From NCBI RefSeq assembly GCF_000739615.1, contig NZ_BATP01000003.1, positions 62,001 through 126,000 on the forward strand: a DNA stretch of 64,000 nt, written 5' to 3'. The position numbers and the translations under genes are program-made. The DNA is from Haloferula sp. BvORR071 (GTDB lineage Bacteria > Verrucomicrobiota > Verrucomicrobiia > Verrucomicrobiales > Akkermansiaceae). The notes under the pieces were generated by a model. The model saw nothing but the letters and a program-made list of their open reading frames with translations. It was not told the origin of the DNA and ran no database searches. Each line of letters opens with the position of its first letter. Positions within the stretch are counted from its first letter, which is position 1. Positions 1 through 64,000 of the stretch are shown here, piece by piece.

Positions 1-954
1 CTGGTTCACGTCCGAGCGGTCGCCAGAGCGCGAGGCGATGGTCTTTGCCATCAGGGTATTCTCGAGGCAGGCGAGGAAGGCGATAGCCAGCGAGACCCCG
101 AGTAGGGAAGAGATGTCCTCAAAGATCCCGCTGCGGGTGAGATCGGGGAAATTGGGCATCAGGTCCGCAGGCTGGAAATTCCGGAAACGGGCCACGCCGC
201 TGAAAAAGCCGCTCTTTTGGTGGGCCAAGGTGCCGAAGACCGCGGAGCAGAAGACCAGCACGATGGCGAGATTCGGCCAGCGCGGCTTCCACTTCCTCAT
301 CAGGAAGAAGGCCAGGAAGGTGCAGGCACCGATTACCAGAGGCGGCCAATCGGCGTGGGGCAGGGAACGGACCAAGGCCTCGACCAAGCCGACGAAGGAG
401 CGCGGGCGCAGTTCATCCACCTCGTAGGCCACGCCTAACAGGTGCTTGAACTGATTGGTCATGATCAGCACCGCCGCACCGGAGACGTAACCGACGAGCA
501 CTGAGCGCGAGATATACTGCAGTAAGTCCGCCACCCGCAGGATCGAGCCGATCAGGCAGAAAATGCCGACCATCAGGACCAGCAGCGGCACGAGCTGGGT
601 CTCGCGGGCGCCAAGCATCGGCTCTACGGCGAAGAAACCGAAGAGCATGAAGGCGGTCGCATTCGTCGGCCCCAGGATCGTGTGACGGCTACCCGCGAAG
701 AACGGCGCGATGATCGAGGCTGCCGCAGAACAGGCGATGCCGAAGACGATCGGCAGCTCAGCGATCGCCGCGTAGGCGATGCCCTGCGGGATATCGAGCA
801 GGGAGACATTCAGCGCGGCCTTGCCATCGGCGCGGAATTTTTCCCGGTCGTATTGCCGCCAGGTATGGAGGATGGGCAGCGGGTCGAGCTTGCCACCCCG
901 GAAGAACTCCACGAGGCGGCGGAGAATCCGGCGGGGCTGGAAATGGTGGCTCAT
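1..954 (-). CDS. SulP-family anion transporter, partial (C-terminus beyond left edge)
   Basis: The reading frame stays open from the ATG at 954 to the window edge, giving 318 residues. The sequence shows a SulP N-terminus: a DIPQGIAYAAIAELP segment near residues 55-70, then GPTNATAFML, then several hydrophobic helices and a late helix with CLENTLMAKTIA. SulP proteins are inner-membrane carriers of sulfate, bicarbonate or other anions, usually with a cytoplasmic STAS domain at the C-terminus. That part is outside the window, so its presence cannot be judged. The gene lies 28 bp downstream of the LptF/G-like gene on the same strand and may be co-transcribed with it. The substrate cannot be told from sequence. 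Confidence 0.9.
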   Translation of the reverse strand, partial: MSHHFQPRRILRRLVEFFRGGKLDPLPILHTWRQYDREKFRADGKAALNVSLLDIPQGIAYAAIAELPIVFGIACSAAASIIAPFFAGSRHTILGPTNATAFMLFGFFAVEPMLGARETQLVPLLVLMVGIFCLIGSILRVADLLQYISRSVLVGYVSGAAVLIMTNQFKHLLGVAYEVDELRPRSFVGLVEALVRSLPHADWPPLVIGACTFLAFFLMRKWKPRWPNLAIVLVFCSAVFGTLAHQKSGFFSGVARFRNFQPADLMPNFPDLTRSGIFEDISSLLGVSLAIAFLACLENTLMAKTIASRSGDRSDVNQ

Positions 955-982
955 GGCGGCGCCGGTCGCTCGCTTGCTGGCT

Positions 983-2164
983 TCAGCGGAAGCGCGCGCG
1001 GCGCAGCAGGTAGAGGCCGATCAAGACGCAAGCGATATTCGGCCCCCACAGCCCCGCGAGCACGGCGGCCTTGGTGGTGCCACCCGACATGCTGCAGACG
1101 AAGTAGGCCGCACCGATCAGCAGGCTGAGCACCAGACCGGTGGAGGTATCCTTGCGCCGGGCCTTGATCCCGAGCGGAATGCCGACGAATGCGAAGGCCA
1201 AACAGGCGAAGGACGAGGCGTAGCGGCGTTGCTCCTCCGACCAGAAGCGCGAGATTTGAAGGCGCCGCGAGAGGGCCTCGTTCTTGGCCAGCTTGGGATC
1301 CGTGGCCAGGTATTCCCGGATCTGCCGATTGGTCATGGTGTTCGCCTTCGGCTTCGGCGGCTTCATCTCGAAGGGAATGACCGCGGGAACGGCCTCGCTG
1401 GCGACGATCATCTTGACCGCACCCTTTGTCCCGTCCTCCTTGTCCTTCTCCGTAGTCTCAAGATAGGCGTCGAAAAGGCGGAAGTTGAACTGGCGTTTGA
1501 CGAGGTCGGCTTCTGTCTGCGCGCTCTGCGCATGTACGTAAACCGGCGGCGTATAGATGAACGGCGAATTCGGGTCCTTGGGGTCCTTCCTCTTCTTCTC
1601 GGCGACCTTGAAGAGGTGGAGATTCTTGATGTAGCTGCCCTTCTCGTTGGACTCCCCCAAGTAGACGCGCACGCCCTTGGCAGTTTCGTCCAAGCGGGCC
1701 AAGCCATCGGTCTCCGCGGCCGCGCGCAGCATGCTCAGCGGATCTGTAAAGAAGGCCCGGACGAAGATGTAGTCGACCTCGTTGTTGGACTTTGGCGCGA
1801 TGGTGACATTCAGCCACAAGCAAAGAGCCGAGAGGGCGCCTGCGATGGCGAAAACCGGGGCCGAGAGACGGGCCAAGCTAATGCCAGCCACCCGGAAGCC
1901 AGTCAATTCCTGGTCCGAGGACATCCTGCCGAAGACCAGCAGGATGGCCGAGAGGAAGGCCCACGGGATGGTGTAGATGAGCGAGGCGGGGATGCTGGCG
2001 ACGACGAGCTCGGCGATGACCGACAAGCGGGCTCCGGCGTCCACCAGCAGCGGGCGGATCTTTTGGAAGATGCTGCCCATCACCAGGATGGTGCTCAGGA
2101 CAAGGATGGCAAATACGGTGCTAGCGAGCACCTGGCGGCCGATGTAGCGGTCGGAAAGACGCAT
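983..2164 (-). CDS. LptF/LptG-family permease (YjgP/YjgQ)
   Basis: This 393-residue protein has the LptF/LptG layout: three N-terminal membrane helices (about residues 9-30, 45-75 and 95-118), a periplasmic domain of about 180 residues, and three C-terminal helices ending in RRARFR. The segment RYIGRQVLASTVFAIL is typical of the family N-terminus, and FRVAGIS matches the conserved cytoplasmic loop. LptF and LptG form the permease that lifts lipopolysaccharide from the inner membrane into the Lpt bridge, powered by LptB. Only one family member is present here, so F versus G is undecided. The ATG at 2164 was preferred over an in-frame start at 2266, which would add a Pro/Arg-rich tail unlike the family. 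Confidence 0.88.
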   Translation of the reverse strand: MRLSDRYIGRQVLASTVFAILVLSTILVMGSIFQKIRPLLVDAGARLSVIAELVVASIPASLIYTIPWAFLSAILLVFGRMSSDQELTGFRVAGISLARLSAPVFAIAGALSALCLWLNVTIAPKSNNEVDYIFVRAFFTDPLSMLRAAAETDGLARLDETAKGVRVYLGESNEKGSYIKNLHLFKVAEKKRKDPKDPNSPFIYTPPVYVHAQSAQTEADLVKRQFNFRLFDAYLETTEKDKEDGTKGAVKMIVASEAVPAVIPFEMKPPKPKANTMTNRQIREYLATDPKLAKNEALSRRLQISRFWSEEQRRYASSFACLAFAFVGIPLGIKARRKDTSTGLVLSLLIGAAYFVCSMSGGTTKAAVLAGLWGPNIACVLIGLYLLRRARFR

Positions 2165-2419
2165 GCGTGTGGGGGGAGTCTGGGCGCCGGGGGGGGGCCT
2201 GTCGAGTGGCGAAAAAGGGCCCCGGAGAGTCGACCGAGGCCGGGACCGCTGCCTAACGGTTAGCAAATCTGGCCGAAAATCCTTGCCGCGGGCATTCCGG
2301 TTGCTTTCCTACCGGTCGAATTTGTCCCGGAGGAGACTTCGGGCTGATTCGACCTCCCGTCACGGTGGTAGGAGTTTCCTCGCTCCTACCTTCATCCCAG
2401 CCAGCCCGAACCCTCACGC

Positions 2420-3124
2420 ATGTCCCCAAACCCAGACGCCGCTGAATTCCGGTTCCCCCAGATTTCAACCCGCCGCGGTGCCCTAGGCACCCTCGGTCTT
2501 GGGGCTATTGCCTTCCTCGGCTCAAACGCCCGGGTGGCAGCGGTGACGGGCAATGCCCCGCCGAAGGTGACGGTAAATCCTTCGCTCACCCGGACCACGA
2601 GCCCGGTCAACACTAACACGGCTACCGCCAAGACCCTGCAGGTCTTGCCCTTCGATTCGTCGAACCTGCCGCAGGAGTGGGTGCAGCGCCAAGGGAACGA
2701 GCTGAAGATCTACTACTCTTATTTGGTCGCCTGCCGCCTCCAGCACCTGACGCCGGAGCAGATCATCGATGCCCACGCCAAGCAGCACGGTCTGCTGTGG
2801 AATAGCCTGCCGCCGCGCAGCCTGTGGCGCCAGATGGTACCGACCTTGCGGGTGATCGACCGCGTGGCGATGGAACTCGGCCAACCGGTCGGGGAGATCG
2901 TCTCCGCCTACCGTTGTCCGGCTTACAATGCCACCTGCCCGGGAGCCCGCAGTGGGTCTTGGCATCAGGCGAATGTGGCGGTGGATGTGAAATTTGCCGC
3001 TGGGCCATCTTCCGTGGCAGGTGCCGCCCGCAAGCTGCGCGGCGCGGGGCTATTCCGCGGTGGTGTCGGTCTTTACGACACCTTCACCCACGTCGACACC
3101 CGCGGCGAGAACGTCGACTGGTAA
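2420..3124 (+). CDS. Tat-exported M15-like (peptidase M15A/YcbK-type) protein
   Basis: This 234-residue protein starts with a twin-arginine-like signal (STRRGALGTLGLGAIAFL, about residues 17-34). Its C-terminal half resembles the peptidase M15A/DUF882 fold: IVSAYRCPAYNAT, then SWHQANVAVDV with the His and Asp expected of the zinc site, and a later FTHVDTRG supplying another His. Relatives are periplasmic D,D-carboxypeptidases or cell-wall hydrolases such as YcbK/MepK. The middle segment (THAKQHGLLWNSLPP region) is not diagnostic. It stands alone between minus-strand genes. The fold call is moderately sure; the peptidoglycan substrate is inferred from the family. Confidence 0.72.
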   Translation: MSPNPDAAEFRFPQISTRRGALGTLGLGAIAFLGSNARVAAVTGNAPPKVTVNPSLTRTTSPVNTNTATAKTLQVLPFDSSNLPQEWVQRQGNELKIYYSYLVACRLQHLTPEQIIDAHAKQHGLLWNSLPPRSLWRQMVPTLRVIDRVAMELGQPVGEIVSAYRCPAYNATCPGARSGSWHQANVAVDVKFAAGPSSVAGAARKLRGAGLFRGGVGLYDTFTHVDTRGENVDW

Positions 3125-3369
3125 GCCGGTCGCTTGGCCGGATCCTGACTCCTGTACGCCCCCCGGGCGCCGAAGGAGTCCAACCCTCCGACGCCCGGAA
3201 ATTTCGACAAACGAGGAACCCTGACTTGTTCCTAACTGACATCCTCAAGTCGCCCGAAAACGGCTGCTTGGTGACGTCGCGACACTAACCGATTCCGGCG
3301 GGTGCGGAACACCGTCATCGCGTAGTTCCGGGGAAAACGCGGAGTCGGAGTCGAAGAACGGATGCTGGC

Positions 3370-3792
3370 TCAGACTAAGACCTTGCCGGACATGGTCTGG
3401 AGCAGGGCGTCTCGATTCCAGAAGTCCCAGCCCTCGACGAGTTGGCCATTCTTGACCCGCAGCCAGGTGACGCCTTGGAAGTCCACCTGGGCGTCGCTGG
3501 GTGAGAAGCCCAGGCCGGCACCGGTGTGGTTGCCGCTGGCACGCCAGTGGACGCAGACGTCATCCCCATCGCTGAGGCAATTGATCATGGTCAGCTTCAG
3601 GTCCGGCACGGCGCGCAGGAATTCCTGCATGAAGGCTTCGAATCCAGCCGGACCGATGACGTCCTCGCCACCTTCGAGGTGGCCGACGGCATCCTCCGTC
3701 ATGAGTTCCCGCATCAAGGCCGTGTCCCGGTTATTCCACATCGGGCCGAACCACGCTTCACCAACTTCCCTGGGGGTACGTGTCGAGTTCAT
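3370..3792 (-). CDS. SnoaL-like / ester-cyclase family protein
   Basis: This 140-residue protein belongs to the SnoaL-like NTF2 fold family. It has an N-terminal helical region (WNNRDTALMRELMTEDAVGHL), the GPAGFEAFMQEFLRAVPDLKL motif and a C-terminal strand ending in GWDFWNRDALLQ. Members include polyketide cyclases and many small hydrolases or isomerases of unknown substrate, and the sequence does not decide which. The ATG at 3792 is preferred because the upstream in-frame start lies inside the neighbouring nitroreductase gene. It follows that gene by 13 bp on the same strand, so the two may form an operon. Confidence 0.78.
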   Translation of the reverse strand: MNSTRTPREVGEAWFGPMWNNRDTALMRELMTEDAVGHLEGGEDVIGPAGFEAFMQEFLRAVPDLKLTMINCLSDGDDVCVHWRASGNHTGAGLGFSPSDAQVDFQGVTWLRVKNGQLVEGWDFWNRDALLQTMSGKVLV

Positions 3793-3805
3793 CGCGCTGA
3801 CTTGT

Positions 3806-4444
3806 CTAGCGATGCTCGATGATCTCTTCCAGCGGAAAGCGTGCCTTGGGAGTTGAAGCGTATTTATCTTCCGCCGACCGGTAGCCGACGGCACAAGCGA
3901 CGGAAGTGGCGTAACCGGTGCCAACAAGTCCGAGGACCTGGTCGTAACCGGCGGGTTCCAAGCCCTCCAAGGGACAAGTGTCGATTCCGAGGGCTGCGGC
4001 GGAAGCCATGAACTGGCCCAGCGCGATGTAAGTCTGGCGCATGTTCCAGCCGTGGCGGGCTTCCGGAGTCATGGCGGCAGCGAAACCGGTGATGACATTT
4101 CGATAGCCACTCAGGCTCTCCGGGCTGCGGCTCTGGATGGACGACAGCGAATCCATGAGGCGGTCCACATCGGCTTCCGTCATGTCCGTGCGGGTAGTGA
4201 AGACGACCAGGTGGGAAGCATCCGTGACCTGCGATTGGCCCCATGACTTTTTGGAGAGGTCCGCCCGCACTTCGGGGGAGTCGATCACCAGGAACTTCCA
4301 CGGCTGCAAGCCGAAGGAGGAAGGCGTGAGTACCAGCGAGTGCTCAAGCACCGCCCAGATCTCAGCGGGGATCTTGCGCTCGGCGTCGAATTTCTTGGTC
4401 GCGTAGCGGAACTGGAGGGATTCGATGAGCTTTTCGGGAGTCAT
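3806..4444 (-). CDS. NAD(P)H-dependent nitroreductase family protein (NfsB-like)
   Basis: This 212-residue protein has nitroreductase features: FRYATKKFDAERKIP at the N-terminus, SSFGLQPWKFLVI (FMN phosphate and substrate loop), a DASHLVVFTTRTD core strand, and LGQFMASAAALGIDTCPLEG with an FMN-binding glycine turn. The family uses FMN and NAD(P)H to reduce nitro-aromatics, quinones or flavins in the cytoplasm, usually as a dimer. The ATG at 4444 gives MTPEKLIESLQFR, a normal family start. The SnoaL-like gene follows 13 bp downstream. The physiological substrate is unknown. Confidence 0.87.
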   Translation of the reverse strand: MTPEKLIESLQFRYATKKFDAERKIPAEIWAVLEHSLVLTPSSFGLQPWKFLVIDSPEVRADLSKKSWGQSQVTDASHLVVFTTRTDMTEADVDRLMDSLSSIQSRSPESLSGYRNVITGFAAAMTPEARHGWNMRQTYIALGQFMASAAALGIDTCPLEGLEPAGYDQVLGLVGTGYATSVACAVGYRSAEDKYASTPKARFPLEEIIEHR

Positions 4445-4505
4445 GGGTAGCAGGTTGGCGCAGGAAGAAGAGCGATCTGAAATTTCAAATTTCAAATTTG
4501 AGATA

Positions 4506-7079
4506 TTATTGGGCGTCCAGCCTGAAGGGCACCGAGCCGGAGGGGAACTCCTTCAGGGTGACGCTGAAGATCACGCCGAACTCGTCCTTGAATTGGTTGT
4601 CGCGCTGGGTGATGCCCATCGAGGCGACCCAGGAATTGAAGTCGCGGTGGATGGTGTATTGCTGGACTTCGAGGGTGCCGCTATCGAGTTCCCAGAGTTG
4701 GAAGAAGCCGACGCCCCACTTGTCATTGAGGCGGGCGAAGGCGCGGAAGTCGACCCGCTGTGAGTCCGGCAATACGGGGTGGTTGTCGAGCAGGCGATGG
4801 CCGATTGAAAACTCGAGGTTTTCGGTCGGCATGAAGCGGGCGCGGGCGGCGACTTCAGAGAAGCCGGCGTCGTCGTCGATCACCGGGAACTGGGTCTCCA
4901 AGGTCATGCCGAACCACGGCAGCGGATTCCAACGCAGGTCGTTGTAGAGGTTGGACAAGTTCCGGTCGTAGTCGGGGTCGGTGATGAAGGCATCGATGTA
5001 GGTATCCATCGATAGCCAGTCGAAGCTCTGGCCGTCGCGCTTCGTGATGAGCTTGTTGCGAACACCGAAACGGAAGATGTTCCAGTCCCGCAGGCTATCG
5101 ATCGCGGTGAAGCTGGGGACTGAGAGCGGTTGCGGGCGGGTGCTGAAGGTTTCGCGGTCGACCGCCGGGAAGAGCGGATCGAGATCGTCCGTCGAGACGT
5201 AGGAGAAGCGGGCGTAAGGTTGGATGACGTGCAAGAGGCCATCCAGACCGATGCTGCGGTTCTGCACCACGCCGAGGTCCTTGGAGAACTTCATGGACGC
5301 CTCCGCACCGGCGGTGAGGTGGATGCGGTCCATCGAATCGGACGGGCCGTCGGCATCCCAGTAGCGGCTGTAGCCGATGCCGAGTTCCGGAGTCAGGCTG
5401 AGCCAACCGCCGATGTTAGCCGGCATCGAGAACTCGTGATAGGTATGGAAGCGGTTGTAGCCGGGGCTATCGAGTTGATTGATCAGGCCGGGCAGCAGGG
5501 GGCTGCCGGGTGGCAGCGAGCGGATCTGCTGGATCAACTGGCGCTCGTAGGTCGGCAATTGACTGAGCAGGACCGGGACCAGTGGATCGTTGGTGGGTAG
5601 CCTCAGGAGCGAGTGGATCGTGGAGGCTGTGGCACTGCCGATTTCTTCCTCGATGAAGGAGAGGGAGATGCTGCCCTCGTGCAGGATCGGCAGGTCGAAG
5701 AGCGGACGGCGGGCAAAGTCCAAGGCAACTTCCGGGGCTCGGGTATCGGAACGGTAGAATTCGTTCGGGCGGATGCGGGCGAGGGCGCTGAAGAGGGTGC
5801 CGTCATCGCGGCGATAGAGGCCGATGGTATTGTCCGGACTTGGGTCGGTGCGGAAGATCTCAGGCTCGAAGTCTTCCAGATAATAGTTGTCGCTGAGAAT
5901 GTTCAGGTTGGCGTCCAGGCGCCATTCTCCATCTTTATCGACCTTTTTGAGCTCCTTGAAATCGAGCGGGAAGCTCTGTTGGAAGGCGAAGCGGTAGCGG
6001 TCGTCGCCGACGTCCGTGCGCGGCAGACCGGTCCGGCTGATGTCCGGATTCATGTCGTTCGCGTAATAGATCGAGAGTCCGGTCAGGTTCGGGTTGTGCT
6101 CCTTGGAATCCAGCAGATCGACGCCTGCGCCCACGCCGCGGCGGCTGCGCATGTCGAAGTGCCAGCGGGAAAGCAGCCATTCGTTGTCGGTCTCGCCGGT
6201 TTTGGGATCGGGGTTGCCGCCCAGCATGATGCCATAGCTGTTGAGCAGGAACACGCCCCAGTTCGATCGCGCGCCCGGCACGAAGTGGTAGCCCAGATCG
6301 CCGTCGAGCGGTTGGGAGAGGTAGGGTAGCCAGAAGATGGGGGTTTCACCCGCGTAGAGGCGCAGGTTCTTGAAGACCACCTTGTCGTCCGGATAGATGG
6401 TGGTTTCCTTGGCACGCAGCCAGAAGCCGGGCTCCTCCACGTCGTGGGTCGTGACCCCGGCGTCGTGGCCCACGTAGACCTGCTTGCCATCGCGGTCCTC
6501 CACGCTGAAGCGCCCCGCCTCAAGGAGGAAGGGATCCACGCCAGCACGCAGGCCGGAGGCATCCATCTTTTCCTCCTTCCAGAAGAAGACCAGTTCGTCA
6601 CCGCGCTGCAGCAGGTTGCCGCGATAGACGCTGACATTTCCGGTCAAGGTGACCGACTCGGTCTGGGTATCCGCCACGGCATGGTCGGCGAAGACTTCCG
6701 TCCCCTGTTTGGTGGTCATCTTGACGTCACCATCAATGTAGAACTTGTTTTCCTTGCCCTTCCAGACGGCCTTCGAGGACCGCAGCTTCATGCCGTTGTC
6801 CGTCTCGACCTCGAAGGGGCCGGAGAAGTTGTAGACCTGCTCGACGAGATCGAAGGTGTTGGTATTGCCGGTGCGAACGATCTTCAGGTTCTTCGGCGTC
6901 CCGGGCAGTTGATTGGTGGCACCCGGAAAAAGGTCCATCTTTGGCGGCGGCGGGACCGGGGCGATGGGAAGGGGCGCCTCTGCTGGGGGAGGTGGCTCCG
7001 GGAGGACTTCCTCGGGGTTCTGTGCGGCGAGCCGGATCGTGGTAGTGAATAGAAAAGCAGGGAGAACGGCGACCCTCAT
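4506..7079 (-). CDS. lptD: LPS-assembly protein LptD-like outer-membrane protein
   Basis: This 857-residue protein begins with a signal peptide (MRVAVLPAFLFTTTIRLAAQ) and a Pro-rich linker. An OstA/LptA-like beta-jellyroll domain covers about residues 50-180 (repeated strands such as NKFYIDGDVKMTTKQG and VTLTGNVSVYRGNLL). A long LptD beta-barrel follows, with IFWLPYLSQPLDGDLGYHFVPG near its start. LptD forms the outer-membrane translocon that places LPS in the outer leaflet. The barrel is divergent and no clear conserved cysteine pair is seen. The ATG at 7079 is chosen because a longer in-frame start (7415) would run through the divergent epimerase gene. It fits with the LptF/G gene nearby. 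Confidence 0.85.
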   Translation of the reverse strand: MRVAVLPAFLFTTTIRLAAQNPEEVLPEPPPPAEAPLPIAPVPPPPKMDLFPGATNQLPGTPKNLKIVRTGNTNTFDLVEQVYNFSGPFEVETDNGMKLRSSKAVWKGKENKFYIDGDVKMTTKQGTEVFADHAVADTQTESVTLTGNVSVYRGNLLQRGDELVFFWKEEKMDASGLRAGVDPFLLEAGRFSVEDRDGKQVYVGHDAGVTTHDVEEPGFWLRAKETTIYPDDKVVFKNLRLYAGETPIFWLPYLSQPLDGDLGYHFVPGARSNWGVFLLNSYGIMLGGNPDPKTGETDNEWLLSRWHFDMRSRRGVGAGVDLLDSKEHNPNLTGLSIYYANDMNPDISRTGLPRTDVGDDRYRFAFQQSFPLDFKELKKVDKDGEWRLDANLNILSDNYYLEDFEPEIFRTDPSPDNTIGLYRRDDGTLFSALARIRPNEFYRSDTRAPEVALDFARRPLFDLPILHEGSISLSFIEEEIGSATASTIHSLLRLPTNDPLVPVLLSQLPTYERQLIQQIRSLPPGSPLLPGLINQLDSPGYNRFHTYHEFSMPANIGGWLSLTPELGIGYSRYWDADGPSDSMDRIHLTAGAEASMKFSKDLGVVQNRSIGLDGLLHVIQPYARFSYVSTDDLDPLFPAVDRETFSTRPQPLSVPSFTAIDSLRDWNIFRFGVRNKLITKRDGQSFDWLSMDTYIDAFITDPDYDRNLSNLYNDLRWNPLPWFGMTLETQFPVIDDDAGFSEVAARARFMPTENLEFSIGHRLLDNHPVLPDSQRVDFRAFARLNDKWGVGFFQLWELDSGTLEVQQYTIHRDFNSWVASMGITQRDNQFKDEFGVIFSVTLKEFPSGSVPFRLDAQ

Positions 7080-7173
7080 CGTGGCGGGATGAGACGGGGT
7101 CCCGGATTTGAAGTAAAGGGGGAAAGCCCGAAAGCGGTTGCGGGTTGAGGCGAAGCAGGGAATTTGTTGGAAA

Positions 7174-8094
7174 ATGACATCTCGACCGGAAACCCTCGCC
7201 ATTATTGGAGCCTCCGGCTTTATCGGCCGCGAGCTGGCACGGGAGGCCGCCGCCGCGGGCTGGTCGGTCTGTGGCTTCAGCCGGAAGGTCAAGCGGCGGG
7301 ACGGGGTGGTGGCGGAGTGGCGGGACTGGCGGGAGGTCCCGGATTTCAGCGGCATTTCTGCGGTCGTGAACATGGCCGGCGAGCCGATCAACCAGCGCTG
7401 GACGGCGGATGCCAAGCGGCGCTTCTATGACAGCCGGATCGGAGCGACCTCCCGGATCGTGCGCGGGCTATCGATGCTCGGCCGGACGGAGCGCCCCCAT
7501 GTCCTGGTGAATGCCTCTGCGGTGGGGATTTACGGCGAACGGGGTGACGAAATACTCGAGGAAGGGGCCCCCACCGGAACCGGCTATCTGGCGGAACTCT
7601 GCCAAGCGTGGGAAGACGCTGCCGATGGCGTCGGACGGCTCGGCCCAAGGGTAGTCAAGCTGCGCAGCGGCATCGTGCTGGGCAAGGAGGGAGAGTCCTT
7701 CAAGAAGATGCTCCTGCCTTTTCGGCTCGGGCTGGGCGGGCGCTTGGGCACGGGCAAGCAGTGGATGCCGTGGATCCACGTCGCGGACCTGATCGCGGCG
7801 ATCCTCTTCTGCATCCGTGGCGGAGGGATCGCAGGGCCGGTCAATGGCTCGGCCCCTGAGCCTGAGCGGAATGAGGACTTTACCCGCAAGCTGGCCGCGG
7901 CGCTGCAGAGGCCGGCAGCCCTTGCAGTGCCGGAATTTGCGCTGCGCTGGATGATGGGGGATTTTGCCAGCGCCTTGGTGGGCAGCCAGCGGGCGGTGCC
8001 ACGGGTGCTGCTGGAGAGCGGGTTCGGGTTCCGCTTTCCGACGCTAGAGATGGCAATGGCGGATTTGGTCGGGACCGGCGCGGCCTCGGCGTGA
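7174..8094 (+). CDS. TIGR01777-family NAD(P)-dependent epimerase (YfcH/SulA-like)
   Basis: This 306-residue protein opens with a Rossmann motif IIGASGFIGRELAREA. It has family markers: VVNMAGEPINQRWTADAK, NASAVGIYGERGDE (catalytic Tyr region), LAELCQAWEDAA and GKQWMPWIHVADLIAAI. The C-terminus carries the DUF1731-type tail (AVPEFALRWMMGDFASALVGSQRAVPRVL). The family is an extended short-chain dehydrogenase; YfcH and plastid SulA/GC1 are members, and their exact reaction is not established. The gene is transcribed divergently from lptD across about 94 bp and ends 33 bp from the convergent beta-helix gene. Confidence 0.9.
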   Translation: MTSRPETLAIIGASGFIGRELAREAAAAGWSVCGFSRKVKRRDGVVAEWRDWREVPDFSGISAVVNMAGEPINQRWTADAKRRFYDSRIGATSRIVRGLSMLGRTERPHVLVNASAVGIYGERGDEILEEGAPTGTGYLAELCQAWEDAADGVGRLGPRVVKLRSGIVLGKEGESFKKMLLPFRLGLGGRLGTGKQWMPWIHVADLIAAILFCIRGGGIAGPVNGSAPEPERNEDFTRKLAAALQRPAALAVPEFALRWMMGDFASALVGSQRAVPRVLLESGFGFRFPTLEMAMADLVGTGAASA

Positions 8095-8127
8095 GATCTT
8101 GGAGTGCTGCGACTTCCGGCTATGCCC

Positions 8128-10995
8128 CTAGTGCTGGACTTCGACGGCGAACTCTTGGAATGCGGTGTTTTCGCCGGTGGGGTTCAGGGGCAGGGGGGCC
8201 CAAAGGATCCAGCGGAACTTGCCCAAGGATTCACCGTTAGGGGCGCGCAATGAGGTCGTGAGGAAGGGCGGGCTCGGAGCGCTGCGGGTATCGATGCTGC
8301 CGATGGCGGTAAACGATTCCGGATTCCAGCCCGGATCGCTTTCGGCGGCGCTGCCGTAGAGAGTGAAGCACTGTGGGGCACGGTTGCCGCCTTGGTTGAA
8401 GCTCCAGGTGTTGACGGCGCTCAGGTTGGCAAGGCTGCCGAGATCGAGCTTGTAGAGGCCGGTGACGCCGTTGCGGAACACCGGTCCGTAGTTGGCCGCC
8501 AGTTTGCCATCGGTTAGATTGGAGACGGGTTCGTTGGCGGTGGCTGGGAGGGTGAGGACTTTCGCGTTGCTGGCCGCGGGTGGCCTGAGAGTCTTGAACC
8601 CGCCCGGATTGCTGGCGCCCTCTGTGAGAAGGTAGGGAACCCTTCCTAGATGAAGGGTTTGCAAAGTCTGATTGCGGACGACGGCGATCTCCAAGGGCGT
8701 GTCGCGCAGCTCCATGAGAATGGAGAAGAGATCCTTGGTTCCGCGGACTTTGCGGCCCTGGATGCTTTGCAGAAGGTCATTCTCCCGGATGCCTGCCTTT
8801 GTTGCGGCGGAGTCCGCTGGAACTTTGACAAACTGGACGCCGCCATCTTCCCGCGCGACGCCGAAGGCGGAGAACTCCTCGCCTTCGATCCCATGCAGCT
8901 TGGCACCCAGCCAGAAGGCCGCGGGTTCGTTGCCGCTGATCGACCCGGCAGAATGCTCCAGGGCGGGGAAGTCAGGGGATTTGGCGAGCCTCTTGAGGGC
9001 TGGCTTCTTCACCCCGAATTGATCCATCGGGAAATTCTCGAAACCGGCCTTGAGTGCCGGTGAGCCCTCTTTGAGACGATAGTCGCCATGGGGGGGATCG
9101 ACGAAGTCCGGGGCGATGGCGATGGACTGGTTGTCGCTGCCAAGACTCTGGCATTTCGCGAGGGCGGCGGGATCGGTGAAGTAGTTGCCAGCCATTGCGG
9201 ATTGCCAACCATCGGGCATGCCGATGACGGCGTGCGGCCTCATCAAGATGTTGCCGTTGAGCGAGTCGCCGCTCTGGTCGAACCAGACATGGGGGTGGAG
9301 GCCATTGTTGACGATGATGTTGTTGTGGGCCTTGCGGCCGTAACCTTCGCGGAACTTGAGGCCGCCGGCGAGGAGCAGGTTACGATAGATGTCGTAGTTG
9401 CTGGAGCCGTCGTCGAGGTCGATGTCCCAGCCGTGGTCGCAGCGCCAGCGGGAATCTCGGATCACATTGGTGGCCACCGCGTCCAGATAGGGGAGCTTCG
9501 GGTTCTTTTTTACCGCCGGCTCGGAAACACCGCGGTGATTGCGGAACCAGTAGCGGTCGCGGCCCCAAGAGTTGAAGGACCCGTGATCGTGCGTTTCGAG
9601 CACCGTATCGAAGACATCGCACCGCTCGATAAGATGGCCGCCCCAGCAACCGTCGCCGATATTGATGCCCGCGCGAGCGCAGTCGTAGATCGATAGATCG
9701 CGCAGGGCGATGCGGGCCGACATGGAGATCTCGACTCCAGCCGGTTGACGCTCGACGCGGCCGATGCCGGTGATCAGGCAGTCTTCCACACTGCAATCGG
9801 CGGGGTAGTTATTGCCCTTCGGGCCCTCCGTCAGGTCGATCTTCGAGAGGTCCTGGCCTTGGGCATATTCGGAGAGCGGATTGCGCACCGCGGCGGGATC
9901 GCCGACGAAGCAGACACCGCTTGCGCCAGTGTCGTGGATGTAGCAGCCCTTGATCCGCACGCGGCGGTTGAAGTTGTTCACAAAGACCGCGTTGCCGCCC
10001 GGCTGATCGAACTCGCAATCCAGAATCGCAACATCGCTGGCACCGGTGAGCGTCACCGCACCACCGCGATAGATGGTCCAGTCCGAGCGCAGCAGCGGCT
10101 CGCGGTTCTCCATGAAGGTGCGGGCCGCATGGCGGATGACGAAGCCTTGGAAAGTGAGATGGTGGACCGGCGTGGATTCCGTGCCCGCGATGTCGATCAA
10201 GCGGTTGTGGCGCACGACTTCCACACTGGCGGAGCTGAGATCGATCTCCGGCCCCGGTTTGAAGTAGAGCGTATTGGTCTTCGCGTTGTGGAACCATTCC
10301 CCGGGCGCATCCAGCTCCTCGAAGATGTTTTCCACCATGCGCTGTTCGGCGTGCATGCCCATCTGGCGGTTGTTCTGCCAGCCGCCCTCGTAGGCCAAGG
10401 TGCCATCGGGATTCTTGCCGGTAATGCGGTAGTGGTAACCACCCCAGCGGGCGACGTGCATGGCATGGATGTAGCCGCCAGCGGGATCGGCCCAACGGGC
10501 GGCGCGCTCCTTGGAAATGGCATCCGTAGCATAGCCCTGATAGGCAGCGGTCGGCTTCGCGGGATCGTAGTTCGGGTAGCGGGCCATCCGCTGGCGGGCA
10601 CCACCGATGAATAGTTGGTCGATGCTGAGGCCTGCCGGGGTGGCGGCTTGGAAAATGCCGTCGCGGAAGGGCTTCCACTCCAGGGGCAGCCTGAGGCCGC
10701 CGCTGAGGATCGCCTTGCCCTCATGCTCGGCCTTCCAGACGACCGGGAAGGACTCGCTGCCGGAATCCTCCGCCTTGAGGGTCAAGGGCTCGGGAAGATA
10801 ATAGGTGCCATCGGCCAAGTGAATCGTGACGCTCTCCTTGCCTGCGAGGGGCCGTGCGGCAGCGCGGGCCTTGGCGAGGGTAGCGAAGGGGACTGCGGCG
10901 CTTCCCGTTTGGGAGTCATCGCCTTGAGGGGAGACATGGAAATCGGCAGCGCTCGCGAGGAGCGGGGCAAGGAGAAGAGGGACCAGGCAGCGCAT
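8128..10995 (-). CDS. Secreted right-handed beta-helix protein with PDZ and C-terminal carbohydrate-binding-like domain
   Basis: This 955-residue protein has a signal peptide (residues 1-16) followed by the FHVSPQGDDSQTGSAAVPFATLAKAR motif that opens many parallel beta-helix enzymes. The helix spans about residues 17-660 (runs such as VAILDCEFDQPGGNAVFVNNF and NVIRDSRWRCDHGWDIDLDDGS). A PDZ-like domain lies at about 690-780 (GIRENDLLQSIQGRKVRG). A discoidin-like module covers about 820-955 (NTWSFNQGGNRAPQCFTLYGS). Such helices occur in polysaccharide lyases and glycosidases. The Asp-rich segment may be catalytic or bind calcium, but no specific family could be named. It is monocistronic. The beta-helix plus PDZ fusion is unusual. 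Confidence 0.85.
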   Translation of the reverse strand: MRCLVPLLLAPLLASAADFHVSPQGDDSQTGSAAVPFATLAKARAAARPLAGKESVTIHLADGTYYLPEPLTLKAEDSGSESFPVVWKAEHEGKAILSGGLRLPLEWKPFRDGIFQAATPAGLSIDQLFIGGARQRMARYPNYDPAKPTAAYQGYATDAISKERAARWADPAGGYIHAMHVARWGGYHYRITGKNPDGTLAYEGGWQNNRQMGMHAEQRMVENIFEELDAPGEWFHNAKTNTLYFKPGPEIDLSSASVEVVRHNRLIDIAGTESTPVHHLTFQGFVIRHAARTFMENREPLLRSDWTIYRGGAVTLTGASDVAILDCEFDQPGGNAVFVNNFNRRVRIKGCYIHDTGASGVCFVGDPAAVRNPLSEYAQGQDLSKIDLTEGPKGNNYPADCSVEDCLITGIGRVERQPAGVEISMSARIALRDLSIYDCARAGINIGDGCWGGHLIERCDVFDTVLETHDHGSFNSWGRDRYWFRNHRGVSEPAVKKNPKLPYLDAVATNVIRDSRWRCDHGWDIDLDDGSSNYDIYRNLLLAGGLKFREGYGRKAHNNIIVNNGLHPHVWFDQSGDSLNGNILMRPHAVIGMPDGWQSAMAGNYFTDPAALAKCQSLGSDNQSIAIAPDFVDPPHGDYRLKEGSPALKAGFENFPMDQFGVKKPALKRLAKSPDFPALEHSAGSISGNEPAAFWLGAKLHGIEGEEFSAFGVAREDGGVQFVKVPADSAATKAGIRENDLLQSIQGRKVRGTKDLFSILMELRDTPLEIAVVRNQTLQTLHLGRVPYLLTEGASNPGGFKTLRPPAASNAKVLTLPATANEPVSNLTDGKLAANYGPVFRNGVTGLYKLDLGSLANLSAVNTWSFNQGGNRAPQCFTLYGSAAESDPGWNPESFTAIGSIDTRSAPSPPFLTTSLRAPNGESLGKFRWILWAPLPLNPTGENTAFQEFAVEVQH

Positions 10996-11085
10996 GGCGA
11001 AGAAGGCAGAGTGGATGGAGAAACGTGGCTAAGAAACCCCATTTTTCTGCTCATTTCCTGCGTGCAGTGGCGCCGGCTTGCGGGC

Positions 11086-11436
11086 TCAATGAACCACGAG
11101 GCCGCCTTGGGAGAGCTCGACGAAAGACGAATCGGCCAAGGCGGAGCTAATTGAGGGCCAATGCTTCTCAACCATCTCCAAGAGCTGACGGTTGGAAATG
11201 TTGCCCGTCGAAATGAGCAAGAGCTTCGGTGGGCTGGTCGTGAGGAGGTGGGAGTCCACGAAGTCCGAATCCTTGGTTACAACCACGAAGCCCTCCTTGT
11301 CCGCCAAGGCCCGGATGGCGCCGTCGCTGGTTCGGTTTCCCTCAGGGAGGTCGAGGGTGTGCCGACATTCATGACCAGCCTTGCCAAGTAGCGTGGCCAA
11401 AGTCTTCGGCAACTGCGCATCGACCAGAAACTTCAC
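11086..11436 (-). CDS. DUF5615 PIN-like protein (putative toxin)
   Basis: This 116-residue protein starts [21 protein letters not shown] and contains VVVTKDSDF and [13 protein letters not shown], the DUF5615 pattern of a compact PIN-like nuclease fold. The acidic residues in FLVDAQ and TKDSDF would be the metal ligands. The start is GTG at 11436 and overlaps the TGA of the upstream DUF433 gene by 4 bp (GTGA), so translation is probably coupled. In this family the DUF433/DUF5615 pair is regarded as toxin-antitoxin-like, with DUF5615 as the presumed RNase toxin. Activity here is inferred. Confidence 0.86.
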
Positions 11437-11675
11437 GCCGCGGGCAGTGGCTCGAAGCGTTTCACCCGGCTCAAGCGGGCGGCATAGGCGTGAGCGGCCC
11501 GAAGGTCATCCGACTCCAAATCCGGGTAATCCGTCAGAATCTCGGCTTCGGTGGTTTCCCCGCTGAGCAGATCCAGAAGAAACTCCACCGGATAGCGCAG
11601 CCCCCGGATGCAGGGTTTGCCGTGGCAAACCTCTGGCGAGGTGGTGATTCGCTTGAGCAGATCCTCGGCTGGCAT
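11433..11675 (-). CDS. DUF433 protein (putative antitoxin)
   Basis: This 80-residue protein matches DUF433: [28 protein letters not shown], then [31 protein letters not shown]433 is a winged-helix-like domain often encoded just upstream of DUF5615 and considered its antitoxin. It is the first gene of a two-gene unit and overlaps the next by 4 bp. It is divergent from the HAD hydrolase gene, with about 110 bp between the starts, where promoters for both must lie. Confidence 0.88.
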
Positions 11676-11786
11676 GCCCGGAAACTAAGGGATTTCAGGT
11701 TTCCCCGCAAGGCAGCATCGGGGGACCGCGACCGGCGGGATTCAGCTTGCGGGGCGGGGTGGGGGCTGGTTCGCTTCGGGCCGCCC

Positions 11787-12668
11787 ATGGCTGCACCCCA
11801 GAACACGATCGCCTTGGTCTTCGACTACGACCAGACGCTGAGTCCCCGCTATATGCAGGACGACGTGCTGTTCCCGGAGTTTGGGATCGATCCGGCGCAG
11901 TTCTGGAAGCGGTGCAACACCTTGGTGGTGGAGCAGCAATGGGATGGCGAACTGGCCTACTTGAAGTGCCTGCTGGACTACCTGCAGATGGATCAGGTGA
12001 GCAATGCCCGGCTCTCCCAACTGGGTGCCGGCTTGCGTTTCTTCCCGGGGATTCCGGAAATCTTTGATACCCTGCCGGGTGCCTCTCTGGGCGCGGTCCA
12101 CGAGGCGGCGGGGATCAAGATCGAGTTCTACATCATTTCCTCCGGTCTCAAGGCGCTGCTCGATGGCAGTCGGCTCAAGAACAAGGTGAAGGCGATCTTC
12201 GGCTGCGAGTTCGGCGAGGATTCACAGGGCCACATCAGCTTCCCGAAGCGGGCGATTTCCCACACGACCAAGACGCAGTTCCTGTTCCGCATCAACAAGG
12301 GCATGCTGGAGTACTCGCAGGATGTGAATGACCACATGCCCGCCGACCAGCGGCCGATCCCTTTTGAGAACATGGTCTATGTCGGCGACGGTCCGACTGA
12401 CGTCCCCTGTTTCACGGTGATGAACAAGAATGGCGGCCACGGCATCGCCGTCTACAATCCCGACGATTCGACCGGGAAGAGCTTCCGGAAGTGCTTCCAG
12501 CTATCGACCCATGCGAACCGGGTGAAACACATCGCGCCCGCGGACTACCAGCAGGGCAGCCACCTGTGGCTGCTCTTGAGCGAGATGGTAAGCGAGATCG
12601 CCGACCGGATCCTGCGCCGCCGAACGGAAGAGCGGGACAATGCCACGGTGGCAGCGCCGACGTTCTGA
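11787..12668 (+). CDS. HAD-family hydrolase
   Basis: This 293-residue protein carries HAD motif I as [13 protein letters not shown] (residues about 10-22), motif II in [13 protein letters not shown], and motif III/IV in [14 protein letters not shown]. The spacing suggests a phosphoserine-phosphatase-like member with a larger cap domain. HAD enzymes are usually cytoplasmic phosphatases; the substrate is not recognisable. The ATG at 11787 ([15 protein letters not shown]) was selected, since the upstream in-frame extension runs antisense through the DUF433 gene. It lies 133 bp upstream of mpl on the same strand, though no shared function is evident. Confidence 0.87.
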
Positions 12669-12801
12669 AGACAATGGAACCGCCAAGACGCCAAGCTCGC
12701 CAAGGGTCCGGATACCCGCAGGCAGGATGTGGCGCGGCTCCAGTTGTTAGAGGCAGGGCGGCCTGAGGAAAGGGCCCCTGATTGAGAAACCCATTTGATT
12801 C

Positions 12802-14190
12802 ATGTCTGAGAAGAAGCATTTCCATTTCACCGGCGTCTGCGGGACGGCCATGGGCGCCGTGGCTGTGGCGATGAAGCGCAAGGGCTTCACCGTCACCGGG
12901 TCCGACAACAACGTCTATCCGCCGATGTCGGATTTCCTGCGCAATGAGGGAATCGTGATCACCGAGGGCTATCGTTCTGAGAATCTACCGGCAGGTGCGG
13001 ACGTTATTGTAATCGGCAACGCGATCAGCCGCGGCAATGAAGAGGCCGAGGCGGCGCTGTCCCGCAAGTTGCTCTACCAGTCCTTGCCGGAGGTGATGAA
13101 GGAGCACTTCCTGCGCGGCAAGCGGAACTACGTGGTGAGCGGAACCCATGGCAAGACCACCACCAGCTCGATGCTGGCGTGGATCTTCCTTTCCGCGAGC
13201 CGTGACCCCGGTTGGATGATCGGCGGCCTGCCAAAGAATCTCGGCCGCGGTGCGCAATTCAGCGACTCCGAGTTTAACGTGCTGGAGGGTGACGAATACG
13301 ACACCGCCTTCTTCGACAAGCGTTCCAAGTTCCTCCATTACCTGCCGGAGGTGGCGGTGGTGAACAACATCGAGTTCGACCACGCCGACATCTATTCCTG
13401 CCTGGATGAGATCAAGCTCACCTTCAAACGCCTGCTGAACGTGGTGCCGCGCACCGGCTGCGCGATCATCAATGGAGATGATCCGAATTGCCGCGAGGTG
13501 GCGGAGTCGGCTCCTTGCCCGGTGAAGACCGTGGGAATCGGCGAGGGCAATGATCTGCGGATCACGGAGATCGGGTACGAGGCGGATCGTAGTTCCTTCA
13601 CGCTGGGCGGCGAGCGCTACTCGCTGCACATGACCGGTGAGTTCAACGTGCGCAACGCGGCGATGGCTACGGCAGCGGCCCTGTTTGCCGGGCTGACAGC
13701 GGACGAGATTCGCACCGGGCTCGAGTCCTTCGGTGGTGTGGCCCGACGACAGGAGCTCCGCGGTGAAGCCGGCGGGGTGAAGGTGATCGACGACTTCGCG
13801 CACCATCCTACGGCGATTAAGTATGCGGTGGGCAGCCTGCGCCAGCGCTACGATGGCGCCAAGCTGTGGATCCTTTTCGAGCCGCGCTCCAACACGACGC
13901 GGCGCGCGGTCTTCCAGACGGAACTGGCCGAGGCCCTGGCCCTCGCCGACGAGGCGATCGTCGCGGAAATTCCGGATCTTCACAAGTTCCCCGAGAATGA
14001 CCGCCTCAACCCGGATCAGCTGGTGATCGACATCCTCGCGAACGGCGGGAATGGACGCTATATCCACACGGTGGACGAGATCGTGGAGACGGTCGTCAAC
14101 GAAGCCCAGCCCGGCGATGTCGTCGCGGTCTTGAGCAATGGTGGATTCGGTGGGATCCACAAGAAGCTCTTGGAGCGGCTGGGGGCTTGA
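12802..14190 (+). CDS. mpl: UDP-N-acetylmuramate:L-alanyl-gamma-D-glutamyl-meso-diaminopimelate ligase
   Basis: This 462-residue Mur ligase has the N-terminal Rossmann segment HFTGVCGTAMGAVAVAMKRKG, a P-loop SGTHGKTTT at residues 113-121, NNIEFDHADIY and a C-terminal VKVIDDFAHHPTAI. The wording around the P-loop and the wide middle domain (GAQFSDSEFNVLEGDEYDTAF) match Mpl rather than MurC. Mpl reattaches the recovered tripeptide to UDP-MurNAc in peptidoglycan recycling, using ATP in the cytoplasm. It ends before a terminator that serves the convergent RNA-binding protein gene. Confidence 0.92.
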   Translation: MSEKKHFHFTGVCGTAMGAVAVAMKRKGFTVTGSDNNVYPPMSDFLRNEGIVITEGYRSENLPAGADVIVIGNAISRGNEEAEAALSRKLLYQSLPEVMKEHFLRGKRNYVVSGTHGKTTTSSMLAWIFLSASRDPGWMIGGLPKNLGRGAQFSDSEFNVLEGDEYDTAFFDKRSKFLHYLPEVAVVNNIEFDHADIYSCLDEIKLTFKRLLNVVPRTGCAIINGDDPNCREVAESAPCPVKTVGIGEGNDLRITEIGYEADRSSFTLGGERYSLHMTGEFNVRNAAMATAAALFAGLTADEIRTGLESFGGVARRQELRGEAGGVKVIDDFAHHPTAIKYAVGSLRQRYDGAKLWILFEPRSNTTRRAVFQTELAEALALADEAIVAEIPDLHKFPENDRLNPDQLVIDILANGGNGRYIHTVDEIVETVVNEAQPGDVVAVLSNGGFGGIHKKLLERLGA

Positions 14191-14243
14191 TCGGTGCTGC
14201 CGCACATCCCGTAGCGGAATGGCTGCGGTATTCCGCTACAACC

Positions 14244-14280
14244 AAGAAAAACGCCCCGCCCGGAGTGACCGGACGGGGCG
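14244..14280 (-). terminator. Rho-independent terminator of the RRM gene
   Basis: A GC-rich hairpin has arms 14252-14263 and 14269-14280 with a 5-base loop (one mismatch). On the minus strand it is followed by a T-rich tail (GTTTTTCTTG, 14242-14251). It lies 27 bp after the stop of the minus-strand RRM gene. It may also stop mpl transcripts, but the T-tract favours the minus strand. Confidence 0.8.
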
Positions 14281-14306
14281 GGGAATCTGTCTAAGATCGG
14301 GATCGA

Positions 14307-15290
14307 TCAGGCGTGGGGCTGCTGCTCGTCGTCGTTCTGCGCAACCGGGGCAGGGGCCGCGGGAGCTTCTTCGACGATCAGCGGAGCGGCTTCCACTTCC
14401 GCCACAGGAGCGGGTTCTGGAGCCGGAGCTGCAGCGGCCGGGGCCGCGGCTGGAGCTTGAGCCGGAGCGGAACGCGGTTCACGCGCTTCGCGGGCTTCCA
14501 CGGTTTCTTCGCGGAGAGCCTCTTCGTGCTCCTTGGACTTGGCACCGCTCACCACGAGCTTGCGGCCCATGAAGAACTGATCGTGCAGGACCTCCACCGA
14601 GCGCTTGGCTTCTTCGGTGTTGAGCATGTCCACGAAGCCGTAGCCCTTGGACTTGTGGGTGCGGCGGTTGTAAACGATCTCGACGTTGCGGACCGTGCCG
14701 ACGCCCTTGAAGAGGTCCTTGAGGTCCTCTTCGGAGCATTCGTAGGACAGGTTGCCGAGGTAGATGCGTGAGCCGGCGACCTCGCCTCTCTCTCCACCAC
14801 GGCGCTCGCGCGGTTCACGGGGCTCGCGAGGCTCACGTGGGCCACGCTCTTGTTGACCCTCAGCACCCGGCTGGCGGGCGTTGCGGGTGTTGGACTTTAC
14901 TTCGCGTGGAGCGACGACGGCTCCGCTCGGTGGTCCTTCTTCGAAGCGCACGCTTTCGCGGCGCTCGGGGCGTGGTGGGCGGACCGGCTCCTTGTAGAGG
15001 CCGAAGATCTTCAGGATCTTCTGCCACAGGGTCAGCGGAGCAGGCTTGAACTCCTTGCGGGGAGGGCGGTTGCCACGGTCACCGCGATCGCCGCCGCGGT
15101 TGCCTTGATTGCGTTCGCCGCGCTCACCGCGATCTCCGCGGTTGTGCTCGCCACGATCACCGCGATCGCCGCGGTTCTGGTTGCCTTCGTTGTTGTTCCG
15201 GTTGCGATTCCGGCCTTTGCCTCCGCGGGAGCGATTTCTACGACGCTCGCCTCCGGCGCCTCTGTTCGTGTCAGATGGGGCGTTGGACAT
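14307..15290 (-). CDS. RRM RNA-binding protein with Arg/Gly/Asp-rich disordered N-terminus
   Basis: This 327-residue protein has one RNA recognition motif at about residues 173-250, with RNP2 IYLGNL (176-181) and RNP1 KGYGFVDM (215-222). Residues 8-75 are a low-complexity tract of RG, RD and RN repeats (RGDRGDRGEHN and similar). Residues 148-168 repeat RE/PRE, and the C-terminus (from about 270) is Ala/Pro/Glu-rich. Bacterial RRM proteins are usually small (about 80-120 residues), so the long disordered flanks are unusual and resemble eukaryotic RGG proteins. It probably binds RNA in the cytoplasm; targets are unknown. The DNA coding the RGD tract is itself repetitive (15071-15190). A long non-coding leader precedes the gene and a terminator follows it. 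Confidence 0.88.
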   Translation of the reverse strand: MSNAPSDTNRGAGGERRRNRSRGGKGRNRNRNNNEGNQNRGDRGDRGEHNRGDRGERGERNQGNRGGDRGDRGNRPPRKEFKPAPLTLWQKILKIFGLYKEPVRPPRPERRESVRFEEGPPSGAVVAPREVKSNTRNARQPGAEGQQERGPREPREPREPRERRGGERGEVAGSRIYLGNLSYECSEEDLKDLFKGVGTVRNVEIVYNRRTHKSKGYGFVDMLNTEEAKRSVEVLHDQFFMGRKLVVSGAKSKEHEEALREETVEAREAREPRSAPAQAPAAAPAAAAPAPEPAPVAEVEAAPLIVEEAPAAPAPVAQNDDEQQPHA

Positions 15291-15813
15291 GTTTTCTGTT
15301 CTCGGTTGGCGGGCCTGTCTCGCGACGGCGGGCAGCCGCCCGCTTATCGGGCGGGGCTGCAGGCTCGACCTGCCGGTCCGGGTCGCCGGCTTTCTGGTGC
15401 CGGGGATGATCCACCTCTCATTGCGGGACGGGCGGAATTTCCATGGACCCGGGACCTGGCGGCTATCGCGCGCTGGCCCGGTAGTGGGGCAGGCTTCACC
15501 GCGTTATTACCGCGTCCGCCGGAGTCCGATTGCATTCCGCCCAAGCGGAAGCTGCTGCCAAAATCTGCGTTTGGCCGGCGGCGGGCAGCCGGAATGGGTC
15601 CCGGATCTGCCTGACGCGGGGAGCTTAAAAGGCCTTGGCGCGCAATGCAAGGCGGGACTTCGCGGGCGGCCGGCTCCTCTGAAGCCCTCGAATTCGGGCC
15701 CGCTGGAGGCCGTGACAGCGGGTAATATTTTTTCCCGCCGCTCGCTGCGGGTCTTTCCGGTCTTCTCCGCTTGCCCCCCCTGCCGGGAAAGCTAGAGTCC
15801 GCGCCGGTTCACG
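15291..15813. other. 523 bp gene-free region between divergent RRM and carboxypeptidase genes
   Basis: No convincing coding sequence is seen here; the open frames on the plus strand lack recognisable domains or good starts. The region must contain promoters for both divergent genes. It holds a strong hairpin at 15332-15360, about 42 bp before the RRM start codon, and a small palindrome around 15499-15512. It could be a structured 5' leader of the RRM mRNA. Confidence 0.6.
15332..15360 (-). promoter_or_regulatory. Strong stem-loop in the presumed leader of the RRM gene
   Basis: Arms 15332-15342 and 15348-15360 pair over 11 bp (one bulged G) around a 5-base loop. There is no T-tract, so it does not look like a terminator. 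Its position 42 bp upstream of the RRM start suggests a leader structure, possibly for autoregulation or a temperature response. That role is inference. Confidence 0.4.
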
Positions 15814-16764
15814 ATGCGCGCGCTCATATTCATTCTTGTCGCTCTTGTTTCCTCCGTGGCCCGCGGTCAGCAGGGGGAGGCTTACATGGTGGTGGAAGCT
15901 CATTCGGGGAAAGTCCTGATGGCGAACAATTCGACCGTACAGCGGCCGATCGCCAGCCTCACCAAGATCGCCACTGCGGTGATCGCGGTTGATTGGGCAG
16001 ATGCGACTGGGACTGATCTTTCCCAGGTTTCAGCGGCGGTTCCGGCCTCGGCTCTCGCGATCGGGGGGGCAAATCCCCTGGCGCTGCAAGTCGGCGACCG
16101 GCTGACCCTGCGCGACGCCCTCTACTCCGCGATGCTTGGGTCCGACAATATCGCGGCGGCGACCGTGGCCGACCATGTGGGCCGGGAGATCCTGCGTGCG
16201 CGGGGCAAGGAAGGCGACGGCGTGGCTGCCTTCGTGGTCGAAATGAACGAGCTCGCCAAGGCGATCGGCCTGAGCAAGACCCGCTTTGCCAATCCCCACG
16301 GCCTTGAGCTGCCGAAGCAAAAAGCATTCTCGACCGCGGCGGACGTCGCAAAACTTTCGGTCTATGCGATGCGCAAGCCGGGCGTGACTTTCATCACCCG
16401 GCAGAAGGAGCGCCAGATTTCGGTAACCGGCGCGGATGGCAACAAGCGCAGCTACAAGATCCAGAACACCAACGAGCTGATCGGCGAGCCGAACATCCTG
16501 GGTGTCAAGACTGGCACGACTACCGCTGCCGGTGCCTGCGTGAGCGTCTCGGTCGAACGCGATCCCTTGGTCCGTGAAGTGAACGGTGAAAAGAAGGCAA
16601 CCCCGCGGCGCTTGATCATCGTGGTGCTGAACAATCCCGACCGTTTCAACCGTGCCCGAGGCTTCATCGCTCCGGGCTGGGCGAAGTATGACGGCTGGGT
16701 TGCCGCCGGAGCTCCGGTGGAAGATCGCGACAGTGAAATCCTCGACGTTCCAAATCCCCGGTAA
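15814..16764 (+). CDS. D-alanyl-D-alanine carboxypeptidase (peptidase S11, DacA/PBP5-like)
   Basis: This 316-residue protein has a signal peptide (about residues 1-19) and all three penicillin-binding motifs: SLTK at 48-51, SDN at 110-112 and KTG at 232-234. S11 enzymes trim the terminal D-Ala from peptidoglycan stem peptides in the periplasm. The C-terminal extension is short, and I see no clear amphipathic membrane anchor like that of DacA, so it may be soluble or loosely attached. It precedes the phosphofructokinase gene by 55 bp, though a functional link is not expected. Confidence 0.9.
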   Translation: MRALIFILVALVSSVARGQQGEAYMVVEAHSGKVLMANNSTVQRPIASLTKIATAVIAVDWADATGTDLSQVSAAVPASALAIGGANPLALQVGDRLTLRDALYSAMLGSDNIAAATVADHVGREILRARGKEGDGVAAFVVEMNELAKAIGLSKTRFANPHGLELPKQKAFSTAADVAKLSVYAMRKPGVTFITRQKERQISVTGADGNKRSYKIQNTNELIGEPNILGVKTGTTTAAGACVSVSVERDPLVREVNGEKKATPRRLIIVVLNNPDRFNRARGFIAPGWAKYDGWVAAGAPVEDRDSEILDVPNPR

Positions 16765-16819
16765 GGATGGCGCGTTTTTGACTTATCGAACCTGATTCTA
16801 CACTCCAAATCCTCCTTCG

Positions 16820-17893
16820 ATGCGCATCGGTATTCTCAACAGCGGCGGCGATTGCCCCGGACTCAATGCAGTGATCCACGGCGTCGTGGGAGCAGCCAGC
16901 CAGCTCGGCTGGGAAGTGATTGGATTCAAGGACGGCTTTGAAGGGCTCCTGCCTCCCGGCGACTACAAGGTGCTGCGTCCTCAGGATACCTTGGGCATCC
17001 TGAAGCTCGGCGGGACGATCCTGGGCACCACCAACAAGGGCCACTTCGCCGCCAAGGTGGGCAAGGGCGATATCGCCGAGGTGCCGGCCGACATCGTGGC
17101 CAAGGCCAAGCGCACGATGGAGCAACTGGAGATCCGCGCGCTGATTATCGTCGGTGGCGACGGCTCGCTGACCACCGGCCTGCAACTTTACCGCGAAGGT
17201 TGGCCGATCATCGGCGTGCCGAAGACGATCGACAACGACCTGCGTGCGACCGCGATGACCTTCGGCTTCGACAGCGCCGTGAGCACGGTGGTCGATGGTC
17301 TTGACCGCTTGCACACCACGGCCGAGAGCCACAAGCGGATCATGGTGCTGGAAGTGATGGGCCGCCACGCCGGCTGGATCGCCCTCTGGGGTGGCATCGC
17401 TGGTGGTGCCGACGTCATCCTCCTGCCCGAGATCCCTTACGACACCGAGAAGGTCGCCGAATTCATCAAGGCACGTGATGCCCAAGGCCACCACAGCACC
17501 CTTGTGGTGGTGGCGGAAGGTGCCCACCTGCCCTCCGGTGAACTTGCCACGATTGCCGAAAACGCCGGCGGTGAAGTCCGTCTCGGCGGCATCGGTGACA
17601 TCGTCGCCCATCGCCTCGAATCGCTCACCGGCAAGGAAACCCGCTCCTGCACCCTTGGTCACCTCCAGCGCGGCGGTGCACCGACGGCGCTCGACAGGAT
17701 CCTCGGCACGCGCTTCGGCGTGATGGCGGTGAAGCTCGCCGAGGAAGGCCGCTTCGGCCGCATGGTCAGCTACCAAGCCTACCACGTGGATTCCGTGCCG
17801 ATCGAGGAAGCGGTGAACCAGCTTCGCTTGGTCGAGCCCGACGGCGAGATGGTGAAGGCCGCGAAGGCCGTCGGCATCTGCCTCGGCGACTGA
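16820..17893 (+). CDS. pfkA: 6-phosphofructokinase, group III type
   Basis: This 357-residue protein starts with the phosphate-loop SGGDCPGLNAV (residues 8-18). It has VGGDGS near 112-117, PKTIDNDL near 134-141 and MGRHAGW near 179. The Gly in GGDGS (Gly104 in E. coli numbering) points to ATP, whereas the Lys of PKTIDND (position 124) is typical of PPi enzymes. This combination is characteristic of the group III ATP-PFKs of actinobacteria and others. It phosphorylates fructose 6-phosphate in glycolysis. A perfect terminator hairpin follows 27 bp after the stop. Confidence 0.92.
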   Translation: MRIGILNSGGDCPGLNAVIHGVVGAASQLGWEVIGFKDGFEGLLPPGDYKVLRPQDTLGILKLGGTILGTTNKGHFAAKVGKGDIAEVPADIVAKAKRTMEQLEIRALIIVGGDGSLTTGLQLYREGWPIIGVPKTIDNDLRATAMTFGFDSAVSTVVDGLDRLHTTAESHKRIMVLEVMGRHAGWIALWGGIAGGADVILLPEIPYDTEKVAEFIKARDAQGHHSTLVVVAEGAHLPSGELATIAENAGGEVRLGGIGDIVAHRLESLTGKETRSCTLGHLQRGGAPTALDRILGTRFGVMAVKLAEEGRFGRMVSYQAYHVDSVPIEEAVNQLRLVEPDGEMVKAAKAVGICLGD

Positions 17894-17920
17894 GCTGCAC
17901 AAACGCTTCAGAGAGTTTAC

Positions 17921-17952
17921 GAAGAAGGGCGACAGAGATGTCGCCCTTCTTC
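17921..17952 (+). terminator. Terminator hairpin after phosphofructokinase
   Basis: A perfect 14-bp stem (17921-17934 with 17939-17952) closes on a GAGA loop and ends in a T/C-rich run. It sits between convergent genes and could act in both directions. Confidence 0.75.
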
Positions 17953-17984
17953 ATTCCGATTGGCTGCGCTCCGCTCGCTTCAAT

Positions 17985-18419
17985 TCAGTAGGCGAGCAGA
18001 AAGACCTCTGTGTCCTTCTTCAGCCAGCCTGCCAACTCGTCCCAGTCTCCCTTGGCGAAGAATCTCCGCTCAAACAGCACGGCCCGCTCGATACCGTCGT
18101 TCTTGAAGTGAAGGAAGATCCCTTGGCCTTCTTCCCGGTGTCCAAGCACCGAACTCCAAGGGATGCTATCCACCACCCAGTATCCTGCGGGGAAGAGACG
18201 GATGCCCTCTTCATCCATCTCCACATGCCGATCCGGTGTCCGACGCAAGCGCTGATCCCTGACGATCGCCATCACGGCGAGCATCGAGACGAATAGGTAG
18301 CTCGAAAACTTGGAGTGATCGCGGGCGAACCAGAGATAGCCGATGAACAGCAGCCAGCACGCAATTCCCGCGCGATACCACGGGCTGTTCTCAGGCCGTT
18401 GTAGCGGGAAGACTTTCAC
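17985..18419 (-). CDS. Hypothetical membrane protein
   Basis: This 144-residue protein starts at a GTG and has two closely spaced membrane helices (about residues 16-32 and 40-54). A soluble domain of about 85 residues follows (VEMDEEGIRLFPAGYWVVDSIPW). That layout resembles small PH-like or YcxB-like proteins that place a beta-rich domain next to the membrane, but no family could be named. It lies between the pfkA terminator and the thioredoxin-like gene, on the same strand as the latter (37 bp after its stop). Function is unknown. Confidence 0.65.
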   Translation of the reverse strand: MKVFPLQRPENSPWYRAGIACWLLFIGYLWFARDHSKFSSYLFVSMLAVMAIVRDQRLRRTPDRHVEMDEEGIRLFPAGYWVVDSIPWSSVLGHREEGQGIFLHFKNDGIERAVLFERRFFAKGDWDELAGWLKKDTEVFLLAY

Positions 18420-18456
18420 CGGGGCGTGCTGGGTGCGCGGGTAAGCGGTATGAAGC

Positions 18457-19092
18457 TTACTTCTTGAGCAGCCCCTTCACGTGCTCGACGTATTTGTCGG
18501 GTCCGCCTTCCTGATAGCCGGTGCGGGCAACTTCGCGACCCTTGGAGTTGAGCAGGATGATGGTCGGGAAGCCTTCAATCTGGTATTCCTTTTGGGCCTT
18601 CTCATTCTGTTCCTTCTCCTTCGCGGGCAGCTCCTTCTTACGCGGGTAGTCCAGCTCGACCATGATCAGGTTCTTCTTCGCGTATTCCTGGAAGGAGGCC
18701 TGATCGAAGACTTCCTTCTTCAGTTTGATGCACCAGCCGCACCAGTCAGAGCCGGTGAAGTCCAGAAGGATGTCCTTCTTCTCCTCCTTGGCGCGCTTCT
18801 TGGCCAATTCAAGATCGGTCTCCCACTTGAAGACGTCCTTGTCAGCGGCGGCGTCTTCCTTCGGCGCGGCTTGGCCGGCCACGAATTTCTGGTCCTCATC
18901 GCTGAGCTTGGAGAGGGCGATCTTCACCGTGGTGCCGCCGGCCTTGCGGATGATGACCTGCCCTCCCTCCACCTTCAGGAAGTCACCTTCGAGGGTGCGT
19001 TCGGAGCCGGCTTCCTTCCACGCCCGGGCTTGCAGGGTGGTGGGTAGGACGATGGAAATCAGGGATATGAGGCAAAGTGCGGGAGTTTTCAT
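18457..19092 (-). CDS. Secreted thioredoxin-fold protein with SHD1 domain
   Basis: This 211-residue protein has a signal peptide (about residues 1-22). A short SHD1-like beta domain covers about 24-72 (RAWKEAGSERTLEGDFLKVEGG... LSKLSDEDQKF). A thioredoxin domain follows with the active site CGWC at residues 118-121 (FTGSDWCGWCIKLKKE), the cis-Pro in EGFPTIILL and a DsbD-gamma/thioredoxin-7 layout. It likely works in the periplasm as a disulfide reductase or isomerase. SHD1 fused to enzymes is common in Planctomycetes and Verrucomicrobia, which supports the taxonomic guess. Confidence 0.87.
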   Translation of the reverse strand: MKTPALCLISLISIVLPTTLQARAWKEAGSERTLEGDFLKVEGGQVIIRKAGGTTVKIALSKLSDEDQKFVAGQAAPKEDAAADKDVFKWETDLELAKKRAKEEKKDILLDFTGSDWCGWCIKLKKEVFDQASFQEYAKKNLIMVELDYPRKKELPAKEKEQNEKAQKEYQIEGFPTIILLNSKGREVARTGYQEGGPDKYVEHVKGLLKK

Positions 19093-19261
19093 AAGCGACT
19101 TGTTCAGATTCTATAAGCGGCACCGAAGCATGTTTTTTCTAATATTTCAAACGTGAGTATTTGACGCCGCTTACTGGTAATCCGGCAATTCCGGTGAGAT
19201 GTCTTGAGGGCTGACGCCGCCCTTGCCCCGCCGCCCGCCGCCGCCTAGAACCCCTGCCGCC

Positions 19262-19747
19262 ATGTCCATCGATCCGCTGCTCCAATTGCTCCGCCGCAAG
19301 GCCCGCCACTCGCACCAGGAACTCGCCGAGCTGCTGTCCCTGACCGAGGACGAGGTCCGATCCCGGATCGCCGCTTGGGAAAAAAACGGCACAATCCTAG
19401 GTTATCAGGCCGTCGTGGATGCCGAGCAGGCGGGCGACGACGACGTGTCCGCCTTCATCGAAGTGAAGGTCACGCCGGAACGCGGCGGTGGCTTCGATCG
19501 TCTGGCAATGCGCATCGCGCGTTTCGAGCAAGTGGTGAGTTGCTACCTGGCCAGCGGCGGCTACGACCTGATGGTCGTGGTGGAAGGCACTGACCTGCGC
19601 GAGGTGGCCCGTTTTGTCTCCGAAAAGCTCAGCAGTATGGAGGGCGTGATTTCGACCGCTACCCATTTCCGCCTGAAAACTTATAAGGAGAACGGCTTCC
19701 TCTTCGAGGAGCAAGGCGGCCCCGAGCGCTTGGCGGTGTCTCCTTGA
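19262..19747 (+). CDS. Lrp/AsnC-family transcriptional regulator
   Basis: This 161-residue protein has an N-terminal helix-turn-helix (LLQLLRRKARHSHQELAELL, then VRSRIAAWEKNGTILGYQAVV). An RAM effector-binding domain follows (AFIEVKVTPERGGGF, CYLASGGYDLMVVVEG, VISTATHFRLKTYKENG). Lrp/AsnC proteins bind amino acids and regulate metabolism genes as oligomers. The ATG at 19262 gives a standard N-terminus. A terminator-like hairpin follows, so it is probably separate from the receptor operon downstream. The effector is unknown. Confidence 0.9.
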   Translation: MSIDPLLQLLRRKARHSHQELAELLSLTEDEVRSRIAAWEKNGTILGYQAVVDAEQAGDDDVSAFIEVKVTPERGGGFDRLAMRIARFEQVVSCYLASGGYDLMVVVEGTDLREVARFVSEKLSSMEGVISTATHFRLKTYKENGFLFEEQGGPERLAVSP

Positions 19748-19800
19748 TGGAGATTGAGCCAAGACTTGAGATCCCAAGGTGTGGCAGGAGCGAGTTTGAG

Positions 19801-19823
19801 GCCCTCTACAATGAGAGGGCTTT
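19801..19823 (+). terminator. Terminator after the Lrp-type regulator
   Basis: A 7-bp stem (19801-19807 with 19814-19820) and a 6-base loop are followed by TTT. It separates the regulator from the TonB-receptor operon. Confidence 0.55.
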
Positions 19824-20015
19824 GGAAGAGTCGTGGCGTCCCTGCAAGGTAGAGGCGAACGCGCCTTGATCCCTGCCTGTCCTGCAGGTTTGGAGTCCGC
19901 TACCGCGAATCCCGGGCTTCCGTCATGTTGCCATTTTTCTCGGAAATTTCTCTAAGAGGAAATCGGGATGGGCGTTGCCAGTCAGAATCAATCTATCCCC
20001 AGCACGCCCCTTTCA

Positions 20016-22247
20016 ATGATCCACTATCCCGCTCTGCGCCCCCTCCGCGACGTCCTGCTCGTCGCAGCGCTTTTCACTGCCCCCCTTGCTGCCCAGAACA
20101 GCCCTGAAACCAAGAAGGAAGAGGCCAAGCCCGAGAAGAAGCAAGAAGCTGAGCACTTGGAAGATGTGGTCGTGGCCGAAACCGCCTCCCGGGTGGTGGA
20201 GAAGATCAAAGACGTCCCTCAGACGGTCCGGGTCATTGACTCCGAGGATATCGAGCGCCGCCAGCCCACCCTGCCGATCGAGATGCTCAAGGAGCAGCCC
20301 GGGATCTGGGCACCGAATGTGGCGGCCCAGGGCTCGCCGATCTTGCGCGGCCAGATGGGCAACCGCGTGATCTACCTGTGGGATGGCGTGCGCATTAACA
20401 ACGGCGCGCTCTTCAGCGGACCGAACGGCTTCTTCAACCAGTTCCCCGTGGGGGCCGTCGACCGCATGGAGGTCGTGCTCGGCTCTGGCTCGGTGCAGTA
20501 TGGCAGCGATGCCATCGGCGGGGTGATCAACGTCTTCTCGAAGCCTGCGACCTTCTCCGGGAACCCCCTGATCGGAGGTGCAGTGTACGGGCGCTACAAT
20601 AGCAACAACGACGAGAACACCGAGACCTTCGATTTCCACGCCGGCAATTCAACGGTGGCATTCTCCGGCGGCATCACCCGTCAGGAGGTTTCCGACTATC
20701 ACGGCCCCGACTTCGGTGCGGCTGATCCCTCCGGCTTCAATGCGCTGGGTGGCTATGCCAACTTTGCGTGGCGGCCCACTCAGGACCAATTGCTCCACAT
20801 CGGCTGGATCTACAATGACCGTGAGGACGTGGATAGCTACGTCCAGTCCAAGCTCAATTCCAGCGGCGTGCCGCGGATCTTCGGCCCCAGCGAGCGCCGC
20901 GGCATCGGCAAGATCGACTACACCCTGAGCAATCTGGGCGAGTGGAGTGATGAGCTGAAGGCTTACGGTTACTACCACTTCTACGATGCGCTCCGCGACC
21001 GACGCGTGGAGAATACCAAGACCTTCTCGAACACCCGCCGCGACCAAGACCAGGATGTGTGGGGGATTGGCTTGCAGAATGCCAAGGAGTGGGGGCCAGT
21101 GCGCCTCATCGCTGGCGTGGACTATCGCGATGAAGACCTCGCATCGCGCCAGGCGCTCTACACGGTCACGAAGGCCACGGGTGCGCTGAAGCTCACCGAG
21201 CCGGCGGGGAATACGCCGGATGGCGGCTACGACGTCTTCGACACCTTTGCCACGCTGAATTGGCGGCCGGTCCAGAGATGGCTGATCACCGGCGGCCTGC
21301 GCTATGAGAACAGCCACATCCAATCCGAGCCGGAGCTCTTGGACGTGATCCCGAATGCTGGCTACACCATCAATGACCTCCGGATGGACAAGAGCTGGGA
21401 TTCCGTCACCTGGAACCTCGGCACGATTTACGACATCAACAGCGAATTCAGTTGGGCCGCGAATGTGGGCAGCGGCTTCCGCGCGCCGACCTATTCGGAT
21501 GTGCTGAGTGCTGGCACGCCGGTCTTCTCCAGCCGCATCGCCTCCGTGCCGGCACCGGGCGTGGATCCGGAGCGCAGCATCACGATCGAGACAGGGCCGC
21601 GCTACAATTCCGAATGCTTCGCCGCTTCACTCACCGGTTACTACACGCACCTGACCGATGTGGTAGGCAGCGTGGAGTCCGGCACCGTGACGATTCCGGG
21701 GCAGGGGACCTTCGTGGCCTCGCGCAATGCGAACATCGGCAGCGGCTACGTGGCCGGCGTGGAGACGGCTGTGGCCTGGCGCTTTGCGGAAGGCTGGACC
21801 GCCTTCGGCAATGGCACCTACCTGCGTGGCGAGGATACCACCGCGAACGACCCCTATCGTTTCATCCCACCGCTCAATGGCACGGTCGGCCTGCGCTACG
21901 AATCGCCCTCCGGCAAGTGGTGGGCGGAAATCGTGGAAGTCATGGCCGCCAAGCTCGACCGCCATTCGATCCGCGATGAGCAGGACTCCGGTTTCTCGAC
22001 CGATCCCGGCCTGGGCTCGCCGAATACCACGACCAATTTGCCGCTGCGTGCCGACTTCAGCATCCCGGGCTTCGCCGTGACGAACATTCGCGGCGGGATG
22101 AAGGTGTGGGAGCGGCCTGAGAGCACGCTGGACCTCACACTGGATCTGAACAATGTGCTCGACGCCCATTACCGCGAGGCCTATTCGCAGCAACAGCGTG
22201 AGGCCCCCGGCTTTGGTGCAGCCATCGGTGCCCGGCTTGGTTTCTGA
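20016..22247 (+). CDS. TonB-dependent outer-membrane receptor (HmuR-like position)
   Basis: This 743-residue protein has a signal peptide (about residues 1-27), a Lys/Glu-rich linker and a TonB-box-like EDVVVAETAS. The plug domain spans about 55-170 (VPQTVRVIDSEDIERRQP, RGQMGNRVIYLWDGVRINNG, YGSDAIGGVINV). A 22-strand-type barrel ends in GARLGF with a terminal Phe. A FRAPTYSDV motif near residue 490 matches the FRAP box of haem receptors, but the usual NPNL partner is replaced by DPERS. Receptors of this class import haem, cobalamin, siderophores or similar compounds using TonB and the proton gradient. The CobN-like gene starts 3 bp after its stop. The ATG at 20016 is preferred; an in-frame start at 19968 adds a non-signal tail. 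Confidence 0.92.
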   Translation: MIHYPALRPLRDVLLVAALFTAPLAAQNSPETKKEEAKPEKKQEAEHLEDVVVAETASRVVEKIKDVPQTVRVIDSEDIERRQPTLPIEMLKEQPGIWAPNVAAQGSPILRGQMGNRVIYLWDGVRINNGALFSGPNGFFNQFPVGAVDRMEVVLGSGSVQYGSDAIGGVINVFSKPATFSGNPLIGGAVYGRYNSNNDENTETFDFHAGNSTVAFSGGITRQEVSDYHGPDFGAADPSGFNALGGYANFAWRPTQDQLLHIGWIYNDREDVDSYVQSKLNSSGVPRIFGPSERRGIGKIDYTLSNLGEWSDELKAYGYYHFYDALRDRRVENTKTFSNTRRDQDQDVWGIGLQNAKEWGPVRLIAGVDYRDEDLASRQALYTVTKATGALKLTEPAGNTPDGGYDVFDTFATLNWRPVQRWLITGGLRYENSHIQSEPELLDVIPNAGYTINDLRMDKSWDSVTWNLGTIYDINSEFSWAANVGSGFRAPTYSDVLSAGTPVFSSRIASVPAPGVDPERSITIETGPRYNSECFAASLTGYYTHLTDVVGSVESGTVTIPGQGTFVASRNANIGSGYVAGVETAVAWRFAEGWTAFGNGTYLRGEDTTANDPYRFIPPLNGTVGLRYESPSGKWWAEIVEVMAAKLDRHSIRDEQDSGFSTDPGLGSPNTTTNLPLRADFSIPGFAVTNIRGGMKVWERPESTLDLTLDLNNVLDAHYREAYSQQQREAPGFGAAIGARLGF

Positions 22248-22250
22248 TCG

Positions 22251-25200
22251 ATGAGACGCTTCCTATTCGCCGCGCTCTGGCTTTGCCTGCTGTCCATGAT
22301 CACCCGGGCGGATCCCGCCCGGGTGGCTTTCCTGGACGTGTGGGACCGGTCCATGCCGCAACTGCATGACGCCTGCCAGGATGCTGGGCTGAACGCGTCC
22401 TTTTACCGTACGCCGCAGTTTACCAAGCTGACGGAGGCGGAGATCGGGGCCTTCTCGGTGGTGCTGGTGTTGAATATCGACGACACGGAGTCGCCGAAGC
22501 TCACCGGGCTGCTCAAGAATGCCGCAGCGGCGAATCCCAAGCAGCTGGTGATTCCCCTGGATACCCGCAGCAGCCACGTGGATCTGGAGAAGGCGGGCCT
22601 GCTGAAGAAGGATGATGCCGTGGTCTCCTATTGGAAGCCGAATGGCACGACGAATATCCGGCGGATGATCGCCTACGTGGAGAACACCTACCTGGGTGTG
22701 CCGCGCAAGGTCGAGCCACCGGTGATGATCCCGGAGTCCGGCTTCTACGATCCTTCCCAAGAGGAGGCCTTCGAGACCATCGATGCTTACCGCGCCTTCA
22801 AGAAATCGAAGGGCCGCTGGCAAGATGGCCAGCCCTCCGCGGTGATGGTGATCCAGCAATCCTTCTGGATTACCCGTGACCTCAAGGTGGTGGATGCGCA
22901 GATCACGGCGCTGGAAAAAGCCGGGCTGAATGCCGTGGTCATCTTCGGCGATCATGGTGACAAGGTTGGCCAGCTCGTCGCTTCTTCGAAGCCGGACGTG
23001 CTGATCGAAGATCGCCACGGCTCGACCTGGGAGAGCAATGCGATCCTCAAGCAACTGGATGTGCCTTACTTGCGGCCAATCTCGATGCTCGGCTCGACGG
23101 TCGCGGAGTGGCAGGCGAACCCGATGGGTCTCACGCCGAAGGACATCGGCATGTTCATGTCGCTGCAGGAATCCTGGGGCACCATCGAGCCGGTGGTGGT
23201 TGGAGGGCTGAAGGCGAACATCCAGGGCTTCCGCCTGCATGAGCCGATCCCCGAGCGAGTGGAGACCTTCGCGGCGCGCGCCGCACGCTGGGCAGCCCTG
23301 CATGCCAAGAAGAATGCAGAGAAGAAGCTCGCGCTGATCTACTACAACAAGAGCTTGGGCCAGGACGACTTCATGCGTGGTAGCCCGACAGGGGCTTTCC
23401 TCGATGGACCGGAGAGCATGGTCCGCTTCCTGCCGGAGATGCAGAAGGCCGGCTATGCGGTGAAGGATTTGCCCGCGACCTCTGCGGAGCTGATCGACCG
23501 CATCCGCCATGGCGGCCGCAATCTGGGTCCTTGGGCGCAGGGTGATCTGGAAAAACAGGCGGACGAGGCGGATCCGGTGCTGGTGCCGCTGTCCACTTAC
23601 AAACGCTGGTTCGAGGAGCGGCTTTCACCGGAAAGCCAGAAGGCGGTGATCGAAAAGCACGGCCCGCCACCGGGAAAACTGATGGTGGTGCAGCGCAATG
23701 GTGAGCCGCAGATCGTGCTGCCGCGCTTGAAGCTCGGCAACGTGATCTTGATGCCGCAGCCGGAACGCGCAGAGAAGCAGGACGACAAGCTGCTGCACTC
23801 GCGCGACCTGCCTCCGCCGCACAATTACCTGGCCTTCTACTGGTGGCTGGACCGCGAGTATAAGGCGGATGCGATCGTCCACTGGGGCACGCACGGTTCG
23901 CTGGAGCTGCTGCCAGGCAAGGAGACCGGCCTTTCGGCGGACAGTTGGAGCGACATCTGCGTGGGCAAACTGCCGGTGATCGACCTGTGGATCACCGATA
24001 ACCTCGGCGAGTCGACCTTGGCGCGCCGCCGCTCCTATGCGCTGCTCTCCGATCATTTGCCACCGGCGACGGTGGGTGCAGGCTTGGGCGACAAGTTCAA
24101 GAATCTCCACGAGGAGATCCACAAGTTCAACACGCTCGACAAAAACCTCCTGCGCGAGGAATTCCGCAAGAACATCACCAAGCTGGCCGAGGCCGAGCAT
24201 CTCGACGAAACCGCAAGCCCTGGCCGGAAGCTCGGCCAAGAGCCACTGGATGATGCGGCGATCCGCAAGTTGGACGATCACCTGCACGAACTCTACGAGG
24301 CACAGACGCCGGTGCGCCTGCATGTGCTGGGTGAGCCGCCGCTGGAGCAGGACCGCATGCCCTATCTGGTCTCGATTCTGGGCAAGGACTTCCTCGATCA
24401 TTATGCGAAGTCGATTGGAGAGACTGAGTCCGTGCGCGACGGTCACCAACAAGAACTGCGCGACAAGGCGGCCGCTTTTCTAACAGAGTCGCTGAAGGAG
24501 GTATCGTCAGGGAAGCCCGTGCCGCCGGGACTGGAGAAGGATGTGGAGCTGGCGCGCACGACGCTCGCGAAGCTGATGAACGGCCGGGTGGAAGTGGATG
24601 GCCTCTTGCACGCACTCGCCGGTGGTTATCTGGAAGCCGGCCCGGGACCCGAGCCGATCCGCAACCCGGCGACGCTGCCCACCGGTCGGAATCTCTACTC
24701 GCTCAATCCCGAGGAAATCCCCACGCGCCCGGCATGGGAAGTGGCGCGCCAACTCGTCGGCCAGCTGCTGGCGACCCGCAAGCCGGAGAAGATTGGCATC
24801 GACCTGAACGGCATGGACACCATGCGCGACTTCGGCGTGATGGAGGGGCAAATCCTCTTTCTGTTGGGCGTGAAGCCGGTCTGGAACAGTGCCAATCAGG
24901 TGATCGATGTAGAGCTGATCCCGGCGGAAGAACTGGGCCGTCCGCGCGTCGATGTCTTCATCGCCATGGGCGGGATGTACAAGGAGAACTTCCCCTCGCG
25001 CGTGAAGCTGCTCGACAAGGCGGTGAAGCTCGCCGCCGAGGCGAAGGAGACCGACAATCCCGTGCGCGCGCACTCGGATGCAATGCGCTCACGCCTTGCG
25101 GGGAAGGGCTTTACCGCGGAGGACGCAGGGAAGTTCTCGGTGGCGCGCATCTTTGGCACCAAGCCGGGCAATGTCAGTGGCACGAATATCCTCTACCTCG

Positions 25201-26183
25201 TGCCGCGCTCCGGCGTGTGGGACAACGATGATCAGATCACCAGCGTCTACATGGACAACATGAGCTACGTCTACAGCGGCGATGCCTGGGGTCGCAAGGT
25301 GGACGGACTCTATGAGGAAGCGATGCAAGGCACCGATACGCTGCTGCGGGTCTGGGCCTCGAACATGACCAGCCAGCTCTCCAACCACCACGCCTACGAG
25401 TACCTCGGTGGCCTGAGCATGGCGGTGAAGAAGGTGACCGGAAAGGAGCCCGCCGCCTTCATCTCCGACGTGCGGGATCCGAACGGCGCGCGCATCCGCG
25501 ATTTCAACGAAGTGCTGGCGGCGAACTTTCAGGCCGAGTTGCTCAATCGCAAGTGGATCGAAGGCATGAAGGGCAACGGCTATGCCGGTGCCGGGCACAT
25601 TTCGGAGCTGGTGAAGAACACCTTCGGCTGGTCGGTCACACGGCCGGGGAGTGTGGGGCAGGGTACTTGGAACGACATCTACGAGACCTACATCCGCGAT
25701 CGCGAGAAGCTGGATATGGACAAGTTTTTCGAGGAGGTTTCACCGCACGCCCTGCAGGAGATAGCGGCCACGCTGCTGGAGTCCGCGCGCAAAGGCGTGT
25801 GGGAAGCGACTCCCGAGCAGATTGCCGAGCTGGCGCGGGTCTACGGCGAATCCGTGGCGAAGCACGGCGAGTCCGGCGGCCTGGTCGGCGGCGGGAATGA
25901 GCACCTGCGCGACTACGCCAGCCAATCGCTGGTCTCGACCGGCGGCGCGCGCGGTGCGGAGTTGGCACAAGCGCTGAAGGAGAAGGCAGCCGAATCCGCC
26001 GCTGCGCCCGGCCCGGACAAAGTGGCGGGCCAGAAGCTGGAGCAGGTGAAGCAAACTCCTGAATCGCAAGTAAAGCCGCAGCCGCAGCCGCCTGCGCCAC
26101 GTCCGATTTGGGAATATGCGGCCTTGGCGGCTTGCGTGCTCCTGCTTATCGGTGGCTTCGCTTTCAAGTCCGGCATGCCATGA
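22251..26183 (+). CDS. CobN/HmuS-like chelatase, exported and membrane-anchored
   Basis: This 1310-residue protein resembles the large CobN/BchH chelatase subunit. It has a conserved IVHWGTHGSLELLPGKETGLS-type block at about residues 541-561, ITDNLGESTLARRRSYA, SGTNILYLVPRSGVWDN and LSNHHAYEYLGGLSMAV. Unlike cytoplasmic CobN, it begins with a signal peptide (about 1-20). It ends with an Ala/Pro/Gln-rich linker (about 1246-1285) and one membrane helix (about 1288-1304), so the catalytic part should be periplasmic. In Bacteroidetes the analogous HmuS of haem uptake operons has this design and has been linked to removing iron from haem. CobN itself inserts cobalt into a corrin ring with CobS/CobT, neither of which is seen here. 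The receptor gene precedes it and the ExbB-like gene overlaps its stop by 4 bp. Direction of reaction and substrate are inferred. Confidence 0.88.
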   Translation: MRRFLFAALWLCLLSMITRADPARVAFLDVWDRSMPQLHDACQDAGLNASFYRTPQFTKLTEAEIGAFSVVLVLNIDDTESPKLTGLLKNAAAANPKQLVIPLDTRSSHVDLEKAGLLKKDDAVVSYWKPNGTTNIRRMIAYVENTYLGVPRKVEPPVMIPESGFYDPSQEEAFETIDAYRAFKKSKGRWQDGQPSAVMVIQQSFWITRDLKVVDAQITALEKAGLNAVVIFGDHGDKVGQLVASSKPDVLIEDRHGSTWESNAILKQLDVPYLRPISMLGSTVAEWQANPMGLTPKDIGMFMSLQESWGTIEPVVVGGLKANIQGFRLHEPIPERVETFAARAARWAALHAKKNAEKKLALIYYNKSLGQDDFMRGSPTGAFLDGPESMVRFLPEMQKAGYAVKDLPATSAELIDRIRHGGRNLGPWAQGDLEKQADEADPVLVPLSTYKRWFEERLSPESQKAVIEKHGPPPGKLMVVQRNGEPQIVLPRLKLGNVILMPQPERAEKQDDKLLHSRDLPPPHNYLAFYWWLDREYKADAIVHWGTHGSLELLPGKETGLSADSWSDICVGKLPVIDLWITDNLGESTLARRRSYALLSDHLPPATVGAGLGDKFKNLHEEIHKFNTLDKNLLREEFRKNITKLAEAEHLDETASPGRKLGQEPLDDAAIRKLDDHLHELYEAQTPVRLHVLGEPPLEQDRMPYLVSILGKDFLDHYAKSIGETESVRDGHQQELRDKAAAFLTESLKEVSSGKPVPPGLEKDVELARTTLAKLMNGRVEVDGLLHALAGGYLEAGPGPEPIRNPATLPTGRNLYSLNPEEIPTRPAWEVARQLVGQLLATRKPEKIGIDLNGMDTMRDFGVMEGQILFLLGVKPVWNSANQVIDVELIPAEELGRPRVDVFIAMGGMYKENFPSRVKLLDKAVKLAAEAKETDNPVRAHSDAMRSRLAGKGFTAEDAGKFSVARIFGTKPGNVSGTNILYLVPRSGVWDNDDQITSVYMDNMSYVYSGDAWGRKVDGLYEEAMQGTDTLLRVWASNMTSQLSNHHAYEYLGGLSMAVKKVTGKEPAAFISDVRDPNGARIRDFNEVLAANFQAELLNRKWIEGMKGNGYAGAGHISELVKNTFGWSVTRPGSVGQGTWNDIYETYIRDREKLDMDKFFEEVSPHALQEIAATLLESARKGVWEATPEQIAELARVYGESVAKHGESGGLVGGGNEHLRDYASQSLVSTGGARGAELAQALKEKAAESAAAPGPDKVAGQKLEQVKQTPESQVKPQPQPPAPRPIWEYAALAACVLLLIGGFAFKSGMP

Positions 26184-26758
26184 TGGAATCCCTTCAGAAC
26201 GCCCTCTATCAGATCTCGAATGCCCTGCTCGTGCCGACACTGGTCGCGTTGCTCGGCTTGGGGGCTTGGACCCTGTGGCTGAGCGGCGGGGCGATCCGCG
26301 AAGTCTTCTCGCGGGGCAGCGTGCGCCGGACCTTTGCCAGGGCACGGAAGGATCTGCCCGGGGCATTGGGTCATCTCAAGACCTGCCCTCACGGCCTGCC
26401 AGCGCGTTTCGCGATGCTGGATGCCGCCTATCCCGGCCAGCGTGACAAGGTGGTGGAGGATCTGGAAATGACGGTGGCCGCCAGCTTGTCGAAGCTCACT
26501 TGGATCACCCGCATTGCGCCGATGCTTGGCCTGATGTGCACCTTGATTCCCCTGGGGCCCGCCTTGACCGGGCTTGCTTCCGGCGACATGCGCTTGCTCT
26601 CTGGCAATCTGGTGGTCGCTTTCACCGCTACCGTGATCGGCGTGTTAATCGGCTGTATGGCCTACACCGTGAACACGGTGCGCCGGAACTGGTATGACCG
26701 GGATATGAGCGACCTGGAGCACGTGCTCGCACCCCAAGCCTCCGAAACGCAGCCATGA
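26180..26758 (+). CDS. MotA/TolQ/ExbB-family proton channel protein
   Basis: This 192-residue protein has three membrane helices (about residues 15-36, 110-135 and 145-170) and a cytoplasmic loop between the first two, the ExbB/TolQ layout. APMLGLMCTLIPLG and VAFTATVIGVLIGCMAY fit the family's last two helices. ExbB-type pentamers conduct protons to drive a partner protein. The ATG at 26180 overlaps the TGA of the chelatase gene (ATGA) and the gene overlaps the DUF2149 gene in the same way. Homologues occupy this slot in hmu operons, where they may energise the anchored chelatase rather than TonB. That is inference. Confidence 0.87.
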   Translation: MMESLQNALYQISNALLVPTLVALLGLGAWTLWLSGGAIREVFSRGSVRRTFARARKDLPGALGHLKTCPHGLPARFAMLDAAYPGQRDKVVEDLEMTVAASLSKLTWITRIAPMLGLMCTLIPLGPALTGLASGDMRLLSGNLVVAFTATVIGVLIGCMAYTVNTVRRNWYDRDMSDLEHVLAPQASETQP

Positions 26759-27093
26759 GGAAGAAGCGCAGCCAACGCCGCTGGCACCATGGCGCCGACG
26801 AGGACCCCGGCGGGGGGTTGCTCAATCTCTTCGACGTCTGGATCGCCTTCGCGGTGGCCCTGCTGCTGGCGATCGTGAGCTACGGCAATCTCGCGAAGAA
26901 GCAGGATGCCTCGCTCGCAAAATCCCAAGGTGATCCCGGAATGGAAACCGTGCCCGAGCAGGGGGCGACCCTCGAACGCTACCGCAGCAGCGAGGAGAGT
27001 TCCGGCGGCGAAGGGCAGCGGCTCGGCACAGCGTATCGCCTTAGATCCGGCGAAGTCATCTACGTGCCCGACAAGACGGAAGCCTCGCGCTGA
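26755..27093 (+). CDS. DUF2149 family protein, possible ExbD-like partner
   Basis: This 112-residue protein has an Arg/Lys/His-rich cytoplasmic start, then EDPGGGLLNLFDVWIAFAV leading into one membrane helix (about residues 25-42) and a periplasmic tail ending in GTAYRLRSGEVIYVPDKTE. These are DUF2149 features. Asp27 at the mouth of the helix (FDVWIAFAVALLLAI) resembles the essential aspartate of ExbD (FIDVMLVLLIIFM), so it may be the stator partner of the upstream ExbB-like protein. The ATG overlaps the previous stop by 4 bp. It is the last gene of the four-gene unit. The family has no established function that I know of. Confidence 0.82.
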   Translation: MRKKRSQRRWHHGADEDPGGGLLNLFDVWIAFAVALLLAIVSYGNLAKKQDASLAKSQGDPGMETVPEQGATLERYRSSEESSGGEGQRLGTAYRLRSGEVIYVPDKTEASR

Positions 27094-27168
27094 GCGCCTG
27101 GGACAGAAGTCTGGAAAGCAGCGTGCTGAACGCTTGGCAGTCTCAGCTTGAAAAGTTACGGAACGGTT

Positions 27169-27618
27169 ATGTCCAAGCTCTCGATCCGGAAATGCGGTGA
27201 GGAAGAGTTCCTGGCCCTCTACAACGAAAGGGACTTCAATCCCTTGGATTCCGCCAAACAGTCGGCGGAGGACTTCAGCGCTGAGTTCTGGGGGCTTATC
27301 GAGAATCTCGAACTGGTTTTGTCGGATGGCTTCTCCTCCTATGACTCGGGTGCGGATGAGGGTGACTACACCCTTTACGATGGGCACAATTCGACCCGCT
27401 TCATCGACCTTGCCTTTGAGAACGATAGGTATCTGGACCGCGATCTTTGTGTCCGGTTGCAGAAGCTGTTAGGCGCGCAAAAGGAGCCTTGGATGATCTG
27501 CCTGTGGTTCACCAACTTCTTGTTCGTCACCGCGGACGCGGTGATCGTTTACGAGGAAGATGCTCATGCCCTTGAAGAGTGGTGGCGCGCCTGCGAGGCC
27601 GATGAGATCCAAGCTTGA
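27169..27618 (+). CDS. Hypothetical protein
   Basis: This 149-residue protein is soluble and acidic (SADEGDYTLYDGHNSTRF, ALEEWWRACEADEIQA), with an aromatic core (WMICLWFTNFLFVTADAVIVYEE). No family was recognised. It resembles small Imm/SUKH-like or DUF proteins in size and acidity, but that is only a loose resemblance. The ATG at 27169 is preferred over an in-frame TTG 21 bp upstream. It lies 75 bp after the DUF2149 gene and could be read through from that operon. Confidence 0.6.
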   Translation: MSKLSIRKCGEEEFLALYNERDFNPLDSAKQSAEDFSAEFWGLIENLELVLSDGFSSYDSGADEGDYTLYDGHNSTRFIDLAFENDRYLDRDLCVRLQKLLGAQKEPWMICLWFTNFLFVTADAVIVYEEDAHALEEWWRACEADEIQA

Positions 27619-27660
27619 GTGAGGGTGGACCCCAGGTGCTCATTGCTTCAAAGCTGGCGA

Positions 27661-27697
27661 AAAAGGAAAACCCGCCCGGGACGAATCCCGGGCGGGT
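27661..27697 (-). terminator. Rho-independent terminator of the LysM protein gene
   Basis: A perfect 12-bp stem (27670-27681 with 27686-27697) and a CGAA loop are followed on the minus strand by TTTTCCTTTTT. It lies 45 bp past the stop of the LysM gene and faces the plus-strand hypothetical gene. Confidence 0.85.
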
Positions 27698-27742
27698 GCC
27701 ATGTCCTAAAAAGGCCGTCACCAAGGAAGCGGAACTGCTTTC

Positions 27743-28816
27743 TCAAGGCTGGGCGGGAACATACAGCTCCGATCCCTTTGCAAGGACTGTACTGGAGTTT
27801 AGGTTCAGGCCATTCAGGGCATTAAGTTTCGCGATGCTTGTGCCGTGTGCTGCGGCAAAGTCCGCGAGATCGGTATTCTCCTCGATGGCGATCGTGTGGA
27901 TACGCGGGCCATTGGAAGCCGGCGCTGGGGCCGGGGAAGGAGCGGGAGTTTCGGAAGCGACCGGCGTCTTCGCGGCGGTCTCAGCAGCAGCGTGCTTCGG
28001 AGCTTCGCTGGTCTTCGCAGCTGTTTCGCTGCTCTTCTCAGCCGCCGGCTTCGGAGCTGGTGCTGGAGCCTTAGGGCTTTCCGCAGCGGGCTTGCTGGCA
28101 GCCGTCTTCGGCGTGCTGGCTGCCGGCTTGGATGAAGAAGACTTCGCGACCGGAGCAGGCGTATCCGCCGGCTTCTCGATGTTGATGACCTGACCGGTGT
28201 GCAGGGCAGTAGCCTTGACGCCAGGATTGGCAGATTGGAGAGCCTCGGCGCCGATCCGGTAATGGCGGGCGATGCTGTAGAAGGTTTCTCCGTCCTTCAC
28301 CGTGTGCTTGCTGCGACTCGGTGCGGCCGGCTTGGTGGATGCTTCGGCGACAGCGGCAACCTCCGACTTCTCGGACTTGGTGGAAGCGACAGCCTCGGTC
28401 TTCTCCGGCAGGCGCAAGCGTTGACCGGCACGGATCGGATAGGGCTTCTTGAGATCGTTGAGCTTCGCGATAGCCTCAGGAGTGGTGCCGTGGCGCTTGG
28501 CCAGCTTCACCAGAGTGTCACCGTCGCGGACGATACCGTAGGCGTCGGTGCTCTCCTTTTCCGGGGCCTTGGTCTGCGCGGCAGGGGTGACCACTGCCTT
28601 GGCGTCTTCCTTCTTGGCGACCGGAGCCTCTTGAGTGGCCGGGGTCTTGGAGGCGGTGTTGACCAGCGACTTCAGGCGAGAGTTCTCCTCCTCGAGCTGG
28701 CGAATCTGGCGCTCATACTCCTGGCAACGGCTCTGGAGAAGATCCATCTGCGAAGCGGCGCCCTTGGCGAGCGGCGCGGTGCAGAGAATGGCGGCGAGAA
28801 TCGGTAGTGCTCTCAT
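27743..28816 (-). CDS. Secreted LysM-repeat protein
   Basis: This 357-residue protein has a signal peptide (about residues 1-20) and a short coiled coil (QMDLLQSRCQEYERQIRQL, about 21-55). Three LysM domains follow: at about 92-140 (RDGDTLVKLAKRHGTTPEAI), about 165-212 (VKDGETFYSIARHYRIGAEAL) and at the C-terminus (about 308-355, DLADFAAAHGTSIAKLNAL). Ala/Pro/Lys-rich linkers separate them. LysM binds N-acetylglucosamine in peptidoglycan, so this is probably a periplasmic cell-wall-bound protein. No catalytic domain is visible. An in-frame ATG at 28837 is an alternative start, giving 364 residues. Confidence 0.87.
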   Translation of the reverse strand: MRALPILAAILCTAPLAKGAASQMDLLQSRCQEYERQIRQLEEENSRLKSLVNTASKTPATQEAPVAKKEDAKAVVTPAAQTKAPEKESTDAYGIVRDGDTLVKLAKRHGTTPEAIAKLNDLKKPYPIRAGQRLRLPEKTEAVASTKSEKSEVAAVAEASTKPAAPSRSKHTVKDGETFYSIARHYRIGAEALQSANPGVKATALHTGQVINIEKPADTPAPVAKSSSSKPAASTPKTAASKPAAESPKAPAPAPKPAAEKSSETAAKTSEAPKHAAAETAAKTPVASETPAPSPAPAPASNGPRIHTIAIEENTDLADFAAAHGTSIAKLNALNGLNLNSSTVLAKGSELYVPAQP

Positions 28817-28991
28817 GACGTGCTCGAAGATTTTCAAAAAATCTGAAGCCTCTCAAGTAAAATTTAAGAATACTTAATATTTAGGTTCTAAGTGCTTCTC
28901 GGTGAGGAGGGGATTTTCGAAGAGCGGCAGGGAGAGGGTAGAGCTCTAAATTCCGGCTGTTCATCCTCAGGCTGGCTTCAGAGGCTCGGGC

Positions 28992-29735
28992 ATGGCCGAG
29001 CCCGTCATCCAAGCCCGCAATCTCCACCGCAGCTACCGCATCGGGGCGAAGAGCATCGAAGTCCTGCACGGGGTCGATCTCACGATCGAGCGCGGCGAGC
29101 GGGTCTTCCTATGCGGGCCCAGCGGGGCGGGCAAGACGACGCTGCTCTACACCCTGGCCGGTCTGGAGCGACCGCAGCAGGGAAGCGTGCACATCGACGG
29201 CATGGATCTCTATTCGTTGGGGCCGAAGAAGCAGGCGGCCTTCCGGAATGCGAAGATCGGCTACATCTTCCAGAACTACCTGCTGCTGCCGGAACTGACC
29301 GCGCTGGAAAACGTGCTGGTGCCCGGAGCGATCGGCGGGGTGGATGCGGATGATGCAGCGCGTGCGGCGCTCGCACGGGTGGGCTTGGCGGATCGCGCCG
29401 AGCACTTGCCAGCGGAGCTCTCCGGTGGCGAGCAGCAGCGCGTGGCAATCGCGCGGGCGCTGGTGAATCATCCGCCGGTGCTGTTTGCGGATGAGCCGAC
29501 GGGGAATCTCGACTCGCGGAACAGCAAGGAGGTGATGGACCTGCTGTTAGGCCTCGCGGCGGAGAGCGACACGACCTTGGTGGTGGTGACGCATGATGAG
29601 CACCTGGCGACCTTGGGGGACCGCAGGCTGCTGATCAAGGACGGGAGCATGACCGACTATCTCTTCGAGGAGGGAGAGGCGGAGGATGGGGCATGCCTAA
29701 GGTGCGGGGGGACGGGTCGAGAGCCGGTGGCGTGA
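28992..29735 (+). CDS. LolD-like ABC transporter ATP-binding protein
   Basis: This 247-residue ATPase has a Walker [10 protein letters not shown] at 42-50, the signature LSGGEQQR at 143-150, a Walker B ending DEPTGNLD near 168-174 and the switch His in [18 protein letters not shown] and the short length are typical of the LolD/MacB/FtsE group. LolD powers release of outer-membrane lipoproteins with LolC/E. No LolC/E-type permease is in the window, so the assignment to Lol rather than MacB is uncertain. The C-terminal tail contains a CLRCGGTG stretch that is unusual for LolD. Confidence 0.8.
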
Positions 29736-29820
29736 GGCTTTGCTAGAGCGACAAAAGGCGGGCATGAGTGTCCGCTGTCCACAGGGCTGGGGGTGAGGTG
29801 GGCAGCAATTATTGCTTCGT

Positions 29821-29839
29821 CCGCACACGGCGTGTGCGG
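29821..29839. terminator. Hairpin between convergent lolD-like and pit genes
   Basis: A perfect 8-bp stem (29821-29828 with 29832-29839) has a 3-base loop and no clear T-tract. The location between convergent genes suggests a shared terminator. Confidence 0.4.
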
Positions 29840-29845
29840 GCTACC

Positions 29846-31264
29846 TCATCCCGCGATCTTCAGCCACAGCCACATCGCGGTGTAGGCCACGGCGAAGGAA
29901 GCGGGGAGGGTGAGAACCCAGGCGCCCAGGATCTTCTTCACAATGCCCATGTCGATCGCGCTGAAGCGCTTGGTCGCGCCGACGCCCATGATGGCAGTGG
30001 TGATGGCGTGGGTAGTGGAGACGGTCATCCCCAGCTTGCCAGTAACGGCGAGCAGGGTAGCGGCGGTCGTCTCCGCGGCGAAGCCGTGGACCGGCTGTAG
30101 CTTCACCATCTTGTGACCCATGGTCTTGATGATGCGCCAGCCACCGGCGGAGGTGCCGGCAGCCATGGTCAAGGCGCAGACCACCTTGATCCAGACCGGA
30201 ACGTCGGGGGCGAGTTCGCGGACCTTGGTGGCCATCGCCTTGAGCGGCGGCTTGCCGTCCTTGGCAGCCTTGTCGCCCTCGGACTTCAGGGTCTTGGGCC
30301 AGTCGGTGACCTTGACCGCGACCATCTCACCGATGATCGGCAGCTTCGGCAAAATGCGTGCGTTCTCATGGGCGACGTTGGCCTCGTAGTCCTTCTTCAC
30401 ATCGCCACGGCTGCGGGCGGCACCGGCTTCATCGCCGAGCGATTGATGGACCTCCGCGGCGAGGGAGAGGAAAGCCTCGCGGAATTCACCAGAGCGCATC
30501 TTGAAGCCCTCCGTCTCCAGGGCGGCGGCGGTTTCCTGGGTGTGCTGGCCGGCGATCACGGTGCCGAGGAGCTGCTCCGCCACCGGGGTCTTCTCCATCT
30601 TCAGGAAGTGGAGGAAGTCCGGCAGATGGTTGAATGAACCGGCGGTGGTGGCGGTGACCAGCGCGAGGGTGATGATGCCCATGGTCTTCTGCGCATCCGC
30701 CAAGCCGTGTGCGAAGCCCATGTAGCTGGCGCTGAAGATCTGGGCGCGGCCGAAGAAGCGGTTCACCCACATCGGGCGGGCATTGCGCAGCAGGGCGTAG
30801 AGCAGCGTCATGACGAGGAAGCCGCCGACGAGCCCGATCACTGGCGAGCCCATCATGGGTACCAGCACCTTGTTCCACACGCCGTCCCTGTTGATCGCGC
30901 CGAAGTTGTTCTGGGCATTCGCCACGGTGGCACCGCAGAGGCCGCCGACCAAGGCGTGGGTGGAGCTGGAAGGCAGGCCCAGCCACCAGGTGAGGAGATT
31001 CCAGACGATCCCACCGAAAAGCGCGCAGATGATGGTCTGCGAGTTCACGAACTGCGAATCCACCAAGCCGGACGAGACCGTCTTGGCCACCGCATGGCCA
31101 ATCAGCGCACCGACCAGATTGGTGCAGGCCGCCAGCATGATCGCCTGGCGTGGCGTGAGCACCTTGGTGGAGACCACCGTGGCGATCGAGTTCGCGGTAT
31201 CGTGGAAGCCGTTGACGAACTCGAAGGCCAGCGCGATGAGAATGACGACAAGGATAAGCGTCAT
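29846..31264 (-). CDS. Inorganic phosphate transporter, PiT family
   Basis: This 472-residue protein has duplicated PiT signatures. The first is FEFVNGFHDTANSIATVVS at about residues 15-33, with IVWNLLTWWLGLPSSSTHAL at about 85-104. The second is TVSTTHAITTAIMGVG near the C-terminus. About ten membrane helices are split by a long cytoplasmic loop (about 235-345). PiT proteins carry phosphate as a metal-phosphate with protons or sodium. The DUF47 gene lies just upstream on the same strand (10 bp gap), the usual PiT accessory arrangement. Confidence 0.92.
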   Translation of the reverse strand: MTLILVVILIALAFEFVNGFHDTANSIATVVSTKVLTPRQAIMLAACTNLVGALIGHAVAKTVSSGLVDSQFVNSQTIICALFGGIVWNLLTWWLGLPSSSTHALVGGLCGATVANAQNNFGAINRDGVWNKVLVPMMGSPVIGLVGGFLVMTLLYALLRNARPMWVNRFFGRAQIFSASYMGFAHGLADAQKTMGIITLALVTATTAGSFNHLPDFLHFLKMEKTPVAEQLLGTVIAGQHTQETAAALETEGFKMRSGEFREAFLSLAAEVHQSLGDEAGAARSRGDVKKDYEANVAHENARILPKLPIIGEMVAVKVTDWPKTLKSEGDKAAKDGKPPLKAMATKVRELAPDVPVWIKVVCALTMAAGTSAGGWRIIKTMGHKMVKLQPVHGFAAETTAATLLAVTGKLGMTVSTTHAITTAIMGVGATKRFSAIDMGIVKKILGAWVLTLPASFAVAYTAMWLWLKIAG

Positions 31265-31274
31265 GGATGGCGCT

Positions 31275-31901
31275 TCAGGAGTTCTTGTAGGCGATCTGTT
31301 TGGCCACGTTGCCGACGTCGCGGCAGCGGTCGAAGACCTTCTCTAGCAGGTCATTGAGATTTGAGATGATAAGCACTAGCAGCACATCATACTTGCCGCT
31401 GTAGAGATCCCGCAGCGAGTCCACGATCAAGCGGTCGGCCTCGCCCTCGATCTGCTGCATCCGGTCGTTGAGTTCCTTCATCTTCACGATGTCCATGCCC
31501 TTGCGGAGCGCGTGGATCATCTGCACCACCAGCGAGGTCGCCTCATCAAGCATGACTGCCTGGCGGGTGAAGTCTGTCTGCTTCACGCGGTCCTGGGAGA
31601 TCTGGTAGCGTTCGGCGAATTTCTCGACCGTCTTCGGGATCTTGTAGAGGGCGGTGGTCAGGGCCTCGATGTCCTCGCGCTCCAGCGCGGTCACGAAGGT
31701 CTTTACGAGCAGGTCATTGATCTCCTGGGTGATTGCTTTGTCCTTCTTGCGGAGTTCCGCGAACTTCTCGAGCGAGGGCTCCTGCTCGTGGCGCAGGACC
31801 TGGGTCAGGTCCACGATGCTGTTGCGCGCCTCCTCGGCGCTCGCGGTGAGCAGGTCGAAAAAGCGGTCCTCTTTGCCGAACAGGCGTTGGATGGAGATCA
31901 T
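31275..31901 (-). CDS. DUF47 (PhoU-like) family protein, PiT accessory
   Basis: This 208-residue all-helical protein matches DUF47: FDLLTASAEEARNSIVDLTQVL, LREKDKAITQEINDLL-type helices, REDIEALTTALYKIPKTVEKFAERY, and a C-terminal DLLEKVFDRCRDVGNV. DUF47 proteins are PhoU-like, usually encoded with PiT transporters, and thought to control their activity. It is the first gene of the pit unit and is divergent from pstB across about 130 bp. Confidence 0.9.
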   Translation of the reverse strand: MISIQRLFGKEDRFFDLLTASAEEARNSIVDLTQVLRHEQEPSLEKFAELRKKDKAITQEINDLLVKTFVTALEREDIEALTTALYKIPKTVEKFAERYQISQDRVKQTDFTRQAVMLDEATSLVVQMIHALRKGMDIVKMKELNDRMQQIEGEADRLIVDSLRDLYSGKYDVLLVLIISNLNDLLEKVFDRCRDVGNVAKQIAYKNS

Positions 31902-32031
31902 GAAGAAAGGTTTCCGTGGGGATATGTGGCGAAAACGTCACACGTGGCAAGCCGCGCTGATCGATTTCCCTGACACATTGCGGCCGTCGCCCCGAGAGAC
32001 TTGACTGGGCGCGGGACCTTTACAAGCCGCC

Positions 32032-32892
<861 letters not shown>

Positions 32893-32902
32893 ATCCCTCT
32901 CC

Positions 32903-33616
32903 ATGCACTCGGATACCCCACATATTTTGCGCGAGTTCGATCAAGCCTTCGCCTCCTTGAGAAACGAGGTCATCGCCATGGCCGGACAGGCCCGGCTGAA
33001 TCTGGAGCGCGCCATGCAGGGTCTGCTGCAGCGCGATCTGGAGCGCTGCAAGGCGGCGATCGCCGATGACGATGAAGTCGACGAAGCCGAGCTGCGGATC
33101 GACCGCATCGGCATGGAGACCCTGGTGCGCTTCCACCCGGTGGCCAGCGACCTGCGCCTGGTGATCACCACCATGAAGTGCGCCGCGAACCTCGAGCGGG
33201 TCTCCGACCATGCTACGAACATCGCCAAGCGCGCCCGCAAGATGCTCTCCCGCTCCGAGTGTGCGGAAGTTGCCTTCCTGGAGCCGCTCTATGCGCTGGC
33301 CGACCAGCAGCTCCGCGACGCGATGTCCGCCTACACGGACCGCAATGCCGAGCTCGGCGCGTCCCTGCAGCTCCGCGACAAGGACCTGGACAAGATGCAC
33401 AAGCGCCTGATCGCGACCTTTACCGCCCGTCTGGAAGAGGGTGGGGAGCGCGCGGAGGACTACCTCCACCTGGTCTTCGTGGCCCGCTCGCTGGAGCGCA
33501 TCGGCGACCTCGCGAAGAACATTGGCGAGGACGCGGTGTATCTGGACCAGGCGCGCGACATCCGGCACGACAAGCAGAACCGGCCACCGGTATCGGACGA
33601 GGTGCGGGCGGAGTGA
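32903..33616 (+). CDS. phoU: Phosphate signalling protein PhoU
   Basis: This 237-residue protein has the two PhoU repeats of three-helix bundles: residues about 15-115 (DDDEVDEAELRIDRIGMETL, HPVASDLRLVITTMKCAANLERVSDHATNIAKR) and about 125-220 (HLVFVARSLERIGDLAKNIGEDAVYL). The two E/DRxxDxxxN metal sites are intact. PhoU dampens PhoR signalling and affects Pst transport. It is 10 bp after pstB, and the HipA-like kinase gene starts 3 bp after its stop. Confidence 0.93.
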   Translation: MHSDTPHILREFDQAFASLRNEVIAMAGQARLNLERAMQGLLQRDLERCKAAIADDDEVDEAELRIDRIGMETLVRFHPVASDLRLVITTMKCAANLERVSDHATNIAKRARKMLSRSECAEVAFLEPLYALADQQLRDAMSAYTDRNAELGASLQLRDKDLDKMHKRLIATFTARLEEGGERAEDYLHLVFVARSLERIGDLAKNIGEDAVYLDQARDIRHDKQNRPPVSDEVRAE

Positions 33617-33619
33617 GCG

Positions 33620-34306
33620 ATGCGTGCGATTTTAGCCCGCTTCATTGAGACCTTCCGTGGCAGTTCCTTTCCGACCTTGTCGGAGACCCGGGACGGCGAG
33701 CAGGTCGTAATCAAGATGCGTGGCGCGGGGAACGGGGCAGGGGCCTTGCTTTCCGAGTTCCTGGTCAACCGCTTTGCCCATCTCAGCGGCCTGCCAGTCC
33801 CGGATGTGAGGATTGTCGAGATCGCCGCGGATCATCCTTGGGAATTCGGGACCGATGAGTTCGACGACCTGCTCCAGAAGAGCCCGGGGGCGAATCTAGG
33901 GATCTGTTGGATCCCGGAAGCGGCACAGCTCAGCGCGGAGCAGGCGAAGGCCTTGCCTGAAGAGTTCATCTCGCAGGTGGTGACCCTTGATCTTGTCTTC
34001 GCGAATCTCGATCGCAGCGCGGCGAGCTGCAATTTGCTGCGGGATTCAGATGGTCGCCGATGGATCATCGATCATGGCGGCTGCCGCTTTCTTTTCAGGC
34101 GGGCCACTGCTCCTGCGGCGAGCTTGCCTGAAGATCATATCTTCCAAGGCAGGGAGGATCTATTCGACATGGCGTGGCTGAAGCCACTGACACGTGAATT
34201 GGTCGAAGCGACCTTGGCCGAGGTCCCGGACTCGTGGCTGGCCGAGGAGGGCTTCACGCGGGAGGAGATCGGGGGATCATTGGCTTTGCTGCTGGCTTCG
34301 CGTTAA
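33620..34306 (+). CDS. HipA-like kinase domain protein
   Basis: This 228-residue protein resembles the compact HipA-like kinase family. It has VVIKMRGAGNGAGALLSEFLVNRFAHLSGLPVPDVRIVEI at the N-terminus with the ATP-anchoring Lys, a catalytic loop LDLVFANLDRSAASCNLL and a metal-site IIDHGGCRF. It lacks the N-terminal subdomain of full HipA and no HipB-type antitoxin is adjacent. Substrate is unknown. It begins 3 bp after phoU, suggesting co-transcription with the phosphate genes. Its 3' end overlaps the convergent primase gene by 30 bp. Confidence 0.78.
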   Translation: MRAILARFIETFRGSSFPTLSETRDGEQVVIKMRGAGNGAGALLSEFLVNRFAHLSGLPVPDVRIVEIAADHPWEFGTDEFDDLLQKSPGANLGICWIPEAAQLSAEQAKALPEEFISQVVTLDLVFANLDRSAASCNLLRDSDGRRWIIDHGGCRFLFRRATAPAASLPEDHIFQGREDLFDMAWLKPLTRELVEATLAEVPDSWLAEEGFTREEIGGSLALLLASR

Positions 34307-35275
34307 GCGGCCCAGCTCTAGCCACAGCACCCGCGACCACTGACCCGTGCCGGCGTGGCGCCAACCCGGCAGGCGGCAGGGGTGCTCGGGGCGGCCGATC
34401 AAGCCGGCGTCGATGCCCAGTTCGGTGGCGGTGAGCGCGAGCGACTCAAGGACCTCCGGCGGCGGCGTGTGGAACCAAGCATGGAGGCTTTTGCCGCCGG
34501 TCCAGAGGATGGCGGCGAGCTTCCAGCCAAGGTCTTCCCGGATCCAGCGGATCATGGCGAGGGAGTCGCGGAGGTGGGCCTGCTTCTGCTCTGCGGTAAT
34601 CGGCTTCACGCCGCCGAAGCCATCGAAGTCGAGCACGGTGTAGGGCGCGGCGATCACGGCGCTGGCGCAGCGGGAATCGGTGGCGGGCTGCCAGTGTGCG
34701 GGCGTGACCAGCGGGCCGACTTCGTTCTTCGGCACCTGCTGCCAGGTCGCGCAGCTTTGCCAGCGCGCGGCGTGGGTGCCGCCGGACTGATAGACCGCGC
34801 CGGTCCACAGCAGGGCCTCGGGCGGAAAGAGGGTGGCGAGGAAATGGCGGGGGTCGCTTTCCACCAGCTCGCCATCCGGGATCTGCGGTGAGTCGTGCCA
34901 GACATCGGCGAAGTCCCAAGAGTGGCGCGCGAGGATGGCGCGTAGTTCTTCGCGGGCATCTTCCTGGAGCTGTTGGCGATCGCGGAACTTGGCTTGCTCG
35001 CGGGAGTATTCCTCACGGCGGGCGCGGAGGCTGGCGAGGTCCTGAGGGAGACTCAGCTTCCGACGGATGCCAACGAGCTCGAAGATCCGGCGGCGATGGT
35101 CGCGGTCTCCGGGATGGGCGGCACAGGCGAACTTGCCGCTGGGGAAGATCACCAGATGCGCGCCGCTGCGGTCGTGTTCTTGTTCGGAGCAGGCAGGGCA
35201 GCGGGCGATCATGCGAGTGCCGGAGTGGCGCAGGCGCTCGAGTCGGGAAGGATCGAGGGAGAGATCGGAGGTCAT
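34277..35275 (-). CDS. Zinc-finger archaeo-eukaryotic-type primase (replication module)
   Basis: This 332-residue protein starts with a CHC2-like zinc ribbon (Cys26, Cys29, Cys51, His54 in RCPACSEQ ... FACAAHPGD). A charged helical linker (about 75-115) leads to an AEP-primase-like core: VLDFDG (Asp216 and Asp218), WTGGKSLHAWF (His265) and HPCRLPGWRH (about 298-307). That series matches the hDhD, sxH and RLPG motifs of plasmid and phage primases. It probably makes RNA or DNA primers for the element. The ATG at 35275 places palindrome copy 1 just upstream. The longer in-frame start at 35668 would read antisense-like junk through the ATPase gene. It overlaps the HipA-like gene by 30 bp at its 3' end. 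Confidence 0.75.
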   Translation of the reverse strand: MTSDLSLDPSRLERLRHSGTRMIARCPACSEQEHDRSGAHLVIFPSGKFACAAHPGDRDHRRRIFELVGIRRKLSLPQDLASLRARREEYSREQAKFRDRQQLQEDAREELRAILARHSWDFADVWHDSPQIPDGELVESDPRHFLATLFPPEALLWTGAVYQSGGTHAARWQSCATWQQVPKNEVGPLVTPAHWQPATDSRCASAVIAAPYTVLDFDGFGGVKPITAEQKQAHLRDSLAMIRWIREDLGWKLAAILWTGGKSLHAWFHTPPPEVLESLALTATELGIDAGLIGRPEHPCRLPGWRHAGTGQWSRVLWLELGRLTRSQQQSQ

Positions 35276-35297
35276 GGTAGCCGTGATGGTGGGAATC

Positions 35298-35339
35298 CGT
35301 CCATCCATCCATTGCCCTAGGGGAATGGATGGATGGACG
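35298..35339. repeat. Palindromic repeat copy 1 (CCAT/ATGG family)
   Basis: Arms 35298-35313 and 35324-35339 are perfect 16-bp inverted repeats built from three TCCA units. The centre is CCCTAGGG with one mismatched base pair outside it. It lies between the ATPase gene stop and the primase gene start. There is no T-tract, so it is unlikely to be a simple terminator. Confidence 0.9.
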
Positions 35340-35391
35340 CGTGGATGTAGAGATGAAGTGGGAAGGAAGAAGGGACGCGTCTTCTTCCTTC

Positions 35392-36504
35392 TCAGCCGTC
35401 CCCATCTTCCCGCCACCAGAACTTGCCCTTGTCGTCCTGCACGATGTGCTCGGGATAGCTCTTGATGATCTGATAGGCCTTGCTGCGCTCGCAGACCCCA
35501 GCAGCTGTTAGGCGGGCCGCCGCGCTCTTCTGCGTCTCCCCGCACATCCCGCGCAGGGCCTTGGCAATCTCCTCGAAGGTCCCGCGGCGGTTCACGCCAT
35601 CGCCATCGAGGAAGGCCTCCATGTCGAAGTCCAGTGCAGGATCGAAGAGCCCATTCCGCCGGAACCATGCACTGGGCGCGCCTTCCTTGCCGTCATTGTT
35701 CTTGCAGCAAGTGAGCACCACTGTGTCGTCGGTCACGTCGGTATTCACCGGCTCCAGGGCGAAGACACAGCGTGCCGCGGCACCGATCTGATAGCTGCCC
35801 GCCAACTCGTGCAGCAGGTCGCGACCGTGCTTGCGGATGGTCTCGCTGCCCTTCTTGCGCATATGGTGGATCACCATGATCGCCGGCTTGTGCTCCGGCG
35901 CTTCCGGCAAGCACTCGAAGATGCCATCCAGCGCGCTGCGGTAGTCGGCTTGCTTGTCGCCATCCGCCGCGCGGTTCCAGGGATCGATGATGACGAGGCC
36001 CGGCTGGAAGGCGGCGATCAGCTCGGTGAGCTCCATGCGAAAGGCCGCTTCCTGGAAGGCCAGCCCGTAGGCCGGGGGTGGGGTGATCTTGATCCACTCG
36101 TCCAGGCCGCGCTCGGGCATCGCATCCCGCAACTCTTGCTTCAGGCGGAAGGGGCCGTTCTCGCACTGGATCACCAGGCTGCGGAAGCGGCTGTGCACGC
36201 GGTGGCCCAGCCATTCCACGCCACGCGCCCCGGCAATCGCGAGACCAAGTGCAGCGCGGCTCTTGCCGACGCCCGGCCAACCTCCAAGCACGGTGAGGCT
36301 ACCACGGGTGAGATGGCAATCGCCCATCAGCACGAAGTCCTCCGGCGGCTGGTAGTCCATGAACTCGGAGGGCGTCCAAGTGGTGAGGTAGGAGCGCTTC
36401 GGCGGCGGCGGTGGCTCGGGCGGCTTGCCAGCGCCAGCGCGCAGGGTCTCGCGGGTGATGGCCTTGGGCGTGGCTTCTTCGGAGGATGGAGGCAGGGTGA
36501 TCAT
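35392..36504 (-). CDS. RepA-like AAA ATPase (replicative helicase-type)
   Basis: This 370-residue protein has a Walker A GGWPGVGKS at residues 74-82, a Walker B VIIDPW at 171-176 and a sensor region VIHHMRKKGS at 211-220, the pattern of RecA-fold RepA/AAA_25 helicases of plasmids and phage. A winged-helix-like C-terminus (SAAARLTAAGVCERSKAYQIIK, about 325-350) may bind DNA. It probably acts as the helicase of the small replication module with the primase downstream and the excisionase-like HTH protein upstream, whose gene it overlaps by 4 bp. Palindrome copy 1 separates it from the primase gene. Confidence 0.82.
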   Translation of the reverse strand: MITLPPSSEEATPKAITRETLRAGAGKPPEPPPPPKRSYLTTWTPSEFMDYQPPEDFVLMGDCHLTRGSLTVLGGWPGVGKSRAALGLAIAGARGVEWLGHRVHSRFRSLVIQCENGPFRLKQELRDAMPERGLDEWIKITPPPAYGLAFQEAAFRMELTELIAAFQPGLVIIDPWNRAADGDKQADYRSALDGIFECLPEAPEHKPAIMVIHHMRKKGSETIRKHGRDLLHELAGSYQIGAAARCVFALEPVNTDVTDDTVVLTCCKNNDGKEGAPSAWFRRNGLFDPALDFDMEAFLDGDGVNRRGTFEEIAKALRGMCGETQKSAAARLTAAGVCERSKAYQIIKSYPEHIVQDDKGKFWWREDGDG

Positions 36505-36881
36505 GCGACACCTCCTTCCTGGCTCTCGTTCTTCTCGTTGCTATCGCCACGGCTCTTCTCCCACAGCGTTTCCAGGTGCGCGATCAAGCTGGCCCGGCAG
36601 ATCAAGCGCGTGCCGTGCGGCTGCTCCTTGCTGCGTAGGGAGACGGACTTGATCTGTCCTTCCGCGATCATCGCATAGAGCCGCGTGCGGCCGATGCCGT
36701 AGCGGGCCGCGACTTCTTTCGGGCGGATCCAATCGGCGGGTGCCTGGGGATCGAGCAGGGTTGCCGGAATGCCAGTGCCCTTGAGGTAGCCCTCAGGCGG
36801 CGGGGTGGGGGTGGCTTTGCTGTCGCCGTTTGCCTCGGTCTTGGCCGTGGCGTTCATGTTGTTCGCTGTCATGAACGCCAT
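36501..36881 (-). CDS. Excisionase-like helix-turn-helix DNA-binding protein
   Basis: This protein of about 126 residues has a MerR/excisionase-type HTH: ADWIRPKEVAARYGIGRTRLYAMI, then GQIKSVSLRSKEQPHGTRLI and an ASLIAHLE helix. Such proteins start or control phage and plasmid modules. The N-terminus (about 45 residues) is low-complexity and the start is uncertain: 36881, 36872 and 36950 are in frame. 36881 is used because 36950 lies inside palindrome copy 2. It is the first gene of the unit and overlaps the ATPase gene by 4 bp. Confidence 0.75.
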   Translation of the reverse strand: MAFMTANNMNATAKTEANGDSKATPTPPPEGYLKGTGIPATLLDPQAPADWIRPKEVAARYGIGRTRLYAMIAEGQIKSVSLRSKEQPHGTRLICRASLIAHLETLWEKSRGDSNEKNESQEGGVA

Positions 36882-36934
36882 CGGAACATCACGGACGCCG
36901 GTCGCGTAACGGGCGCAACTCGGGATCGGCGCTG

Positions 36935-36986
36935 TCCGCCGTCCATCCATCCATTTGCCTAAGGGAATGGATGGATGGACGGCGGA
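36935..36986. repeat. Palindromic repeat copy 2 (CCAT/ATGG family)
   Basis: Arms 36935-36955 and 36966-36986 are perfect 21-bp inverted repeats, again three TCCA units extended by CCGCCG/CGGCGG. The 10-base centre has a TA axis flanked by partly mismatched bases. It sits in the divergent space between the HTH gene and the secreted-protein gene. Confidence 0.92.
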
Positions 36987-37034
36987 GAGATCGCTTCGAA
37001 TTGCATCGCGGCTCGCGGCGTCTCAGAATGCGAT

Positions 37035-37847
37035 ATGCAAGCGGAAACCAGACAGACGTTGAAGCTCTGTGCGATTATGGTCATCGCCTGCCTGCTGCTA
37101 ACCGCGCTGTGTCCGGCTCAAACTCCGAACGCACCTCAGCCCCAAACCGAAACCGGCCCGGAACCCGCCGCCGCCGAGCGGTCGCCCTTCTACCGGGCGC
37201 CGGCTGGCTTCATCAATTCACCGTGGTTGGTTTGGGATAAGTATCTCGGCTACTTCGCGGGAACCTGGACGACGGCCACGGGTGGCTTCCGGGGCGTGCT
37301 CGCCAACCGCGGCGTCAAATGGGAAACCGGCGGCGAATGGCCAGATCTGGATGCGCTTGGGGAAATCGAGCTTTCGGAGCAGATGGACTTCCTGAGCGCG
37401 AGCCACCGCTATGAGCTTTTCCTAGGGGACCTCCCCGAGAAGAACCTGTTGCTCATCCGCCACTCCGCGGATCCCAAGGCGGTTCCGGAATATCGTGTTC
37501 TCCTTCGCAATGGCTGGTCGCGGACTCCGCGCAAGGAGGATGACTTTCTCAGTAGCGAGCAGACCGGGTGGAGACTCGCCTTTCTCAAAATGTCCGGCGA
37601 GTGGAAGTCGGAGAAGGGAGGCATGAGCTTTCGGCTGAACTACCGCACGCTGACCTTCACGGAGGGTGGCCCTTGGCCGGAGGCCACGGGAAGACAAATG
37701 CTGCTTGGGGAACAGCCCGGATTTATCATCGGGGGCAAACGCTGCCTCTTCAAATACCTCAATGATAACTTGAAGGAGGTAAGCTTATTTCGCGAAGGCG
37801 AGGGCCCCGACGAATGGGAAATGGTGAAGTGCACCCTCGTGAAGTAG
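37035..37847 (+). CDS. Hypothetical secreted protein between palindromes 2 and 3
   Basis: This 270-residue protein has a signal-peptide-like helix (LCAIMVIACLLLTALCPAQ, about residues 10-28) and a Pro/Glu-rich linker. A soluble domain follows (WLVWDKYLGYFAGTW, YELFLGDLPEKNLLLIRHSADP, FIIGGKRCLFKYL). The LTALC sequence lacks the small residue before Cys needed for a good lipobox. No family was recognised. The ATG at 37035 is used, since an in-frame ATG at 36975 lies within palindrome 2. The gene is alone on its strand, bounded by palindromes 2 and 3, so it may be cargo of the element. Confidence 0.7.
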   Translation: MQAETRQTLKLCAIMVIACLLLTALCPAQTPNAPQPQTETGPEPAAAERSPFYRAPAGFINSPWLVWDKYLGYFAGTWTTATGGFRGVLANRGVKWETGGEWPDLDALGEIELSEQMDFLSASHRYELFLGDLPEKNLLLIRHSADPKAVPEYRVLLRNGWSRTPRKEDDFLSSEQTGWRLAFLKMSGEWKSEKGGMSFRLNYRTLTFTEGGPWPEATGRQMLLGEQPGFIIGGKRCLFKYLNDNLKEVSLFREGEGPDEWEMVKCTLVK

Positions 37848-37863
37848 GCATGAATGGCGGGTT

Positions 37864-37903
37864 AAGGCAGCTCGAACCGTCCAAAGGCAGCTCGACCCGT
37901 CCA
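37864..37903. repeat. 20-bp tandem repeat beside palindrome copy 3
   Basis: Two adjacent 20-bp units (37864-37883 and 37884-37903) differ at one base. The second unit runs into the left arm of palindrome copy 3. This may mark an insertion or replication-slippage event. Confidence 0.85.
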
Positions 37904-37940
37904 TCCGTCCATTCCCCTAGGCAAATGGATGGATGGACGG
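37898..37940. repeat. Palindromic repeat copy 3 (CCAT/ATGG family)
   Basis: The core arms 37898-37913 and 37924-37939 pair over 16 positions with one G/T wobble, around a CTAG-containing centre (37914-37923). It lies after the secreted-protein gene and before the xylA terminator. Confidence 0.88.
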
Positions 37941-37958
37941 CGGACGAAGCCTTCACCC

Positions 37959-37998
37959 CAAAAAAGAAACGGCCCGGGACTCGCGTCCCGGGCCGTTT
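37959..37998 (-). terminator. Terminator of xylA
   Basis: A perfect 14-bp stem (37967-37980 with 37985-37998) closes on a TCGC loop. On the minus strand it is followed by a T-rich run (TTTCTTTTTTGG). It lies 86 bp beyond the xylA stop and may also stop plus-strand transcripts. Confidence 0.82.
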
Positions 37999-38083
37999 GG
38001 CACCCGTTGGAAGGTGATCTTTGTCGGAGAGCTTGGAGCTGAATTGATTGATTAATTAATCAGCCCGAGAACTCCGCCGCGGA

Positions 38084-39391
38084 TCACAGAAGTTCATTGA
38101 GGATATTCTCCATCAGCTCTTGGCGTCCGGAGGCCACCACGGGCTCGCCGTTGCGGAGCGCCCAGTCGCTGAGTTGGTCGAAGTCCATCTTGCCGGCTTC
38201 GATCTCCGCGCCGATGCCGTTGTCCCAGGAGGAGTAGCGGGTCTTGACGAAGTTCGAGATACGGCCGTCCTCGCGGATTGCTGCGGCGACGCGGAGGCCA
38301 CGGGCGAAGGCATCCATGCCGCCGATGTGGGCGTGGAAGAGATCGACCGGCTCGTGCGATTCACGGCGGCGCTTGGCGTCGAAGTTCAGGCCACCGGTGG
38401 TGAAGCCGCCCATCTCCAGCAACTTCAGCATCACCTTGGTGGTGCCGTAGAGGTCGCTCGGGAATTGGTCGGTGTCCCAGCCCAGCAGTTCGTCGCCTTG
38501 GTTGGCGTCGATCGAGCCGAGCGCACCTGCGTCCATGGCCACGGTCAGTTCGTGCTCCATGGTGTGGCCGGCCAGCGTGGCGTGGTTGGTCTCGATGTTC
38601 AGCTTGAAGTGATCGAGCAGGTTATACTGCCGCAGGAAGTTGAGGCAGGCTGCGGAGTCCGAGTCGTACTGGTGGGTGGAAGGTTCGCGCGGCTTGGGCT
38701 CGATGTAGAACTGGCCGGTGAAGCCGATCTTCTTCTTATAGTCCACGGCCATGTGCAGCAGCGCGGCCAAGTGGTCGAGCTCACGCTTCATGTCGGTGTT
38801 CAGCAGCGTGGCGTAGCCTTCGCGGCCACCCCAGAAGGTGTAGCCTTCACCGCCCAGCGCGTGGGTGGCGTCCATTGCTGCCTTCACCTGGGCCGCGCCG
38901 TAGGCGAAGACCCGGGCATCCGGCGAGGTGCCGGCACCCTGCGAGTAGCGCGGGTGGGAGAAGAGGCAGGCAGTGCCCCAGAGGAGCTTCTTGCCGGTCG
39001 CCTTCTGCAGGCCACCGAGGTGCGCCACCACGTCGTTGAGCGCCTGGGTCGACTTCGCCAAGTCGTTCAGCTCCGGCGCGATGTCGCGGTCGTGGAAGCA
39101 GTAGTAGTCGATGTCGATCTTATCGAGGAACTCGAAGAAGACGTCCGCACGCTTCTTGGCGTTGTCCACCGAGTTGCTGTGGTCGTCCCACGGCGTGACT
39201 GCGGTGCCGGGGCCGAATGGGTCGGCCAGCTCGTTGCGCATCACGTGCCAGTAGGCAGCGCCGAAGCGGAAGTGCTCGCGCATTGTCTTCCCTTCGATCA
39301 CCTCGTCGGGATTGTATTGTTTGAACGCGAAAGGGTTCTTGGATTTGGAACCTTCGTAAGCGATCTTGGGTATGTCCGGGAAGTAGGCCAT
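38084..39391 (-). CDS. xylA: Xylose isomerase
   Basis: This 435-residue protein shows xylose isomerase motifs: FHDRDIAPE with the catalytic His, [34 protein letters not shown] with metal ligands, and [19 protein letters not shown]. Length and sequence fit the group II enzymes of about 440 residues. It converts xylose to xylulose (and glucose to fructose) with Mg or Mn. The ATG at 39391 ([14 protein letters not shown]) was chosen, since a 41-residue upstream extension is not family-like. No xylulokinase is next to it. Confidence 0.95.
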
Positions 39392-39599
39392 GGGTGCGTT
39401 TCCAATAGGCCGAGAGGGGCCCGGAGTCCACAATAGATTTGTGTATGATTCCGTAAACATGGCTCTGATTGCAGAGCGTATGCGGGAGAGGAGTGCAAAA
39501 TTGTGCATCGACACTCCTTAAACCGGCGGCTGTTTTGTGACGTAATCGACACTGGGCCGCCCAAACCCATCACCCCTGCTGCACCCGGTAACTCTCTCA

Positions 39600-42500
39600 A
39601 TGCGCTACATTAAAGCCCTCGCGCTGCTGCTTCTGGCCGCGGTGAATGTTTCAAACGCGACCCCGGTCATCAACGAATTCTGTGCCAGCAACCAAAGCGG
39701 GCTTCAGGATGGCGATGGAGACCGCTCGGATTGGATCGAAATTTACAATCCAGACGCCGTTTCAGCGGACTTGTCAGACTGGTATCTCACCGACAGTGCC
39801 GCCGCCAAGACCAAGTGGCGATTTCCAGCCGTGAGCATCCCGGCGAAGGGCTATCTGGTGGTCTTCGCTTCGGGCAAAGATCGCCGGGTGGCCGGGCAGC
39901 CGTTGCACACGAATTTCTCCCTCGGTGCGGGCGGGGAATACCTCGGCCTGATCCAGCCGGACGGCCAGACGGCGGTCTCCGAGTTCAACCCCTCCTTCCC
40001 GGCGCAATTCGCGGATCTCTCCTACGGCACCCCCACGAATGAGGCGTCGGTCACCTTGGTGACGCAGACCAGCACCGGCAACTGGATGGTGCCGACCTCC
40101 GCGACCAATCCGGCATCGACTTGGAAGAACCCATCCTTCGTCCCCTCGGGCTGGAACTCGGCGACCTTGGGCATTGGCTACGACACCAATCTCTCCGGCA
40201 CCAACTATCTGCCGGAGATCGGCAGCGGCGGGAATACCCAGGCCGCCATGTCCGGGCTGAATGCCTCCTGTTACCTGCGTGTGCCCTTCACTGTCGCCGC
40301 TGGCGCCCAGGTCTCCAGCCTCAAGCTGCGGATGAAATATGACGATGGCTTCATCGCCTGGCTCAATGGCCAGCCGCTGATGTCGGGCGGCACCCAACTC
40401 CGTCGGCTTAGCCCCACCCCGGTGGTTTGGAACAGCGCCGCGACGGGTAGCCGCGGCGATAGCCCATCGCTCGTCTTTGAGGACTTCGACGTTTCGGAAA
40501 GCAGCGGCCTGCTGGTGGAAGGCCAGAACGTCCTCTGCATCCAGGGGATGAACCAAACCACGGGCTCGAGCGACTTCCTGCTGCGTCCGGAGCTCACCGG
40601 CACCGTCGCCACAGCGGGCGGGCCCCTGCCGCCGGGCTACTTCGCCACGCCCACACCCGGCGCCAAGAACTCCGGCTCCTCCGGCACGGTGGTGCCCCAG
40701 GAGGTCGGCTTTTCACGCGCGGATGGCACCTTCACCACGAACTTCAATCTGACTCTCAGCGGTGCCTTGGGTGACCAGCAGATCCGCTACACCATGGATG
40801 GCAGCACTCCCACCGCGGCTTCCACGCTCTACAGCGCGCCCTTCACCATCAGCGCCTCCACCATTGTGCGGGCGCGCATCTACGCCCCGTCCACCGGCGC
40901 GCTCGGCTTCATCGGCGCACGCCACTTCGAGTCGGTGGCCACCACCATCTCGAACTACAATAGCAGCGGCCAGTTCTTCAAATCCAGCCTCCCGATCATG
41001 GTGCTGAACAACCGCGGCGGCGGGGAGATCGGCGATCCGAAGGAGAATGTCCGCGTCCAGATCTACGATCGCGATGCCAGCGGCTACGCCACGCTGAACA
41101 CCACCGCGGTGCCGCAGACCTTCAATGCCTCGATCAACATCCGCGGCCGCAGCTCGTCGGGTTTCCCCAAGAAGTCCTACGGCGTCGAAGTCCACGATGA
41201 AAACGAGAATGGCAAGGACCTTTCGATCCTCGGCATGCCCGCCGGAGAGGACTGGGCGCTGGTCGGTTGCTACGACTTCGACCGCGCCTTCTCGCGGAAT
41301 GCCTGGATCTATGAGATGAGCCGCCAGGCCGGCCGCTGGTCCCCGCGCACACGCCTGGTGGAGGTGTTCTTCAATCAGGACGGCAATCAGCTCAGCTACC
41401 AGAGCTCCGACTACCGCGGCGTTTACATTCTCTGCGAGACCATCCGCCGCGGCTCGGACCGTGTGGATATCGATGACCTGCAAAAGGGCGAGACCACCTA
41501 CCCGGGAGTCAGCGGCGGCTTCATCTTCAAGGTCGATTCTCCGGAGAGCGATGAGTTCTCGTGGAAGACCAACCGCGGCCTGCCGCTTGCCGGCACCGGT
41601 GGCGACAACCTGGTGATCCACCGCCCCAAGCTGGCGGATCTGGCGACCCAGCAGTCGACCTACCTGAAGAACTATTTCCAGAGCTTCGAGGACGCCCTCT
41701 ACAACGAGGCCGCCACGAACTTCAGCACGCGGAACTACCGCAACTACATCGACTCCGCCTCATGGGCGGACCACAACATCTTCAATGGCTTGGCCAAGAA
41801 CGTCGATGCCCTGCGCCTCAGCGCTTATTTCTACAAGGACCGGGCTGGCAAGATGGTGGCGGGGCCGCTCTGGGACTTCGACCGCTCGGTGAATTCGACC
41901 GATGGCCGCGACAACGACACCAACACTTGGATCGGCACCGGTGACGCCACGAACTACTTCACCTTCGCCTGGTGGCAGAATCTCTTTGCGGACGTGGAGT
42001 TCCGCCAAGTTTACGTGGACCGCTGGCAGAAGCTGCGCAAGGGCCCCTTGGCCACAGCCAATGTGAACAGCGTCTTCGATGGCTATCTGGCCGAGTTCAA
42101 GCCAGCCGACACTGATAACCCGGCGGCCCGCGACTATACCCGCTGGTATTCGGCAGGCTCTAACAACATCAGCACGGAGGTCGGCAATATGAAGAGCTGG
42201 CTCTCCGCGCGCTCTGCGTGGATTGACTCCCAGTTCGCCCAGCAGCCGACTATCGCCCGGGCTTCCGGGGAAGTGCTGGTAGGCTCGACCACGACCATCG
42301 CTGTCCCCGCGGGCACCACTGTCTACTACACCACGGATGGGAGCGATCCGCGTGCAGAAGGCGGGAATCCCTCGGGCTCCGCACAAATTTACAACGGCAC
42401 CCCGGTGGGCATCTCGGAGAGCATGAGGCTGACGGCCCGTGCCTTCCGCTCGGGCAGCTACTCGGTGCCGGCCACGAATTGGAGCGGCCCGGTGGATGCG

Positions 42501-44390
42501 CTCTATTTGGTCAATGAAACCTACGCTACGGCCAGTACCCTGGTGGTCAGCGGTATCAACTACAACCCGCTGGGTCCGGATGCCGCTGAGGCTGCCGCAA
42601 TGCCTGAAGCACAGGCCTCCGACTTCGAGTGGATCGAGCTGAAGAACATCAGCGCCGCGCCGATCAATCTGGATGGCGTCTCCTTCGCCCAGGATGCGCC
42701 GGTGAGCGCGATTACCTTGGCGCCCTTCACCCTGGCACCGGGTGCCCGCGCCGTGGTCGCCCGGAATGCCGCGGCCTTCACCCTGCGTTACGGTTCCGCC
42801 GCGGCAGCCCGCATCGCTGGCACCTGGTCGGGCGATGGCAGCTTGGACAATGGCGGTGATGCCATTCTCCTGGAGGATCACTTGGGCAATGTGATCGCCG
42901 AGTTCGCCTACGACGACGGTGGCAGTTGGCCGGAACGGGCGGACGGGAAGGGGAGCGCGCTTGAGTTCACCGCGGAAGGTCCCAGCGACTCGCCCTTCGC
43001 TTGGCGTGCCAGCTTGGCAGTGCACGGCAGTCCCGGTCTGGCGCAAGCCGCGGCGGCGGCCAGCGTCGCGGTCAATGAGATCCGCGCGAATACGGTGCTT
43101 CCCGCCCACGATGCGATCGAACTCTACAACGGTAGCGCCGGCCCCATCGATCTCGGCGGCTGGTTCCTCAGCAATACCAGCGCGGTCGAGACGGCGGCCG
43201 ACTATCGCACCTTCCGCATTCCGAATGGCACGGTGATCCCCGCCGGTGGCCATGTGGTCTTTGAGGACACAGCCTTCAGCCCCGCGAATGAAATGCCACT
43301 CGATGGCAATCGCGGTGGCTTCCTGCATCTCATCTCGGCAAACCCCGGCACCGGCCAGCTCCTGAACTTCGAGAGCGAAGTGGAGTTCATGCCCACGCTC
43401 GCCGGCGTTTCCTACGGTGCTTCCCCGGATGGCAGCGGCAACTACGTCCCGCTCGCGGCCTACACGCCTGGCGCGGCCAATGCCGCCCCGCGCGTGGGTC
43501 CCGTGCAGGTCACCGAGATCCACTACCATCCCGCGGGCAGCTCCCCGGAATTCGTCGAGCTCACCAATACCGGCAGCGGCACGGAGAATCTCGGCAAGTG
43601 GACCCTGCGTGGCGACGTGGACTACGATTTCCCGGCCAGCTATCCGATCGCATCGGGCGAATCGATCGTCTTGGTCTCCTTCGATCCAGTGCTTCTGCCG
43701 GGCCAGGCAACGGCCTTCCGCAATCAATACGCCGTGCCAGCCGCGGTGCGTCTCGCGGGGCCGTGGTCGGCGAACGATACGCTTGGCAATAGCGGTGGCA
43801 CCGTCCGCCTGCGCCGCCTGGTGCCACCACCGGCGGAAGAGCCCGGCTACATCGGCCTGATGGTCGAGGATGAGGTGAACTACCTCGCCAGCGCGCCATG
43901 GCCCACCACGGCCTCGGGCACCGGCTCGGCGATCCGTCGCCTGGGCATCTACTTCCAGGGCAGCGACCCGGCAGCATGGGCGGCGGACGCGCCTTCTCCC
44001 GGCACCGGAGCCAGCGGCTATGCTGCATGGAAGTTCGCGAACTTCCCGGTCTCCGGAGGGGACAAGGGCGATGACCCGGATGGCGACGGCCTGTCGAACC
44101 TCGCGGAATACCTGTTAGGCACACCGCCGGCCTCGTTCACTGCCTTGGCGGGCAGCATCGATCCGAATGACGGCGAGCCGCGCTTCGTGCTGGATTACAC
44201 CCTCCGCAAGGACCGTGACGATGGCAGCCTTTCGGCCCTTCAGTCCATCGGCTTGCAGGCATGGGTGCCCGCCGAGCACGATGAGCTGGTCTCTACTACC
44301 GGCGTGATCGAAAACCGCCGCGCCTGGCTGCCCGTGACTGACCATGGCTTCCTGCGGCTTGACGCTCAGGATATAACGCCAGCCCCGTGA
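39600..44390 (+). CDS. Giant secreted CotH-kinase / lamin-tail / chitobiase-like domain protein
   Basis: This 1596-residue protein has a signal peptide (about residues 1-20) and a first lamin-tail domain (about 22-130, NEFCASNQSGLQDGDGDRSDWIEIYNP). A ligand-binding-like module (about 150-340) and a chitobiase C-terminal-like domain (about 365-445, IRYTMDGSTPT) follow. The CotH kinase domain spans about 460-870, with IRGRSSSGFPKKSYGVEV and LWDFDRS near 758-764. A second chitobiase-like domain (VYYTTDGSDPRA), three more lamin-tail domains (starting near 1010, 1150 and 1300) and a calcium-type DPDGDGLSNLAEYLLG tail come after. CotH kinases phosphorylate secreted proteins in spore coats; such multidomain forms are frequent in Verrucomicrobia and probably surface-located. 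The Cys-rich gene overlaps its stop. Confidence 0.9.
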   Translation: MRYIKALALLLLAAVNVSNATPVINEFCASNQSGLQDGDGDRSDWIEIYNPDAVSADLSDWYLTDSAAAKTKWRFPAVSIPAKGYLVVFASGKDRRVAGQPLHTNFSLGAGGEYLGLIQPDGQTAVSEFNPSFPAQFADLSYGTPTNEASVTLVTQTSTGNWMVPTSATNPASTWKNPSFVPSGWNSATLGIGYDTNLSGTNYLPEIGSGGNTQAAMSGLNASCYLRVPFTVAAGAQVSSLKLRMKYDDGFIAWLNGQPLMSGGTQLRRLSPTPVVWNSAATGSRGDSPSLVFEDFDVSESSGLLVEGQNVLCIQGMNQTTGSSDFLLRPELTGTVATAGGPLPPGYFATPTPGAKNSGSSGTVVPQEVGFSRADGTFTTNFNLTLSGALGDQQIRYTMDGSTPTAASTLYSAPFTISASTIVRARIYAPSTGALGFIGARHFESVATTISNYNSSGQFFKSSLPIMVLNNRGGGEIGDPKENVRVQIYDRDASGYATLNTTAVPQTFNASINIRGRSSSGFPKKSYGVEVHDENENGKDLSILGMPAGEDWALVGCYDFDRAFSRNAWIYEMSRQAGRWSPRTRLVEVFFNQDGNQLSYQSSDYRGVYILCETIRRGSDRVDIDDLQKGETTYPGVSGGFIFKVDSPESDEFSWKTNRGLPLAGTGGDNLVIHRPKLADLATQQSTYLKNYFQSFEDALYNEAATNFSTRNYRNYIDSASWADHNIFNGLAKNVDALRLSAYFYKDRAGKMVAGPLWDFDRSVNSTDGRDNDTNTWIGTGDATNYFTFAWWQNLFADVEFRQVYVDRWQKLRKGPLATANVNSVFDGYLAEFKPADTDNPAARDYTRWYSAGSNNISTEVGNMKSWLSARSAWIDSQFAQQPTIARASGEVLVGSTTTIAVPAGTTVYYTTDGSDPRAEGGNPSGSAQIYNGTPVGISESMRLTARAFRSGSYSVPATNWSGPVDALYLVNETYATASTLVVSGINYNPLGPDAAEAAAMPEAQASDFEWIELKNISAAPINLDGVSFAQDAPVSAITLAPFTLAPGARAVVARNAAAFTLRYGSAAAARIAGTWSGDGSLDNGGDAILLEDHLGNVIAEFAYDDGGSWPERADGKGSALEFTAEGPSDSPFAWRASLAVHGSPGLAQAAAAASVAVNEIRANTVLPAHDAIELYNGSAGPIDLGGWFLSNTSAVETAADYRTFRIPNGTVIPAGGHVVFEDTAFSPANEMPLDGNRGGFLHLISANPGTGQLLNFESEVEFMPTLAGVSYGASPDGSGNYVPLAAYTPGAANAAPRVGPVQVTEIHYHPAGSSPEFVELTNTGSGTENLGKWTLRGDVDYDFPASYPIASGESIVLVSFDPVLLPGQATAFRNQYAVPAAVRLAGPWSANDTLGNSGGTVRLRRLVPPPAEEPGYIGLMVEDEVNYLASAPWPTTASGTGSAIRRLGIYFQGSDPAAWAADAPSPGTGASGYAAWKFANFPVSGGDKGDDPDGDGLSNLAEYLLGTPPASFTALAGSIDPNDGEPRFVLDYTLRKDRDDGSLSALQSIGLQAWVPAEHDELVSTTGVIENRRAWLPVTDHGFLRLDAQDITPAP

Positions 44391-44932
44391 CCGATCCCGA
44401 CTTCACCGCCTTGCTCGAAGACTACCGTTCCTTCGAGCGGGGCGTGATGCGGGTCATGGAGAAAGAGTGCACCCCGCACTGCAGCGTCTGCCCCACGCCT
44501 TGCTGCCGCACTGCGATCTGCCGGGAAGCGGCAGAGAGCCCCTTTCTGCTCGCGGTCCACGGTTCCCGCCAAGCCTTCGACGAAAAAACCGGCTACCTCG
44601 GTGCCCGCGGCTGCAAGCTGGGCGTCGGCCGGCCGCCGATCTGCCATGCCTTCCTCTGCCACAGGATCATGGACGCACAGCCCGACGACCAGCGCCGCTA
44701 CGCCCTCGATGTCCTCGGCGAGTTGGTGGGCTACGTCGGCAAGAAAGTCTGGCTCAAGCGCCACTTGGTCGAGGCTCTCGACGATGCGGACTTGCGCAAA
44801 ACCGACCGCGATCTGTTTCGGCGGCGGATCTCCGCCGCAGCCGCGGCCTTTGAGATCCTCGAGGCCTACTTCGCGGGCGAGCGTGATCTGGCCCAAGCGG
44901 ATCTCCAGGTGCTCCAGGTGATCCGGAAATAG
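44387..44932 (+). CDS. Small cysteine-rich protein, putative metal binding
   Basis: This 181-residue protein starts at a GTG that overlaps the TGA of the giant CotH gene (GTGA). Its N-terminal half has clustered cysteines (CTPHCSVCPTPCCRTAIC at about residues 28-45, then GCKLG and ICHAFLCH). The C-terminal half is helical with charged residues (EALDDADLRKTDRDLFRRRI). The Cys pattern recalls YkgJ-type zinc/iron-chelating domains but is not a clear match. It lacks a signal peptide, so it is cytoplasmic. Coupling to the CotH gene suggests it may help make or mature that protein; this is inference. Confidence 0.75.
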   Translation: MTDPDFTALLEDYRSFERGVMRVMEKECTPHCSVCPTPCCRTAICREAAESPFLLAVHGSRQAFDEKTGYLGARGCKLGVGRPPICHAFLCHRIMDAQPDDQRRYALDVLGELVGYVGKKVWLKRHLVEALDDADLRKTDRDLFRRRISAAAAAFEILEAYFAGERDLAQADLQVLQVIRK

Positions 44933-45565
44933 CGGCTTCCATTAGGTTTCGGCGGGACGAGGGAGGTTTTTCCAAAACCTTTCCGCGGCGAATAAACCCT
45001 TCCTCGAGGGCTGACGTGATTACGCAGCAGAGATTTCTAACGACCTGATTTTCCTGAATCCGGAGGGCGAAGCCGATGGCTGTTCGCTGGCTCGCGGTAT
45101 TGGATGAGTAATTGAATCTAAGTTGTAATGTTTAAGATAGTCTTCCAATGGTGGACTATCTGTCTATTTCTGCGCCTGAATTTGGCCTCGGGTGCGATTG
45201 CAATTCTGTGATACAAATGAACTTCCGTGCCTACGGGTTCATGGGAAATTGAGTGACAATCCCGATCATGCTGCTGGCCGTTGCACCATGCATGCCTGAA
45301 TGCATTTCATTGATGCACCCGCAATTATGCGAATCGGCAAGTGAGCTGATTAAGATTTCCCATTGCGGGCTGGCGCGCTCGCTGCTAGTCGTCGCGTTTG
45401 TGTAAAGTGATGCAAACGCGCCCTCTGTGACCCAGAGGGAAAATCCGGCGATCACACTCCTCCTAACTCATTCCCTTGTAGGCTCCGCGCGTGCGAAGCC
45501 AACTCCATGGGCTGTTAGGGTGGCCTCGTGAGAGCTGGCGAGTTAAGCCAATACTAATATAAACC
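44933..45565. other. 633 bp gene-free, AT-richer region with RNA-like structure
   Basis: I see no coding sequence here; the 74-codon minus-strand frame at 45231-45455 has no domain support. The region is noticeably more AT-rich than its surroundings. A weak hairpin lies at 44964-44980 just after the Cys-rich gene, and structured elements at 45393-45455 lie about 110 bp before the next gene. It likely holds a promoter and a long leader for the PA14 protein gene. Confidence 0.6.
45393..45455 (+). promoter_or_regulatory. Possible structured leader with pseudoknot potential
   Basis: Hairpin A pairs 45393-45400 with 45413-45420 (8 bp, 12-base loop). Hairpin B follows directly (45421-45427 with 45433-45439, 7 bp). 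The loop of A holds GTGAT (45407-45411), which complements ATCAC at 45451-45455, so an H-type pseudoknot enclosing hairpin B could form. No known riboswitch consensus was recognised, and chance pairing of 5 bases is possible. Confidence 0.35.
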
Positions 45566-48370
45566 ATGATTAGCGAAAAAACCTTCCATCGCCCATCCGT
45601 CGCTCCCCGATTAGGATCGGTCGATATCCCGCCGAAATTCCGGCGACCGCTCTTGGCCGGCCTTCTCACTGTCCTTTGCGGCCTTACACCGGCCCTCGGC
45701 CAAGTCATCACCCAGACCGAACAAGACGACTCGTTTTCGACCGCAAATCCCACCGGCCTCACGGCGGGGAGCAGCGGGCTCAAGGTCGCCTACGGCCACA
45801 GTTCGGATGGACTCTATGGCGTGGTGGATGGAGATGGCAGCGGCGACTTCGATTTCTTCAAGCTGACCGCCAATGCCGGGCAGGTCATCACGGTCGATCT
45901 CAAGAATGCCGGCACCAGCGATGATTTCGATTCCTTGGTCGCCATCTATGGGCCGGATGGAACGATGAAGGCGTTCGACGATGATACCTACGGCCGCGCC
46001 AGCAAGCTCACCTACACCGCGACCGTCGCGGGCACCTACTACGTGGTGGTCAGCAATTGGGTCAACGTGGACAGTTACCCGGCCGGTAGCTTGCCCGCGG
46101 ATCCCACGATTCCCGGCACCGGCTTTGGCTCTCCGGGAGGGACCGGAGGCCCTTACCAGGTCTTCATCGGGCTGGATGCAGTAGCCCCGATCGTGCAATA
46201 CGACAGCTTGGTCTCCACCAATCCGGTTCCGGTTCCGGTCTTCAGGCGGGTGGTCGGACGGACCGACTACCTGCAATCCACGGCGCTGGGAGTGGCCAAT
46301 ACCGGCAATGCTCCTCTAACCATTACCGGATGGAATTTCACCGGTCCGGATGCGGCCAAGTTCTCTGTGCAGGGTCCTGCGCTTCCAATCACGCTGAACC
46401 CCAACCAAGTGGTCGGCGTGACCGTGCTCTTCGCGGGTGATGGCGTTCAGGCGACTTCTCATGCCTCGCTGGATCCCGTCAGCAACGATCCGCTCGGCAT
46501 CAAGTTGGCCCTGACGACGAAGAATCCGATCGTGTCGGGCGGCGGCAGCTTCACCGTCAGGCAGGTCCACGCCACCGCCGGCACCGTCGTCAACAACTTC
46601 GACGTGGCGGACGCCCTTCTTGCAGGGACCAATGCTGCGACCTCAGCAACCCAGCAGAACCAGGTGGTCAACTATGCCAACGGAGGAGTGGCCCAAGGCT
46701 ACTTCGGCGGCGACCGCGCTTTCCCGGACACCGCGGGCAGCGGCAATCAGTTCGCGACCCAGGCGACTGGGACCTTCTACGTGCGCCAAGCGGGATTCTA
46801 CAGTTTCCGTGGTATCGCCGATGACGGCCAGCGGCTGCGGATCGATGGCGAGCAGGTCTTCATCAGTGGCACGGCGAATAGCCCCTCATTCGGTGTTGCC
46901 GAGCTTACCGTCGGCACGCACACGCTGGAGTATACGATGTATGAGATCGGGGGCGGCGATCAGATGGAACTCTCGATCGCCCAAGACATCGGCGAGTTCT
47001 TCGCGAACACCGAAACTACCTGGGAACTCCTCGAAGCCTACAGCCCCGATAGCGACGGTGACGGCCTGCCGAACCAGTGGGAGATCGACAACCAATTGGA
47101 CCCGAACTCCGCCGTGGGTGACAATGGTGCCGACGGCGATCCCGACCAAGACGGACTCTTGAACAAGTTTGAATTCAGCCGCCACACCAAGGCGAACGAT
47201 TCGGACACCGACGACGACGGACTCAAGGACGGTTGGGAAACCGGCACCGGCGTGTGGCTCGACGCCACCCACACCGGAACCGATCCGCTGGTTCAAGACA
47301 GCGACAACGACGGCTTCCGGGACGATGTGGAAGATCCCACCGAGGCCTTCACCGGGGTCTCTCAACCTGGCACGGATCCGAACAAGGTGGATACCGATGG
47401 CGACGGCTACCCCGATCGAGTCGAGGTGACACTCGGCAGTAATCCGAAGGTGGTGGGAAGCGTTCCGGCGATTACCTACACGCCACTACTGACGGAGAAC
47501 TTCGATGGTACGAAGCTCAACTCGACCTATACCTTGACGAATTCGGGCGGTGCTTGGGTTCCCGCGGTCACGGCGACCGGTGTCGCGGCAAACAACAATG
47601 CGCTGCAGATCACCGATGCCTCCAACAGCAACAACAATTCGATTGCTTGGAACAAGGTGCCTTCCGGGGCTCCCTTGGCTTTGCGCCTGAGCTTCGACTT
47701 CCGCCAGGGTTCCAGCAATCCTGCGGATGGTGTCGGGATCGGGCTCTTCCGGACCAGTGCCTTCGGTGAGACCGGCGGTGCGAATCCGGCGGCTCCGAAC
47801 AAGAACTGGGAGAACCCCTCCGGCGAGGGCGGGTTGGGGAATTCGCTGGCCTTGGGCTTCGGAATCTACGGCCAGAACGTCATCCGGATGGCGGGTCCGC
47901 TTTCTCCGGGGACCGCTTTGGCGCAAGTTGTCTCGCCATTTACCCTGAGCAGTAATCTATTCCACCGGGCGATCATCACCATGATGAGCAATGGGCCCGG
48001 CGGAACCATGGTCAGCCTGCAATTGGTTCAGGATGTCAATGGAGCGGCAACGGTGCAGCAGGTCTTCACCAACGTGCTGGTCCCGGGCTTCGACATTGCG
48101 AGCGAATCCTTCCGCTTGATCGCGGGCGGCCGTACCGGCGGGCTATTCGTTCGCCAGGACATCGACAACGTGAACCTCTCGGTCTTCGCGAATTCGGCCC
48201 CAAGCTCGATCTCCATCGACAAGGTGTCGGGGCAACTAAAGGTCACCTACACCGGTGTGTTGCAGTCCTCGACTGACATCATGAGCGGTTTCACGGATGT
48301 CCCCGGTGCGACTTCGCCATATACCGTGCCGGCAGGGTCGCCGGCCAGGATGTTCTACCGCGCCCGATAA
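45566..48370 (+). CDS. Secreted PPC / PA14 / type-3-repeat multidomain protein
   Basis: This 934-residue protein has an export signal after a basic N-terminus (LLAGLLTVLCGLTPALGQ, about 29-46). A pre-peptidase C-terminal (PPC) domain spans about 65-200 (GDFDFFKLTANAGQVITVDL). A beta-sandwich follows (about 215-310, TGNAPLTITGWNFTGPDAAKF), then a PA14-like domain (about 350-470, FYVRQAGFYSFRGIADDGQR). A row of calcium-binding type-3 repeats covers about 490-630 (DSDGDGLPNQWEID, DTDDDGLKDGWE, DTDGDGYPDRVE). A concanavalin-like domain lies at about 640-860. It is probably cell-surface or secreted and binds glycans. No catalytic motif is seen and it ends without a PEP-CTERM. A good terminator follows. 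Confidence 0.86.
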   Translation: MISEKTFHRPSVAPRLGSVDIPPKFRRPLLAGLLTVLCGLTPALGQVITQTEQDDSFSTANPTGLTAGSSGLKVAYGHSSDGLYGVVDGDGSGDFDFFKLTANAGQVITVDLKNAGTSDDFDSLVAIYGPDGTMKAFDDDTYGRASKLTYTATVAGTYYVVVSNWVNVDSYPAGSLPADPTIPGTGFGSPGGTGGPYQVFIGLDAVAPIVQYDSLVSTNPVPVPVFRRVVGRTDYLQSTALGVANTGNAPLTITGWNFTGPDAAKFSVQGPALPITLNPNQVVGVTVLFAGDGVQATSHASLDPVSNDPLGIKLALTTKNPIVSGGGSFTVRQVHATAGTVVNNFDVADALLAGTNAATSATQQNQVVNYANGGVAQGYFGGDRAFPDTAGSGNQFATQATGTFYVRQAGFYSFRGIADDGQRLRIDGEQVFISGTANSPSFGVAELTVGTHTLEYTMYEIGGGDQMELSIAQDIGEFFANTETTWELLEAYSPDSDGDGLPNQWEIDNQLDPNSAVGDNGADGDPDQDGLLNKFEFSRHTKANDSDTDDDGLKDGWETGTGVWLDATHTGTDPLVQDSDNDGFRDDVEDPTEAFTGVSQPGTDPNKVDTDGDGYPDRVEVTLGSNPKVVGSVPAITYTPLLTENFDGTKLNSTYTLTNSGGAWVPAVTATGVAANNNALQITDASNSNNNSIAWNKVPSGAPLALRLSFDFRQGSSNPADGVGIGLFRTSAFGETGGANPAAPNKNWENPSGEGGLGNSLALGFGIYGQNVIRMAGPLSPGTALAQVVSPFTLSSNLFHRAIITMMSNGPGGTMVSLQLVQDVNGAATVQQVFTNVLVPGFDIASESFRLIAGGRTGGLFVRQDIDNVNLSVFANSAPSSISIDKVSGQLKVTYTGVLQSSTDIMSGFTDVPGATSPYTVPAGSPARMFYRAR

Positions 48371-48389
48371 GCCGCGGCTGAAGCTTGTT

Positions 48390-48428
48390 AGCCCCGGTTG
48401 CGTCCTCGCGATGCAGCCGGGGCTTTTT
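48390..48428 (+). terminator. Rho-independent terminator of the PA14 protein gene
   Basis: Arms 48390-48397 and 48417-48424 form an 8-bp GC-rich stem with a long loop that can extend the pairing, followed by TTTTT. It is 20 bp past the stop. Confidence 0.8.
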
Positions 48429-48458
48429 GCGCTCCGGCGGGGAAGGGTGACGCGGCTC

Positions 48459-49295
48459 CTAGCTGCGGCGCATGGCGAACACTCCATACTTGGGGCTGAA
48501 CAGCCACGCCAAGAGGAAGAAGATTCCCAGCAAGATCACGATCACCGGTCCCGGCGCGAGCCGGAGCCAGGCTGCTAACAACACCCCGCCGACCGCTCCC
48601 ACAGCCCCCAAGGTCCCTCCACCCCAAAACAACGCGGAGGTCCGGTCCGTGAGCAAGGAAATCGTCGCCGCGGGAGCAATCAGCATCCCCACGGAGAGCA
48701 CACAACCCACCGCCTGGAGCGAACTCACCAGCGACAGCACCAGCAGCGTGAACTGCAGATAGTGCATGAAGCGCACTGGCACTCCTTGCGCCGCCGCCAC
48801 GTTCGGCTCGAACAAAGTCAGCAGCAGCGGCCGCATCAGCAGGTTCGCCGATACCAAGGTGAAGGCCCCGATCCAGAACGCGATCTTCAGGTCGGAGTCT
48901 CCCACCGCCATAATGTCGCCGAAGAGCCAGTGCTCCAGCTCCTGCCGCGTGTCCAGCCGCGGCAAGATCGCCACGCCCGCCGCAAACGCGGAAGTATAGA
49001 TCACCGCCAGTGCAGTGCCCTGCGCCACCCGGTTGCCGCGCGCGATCGCCACCGAGCCGAGCCCGACCATCAGTGCCGCGAACAAAGCGCCCACGAAAGC
49101 ACTGCCCTGCGTCAATGCGCCCGTGAGCAGGATCCCGAAGGCGATCCCCGGCAGCATCGTGTGCGACAGCGCACTCACCGACAGCGCATTCCGCCGCAGC
49201 ACCACGAAGCCGCTGAAGAAGCCATTGGCAAAGCCGATCATCAGCGCCGCCGCCAGCGCCCGCTGGTAGAAGGGATTGGAGAACAACTCGCTCAT
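48459..49295 (-). CDS. Metal ABC transporter permease (ZnuB/MntB, ABC-3 family)
   Basis: This 278-residue membrane protein has 8-9 helices and family phrases FYQRALAAALMIGFANGFFSGFVVLRRNA, SALSHTMLPGIAFGILL, YTSAFAAGVAIL, LEHWLFGDIMAV and LSVGMLIAPAATISLL. ABC-3 permeases import zinc, manganese or iron with a cluster-9 binding protein. The ATPase gene lies upstream on the same strand, 177 bp away, with a hairpin repeat cluster between them. No binding-protein gene is visible nearby. Confidence 0.9.
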   Translation of the reverse strand: MSELFSNPFYQRALAAALMIGFANGFFSGFVVLRRNALSVSALSHTMLPGIAFGILLTGALTQGSAFVGALFAALMVGLGSVAIARGNRVAQGTALAVIYTSAFAAGVAILPRLDTRQELEHWLFGDIMAVGDSDLKIAFWIGAFTLVSANLLMRPLLLTLFEPNVAAAQGVPVRFMHYLQFTLLVLSLVSSLQAVGCVLSVGMLIAPAATISLLTDRTSALFWGGGTLGAVGAVGGVLLAAWLRLAPGPVIVILLGIFFLLAWLFSPKYGVFAMRRS

Positions 49296-49333
49296 GCCAA
49301 AACCACCGTTAGGGCTTCGCTCCCACCACTCTC

Positions 49334-49420
49334 CGTCCCAACGGGACGACTCATACCAGCCCGGAACAAAGTGCCGGGTAGAACCCGCAACAAACCCTGT
49401 GTCCCGTAAGGACGCCTCAT
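49334..49420. repeat. Cluster of small palindromes between ATPase and permease genes
   Basis: Three short hairpins follow each other: CGTCCC/GGGACG (49334-49339 with 49343-49348), CCCGG/CCGGG (49360-49364 with 49374-49378) and GTCC/GGAC (49401-49404 with 49410-49413). The arrangement looks like an interspersed REP-type element rather than coding sequence. It splits the transporter operon. Confidence 0.5.
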
Positions 49421-49472
49421 GCGTGGTAGGGCCATTGCCATCTGAAAGTTCACCTTCATTCCATCAGCGCCC

Positions 49473-50270
49473 TCACAAATCCGAGGTCACGGGCTGCGGC
49501 GCCGCGCGATCCTCCACATCCGAAATATGCCCGAAGGCCCGGTCTAAATTCCCCGCGCTCAAAACCTCCGCCGCCACACCGAAGCCAATCGGCCGCGTCT
49601 TCAATAGCAGTGCCTCGTCAAACAATCGCGGCGCACTCGCCAGGTCATGATGCGATGCCACCACCAGTCGGCCTTCATGTGCCAGTCGCTCCAACAAATC
49701 ACTGAGTTGGCGTGAGGCATTCCGGTCCAGCCCGGTGAAGGGCTCGTCTAACAAAAGCACGTGTGCCTCCTGCGCCAGCGCTCGCGCCAAGAAGGCCCGC
49801 TGCTGCTGCCCGCCGGAAAGCTCGCGGATCTGCCGCCGCTGGAGATCGAGCAAATCCAAGGCGGCGAGGGCACTTTCCACCGCCGCATCATCCTTGTCGC
49901 TGAAGCGCCCGAACATCCCGGTCTGCGGATAGCGCCCCATCTCCACCAGGCCGCGTACGGTGATGGGGAAGGACCAGTCCACTTCCTCCCGCTGCGGCAG
50001 GTAGGCGAACTCCCGCGACCAGCGCTTTACCGCCGTGCCACGCCACAGGATCTTGCCGGCACTGCGTGGCACCAGCCCTGCGATCGCCTTGAGCAGCGTG
50101 CTCTTGCCCGCGCCATTCGGCCCCACTAGCGCCACCCGGTTGCCGCAGGAGGTCGCAAAGGACACGCCATCCAGCGCCAGATTGTTCCGGTAGCGCACCT
50201 GCAGCGCGTCGATCACCATCTCGTGGTGATGCGCGTGGTGGGCGCAGCAGTCGTGGTGCTCGTGGCTCAT
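49473..50270 (-). CDS. Metal ABC transporter ATP-binding protein (ZnuC/MntA-like) with His-rich N-terminus
   Basis: This 265-residue ATPase has a Walker A GPNGAGKST at 50-58, the signature [15 protein letters not shown] at 151-165 and a Walker B LLLDEPFTGLD at 172-182. The first 17 residues hold eight His and two Cys (HEHHDCCAHHAHHHE), which suggests metal sensing or buffering at the ATPase. The family drives zinc or manganese import with the ABC-3 permease downstream. The start overlaps the stop of the small anchored-protein gene by 4 bp. Confidence 0.9.
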   Translation of the reverse strand: MSHEHHDCCAHHAHHHEMVIDALQVRYRNNLALDGVSFATSCGNRVALVGPNGAGKSTLLKAIAGLVPRSAGKILWRGTAVKRWSREFAYLPQREEVDWSFPITVRGLVEMGRYPQTGMFGRFSDKDDAAVESALAALDLLDLQRRQIRELSGGQQQRAFLARALAQEAHVLLLDEPFTGLDRNASRQLSDLLERLAHEGRLVVASHHDLASAPRLFDEALLLKTRPIGFGVAAEVLSAGNLDRAFGHISDVEDRAAPQPVTSDL

Positions 50271-50680
50271 GGTTCCCAGATGTCGTCGATGTCGCCGCTG
50301 GAATCGAAAACGTGCTCAAGCGTCGGCTTGCCCGGGATCTCCAGCCGCAGCTTGGCGAAGCGGTGCCCCGCAGCTTGATCTGCCCAAGTCACCCGCAAGG
50401 CGACCACCGGTTGCTCTCCGGTGATCTCCAGCCGTCCCGCCAACGGGCCAGCTTCGCTCACCACCACCGGCTGGTCATTGATCGCGACCTCCTTGGCGAC
50501 CCCGGAAAGCACCAACTCGTAGGTTGCCTTCTTCGTCGCCTTGGCCGCGGGGGGCTCCTCGGTCTTCACTGGCAGTGGTGCGACCGGGGCATGGGACTTC
50601 GTCAGCTTGCCAAGCGCCAGCCCCGTCGCCAGCAACGCGGCCAGGACGATCAAAGTTCTCAAAAGGGGCGATCCGCGCAT
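50267..50680 (-). CDS. Small membrane-anchored protein upstream of the metal ABC ATPase
   Basis: This 137-residue protein has one N-terminal membrane helix (TLIVLAALLATGLALGKL, about residues 9-26) and a Pro/Lys-rich linker. A small beta domain follows (TYELVLSGVAKEVAINDQPVVV, LRVTWADQAAGHRFAKLRLEI). No family was recognised; the domain looks like a periplasmic all-beta fold. The ATG at 50680 removes a 23-residue upstream extension. It overlaps the ATPase gene by 4 bp, so a role with the metal transporter is likely. It shows no metal-ligand cluster. Confidence 0.7.
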   Translation of the reverse strand: MRGSPLLRTLIVLAALLATGLALGKLTKSHAPVAPLPVKTEEPPAAKATKKATYELVLSGVAKEVAINDQPVVVSEAGPLAGRLEITGEQPVVALRVTWADQAAGHRFAKLRLEIPGKPTLEHVFDSSGDIDDIWEP

Positions 50681-50771
50681 GGCTCCGACAAGCGATGCTT
50701 CGCGCAGGAAGGTGGTATTTGCAAGCGATTTGCGTTTGGGTGACTCCACCTATTTCACGCCGAATCGATCT

Positions 50772-51152
50772 TCATCGGCCGGAGAAGAGGGAAGCCCGCG
50801 GCGTCACCTCATAGATGAGAAGCACCTCATCGCCCGATGGCTCAGCCAGCACCCGGACCTTGTCGACATAGCCACTTTCGTAAAGCGCCTTGATGTCAGA
50901 GTCGACCTGCTTGTCTGAATAGGTTCCGCCGCTATGGGTGCCGATGTAGGAGCGGAGCCGCCGGGGTGGATCGATGTCGATTGGCAGGGTGTAGCGGATC
51001 GCCACCTCGGAAACCCGTTTTCCTTCGATTGGTGCAGCCGGAAGCCCTTGGGCCTTGGACTCGGCCACCGTCGGCTCGGACGGCGTGGGCGGGATTCCCG
51101 CACACGAGGCGAGGACTAGGGCGAGCGCAAGAAGAGCCGGATCGCGGGTCAT
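50772..51152 (-). CDS. Lipoprotein with a single POTRA-like domain
   Basis: This 126-residue protein has a signal peptide with lipobox LASC (Cys17). Residues about 45-122 look like one POTRA domain: RVSEVAIRYTLP, a RLRSYIGTHSGGTYSDKQVDSDIKALYESGYVDKVRV stretch as in BamA POTRAs, then LLIYEVTPRASL. POTRA domains normally precede an outer-membrane barrel; here there is no barrel, so this may be a periplasmic adaptor. It overlaps the nucleotidyltransferase-like gene upstream by 4 bp. Confidence 0.75.
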   Translation of the reverse strand: MTRDPALLALALVLASCAGIPPTPSEPTVAESKAQGLPAAPIEGKRVSEVAIRYTLPIDIDPPRRLRSYIGTHSGGTYSDKQVDSDIKALYESGYVDKVRVLAEPSGDEVLLIYEVTPRASLFSGR

Positions 51153-51691
51153 GGGAAGCGGGGGTAGGGGACTACTCGGGAGGACACACTTGCGATGAGC
51201 GTCGCAAGATCGTGTGCATCTTTGTCCCCCACGATCGTCTGGTTCGCTTTGAACAAGAAGGTGATGAAGGGATTCAGCACCCGGATCCCATTCACCATCA
51301 CATGATGATGGTCGCGCTTCCAGCGGATCCGTGGGTCGCGGCGGTAAATCACCTCATCGCCCTCCTCATCGAAGACCATGATCTGGAAGGACCAATGCTC
51401 GCGCAGCCGATCCGTGACCCAGATGTCATGGACCTCTCTGGGAACCTCTCCGCCATCCCACGCCACATGCTGCCCGGCGAGGCAAAGAAAGACCCGCCGG
51501 CGATCCAAACAACGCAGGCACTCTCCCAGCCGCGAGCGCAGGACACCAATGTCCGTATCGCCGTGCTCGCGGCTGTCTTTGCCAGCGACCAAGTCAACCG
51601 AGTGGCCGCCGCCGAGCACCCAGTCCTCGAAGCCCGCCAATTCCGGGCCGAGATCCTGAATTGGAATGGGTTGCCAGATCATCGCTAGCAT
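51149..51691 (-). CDS. Nucleotidyltransferase-fold protein (aminoglycoside adenylyltransferase-like)
   Basis: This 180-residue protein has FEDWVLGGGHSVDLVAGKDSREHGDTDIGVL, a GG...DxD nucleotidyltransferase motif like that of AadB-type and related small nucleotidyltransferases. FQIMVFDEEGDEVIYRRDPRIRWKR and a C-terminal FITFLFKANQTIVGDKDAHDL follow, both typical of the group. The Asp in GDTDIGV should bind metal. Many members are unrelated to resistance, so no drug function is claimed. Its 3' end overlaps the POTRA lipoprotein gene. Confidence 0.78.
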   Translation of the reverse strand: MLAMIWQPIPIQDLGPELAGFEDWVLGGGHSVDLVAGKDSREHGDTDIGVLRSRLGECLRCLDRRRVFLCLAGQHVAWDGGEVPREVHDIWVTDRLREHWSFQIMVFDEEGDEVIYRRDPRIRWKRDHHHVMVNGIRVLNPFITFLFKANQTIVGDKDAHDLATLIASVSSRVVPYPRFP

Positions 51692-51821
51692 TTTGCAGGA
51701 GCATCTGGCAGCAGGAAGCCGCCATAAACTCTACTTAATACCATACTGAATGGTGTGAAAATGCTTGCCCGTTTCAGGGAGAGCGGCGACACAAGCGGCG
51801 GCCACCTCTTTCCGTTCCGGC

Positions 51822-52772
51822 ATGTCGAGCAAACCGCCCATCCTCTTGCTCTCCTTCAACCGCCCGGAGTTGTCGCGGCAGGTCTTCGAAAAGATCCGCG
51901 AGTATCGACCGGAGCGCCTCTATCTCGCGGTGGACGGCCCCCGTGATCCCTCCACCCATCCGCGTGATGCGGAAGCCACGCGACAGTGCCGCGAACTCGC
52001 GGACCAGGTCGATTGGCCCTGCGAAGTCCTCACTCGCTTCTCGGAAGTGAACCAAGGCTGCGGTCGCGGCGTGAGCAACGCGATCACTTGGATGTTCGGG
52101 TGGGAGGAGAGGGGAATCATCCTGGAGGATGACTGCCTGCCGGAGCCGACCTTCTTCGCGTACGTTGCCGAGCTGTTAGAGCGCTACCGGGATCATCCCG
52201 GAGTAATGCACATCTGCGGCAATAGCTATGCGGATCAGCGGACCACGGCTGCCTGTGCTCCTTACAGCTACGCCTTCACCCGCTACCCCGATCTCTGGGG
52301 CTGGGGAACCTGGGCCCGCGCTTGGAAGCATTTCCGCTACGAGGTCCCGCCACCCGAGCAGATTCTCAAGTCCTACTTCGTTATGGAAGGCGTGGACCGC
52401 TATCGCCAATACGCGCAGCGGGATCGCGTGATCTCGGTCAGGCAGAAGGACAGCATGTGGGGCTACCGCTGGCACTTCGCGGTGATGAAGAACCGCGGCC
52501 TCTGCTTGGCTCCAGCCGTCAATCAGATCTCGAACACCGGCTTCGGTGGCGAGGCTACCCACACCACCGGGGAGGGTAGCCTGCATGCGGCGAATGCACC
52601 GACCACGCCACTTGCGTTTCCATTGCAGCATCCGCCGGAAATCACGGTCTCCGCTGCCTACAACCGCATCTATGCGGACAACGTGCTGGGCAGCACCGGC
52701 CGCTACCGGAAGCGCTACCTCAAGCGCTGGATCCGCCAACTCCTGATCCCGGGCTACGTGCCGAAGAAGTAA
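51822..52772 (+). CDS. GT-A fold glycosyltransferase-like protein
   Basis: This 316-residue protein begins PPILLLSFNRPELSRQVFEKI and has YLAVDGPRD, FGWEERGIILEDDCLPEPTFF (the EDD acidic metal motif) and RYPDLWGWGTWARAWKHF, features of the HlpA-like/GT2-related glycosyltransferases in polysaccharide clusters. It probably transfers a sugar from a nucleotide donor. The ATG at 51822 avoids a 19-residue extension that is not family-like. It is the first of three same-strand genes (17 bp to the next). Confidence 0.82.
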   Translation: MSSKPPILLLSFNRPELSRQVFEKIREYRPERLYLAVDGPRDPSTHPRDAEATRQCRELADQVDWPCEVLTRFSEVNQGCGRGVSNAITWMFGWEERGIILEDDCLPEPTFFAYVAELLERYRDHPGVMHICGNSYADQRTTAACAPYSYAFTRYPDLWGWGTWARAWKHFRYEVPPPEQILKSYFVMEGVDRYRQYAQRDRVISVRQKDSMWGYRWHFAVMKNRGLCLAPAVNQISNTGFGGEATHTTGEGSLHAANAPTTPLAFPLQHPPEITVSAAYNRIYADNVLGSTGRYRKRYLKRWIRQLLIPGYVPKK

Positions 52773-52788
52773 GCAAGCCGCCCGTCTC

Positions 52789-53811
52789 ATGCGCTTTTTT
52801 CGCCGTTTGCTCCGCCGGATTGATCCCTTGCTTGCGAAAGCCGCGGCTCGCAGTGCCATGGGCTCTGGCTTCTACTATGGCTTCGTCCGCTCAGACTTCG
52901 GGCGGGAGCAGCGCTCCTTTGCCGCGGGGCGGCAGGCCTATGAGGATTCCCTTCGGCGCCCCGGTGGCAGCATGGCCATCTTGCGGCGCAACGTGCATCG
53001 CTTGGAGAAGGGCCTCTTGATGCGGCCGCAGCGCCTGCCCTTCGCCCTTGATTACATCGGCGAGACAGTGGCTGCCTTCGTCACCGCCAGCACCGCCGGG
53101 ATCGATGCCACAGAGCTCGCTTGGGCTCGCGATGTTCTGACGGAATATTTCAGGCGTCACGCCGGGCAATCGGTGGTCGATCCGCATGCCATCAGCTTTG
53201 ATGCCGCAGCCGGGCATGATCCGGCGGAGCCTTCGCGGATTCCGTATCGCCGCGATCTGGGTCCCTTGCCGCTTGATCTCGCGGGCCTGCAGGCATTGGC
53301 AAAACGCCGGCGTTCGGTGCGCTGGTTCTTGCCGAAGCCGGTCCCGCGCGAGGCGATCGACCAAGCCATTGAAGTGGGCACCCAGGCCCCGAGCGCCTGC
53401 AATCGCCAGCCCTTCGAATTCCGGATCTTCGATGACCCGGAACTTGTGCAGAAGGTGATCGGGATTCCCTTCGGCCTCGCGGGCTATGGCCACAATGTGC
53501 CGGTGGTGATCGTGGTGCTGGGGCAGCAGCGGCACTTCTTCAGCGAGCGCGACCGCCATCTCATCTATATCGATTCCTCGCTCGCGGTCATGGGCCTGCT
53601 CTTCGGTCTGGAGGTGCAGGGCCTGAGCTCCTGCTGCGTGAATTGGCCCGACATCGAGGCAAACGAGACTCAGATGGCGAAGCTTCTCAACTTGGCCCCG
53701 GACGAGCGTCCGGTGATGCTGGTCGCCCTTGGCTATCCCGATCCGGAAGGCATGGTGGCACACTCTACCAAGAAGAGCCTGCCGCTCATCCGCCGCTACA
53801 ATTTCGAATGA
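52789..53811 (+). CDS. Nitroreductase-family protein in polysaccharide cluster
   Basis: This 340-residue protein has an N-terminal helical domain of about 150 residues (GSMAILRRNVHRLEKGLLM). A nitroreductase domain follows: LAKRRRSVRWFLPKPVPREAIDQAIEV, APSACNRQPFEFRIF, and GLLFGLEVQGLSSCCVNWPDIE. Long members of this kind are often encoded beside glycosyl- and pyruvyl-transferases. Substrate is unknown. Its stop overlaps the start of the pyruvyltransferase gene (ATGA), so they are co-translated. Confidence 0.82.
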   Translation: MRFFRRLLRRIDPLLAKAAARSAMGSGFYYGFVRSDFGREQRSFAAGRQAYEDSLRRPGGSMAILRRNVHRLEKGLLMRPQRLPFALDYIGETVAAFVTASTAGIDATELAWARDVLTEYFRRHAGQSVVDPHAISFDAAAGHDPAEPSRIPYRRDLGPLPLDLAGLQALAKRRRSVRWFLPKPVPREAIDQAIEVGTQAPSACNRQPFEFRIFDDPELVQKVIGIPFGLAGYGHNVPVVIVVLGQQRHFFSERDRHLIYIDSSLAVMGLLFGLEVQGLSSCCVNWPDIEANETQMAKLLNLAPDERPVMLVALGYPDPEGMVAHSTKKSLPLIRRYNFE

Positions 53812-54977
53812 AGAAGCCTCTCACCGTCGAGATCCATGGCACCGGCACCCACAACCGTGGCGCGGAGTTGATGGCTATCGCCATTGCCGAACGCCTGCGC
53901 GCCAGCTTCCCGGGAGTCCGTCTGGTCGTGCCGCCGGGCTTCGGTGATTTCGAGGCGCGCGCCCGCTATGGCTTCTGGACCACTTGGGAGTTTTCCAAGC
54001 GCTGGCAATCGCGGCTCTCCGCTGCGAGTATCCGGCGCTACTCACCGGGCATTGAAGAGGCCGCCGGCATTGTCGATCCCGCCACGATCGATGTGGTGCT
54101 GGATGCTTCCGGTTTTTCCTTCTCCGATAAGTGGGGACCGAAGGGTGCCCGTCATCTCCACCGCAAGATGACCCGCACCGCCCGCGCGGGGAAGCCACTG
54201 CTACTGCTTCCGCAGGCCTTCGGTCCCTTCACCGATCCGGAGACAGCAAAGGCCACGCGCCAGCTCTGCGGACGAGCGAGTCTTGTCTGTGCCCGCGATT
54301 CTCGCTCACGCGAGGAGCTGCTTGCCTTGGGCACCTTGCCCACTCTCCGCGTCTATCCGGACTTCACCATCGGCATCCGCCCGCTGCACCCGGCTTCACT
54401 CCGCATCCCGAAGAGCTTCTCCGCCATCGTTCCCAATCAGCGCATGGTCGACAAGGGAGAGGCAGGTGATACCTATCTCGCATTCTTGCTGCGTTCAGCC
54501 CGCTCCCTCGAGCGCCGCGGGCTGAACCCCGTCTTCTTGCTGCACGATGCCAACGACGACCGCAAGGTGGTGGCAGCCTTGAAAGAACGCGGCCTGACGC
54601 TGCCGGTGATCGAGCACGAGGACGCCCGCGTGCTCAAGGCCATCCTGGCAAAAGCGAGCCTTGTCATTGGCTCCCGCTTCCATGCTCTTGTCAGCACGCT
54701 CTCGCAGGGGCTGCCCGCGATTGCCGTCGGCTGGTCGCACAAGTATCCACAGCTCTACCAAGACTTCGGCTGCCCGGATCTGCTCATCGACGAGCTGGAT
54801 AACGAAGTATTGCTTGAGGCCACCATCGACAAGCTCTGCTCCCCCGAGGAGCGCGGCGGCTATCAAGAGCGACTCACGCAGGCTGCAAACCGCATCAAGC
54901 AACGCAACGATGCGATGTGGGGTGAAGTGGAGAAGCTGATACGCTCAAGCTGCCGGGCCGGAGCACCGGCAGCTTGA
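53808..54977 (+). CDS. Polysaccharide pyruvyl transferase family protein
   Basis: This 389-residue protein begins VEIHGTGTHNRGAELMAIAIAERL and has LLLLPQAFGPFTDPETA, LVCARDSRSREEL, PNQRMVDKG and LVIGSRFHALVSTLSQGLPAIAVGWSHKY, the CsaB/PssM pyruvyltransferase fold markers. The family adds pyruvate ketals from PEP to surface sugars, which can anchor S-layer proteins. The ATG at 53808 overlaps the previous stop. The last codons lie inside a strong terminator-like hairpin. Confidence 0.88.
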   Translation: MKKPLTVEIHGTGTHNRGAELMAIAIAERLRASFPGVRLVVPPGFGDFEARARYGFWTTWEFSKRWQSRLSAASIRRYSPGIEEAAGIVDPATIDVVLDASGFSFSDKWGPKGARHLHRKMTRTARAGKPLLLLPQAFGPFTDPETAKATRQLCGRASLVCARDSRSREELLALGTLPTLRVYPDFTIGIRPLHPASLRIPKSFSAIVPNQRMVDKGEAGDTYLAFLLRSARSLERRGLNPVFLLHDANDDRKVVAALKERGLTLPVIEHEDARVLKAILAKASLVIGSRFHALVSTLSQGLPAIAVGWSHKYPQLYQDFGCPDLLIDELDNEVLLEATIDKLCSPEERGGYQERLTQAANRIKQRNDAMWGEVEKLIRSSCRAGAPAA

Positions 54978-54978
54978 G
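54944..54978. terminator. Strong hairpin over the 3' end of the pyruvyltransferase gene
   Basis: Thirteen-bp arms (54944-54956 and 54966-54978) surround a 9-base loop and include the stop codon. There is no T-tract. It sits between convergent genes and could slow or stop transcription from both sides. Confidence 0.55.
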
Positions 54979-55004
54979 ACCACCATCCAAGGAAAGAAAC
55001 GGAC

Positions 55005-55598
55005 TCAGTAGCGCTCGGGGTCGCGATACAGGCGGATGATGTCATCCCGCACGGTCATGCTGTAGGGCGAGTGGGTCCGCACGAACTTCCACAAGCGGCC
55101 AATCGTCGGATACGAGTTTTTCCCGACGAATAGCCGGGCGTCATCGATAAGGATCAGGTGCTCCTTGGACTCGCTCTCGAAGATCGTCGCCAGTTCATCT
55201 TCGATCGGTGTTTCGCGGGATCCTGCCTTGCCAGTGCGCGGGCCGGAGTAGTGGGCATCGAGCCAGAAGACGGCGGGCCCATCGAGCTGCGCGACGATCT
55301 CCGGCAGGACCTTGGCACTGTCGCCGTGGAAGCAGCGGATGTAGTCCTGCCCGGCAAAGCGCGCGGCAGCCTTGCGGTAAAGTTCCTCGTGAATCTCCAC
55401 CGTGTAAACCTTGCGGTAAACGCCGGACATGGCGGCCGTGGTTTCACCGAGATAAGTGCCCGTCTCCACGAAGTTGTCGTACTTCGCAGCGTGCGCGGCG
55501 AGTCGGTCTCGCTTCTCATTGGGAAGCAGGTGGGTGAACAAGGAGTGCTCCCGGGAATTGAGAGCGTATTGGAAGTCCCTGACGAATTGCTTGATCAT
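55005..55598 (-). CDS. Class I SAM-dependent methyltransferase-like protein
   Basis: This 197-residue protein has FVETGTYLGETTAAMSGVY as the SAM-binding loop, VYTVEIHEELYRKA, FHGDSAKVLPEIV and VFWLDAHYSGP plus LILIDDARLF. These are motif I, the acidic loop and the later strands of a TylF/FkbM-like methyltransferase. It may methylate a sugar of the adjacent surface polysaccharide cluster, but it faces the opposite way. The ATG at 55598 is used; an upstream in-frame start adds a Pro-rich tail that does not look real. Confidence 0.8.
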   Translation of the reverse strand: MIKQFVRDFQYALNSREHSLFTHLLPNEKRDRLAAHAAKYDNFVETGTYLGETTAAMSGVYRKVYTVEIHEELYRKAAARFAGQDYIRCFHGDSAKVLPEIVAQLDGPAVFWLDAHYSGPRTGKAGSRETPIEDELATIFESESKEHLILIDDARLFVGKNSYPTIGRLWKFVRTHSPYSMTVRDDIIRLYRDPERY

Positions 55599-56271
55599 AT
55601 TGGCTTGGAGAAGATGAAAGGTGAAAGCTTGTTGCCCTTGCACGGGATGCGCGGGCACACCTTGCCCGCACGGGATCACTGGGCTCCGGCGTGGTTCGCG
55701 CGGGCGCGGCAAGTCCTTGCTTTGCGACATGCCATCGTCAGCGGGTCACCGCGAGGAAGGCGTCAACACGAAGCCGTCGCGGCTGCGGAGTTTCTGGTCG
55801 AATGAGTTCTCATCTTGAGGAGCGCTGTTTCATTCGCCGGGATCGGAACGGAAGTCCGCAACCTGACCCGGCACCATGCCAACATGCTCCCCTCCGCGGG
55901 GTGGCGATTCGCATCCGCCCATCTCAGGTGAGCTGGCCGGTGCGGCTGACGGGGCGAATTTGCATACTCAACGGTGGGAATTCAAGTCCAACTTTCAACC
56001 CTTTGGATTTTTTACCCGCTAGCCTCCAGCGAAGCCCCGATAGCCCGGGCTAGCGTCGGTGAACCATTTTCTGGCAAAAGATGCCATGCTGCGGGAATCA
56101 GCAGTGGACGAACGAATTTCCACTGCGAACCATTGGCCCTGAAAGGATCATCAGCCCTCCCGCACCGCTTGGAAGAGCTTCCAAATCGCGGCCTTGATGG
56201 TAATGGTGACGAGAATTCATACCCATTTCGCTTCCCCCGCGGGGGACTTTGAGCGACACCGCCGCCCTGCC
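55599..56271. other. 673 bp gene-free region before zwf
   Basis: No convincing gene is present. It should carry promoters for the methyltransferase (minus) and zwf (plus). One short hairpin (55651-55657 with 55663-55669) is visible and nothing else was recognised. Confidence 0.6.
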
Positions 56272-57804
56272 ATGACGAACCCTTTTCGCGAAGACCTCGT
56301 CTCCCGTTCGCGCCCGGAGCCCTGCACAGTCGTGATCTTCGGTGCCACCGGAGACCTTACCCACCGCAAGCTGGTCCCGGCGATCTACAATCTGGCCGTG
56401 GACGGCGAGCTGCCACCCGGTGTGAAGATCCTCGGCTTTGCGCGCCGTGAGAAATCCGACGAGGAGTTCCGCAAGGGCCTCGAAGAACTCAACCGCAAGG
56501 TCTCCCGCTCCGGCCATGACGACACCATCTGGGGCAAGTTCGTGGACAACATCCACTACCACCAGAGCGAGTTCGACGAAACCGACGGTTACAAGCGCCT
56601 CGCCGAGCGCCTCGACACGATCGATCGCGACCGCGGCGGGAAGGGCAACCGCCTCTTTTACATCGCCAGCGCTCCCGAGTTCTTCGACGTGATCCTGGAG
56701 AAGCTCAAGGAAGCCGGTCTAAACGAGGCCAAGGACGGCTGCTGGGCCCGCGTGATCGTGGAAAAGCCTTTCGGCACCGATCTCAAGACCGCCCAGCACC
56801 TCAACGAGGTGGTGAACCGGACCTTCCACGAAAAGGACACTTACCGCATCGACCACTACCTCGGGAAGGAGACCGCGCAGAACATCATGGTCCTGCGCTT
56901 CGCCAACGCGATCTTCGAACCGCTCTGGAACAACCGCTACATCTCCCACGTGCAGGTCACCTGCGCCGAGAACCTCGGCATGGAAGGTGGCCGCGGCGGC
57001 TATTACGACACTGCTGGTGCCCTGCGTGACATGGTGCAGAACCACCTGCTCCAGCTCCTCAGCCTGATCACCATGGAGCCTCCCACCGACCTCAGCGCGG
57101 ATGGCGTCCGCGATGAGAAGGTCAAGGTGATCCGCTCGCTCCGCCAGTGGGACACCCCGGAAAAGGTCGCCGAGAACGTCGTCCGCGCCCAATACACCAA
57201 GGGCTTCGTCGATGGCAAGGAGGTCCCCGGCTACCGCGAGGAAGACCGCGTGGATCCGGAGAGCATGACCGAGGCCTACGTGGCCGTGCGCCTGATGATC
57301 GATACCTGGCGCTGGAGCGGCGTGCCCTTCTACATCCGCATGGGCAAGCAGTTGCCGAAGAAGGCCACCGAGATTTCCGTGCACTTCAAGGCCCCGCCCT
57401 GTGTGCTCTTCAATGCGCTGCCCGGCGGCGTTCCCGGTGCCAACGTGCTGGTCATCCGCATCCAGCCGGATGAAGGCATCTCGTTGCGCATGGTCTCGAA
57501 GATCCCCGGCACCAGCCTGCGCCTGGAGCCGGTGAAGATGGACTTCCACTACGCCACCAGCTTCGGCAAGGGCAGCCCGGAAGCCTACGAGCGCCTCTTG
57601 CTCGATGCCATGGCCGGTGACGCCACCCTCTTCGCCCGCCGCGACGAAGTGGAGGAAGCCTGGAAGTTCATCGACCACATCGAGCACGCTTGGCACCAGA
57701 GCGACACCCCGCCGCCGATGGCCGAATACGTCGCCGGCACCTGGGGACCGAAGGAAGCGGACGAACTTTTGCAGCGCGACGGGAATTCCTGGCGCAGACT
57801 CTGA
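56272..57804 (+). CDS. zwf: Glucose-6-phosphate 1-dehydrogenase
   Basis: This 510-residue protein has the nucleotide-binding IFGATGDLTHRKL (residues about 22-34), RVIVEKPFGTD (about 160-170), the active-site signature RIDHYLGKE (192-200, catalytic His in it) and YYDTAGALRDMVQNH. It oxidises glucose 6-phosphate with NADP in the oxidative pentose phosphate pathway. The ATG at 56272 gives MTNPFREDL, a plausible start. opcA follows after 7 bp, the arrangement seen in actinobacteria and cyanobacteria. Confidence 0.97.
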   Translation: MTNPFREDLVSRSRPEPCTVVIFGATGDLTHRKLVPAIYNLAVDGELPPGVKILGFARREKSDEEFRKGLEELNRKVSRSGHDDTIWGKFVDNIHYHQSEFDETDGYKRLAERLDTIDRDRGGKGNRLFYIASAPEFFDVILEKLKEAGLNEAKDGCWARVIVEKPFGTDLKTAQHLNEVVNRTFHEKDTYRIDHYLGKETAQNIMVLRFANAIFEPLWNNRYISHVQVTCAENLGMEGGRGGYYDTAGALRDMVQNHLLQLLSLITMEPPTDLSADGVRDEKVKVIRSLRQWDTPEKVAENVVRAQYTKGFVDGKEVPGYREEDRVDPESMTEAYVAVRLMIDTWRWSGVPFYIRMGKQLPKKATEISVHFKAPPCVLFNALPGGVPGANVLVIRIQPDEGISLRMVSKIPGTSLRLEPVKMDFHYATSFGKGSPEAYERLLLDAMAGDATLFARRDEVEEAWKFIDHIEHAWHQSDTPPPMAEYVAGTWGPKEADELLQRDGNSWRRL

Positions 57805-57811
57805 AGATCCC

Positions 57812-58897
57812 ATGGCCACTCTAGAGATGCATCCCGAACTCGGCCGCGAGGTCTTTGTCGGCTCGATCGACAAGGAGCTGCGCAAGCTCTGGGAGGAAGA
57901 CGAGGCGCGCACCAATGCCTCGCTGATGAACCTCGCGGTTTACTCCGAGGCCCCGGGCGCGTTGGAGCAAAACTCCGCCGCTGTCCGCGAGCTCACCACG
58001 GAGCACGCCTGCCGCGCGATCCTCATCGGCATTGACCGCAGTGAGCAGGACGCGTCGATCCGCGCTTGGATCACCGCACACTGCCACCTCCTGCACGGCC
58101 GCAAGTCGGTCTGCTGCGAGCAGATCTCCTTCGCCCTCACCGGCCGGGCCACCGGCCGCCTGCGGAATACTGTCTTCGCCCACCTTGCCTCGGACTTGCC
58201 GCTGATCTTCTGGTGGCAGGGCGAACTTTCGCCGATCTTCGAGGATCGCCTCTACAGCCTGGTAGATCGCTTCGTCTTCGATAGCAGCGAATGGGCCGAG
58301 CCGAAAGCGGCCTTCGCCACCATCTCCGCGGCGGTCGATAGCGCCACCCGCGAACTGGTGGTGCAGGACCTCGCATGGACGCGCAGCTTCCAGTTCCGCG
58401 TCTCGGTCGCCGCTGTGTATGATGACCCGCTCGTTCTCGGCGCCCTGCCGAAGGTGGATAGCGTGGAGATTGTCTACCATCCCGCTCACCGCAGCACCGC
58501 CCTGCAAATGCTCGCCTGGCTCGCCGTGCAGGCCAGCTGGCGCGATGGCATGGAGCTCGATCTCGCCGTGACCCGCCGCAGCGGCAACAAGGAAGGCTTC
58601 TCCTTCGAGGGGGCCGCCGGCAAGTCCATCACCGCCACTCTAACAGCCGACGCAAGCGCAGCCCCGCTCAGCCTCGTCTCCTTGCAGGGTGGGGGCGTGG
58701 AAGTCGCCATCTCCCGCGAGGCAGGTGCCAGCTTCCTGACCCGCCGCATCAAGGCATCGGGTCACGAAATCGAATCACCGGGCCCGGTCGATCCCGATAG
58801 CTCGGTCGGCCTTCTCGGCGAGCAACTCGCCCGCGGCGGCAAGAACTCGCTCTTCCAGAAGATCATGCCGCGCTTCCGGGAACTGCTGGAGCGCTGA
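57812..58897 (+). CDS. opcA: Glucose-6-phosphate dehydrogenase assembly protein OpcA-like
   Basis: This 361-residue protein matches the OpcA family in ALMNLAVYSEAPGALEQN-type start, VCCEQISFALTGRATGRLRNTVFAHLASDLPLIFWWQGELS and VVQDLAWTRSFQFRV. OpcA is thought to help assemble or activate glucose-6-phosphate dehydrogenase. Position directly after zwf supports this. The ATG at 57812 is used, since the in-frame extension overlaps zwf. Confidence 0.88.
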   Translation: MATLEMHPELGREVFVGSIDKELRKLWEEDEARTNASLMNLAVYSEAPGALEQNSAAVRELTTEHACRAILIGIDRSEQDASIRAWITAHCHLLHGRKSVCCEQISFALTGRATGRLRNTVFAHLASDLPLIFWWQGELSPIFEDRLYSLVDRFVFDSSEWAEPKAAFATISAAVDSATRELVVQDLAWTRSFQFRVSVAAVYDDPLVLGALPKVDSVEIVYHPAHRSTALQMLAWLAVQASWRDGMELDLAVTRRSGNKEGFSFEGAAGKSITATLTADASAAPLSLVSLQGGGVEVAISREAGASFLTRRIKASGHEIESPGPVDPDSSVGLLGEQLARGGKNSLFQKIMPRFRELLER

Positions 58898-58905
58898 GCA
58901 AGACC

Positions 58906-59520
58906 TCAAGCCACACACCGGCGGCGCCGCAACAGTAGCGTCGCCGGAAGCAGGCCCGCCATCAGCAAGGCCGAGGGCTCGGGGACCGATACGGTCTTCA
59001 GGCTTCCCTTCAGCAGCATCGACGAATCACCGAAGTCGCCGCCGGAGAAGTTGCTCAAATCCCGCAGCGTGATCGTGATGTTGCTGAGATCCGTGCCCCA
59101 CGGCAGGTCCAGCGTATGCATCACGGCGGACGGCCCTGGCACCCCGATGCCAAAGACTCCGCTAGCCCCGCTCTCAGGGGCGCCCTGAGCGTTCAAGGTC
59201 CAGGTGTCAGTGTAAGTCAGGATATGGCCGCCCACCGAGATCTCCACCGTGGCAGTCCATGTTAGACTCAGATCTCCGGCGGGGTAGAACATGCTCCCCG
59301 ACCACGCGACCGGATTGTCCGGGATGAATTGGAGCTGGATCGATTGTCCGGGAGCGAGGCCGCTCAAGTCACTCAGGTCGCTCGACTGGGTGGCCGTCGT
59401 GTTGATCGACGGGGTCAGCGGTCCCGAGTAATCGGTCTCAAGGTGGAACAGAGTGCTGGCAGCTTGGGAAAGTCCCGTCAGAGCCAGAAGCAAAAGGAAG
59501 GGGGAACGGAGGAATCTCAT
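58906..59520 (-). CDS. PEP-CTERM sorting-domain protein
   Basis: This 204-residue protein has a signal peptide (about residues 1-20), a beta-rich middle, and a C-terminal VPEPSALLMAGLLPATLLLRRRR: the PEP motif, a short membrane helix and a basic cluster. Such proteins are processed by exosortase and sent to the cell surface or extracellular matrix. No exosortase is in the window. The middle domain is not recognised. Its gene lies 79 bp downstream of the ECF sigma factor gene, on the same strand. Confidence 0.88.
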   Translation of the reverse strand: MRFLRSPFLLLLALTGLSQAASTLFHLETDYSGPLTPSINTTATQSSDLSDLSGLAPGQSIQLQFIPDNPVAWSGSMFYPAGDLSLTWTATVEISVGGHILTYTDTWTLNAQGAPESGASGVFGIGVPGPSAVMHTLDLPWGTDLSNITITLRDLSNFSGGDFGDSSMLLKGSLKTVSVPEPSALLMAGLLPATLLLRRRRCVA

Positions 59521-59599
59521 GATGGAGGAGTGATGCGGCTATACATGCTCCGACCAGTCCCGTCATCCGGTTTCACCTATCTCGAACTAGATAGGGAAA

Positions 59600-60241
59600 T
59601 TATTCCGCCATGTAATTCGCCAGCTTCTCCCGCAGCGTCGTCCGCGCCCGGAAAAGCAGGCTCTTCACCGACGATACCGAGGTATTCAGCACCGTCGCGA
59701 TCTCCTCATACGGCAGCGACTCGTAGCTGTAGAGGATCACCGCCGTCCGCTGGGCCTCAGGCAGGGTCGCAATCGCCCGGTCGATCTGCTGGTGCATCTC
59801 CACCTTCATCGCCTCCTCCTGCGGCTCATGCCGCGACTCGGAGGCCACCTGGAATCCACTCTCCTCCTCGCGCTCCTCGGAGGAGACCTCCTTGCGCCGG
59901 GTCCGGCGCCGGGACTCGTTGAAGACCAGGTTCCGGGTGATCGTGAACAAATAGGTCGTGAACTTCGCGTCCGGCCGCCAGCGCTTGGCGTGCTTCCAGA
60001 TCCGCAGGAAGGCCAGCTGCGCGATGTCCTCCGCCTCGGTGGAGTCATTCAGCATCCGCGCCACGGTGCCGACCACCGCATTCTGGTGCCGCTCCACCAG
60101 CTCGCGGAAAGCCCGCTCGTCGCCCTCGGCGATCTTGCGCATCAGAGCCACGTCAATGTCATCCCCGTCCGCGCTGTCGGTCGCTGAGGTCGGGCGTGAC
60201 GATGGCATGCAGTAGGTCGGGAAGGTCAGTGCTGCTTCCAT
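59600..60241 (-). CDS. RNA polymerase sigma factor, ECF type
   Basis: This 213-residue protein has region 2 (ERAFRELVERHQNAVVGTVARML, DSTEAEDIAQLAFLRIWKHAKRW, FTTYLFTITRNLVFNESRRR) and region 4 (AIATLPEAQRTAVILYSYESLPYEEIATVLNTSVSSVKSLLFRAR). The sequence between them is charged (EEREEESGF). ECF sigma factors direct stress or surface-gene transcription. No anti-sigma gene is adjacent. 60241 is the chosen start, with a GGTAAGA-like ribosome site; 60208 is an alternative. The PEP-CTERM gene follows downstream. Confidence 0.9.
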   Translation of the reverse strand: MEAALTFPTYCMPSSRPTSATDSADGDDIDVALMRKIAEGDERAFRELVERHQNAVVGTVARMLNDSTEAEDIAQLAFLRIWKHAKRWRPDAKFTTYLFTITRNLVFNESRRRTRRKEVSSEEREEESGFQVASESRHEPQEEAMKVEMHQQIDRAIATLPEAQRTAVILYSYESLPYEEIATVLNTSVSSVKSLLFRARTTLREKLANYMAE

Positions 60242-60312
60242 TCTTACCGTGACGAACCGTCCGGCCAGCCGGAAGTTGCGGAATGCCCGGAATCGGTGAA
60301 ACAGCGCAGGGT

Positions 60313-60335
60313 AGAGACGCCGCAAGGGCGTCTCT
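60313..60335. terminator. Hairpin between mqo and the sigma factor gene
   Basis: A 9-bp stem (60313-60321 with 60327-60335) has a 5-base loop. There is no strong T-tract on the minus strand, so it may be a weak mqo terminator or an interspersed palindrome. Confidence 0.4.
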
Positions 60336-60357
60336 TATTCAGATTAAGTGCGCCGGC

Positions 60358-61857
60358 TTAGCCCAACTGAAGTAGTTCATTTGAACGCCTCTCAATCTCC
60401 TGATAGCGCCCCTCCATCCCCGGCTTCTTGAGATCCTCATCCCAGCTCGGGATCATCTCCTTCATCCGGGCCTTGCCCTCGGCCGTCTCCAGCAGGTGGC
60501 CGAAGCACTTCTTGATCACCTCCATCACGATGTTCACCGAGACCGAGGCCCCTGGCGAAGCACCCAGCAGTGCGGAAATGCTCTTGTCCTCGTTGGTGAT
60601 GACCTCGGTGCCGTAGTGCACGATACCCGCCTCGCCGTCGGTCTTTTTGATCGCCTGCACCCGGATGCCGGCGTCGATGAGCTTCCAGTCCTCGGTCTTG
60701 GCCCCGGGGTAGAAGACATGCAGGACCTCCATCCGGTCATCCATGCTCTGGGTGCCCTGCTGGACCAGATACTTCACCAGCGGCATGTTGCTCAGGCCGA
60801 TCTTGATCAGGGTCGCCAGGTTGTCCGGCTTTACCGAGAGCGGCAGATCCAGATAGCTGCCCTTCTTGTGCAGGAACTTCGTGGTCCACGCCGCAAAGGG
60901 CCCGAACAGCAGCGTCTTCTTGCCGTCAAGATAGCGGGTATCCAGGTGCGGCACCGCCATCGTCGGCGCGGAGTCGAGCGGCTGCCCATACACCTTCGCC
61001 TCGTGCTGCGCCACGATCTCCGGATTGTCGCACACCAGCCACTGCCCGCCGATCGGGAAGCCACCCAGGCCCTTGGCTTCCGGGATATCGGCCTTCTGCA
61101 GCAGCCCGAGACTGCCGCCGCCTGCACCCACGAAGACAAACTTCGCATTGTTGTGGTGCGTCGCGCCACTCACCAGATCCTTCACCTCGACCTCCCAGCC
61201 CTGATCGTTCTTCGTCAGATTGGTCACGCGATGGTTGGTCGCCACACCGCAACCCGCTTGCTTCTCCAGCCAGCCGAGCAGCTTGCGGGAAATGTTCCCG
61301 AAGTTCACATCGGTCCCGGCATCCATCTTGGTCGCCGCGATCGGCACATCACCACGCTTGTCGAGCAGCAGCGGTGCCCAGGAGCGGATCTTGTCCCGGT
61401 CGGTGCTGAACTCCATCTCCTTGAAGAAATGGTGCGCCGCCATGCCTTCGTAGCGCGCCTTCAAATACGCGACCATCTTCTCGCCGTGGACGAAGCTGAT
61501 ATGGGGCAGGGGAGTAATGAACTCCCGCGGCTTCTCCACCATCCCGCTGGCCACCGCGTAGGCCCAGAACTGCTTGGAGTGGTCGAATTGTTCGAAAATC
61601 TCAATCGCCTTGCCCACTTTCACCGTGCCATCGGCCTCGTGGGTCGGGGTATAGCTCAGCTCGCAGATCCCCGCGTGCCCGGTGCCAGCATTGTTCCAGC
61701 CGTGCGAGCTCTCCTGCGCAAGCTCCTCGGTGACCTCGTAAACTTGGATCGAAAGGGACGGCTCCAGGCGCTTTAGCAGCGCAGCGAGATTGGCTGACAT
61801 CACGCCGCTGCCAATGAGGATGACGTCGGGATTCTGGATGTGGGTCGAGTGCGGCAT
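60358..61857 (-). CDS. mqo: Malate:quinone oxidoreductase
   Basis: This 499-residue protein has an FAD site VILIGSGVMSANLAALL, then SSHGWNNAGTGHAGICELSYTP, FGNISRKLLGWLEKQ, KFVFVGAGGGSLGLLQKADI and a C-terminal LLGASPGASVSVNIVMEVI, all matching Mqo. It oxidises malate to oxaloacetate and passes electrons to the quinone pool at the membrane, bypassing NAD-malate dehydrogenase. It is transcribed alone. Confidence 0.96.
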   Translation of the reverse strand: MPHSTHIQNPDVILIGSGVMSANLAALLKRLEPSLSIQVYEVTEELAQESSHGWNNAGTGHAGICELSYTPTHEADGTVKVGKAIEIFEQFDHSKQFWAYAVASGMVEKPREFITPLPHISFVHGEKMVAYLKARYEGMAAHHFFKEMEFSTDRDKIRSWAPLLLDKRGDVPIAATKMDAGTDVNFGNISRKLLGWLEKQAGCGVATNHRVTNLTKNDQGWEVEVKDLVSGATHHNNAKFVFVGAGGGSLGLLQKADIPEAKGLGGFPIGGQWLVCDNPEIVAQHEAKVYGQPLDSAPTMAVPHLDTRYLDGKKTLLFGPFAAWTTKFLHKKGSYLDLPLSVKPDNLATLIKIGLSNMPLVKYLVQQGTQSMDDRMEVLHVFYPGAKTEDWKLIDAGIRVQAIKKTDGEAGIVHYGTEVITNEDKSISALLGASPGASVSVNIVMEVIKKCFGHLLETAEGKARMKEMIPSWDEDLKKPGMEGRYQEIERRSNELLQLG

Positions 61858-62185
61858 GGAAGTGTGAACGAACGGAGGGGATGGATTTAGTCGCTCCCGG
61901 CCCGCCTGCCAACCCCGGCGGCACGATTTGTGTGGCTTACTCGCATTTGCAAGGCCCCGAGAATCAATGATCCACGCAAATCCCTCTTTGGATTCGATAG
62001 CTAAAAGTGGAATCCAAAACGAGGCACGCCGGCCCTGCTCCGGACCCGTCCGCCGTTGTGCCGGTCAACTTTATTGTTAGGGTGGTCCGTGAAATCAATG
62101 TTAGGAAGGTATTTGGCTTGTCTTTGTGATATCCAGATATCAACTTCGCTCGCCCCCACGGTTCCCTTTTCTTGTTTCTCCTCAC
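61858..62185. other. 328 bp gene-free region between mqo and the EF-hand gene
   Basis: Divergent promoters should lie here. No gene, RNA or repeat was recognised. Confidence 0.6.
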
Positions 62186-62872
62186 ATGAAAATGACCAGC
62201 CATACCAACTCCCGTAACGCCTTGATCGCTTGTGCGATCGCGCTCTCCGGCGCCGCCTCCGCCGGTGTCCTCACTCCCGGTGCCGCGGCCTTCGCCGCCG
62301 CCGATGTCGATGTCTCTTCCGCCCTCAACAAGGCCGAGTTCACCACCACCCTCGAAGTCGGGGCTTCGGCAAAGACGGTGAACCGCCAGCTTGCCAAGGC
62401 GGACCTCAGCAAGAACGGTTCGATCTCACTGGTGGAGTATCTCGTCTTCGTCGGTGAACAGGAATCGCCCGGCAAGGAAGCTCTGTCCTTCGCTGATGCG
62501 GATGGGAATCATAACCTCTCCCTAGACATCAACGAGTTCTACTGGGCGACGCTCAGCAAGGCCCCGATCATCGCGATGATCAAAAACTTCCGCATCGCGG
62601 ATACGGATGACAATCACCTGCTCTCCTTGGAAGAGTGGACTCTCTTCAAGCAGGGCAAGGCCAAGCCGGAGCCGGGCACCAGGTTTCTCAAGTTCGACCT
62701 CGCCGACTACAGCGAGGACAACAAGCTCAGCCTCGAGGAGTTCTCCTACGTTTACCCGCGTGGTGCCGCAGGTGCCAAGGTCACGGCCAAGTTTGCCAAG
62801 CTCGATGCGAACGAGGACGCAGTGCTGACTCGCGATGAATGGAACCCCGGCGGCCCCAAGGCTCCGCTGTAG
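62186..62872 (+). CDS. Secreted EF-hand calcium-binding protein
   Basis: This 228-residue protein has a signal peptide (about residues 1-27) and five EF-hand-like loops, in order KADLSKNGSISLVEY, FADADGNHNLSLDINEF, IADTDDNHLLSLEEW, LADYSEDNKLSLEEF and LDANEDAVLTRDEW. Several loops keep the Asp/Asn positions and the terminal Glu, so calcium binding is plausible. It is probably periplasmic or secreted. No enzymatic domain is seen. The ATG at 62186 fits the signal peptide. Confidence 0.85.
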   Translation: MKMTSHTNSRNALIACAIALSGAASAGVLTPGAAAFAAADVDVSSALNKAEFTTTLEVGASAKTVNRQLAKADLSKNGSISLVEYLVFVGEQESPGKEALSFADADGNHNLSLDINEFYWATLSKAPIIAMIKNFRIADTDDNHLLSLEEWTLFKQGKAKPEPGTRFLKFDLADYSEDNKLSLEEFSYVYPRGAAGAKVTAKFAKLDANEDAVLTRDEWNPGGPKAPL

Positions 62873-62906
62873 CGATAGAGAGTTGCTAGTAGAAGTTGGA
62901 TTGACT

Positions 62907-62938
62907 GGAGGGCGGCAGGGACAACCTTGCCGCCTTCC
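62907..62938. terminator. Hairpin between EF-hand and rRNA methyltransferase genes
   Basis: An 11-bp stem (62907-62917 with 62928-62938, one G-T pair) with a 10-base loop lies between convergent genes. There is no T-tract. Confidence 0.5.
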
Positions 62939-62940
62939 AT

Positions 62941-63846
62941 TCATGCCGGATCCACCCACAAACTCTTCAGATATGCCTCGCCGGTGAAATCCGTCGGCAT
63001 CGGCGCCAGCCGCGTCTTCACAGCCCGCTTTGCTATCCCGCGCACCTGCGCCTCAAAGGCCCTCGGCGGCAAGGTCCGGCAATTGGTCGAGGCCAGCAAG
63101 AAACCTCCCGGCGCGAGACAGGCAAAGGCCAGCTCAGCCAGTCGCCCATAGTCCTTCTCGACGCGGAAGACCTTGCCCTCCTTGTCCCGCGAGAAGGTCG
63201 GCGGATCGAGCACGATGCCATCGAACTTCCGGCCCTGTTTCGCGAAGCGCGCCAGCCACTGGAAGGTGTCGCCCTTGCAGAAGTAGTGCGCGGCAGGGTC
63301 GAAGCCGTTCAGCTCGAAGTTCCGCTTCGCCCAGTCGAGGTAAGGCTGGGCTAGGTCCAGTGTGGTTGCTGTCGCCCCGGCCGCCGCCGCATAGACCGAG
63401 AAGGCCCCGGTGTAGGCGAAGGTATTGAGCAGGGTCATGCCCGGCTTCAGGCGGGAGCGCAACTCGGCTCGGTTGTCCCGCTGGTCGAGGAAGATCCCCT
63501 GCGAGTAGCCGGATTGAAACGAAATCTCAAAGGCCAGCCCTCCTTCGTGGGCGGTGAAGGGCTCCTCCTGGGGCGGGCCGGAGAGGCGGGCAGGGGACTC
63601 CTTCTGCTGCTGGTCCAGCCGTTTCCAATAGACGCTCCGGCCCTGGTCCCGCAGCCAGGTACCCATTTCCCGCGGCACCTCGCGGTCGCGGGTGGAGAGC
63701 AGCCAATTTCCCGCAAAGTCTTCCAGCTCAATATCCGGAAGCCCGTCGCCGTCCCCGTCGATCAGCCGCAGGGCGTCCGTCCCCGGCACCCGCAGCGGGG
63801 CACGTTTGGCGAGGGCGGCATCGAGCAATTGGCGCATGGGAGGCAT
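62941..63846 (-). CDS. SAM-dependent rRNA methyltransferase, RlmI-like
   Basis: This protein of about 301 residues has SGYSQGIFLDQRDNRAEL, MTLLNTFAYTGAFSVYAAAAGA (SAM loop), TTLDLAQPYLDWAKRNFELNG, FDGIVLDPPTFSRDKEG (the DPP catalytic loop) and LLASTNCRTLPP. This matches the RlmI/RlmK-type family that methylates cytosine in 23S rRNA. The PUA domain of RlmI is missing or very short. Starts at 63852, 63846 and 63837 are in frame, and 63846 is used. It is divergent from the gene at 63884. Confidence 0.85.
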   Translation of the reverse strand: MPPMRQLLDAALAKRAPLRVPGTDALRLIDGDGDGLPDIELEDFAGNWLLSTRDREVPREMGTWLRDQGRSVYWKRLDQQQKESPARLSGPPQEEPFTAHEGGLAFEISFQSGYSQGIFLDQRDNRAELRSRLKPGMTLLNTFAYTGAFSVYAAAAGATATTLDLAQPYLDWAKRNFELNGFDPAAHYFCKGDTFQWLARFAKQGRKFDGIVLDPPTFSRDKEGKVFRVEKDYGRLAELAFACLAPGGFLLASTNCRTLPPRAFEAQVRGIAKRAVKTRLAPMPTDFTGEAYLKSLWVDPA

Positions 63847-63883
63847 TGCCATGGAGCATCGGCCCGCTAGCATCCAGCGCGAA

Positions 63884-64000
63884 ATGAGCGACCTCGCCTC
63901 CCGATTAGACGAAGCCCTGGCCAACGGACTCCTGCTGCAGAGCTCCCGCGTGAATATCGACCTGCTGCTCGCAGGCTCCGCCACCAAGGTGGCCAGCGAG
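63884..64000 (+). CDS. Start of a gene, possibly a phospho-sugar mutase (partial)
   Basis: From the ATG at 63884 the frame is open to the window end (39 residues): MSDLASRLDEALANG then SSRVNIDLLLAGSATK. This resembles the N-terminal helices of bacterial phosphoglucomutase/phosphomannomutase-like proteins from memory, but too little is visible to be sure. It lies about 37 bp from the divergent rRNA methyltransferase start. Confidence 0.45.
   Translation, partial: MSDLASRLDEALANGLLLQSSRVNIDLLLAGSATKVASE

Follow-up and report, generated by a model that had tools for sequence, protein, structure and literature searches.

Palindrome-ended, MITE-like elements beside a replication-type gene module in Haloferula sp. 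BvORR071 and related bacteria

Three long palindromes lying among the genes of a replication-type module in Haloferula sp. BvORR071 belong to a hairpin family that occurs in a few related bacteria, and their interpretation as the terminal hairpins of small, MITE-like mobile elements is well supported. The elements are probably copied or moved by the module itself, an HTH/AAA_25-ATPase/primase-like operon, a mechanism deduced from association. Taken as a whole, MITE-like hairpin-ended elements served by a trans-acting operon is the reading that we favour, at somewhat better than even confidence. Its observed basis is the membership of the palindromes in one family, the covarying arms around a conserved apex, the repeat copies that end at palindromes, the nesting of pairs, and the association with the operon.

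Palindromes and genes of the window

In the window, i.e. the whole stretch of 64,000 nucleotides that was analysed, palindrome 1 (35298..35339, minus strand by apex orientation) is located between the ATPase and primase-like genes, palindrome 2 (36935..36986, minus) upstream of the HTH gene, and palindrome 3 (37897..37940, plus) downstream of an orphan gene. An earlier note had described three palindromes with CTAG/CTAA-like centres at these gene boundaries and nowhere else in the window, a description that our data confirm. The arms are 21 bp and 95% complementary in palindrome 1, up to 26 bp in palindrome 2 (96% over the 24-bp core arms), and 22 bp and 86% complementary in palindrome 3, with centres reading CCTAGG or CCTAAGG. 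The three palindromes far exceed chance expectation: the arm TCCATCCATCCATT, allowing at most two mismatches, has seven matches in the window, every one within or overlapping them, against an expectation of 0.37 and a maximum of 3 over 100 shuffles.

The genome-wide motif count proposed in the same note confines arms of the window type to this locus. An exact-pattern scan of the whole 7.8-Mb genome yielded only palindromes 1 and 2, since a mismatch hides palindrome 3 from it, and BLAST of palindrome 2 gave long matches at the window locus only, the others being 14-20 bp. A covariance model detected further members with different arms at C65 (three) and C62 (two); two weak matches at C9 were absent with a second model. 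The genome has 8 palindrome sites at E<1e-6.

The module and the orphan gene are part of a 4.3-kb island (33617..37960) that is missing at the xylA-phoU junction in three genomes of the same genus (G019, G129, G120). The island ends are not both palindromic. At the phoU end, which has no palindrome, a HipA_2-like kinase gene within the insertion (33620..34306, plus; PF20613, E=1.1e-11) abuts the phoU stop codon. Palindrome 3 lies at the other edge, which is marked by the conserved xylA terminator hairpin (37967..37998), ~20 bp away and outside the island. The clear element in the window is palindrome 2, orphan gene and palindrome 3 (1.0 kb), and palindrome 1 is a solo end with no partner on the primase side. 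The orphan cargo gene (37035..37847, plus) encodes a protein of 270 aa when read from this start, against 290 aa for the longest ORF. Searched at the thresholds used, Pfam, PHROGs, NCBIfam and PADLOC gave no match to this protein.

The module comprises genes for an HTH_17, excisionase-like DNA-binding protein (36501..36881, minus; PF12728, E=5.7e-07; PHROGs excisionase families, E=7e-06 and 0.002), a RecA/RepA/DnaB-like AAA_25 ATPase (35392..36504, minus; 370 aa; PF13481, E=5e-21; PHROGs primase/helicase and DnaB-like families), and a primase-like protein (34277..35275, minus; 332 aa from the chosen start) with zinc-ribbon-like cysteines at the N-terminus and DFDG and GGKSLH motifs. There is a weak indication that the latter adopts an archaeo-eukaryotic primase fold: its best PDB sequence match was PrimPol (weak, E=0.13), and the top Foldseek matches of its structure model, the one model searched, include LigD polymerase and Pri1 (weak, E 0.4-0.6). 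That search gave nothing at 0.001, and no primase family in Pfam matched the protein. The structure models are too poor for a firm fold (mean pLDDT 67.6 for the primase-like protein and 53.0 for the ATPase), and the ATPase had no match among PDB sequences at 0.01. Judging from sequence divergence, the module genes look to be under selection, with rough NG86 dN/dS values, dS often exceeding 1, of 0.22-0.41 for the ATPase and 0.15-0.51 for the primase-like gene.

Two other identities were rejected. For a defence system, the PADLOC matches were limited to PDC-M66A for the HipA_2-like protein (E=2e-09) and mad1 for the HTH protein (E=0.0024), with none for the ATPase, primase-like or orphan proteins. 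As a known RNA, positions 33500-38200 had no match in Rfam at the gathering threshold.

The palindrome family and the elements that it bounds

The family is defined by a conserved asymmetric apex (about TCCCCTAGGG) within long arms that vary by locus yet stay complementary. Across 44 palindromes with stems of ~16 bp, 93.5% of the cells are paired, compared with 31-47% when the partner is slid, and 13 of 16 pairs have changed on both sides; a first set of 30 palindromes gave 96.3% and 11 of 16. Within the arms there are 24 G-T and 26 A-C pairs (11 and 23 excluding the apex-adjacent pair). Since G-T pairs are not in excess, the counts do not point to folding of the strand in the orientation used here, and strand-specific folding was dismissed.

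One sign of mobility comes from a relative, G019, in which four copies of a 340-400-bp repeat (L034 17514-17898, 15721-16119 and 13580-13960; L035 ~11340-11680) are alike only between their outer palindrome edges. They thus combine repeated copies, inverted-repeat ends and unrelated flanks, as MITEs do. Their two ends bear different arms, each end itself being palindromic, and in copies E3 (left end) and E2 (right end) the apex is flipped with the arms there unchanged. Across the family, what lies between paired palindromes varies by element, being either ~140-450 bp of non-coding DNA or a single small gene. The palindromes border other cargo genes elsewhere, a point that the earlier note had proposed to check, and BLASTP at 0.05 gave no similarity among the cargo proteins from eight brackets. 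Out of 17 pairs, 12 are mirrored, three are not (E1, E2, E4) and two are ambiguous (the inner L048 pair and L145), against 25% expected (p=1e-4 with ambiguous pairs as misses), in a tally that omits the L036 and L049 clusters, the T-rich L034 ones and the L035 tandem array.

Nesting is seen at L048 (G006), where the outer of two pairs is decayed and its arms resemble those of the L037 module, while the arms of the pair inside it resemble those of the L038 module. Arms are also shared between distant loci that have different neighbours, and stand-alone elements in G131, G006 and G019 have arms in common with a module that their own genome carries. No arm-matched module was found in their own genomes for the TTTTCC arm class (G000, G019, G133) or the L036 cluster (G006). 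The L047 cassette is missing in its G006 counterpart, with intergenic DNA too diverged to place its ends. The gene upstream of L146 (G131) was not beside pdxH in 19 other loci examined, and no empty site could be drawn there. Inspection by eye of the flanks read, in which ones of 1-3 bp could escape notice, revealed no target-site duplication, and no transposase bounded by such palindromes was found in the loci read, the genome-wide search being for Y1 genes. Altogether, the copies ending at palindromes, the empty site of the island and the nested pairs give good support to the idea of mobile-cassette termini or a MITE-like family, which was among the options offered in the earlier note.

The same observations bear on whether the palindromes are instead regulatory or terminator hairpins, serving as HTH operators or mRNA ends and copied locally by recombination. 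The palindromes of the window are all intergenic, the HTH gene adjoins them, and such long hairpins could end transcription. However, modules with near-identical HTH proteins have wholly different arms, shared arms occur at far-apart loci among different genes, and the similarity of the G019 copies ends at the palindromes. We consider this explanation very improbable.

Association with the module and a possible mode of copying

Each of the nine HTH/AAA_25-ATPase/primase-like modules found has a palindrome near its ATPase gene, at a distance of 3-140 bp from one of the gene's ends. At E<1e-6, palindromes are present in 6 of 6 genomes with a module but in 1 of 139 without, among 145 genomes of the bacterial family (Fisher p=6e-10, which is overstated since kin genomes are non-independent and models R1 and R2 were built in part from module loci). 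The palindrome site of G072 was also predicted by a model trained without that genome. The proposed link to a replication-type module is real. G133 has palindromes and no module found in an assembly that is 61% complete; weaker palindrome matches occur in G062 (3e-6), G078 and G064, which have no module. More distant relatives of the ATPase, in G155 and G164 (L062-L064), lack a palindrome of this kind next to the gene. Modules L037 and L041 have the ATPase without an adjoining primase-like gene, and the L037 palindrome closest to the ATPase is decayed. In two modules of G006, the HTH proteins are 97% identical over 65 aa yet the arms are unrelated, which argues against recognition of the arms by the HTH protein.

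The association could also mean that the palindromes are replication start sites (ssi- or origin-like hairpins) belonging to a plasmid- or satellite-like replicon that has integrated and whose primase recognises them, with stand-alone pairs as remnants of lost replicons rather than mobile units. RepB' of RSF1010 recognises 40-nt sites with a hairpin, ssiA and ssiB, one on either strand (PMC4434180). In our loci, AAA_25 ATPase, HTH and primase-like proteins adjoin mostly mirrored hairpin pairs, so one per strand; AT-rich stretches separate the palindromes in L036-L038; and a putative tyrosine integrase, read from its protein sequence, is near the G072 module. On the other hand, four homologous palindrome-ended copies, nesting and pairs with varied cargo resemble mobile elements rather than remnants, and relatives of the ATPase were not found in plasmid, phage and viral collections. 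This alternative seems unlikely to us, while origin sites are possible as part of the mechanism. The earlier term iterons does not fit, as the palindromes are spaced hairpins and not a tandem array, except at L035 12438-13161 of a relative.

A plasmid or phage origin was rejected: the ATPase had no match in PLSDB and INPHARED and no confirmed relative in IMG/VR. A 55-bp stretch including palindrome 2 likewise had no match in PLSDB and INPHARED. A pattern scan of IMG/VR gave one phage with a single palindrome, and no module was found in the three pieces of it searched. Separately, a strict arm pattern scanned over genome contigs matched once, in an Alistipes contig.

Returning to the MITE-like elements, we propose that each is a palindrome pair, mostly mirrored, around non-coding DNA or one variable cargo gene, for which the operon would supply the machinery in trans. 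The hairpin, once extruded, would be recognised by the operon products via the conserved apex, not the arm sequence, and the element would be copied hairpin to hairpin in a primase/helicase replication mode without a transposase. Copying through a folded-back end would account for two features, namely arms that vary while remaining complementary and an apex that is flipped in some copies whose arms are unchanged. That the family is transposase-free and owes its multiplication to a primase-helicase-HTH module, acting in trans by reading the apex of the folded hairpin, is a tentative proposal, which we consider rather unlikely. If true, it would give bacteria an equivalent of hairpin-primed (rolling-hairpin-like) replication, and fold-back copying would preserve arm complementarity while the arm sequence drifts freely.

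Primase/helicase modules are described as widespread in bacterial mobile elements (PMC5862659), and for certain small palindromic repeats, those of the CGTC class, the mobilising enzyme is given as not known (PMC3733652). The close link between hairpin elements and module is a concrete, testable candidate for transposase-free movement, and such movement would account for small orphan genes at intergenic sites. Among the matches listed in a literature search by title and abstract opening, no paper described these palindrome-ended elements.

Comparison with known systems

Like MITEs, the elements are short and mostly non-coding, have inverted ends, and occur as several diverged copies per genome in unrelated flanks; L040 and L147 have extended terminal inverted repeats, and the interiors of L147, E2 and L040 are strongly self-folding. 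Unlike MITEs, each end is itself palindromic with a conserved apex and variable arms, no target-site duplication was noticed and no transposase with matching ends was found in the loci read, and for L038, L146 and the inner L048 element the interiors fold no better than shuffles.

The intergenic, inverted doublets with compensatory changes recall REPINs, REPs and BIMEs with their RAYTs (PMC3116915, PMC3733652). One may therefore ask whether the palindromes are repeats of this type moved by an IS200-like (Y1, RAYT) transposase, with the module a bystander. A subgroup of Y1 genes, ~80% identical, is near three clusters, with the nearest palindrome at 2.0 kb (L041), 2.2 kb (L037) and 4.1 kb (L180). 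However, none of the 44 palindromes carries GTAG at its foot, Y1 genes are present in 21 of 21 genomes searched, most of them palindrome-free, 20 chosen Y1 loci among many contained no CCTAGG-centred palindrome, and the four Y1 flanks inspected have other hairpins. Also unlike REPINs, the present family has longer arms, a conserved apex rather than foot, and few copies in the 7.8-Mb genome. On these tests REP identity was rejected, and movement by a Y1 transposase is, in our judgment, highly unlikely.

CGTC-tagged repeats are likewise palindromic, and that class reportedly lacks a dedicated transposase; it is described as having short stems and 4-5-nt loops (PMC3733652), in contrast to the longer stems here. 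CGTC is near either foot in 23 of our 44 palindromes, at or in the stem, so that a constant unpaired tag is absent.

A parallel to the module itself is found in RSF1010, whose RepA, RepB' and RepC are a RecA-like ATPase, a primase and a DNA-binding protein. The present system differs in being chromosomal, in including module-free pairs, and in having a candidate rather than an established primase fold. The two are alike in placing a RecA-like ATPase, here the RecA/RepA-like AAA_25 protein, a primase or primase-like protein and a DNA-binding protein beside mirrored hairpins.

Palindromes and the replication module

The three palindromes claimed by the earlier note are present in the sequence at 35298-35339, 36935-36986 and 37897-37940 (palindromes 1, 2 and 3), and they exceed chance expectation, with 7 arm matches in the window against 0.37 expected and a maximum of 3 in 100 shuffles. 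The same note had proposed a genome-wide count of the motif; in the 7.8-Mb genome, full-length matches are confined to this locus. The genes here are, in order, HTH_17 (36501-36881), AAA_25 ATPase (35392-36504) and primase-like (34277-35275) on the minus strand, which together form the module, a plus-strand orphan gene (37035-37847), and an AP_endonuc_2-family gene that we take to be xylA; we assigned the names xylA, phoU, pst and pdxH ourselves from the sequences. Palindrome 3 directly adjoins a tandem duplication of 20 bp with 95% identity (37864-37903).

ATPase homologues occur at nine loci in 6 of 145 family genomes, seven in G000, G006, G019 and G131 and partial ones in G130 and G072. At all nine, a palindrome lies 3-140 bp from one end of the ATPase gene, and it is downstream in eight; in G072, whose palindrome site is absent from every training set, it lies on the 5' side, between the primase-like and ATPase genes. 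At L037 the nearest palindrome is decayed and intact ones start ~0.22 kb from the ATPase gene. Palindrome hits at E<1e-6 among the 145 genomes come from the six genomes that have a module and from G133 (Fisher p=6e-10), and those at E<=0.01 add G062, G064 and G078 (p=2e-8), both values coming from models partly built from module loci and from related genomes, with G133 61% complete. Our first model matched 5 of 57 genomes, that of the window included, the G064 match being weak. ATPase hits at E<=1e-30 were obtained in 5 of the 387 genomes of a phylum sample, and the two of these five that lie outside the family have no palindrome beside the ATPase gene. In G131, G006 and G019, the arms of some stand-alone elements match those of a module in their own genome; for the TTTTCC and L036 arm types, no matching-arm module was found in the same genome.

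Changing arms and a fixed apex

At loci with ATPase homologues, palindromes with quite different arms, based for example on CGTCC, CCCGTCC, GTCCAGTCTGTCCAG, TGTCCTGTTTGT, GTCTCGTCTTGT and TTTTCCATTCC, surround a common centre. This apex (~TCCCCTAGGG) is conserved and asymmetric, and therefore most family palindromes have a direction. In an alignment of 44 hand-chosen palindromes, 93.5% of cells are paired versus 31-47% after shifting the partner by 1-3 columns, and double-sided changes are seen in 13 of 16 pairs. There are 24 G-T and 26 A-C pairs, or 11 and 23 with the apex-adjacent pair left out, a pattern that does not favour folding of the oriented strand. Two G006 modules encode HTH proteins that are 97% identical over 65 aa and yet accompany unrelated arms; the HTH protein is therefore probably not what reads the arms, as judged from this comparison.

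In IMG/VR, three near-identical contigs of one phage each carry a single family palindrome in apparently non-coding DNA, and a fourth, closely related contig keeps the arms with one apex change; phage palindromes lie at 7247-7292 of the IMG/VR contig L194 and 7548-7593 of L196. The three phage pieces searched yielded no module.

G064, where no module was found, has solitary palindromes (L150, 4430 region; L051, 9169) whose centre is of the CCTAGG type and whose arms are quite different; the palindrome family may be wider than the models used detect. An array of overlapping palindromes with ATAGGTCCTATA-like units (L039, 3990-4030) is of another kind.

Elements ending at palindromes

The earlier note's option of a mobile cassette or MITE-like family is right for the palindromes, because repeat copies end at them and pairs are nested. 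A non-coding repeat of 340-400 bp has four copies in G019 (E1-E4), 69-78% identical in pairwise hits, each spanning palindrome to palindrome between unrelated flanks. Their arms differ between ends (ATCC left vs CGTCC right), and the apex is inverted with unchanged arms at the left end of E3 and the right end of E2. All five loci found in G131 are palindrome pairs, ~210-450 bp start to start, four clearly mirrored and the fifth (L145) with one damaged apex. In G006 (L048) one pair is nested inside another, the outer being decayed. A tally of 17 pairs gave 12 that are mirrored, 3 that are not and 2 ambiguous ones. We infer the mechanism that mobilises these elements from their association with the module.

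Near the G019 module, a ~192-bp unit is repeated in tandem with one palindrome per copy (L035, 12438-13161). The G131 elements L039, L040, L146 and L147 contain a similar GA/CT-rich hairpin mid-interior, near AGATAGCGTTCTCTCTC; the L147 interior folds with z of -12 and -10 on its two strands.

It is very improbable that the palindromes are moved by a Y1 transposase, as in REP/RAYT systems: Y1 genes are present in 21 of 21 genomes tested, and those read are flanked by hairpins of other kinds. A closely related IS200-like (Y1) subgroup (~80% identical) is likewise flanked by other hairpins, although it lies 2-4 kb from three palindrome clusters (L037 13124-13576, L041 11101-11553 and L180 4527-4976, where the closest palindrome is 2.2, 2.0 and 4.1 kb away, respectively).

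Some pairs enclose a single gene, namely the orphan gene in the window and a membrane-type protein gene in L041. The L052 pair encloses a gene for a DUF2726 protein, and the enclosed products of L047 and L035 are presumably lipoprotein-like and PEP-CTERM-like. Among eight enclosed proteins, only the DUF2726 protein has a Pfam match, and comparison found no likeness between them.

For the island, we compared xylA neighbourhoods fetched from ten relatives. phoU directly follows xylA in G019, G129 and G120, and was not found beside it in the remaining seven. Comparison with those three places the insertion after the phoU stop (33616) and before the xylA terminator (~37961); this interval contains the module and the orphan gene as well as a HipA_2-like gene. 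Palindrome 3 lies ~20 bp from one edge and no palindrome lies at the other; thus, the whole island is not bracketed by palindromes. The HipA_2-like kinase gene (33620-34306) lies directly against the stop codon of phoU, with an overlap into the end of the primase-like gene, and its product matches PADLOC PDC-M66A (E=2e-09). The L047 cassette is missing at the corresponding place in G006, where the intergenic DNA is too diverged for its ends to be placed.

Module proteins and known systems

Selection seems to maintain the module genes: over all pairs, NG86 dN/dS is 0.22-0.41 in the ATPase gene and 0.15-0.51 in the primase-like one, rough values with dS often >1. Assignment of the ATPase to AAA_25 is secure. 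Conserved in the primase-like protein are zinc-ligand-like cysteines and the motifs DFDG and GGKSLH, which we take to be archaeo-eukaryotic-primase-like; the protein has no Pfam match, and its matches to PrimPol (E=0.13) and by Foldseek (E about 0.4) are weak.

That the palindromes are replication start sites of an integrated replicon, recognised by its primase, is unlikely; the repeat copies and nested pairs show that palindrome pairs have also spread. The sites that RepB' of RSF1010 recognises are 40-nt hairpins, one on each strand (PMC4434180), an arrangement that the mirrored pairs beside the primase-like gene match. Origin sites and mobile elements may be parts of a single mechanism. Families uniting archaeo-eukaryotic-type primases with RepA-type helicases are known in mobile elements (PMC5862659).
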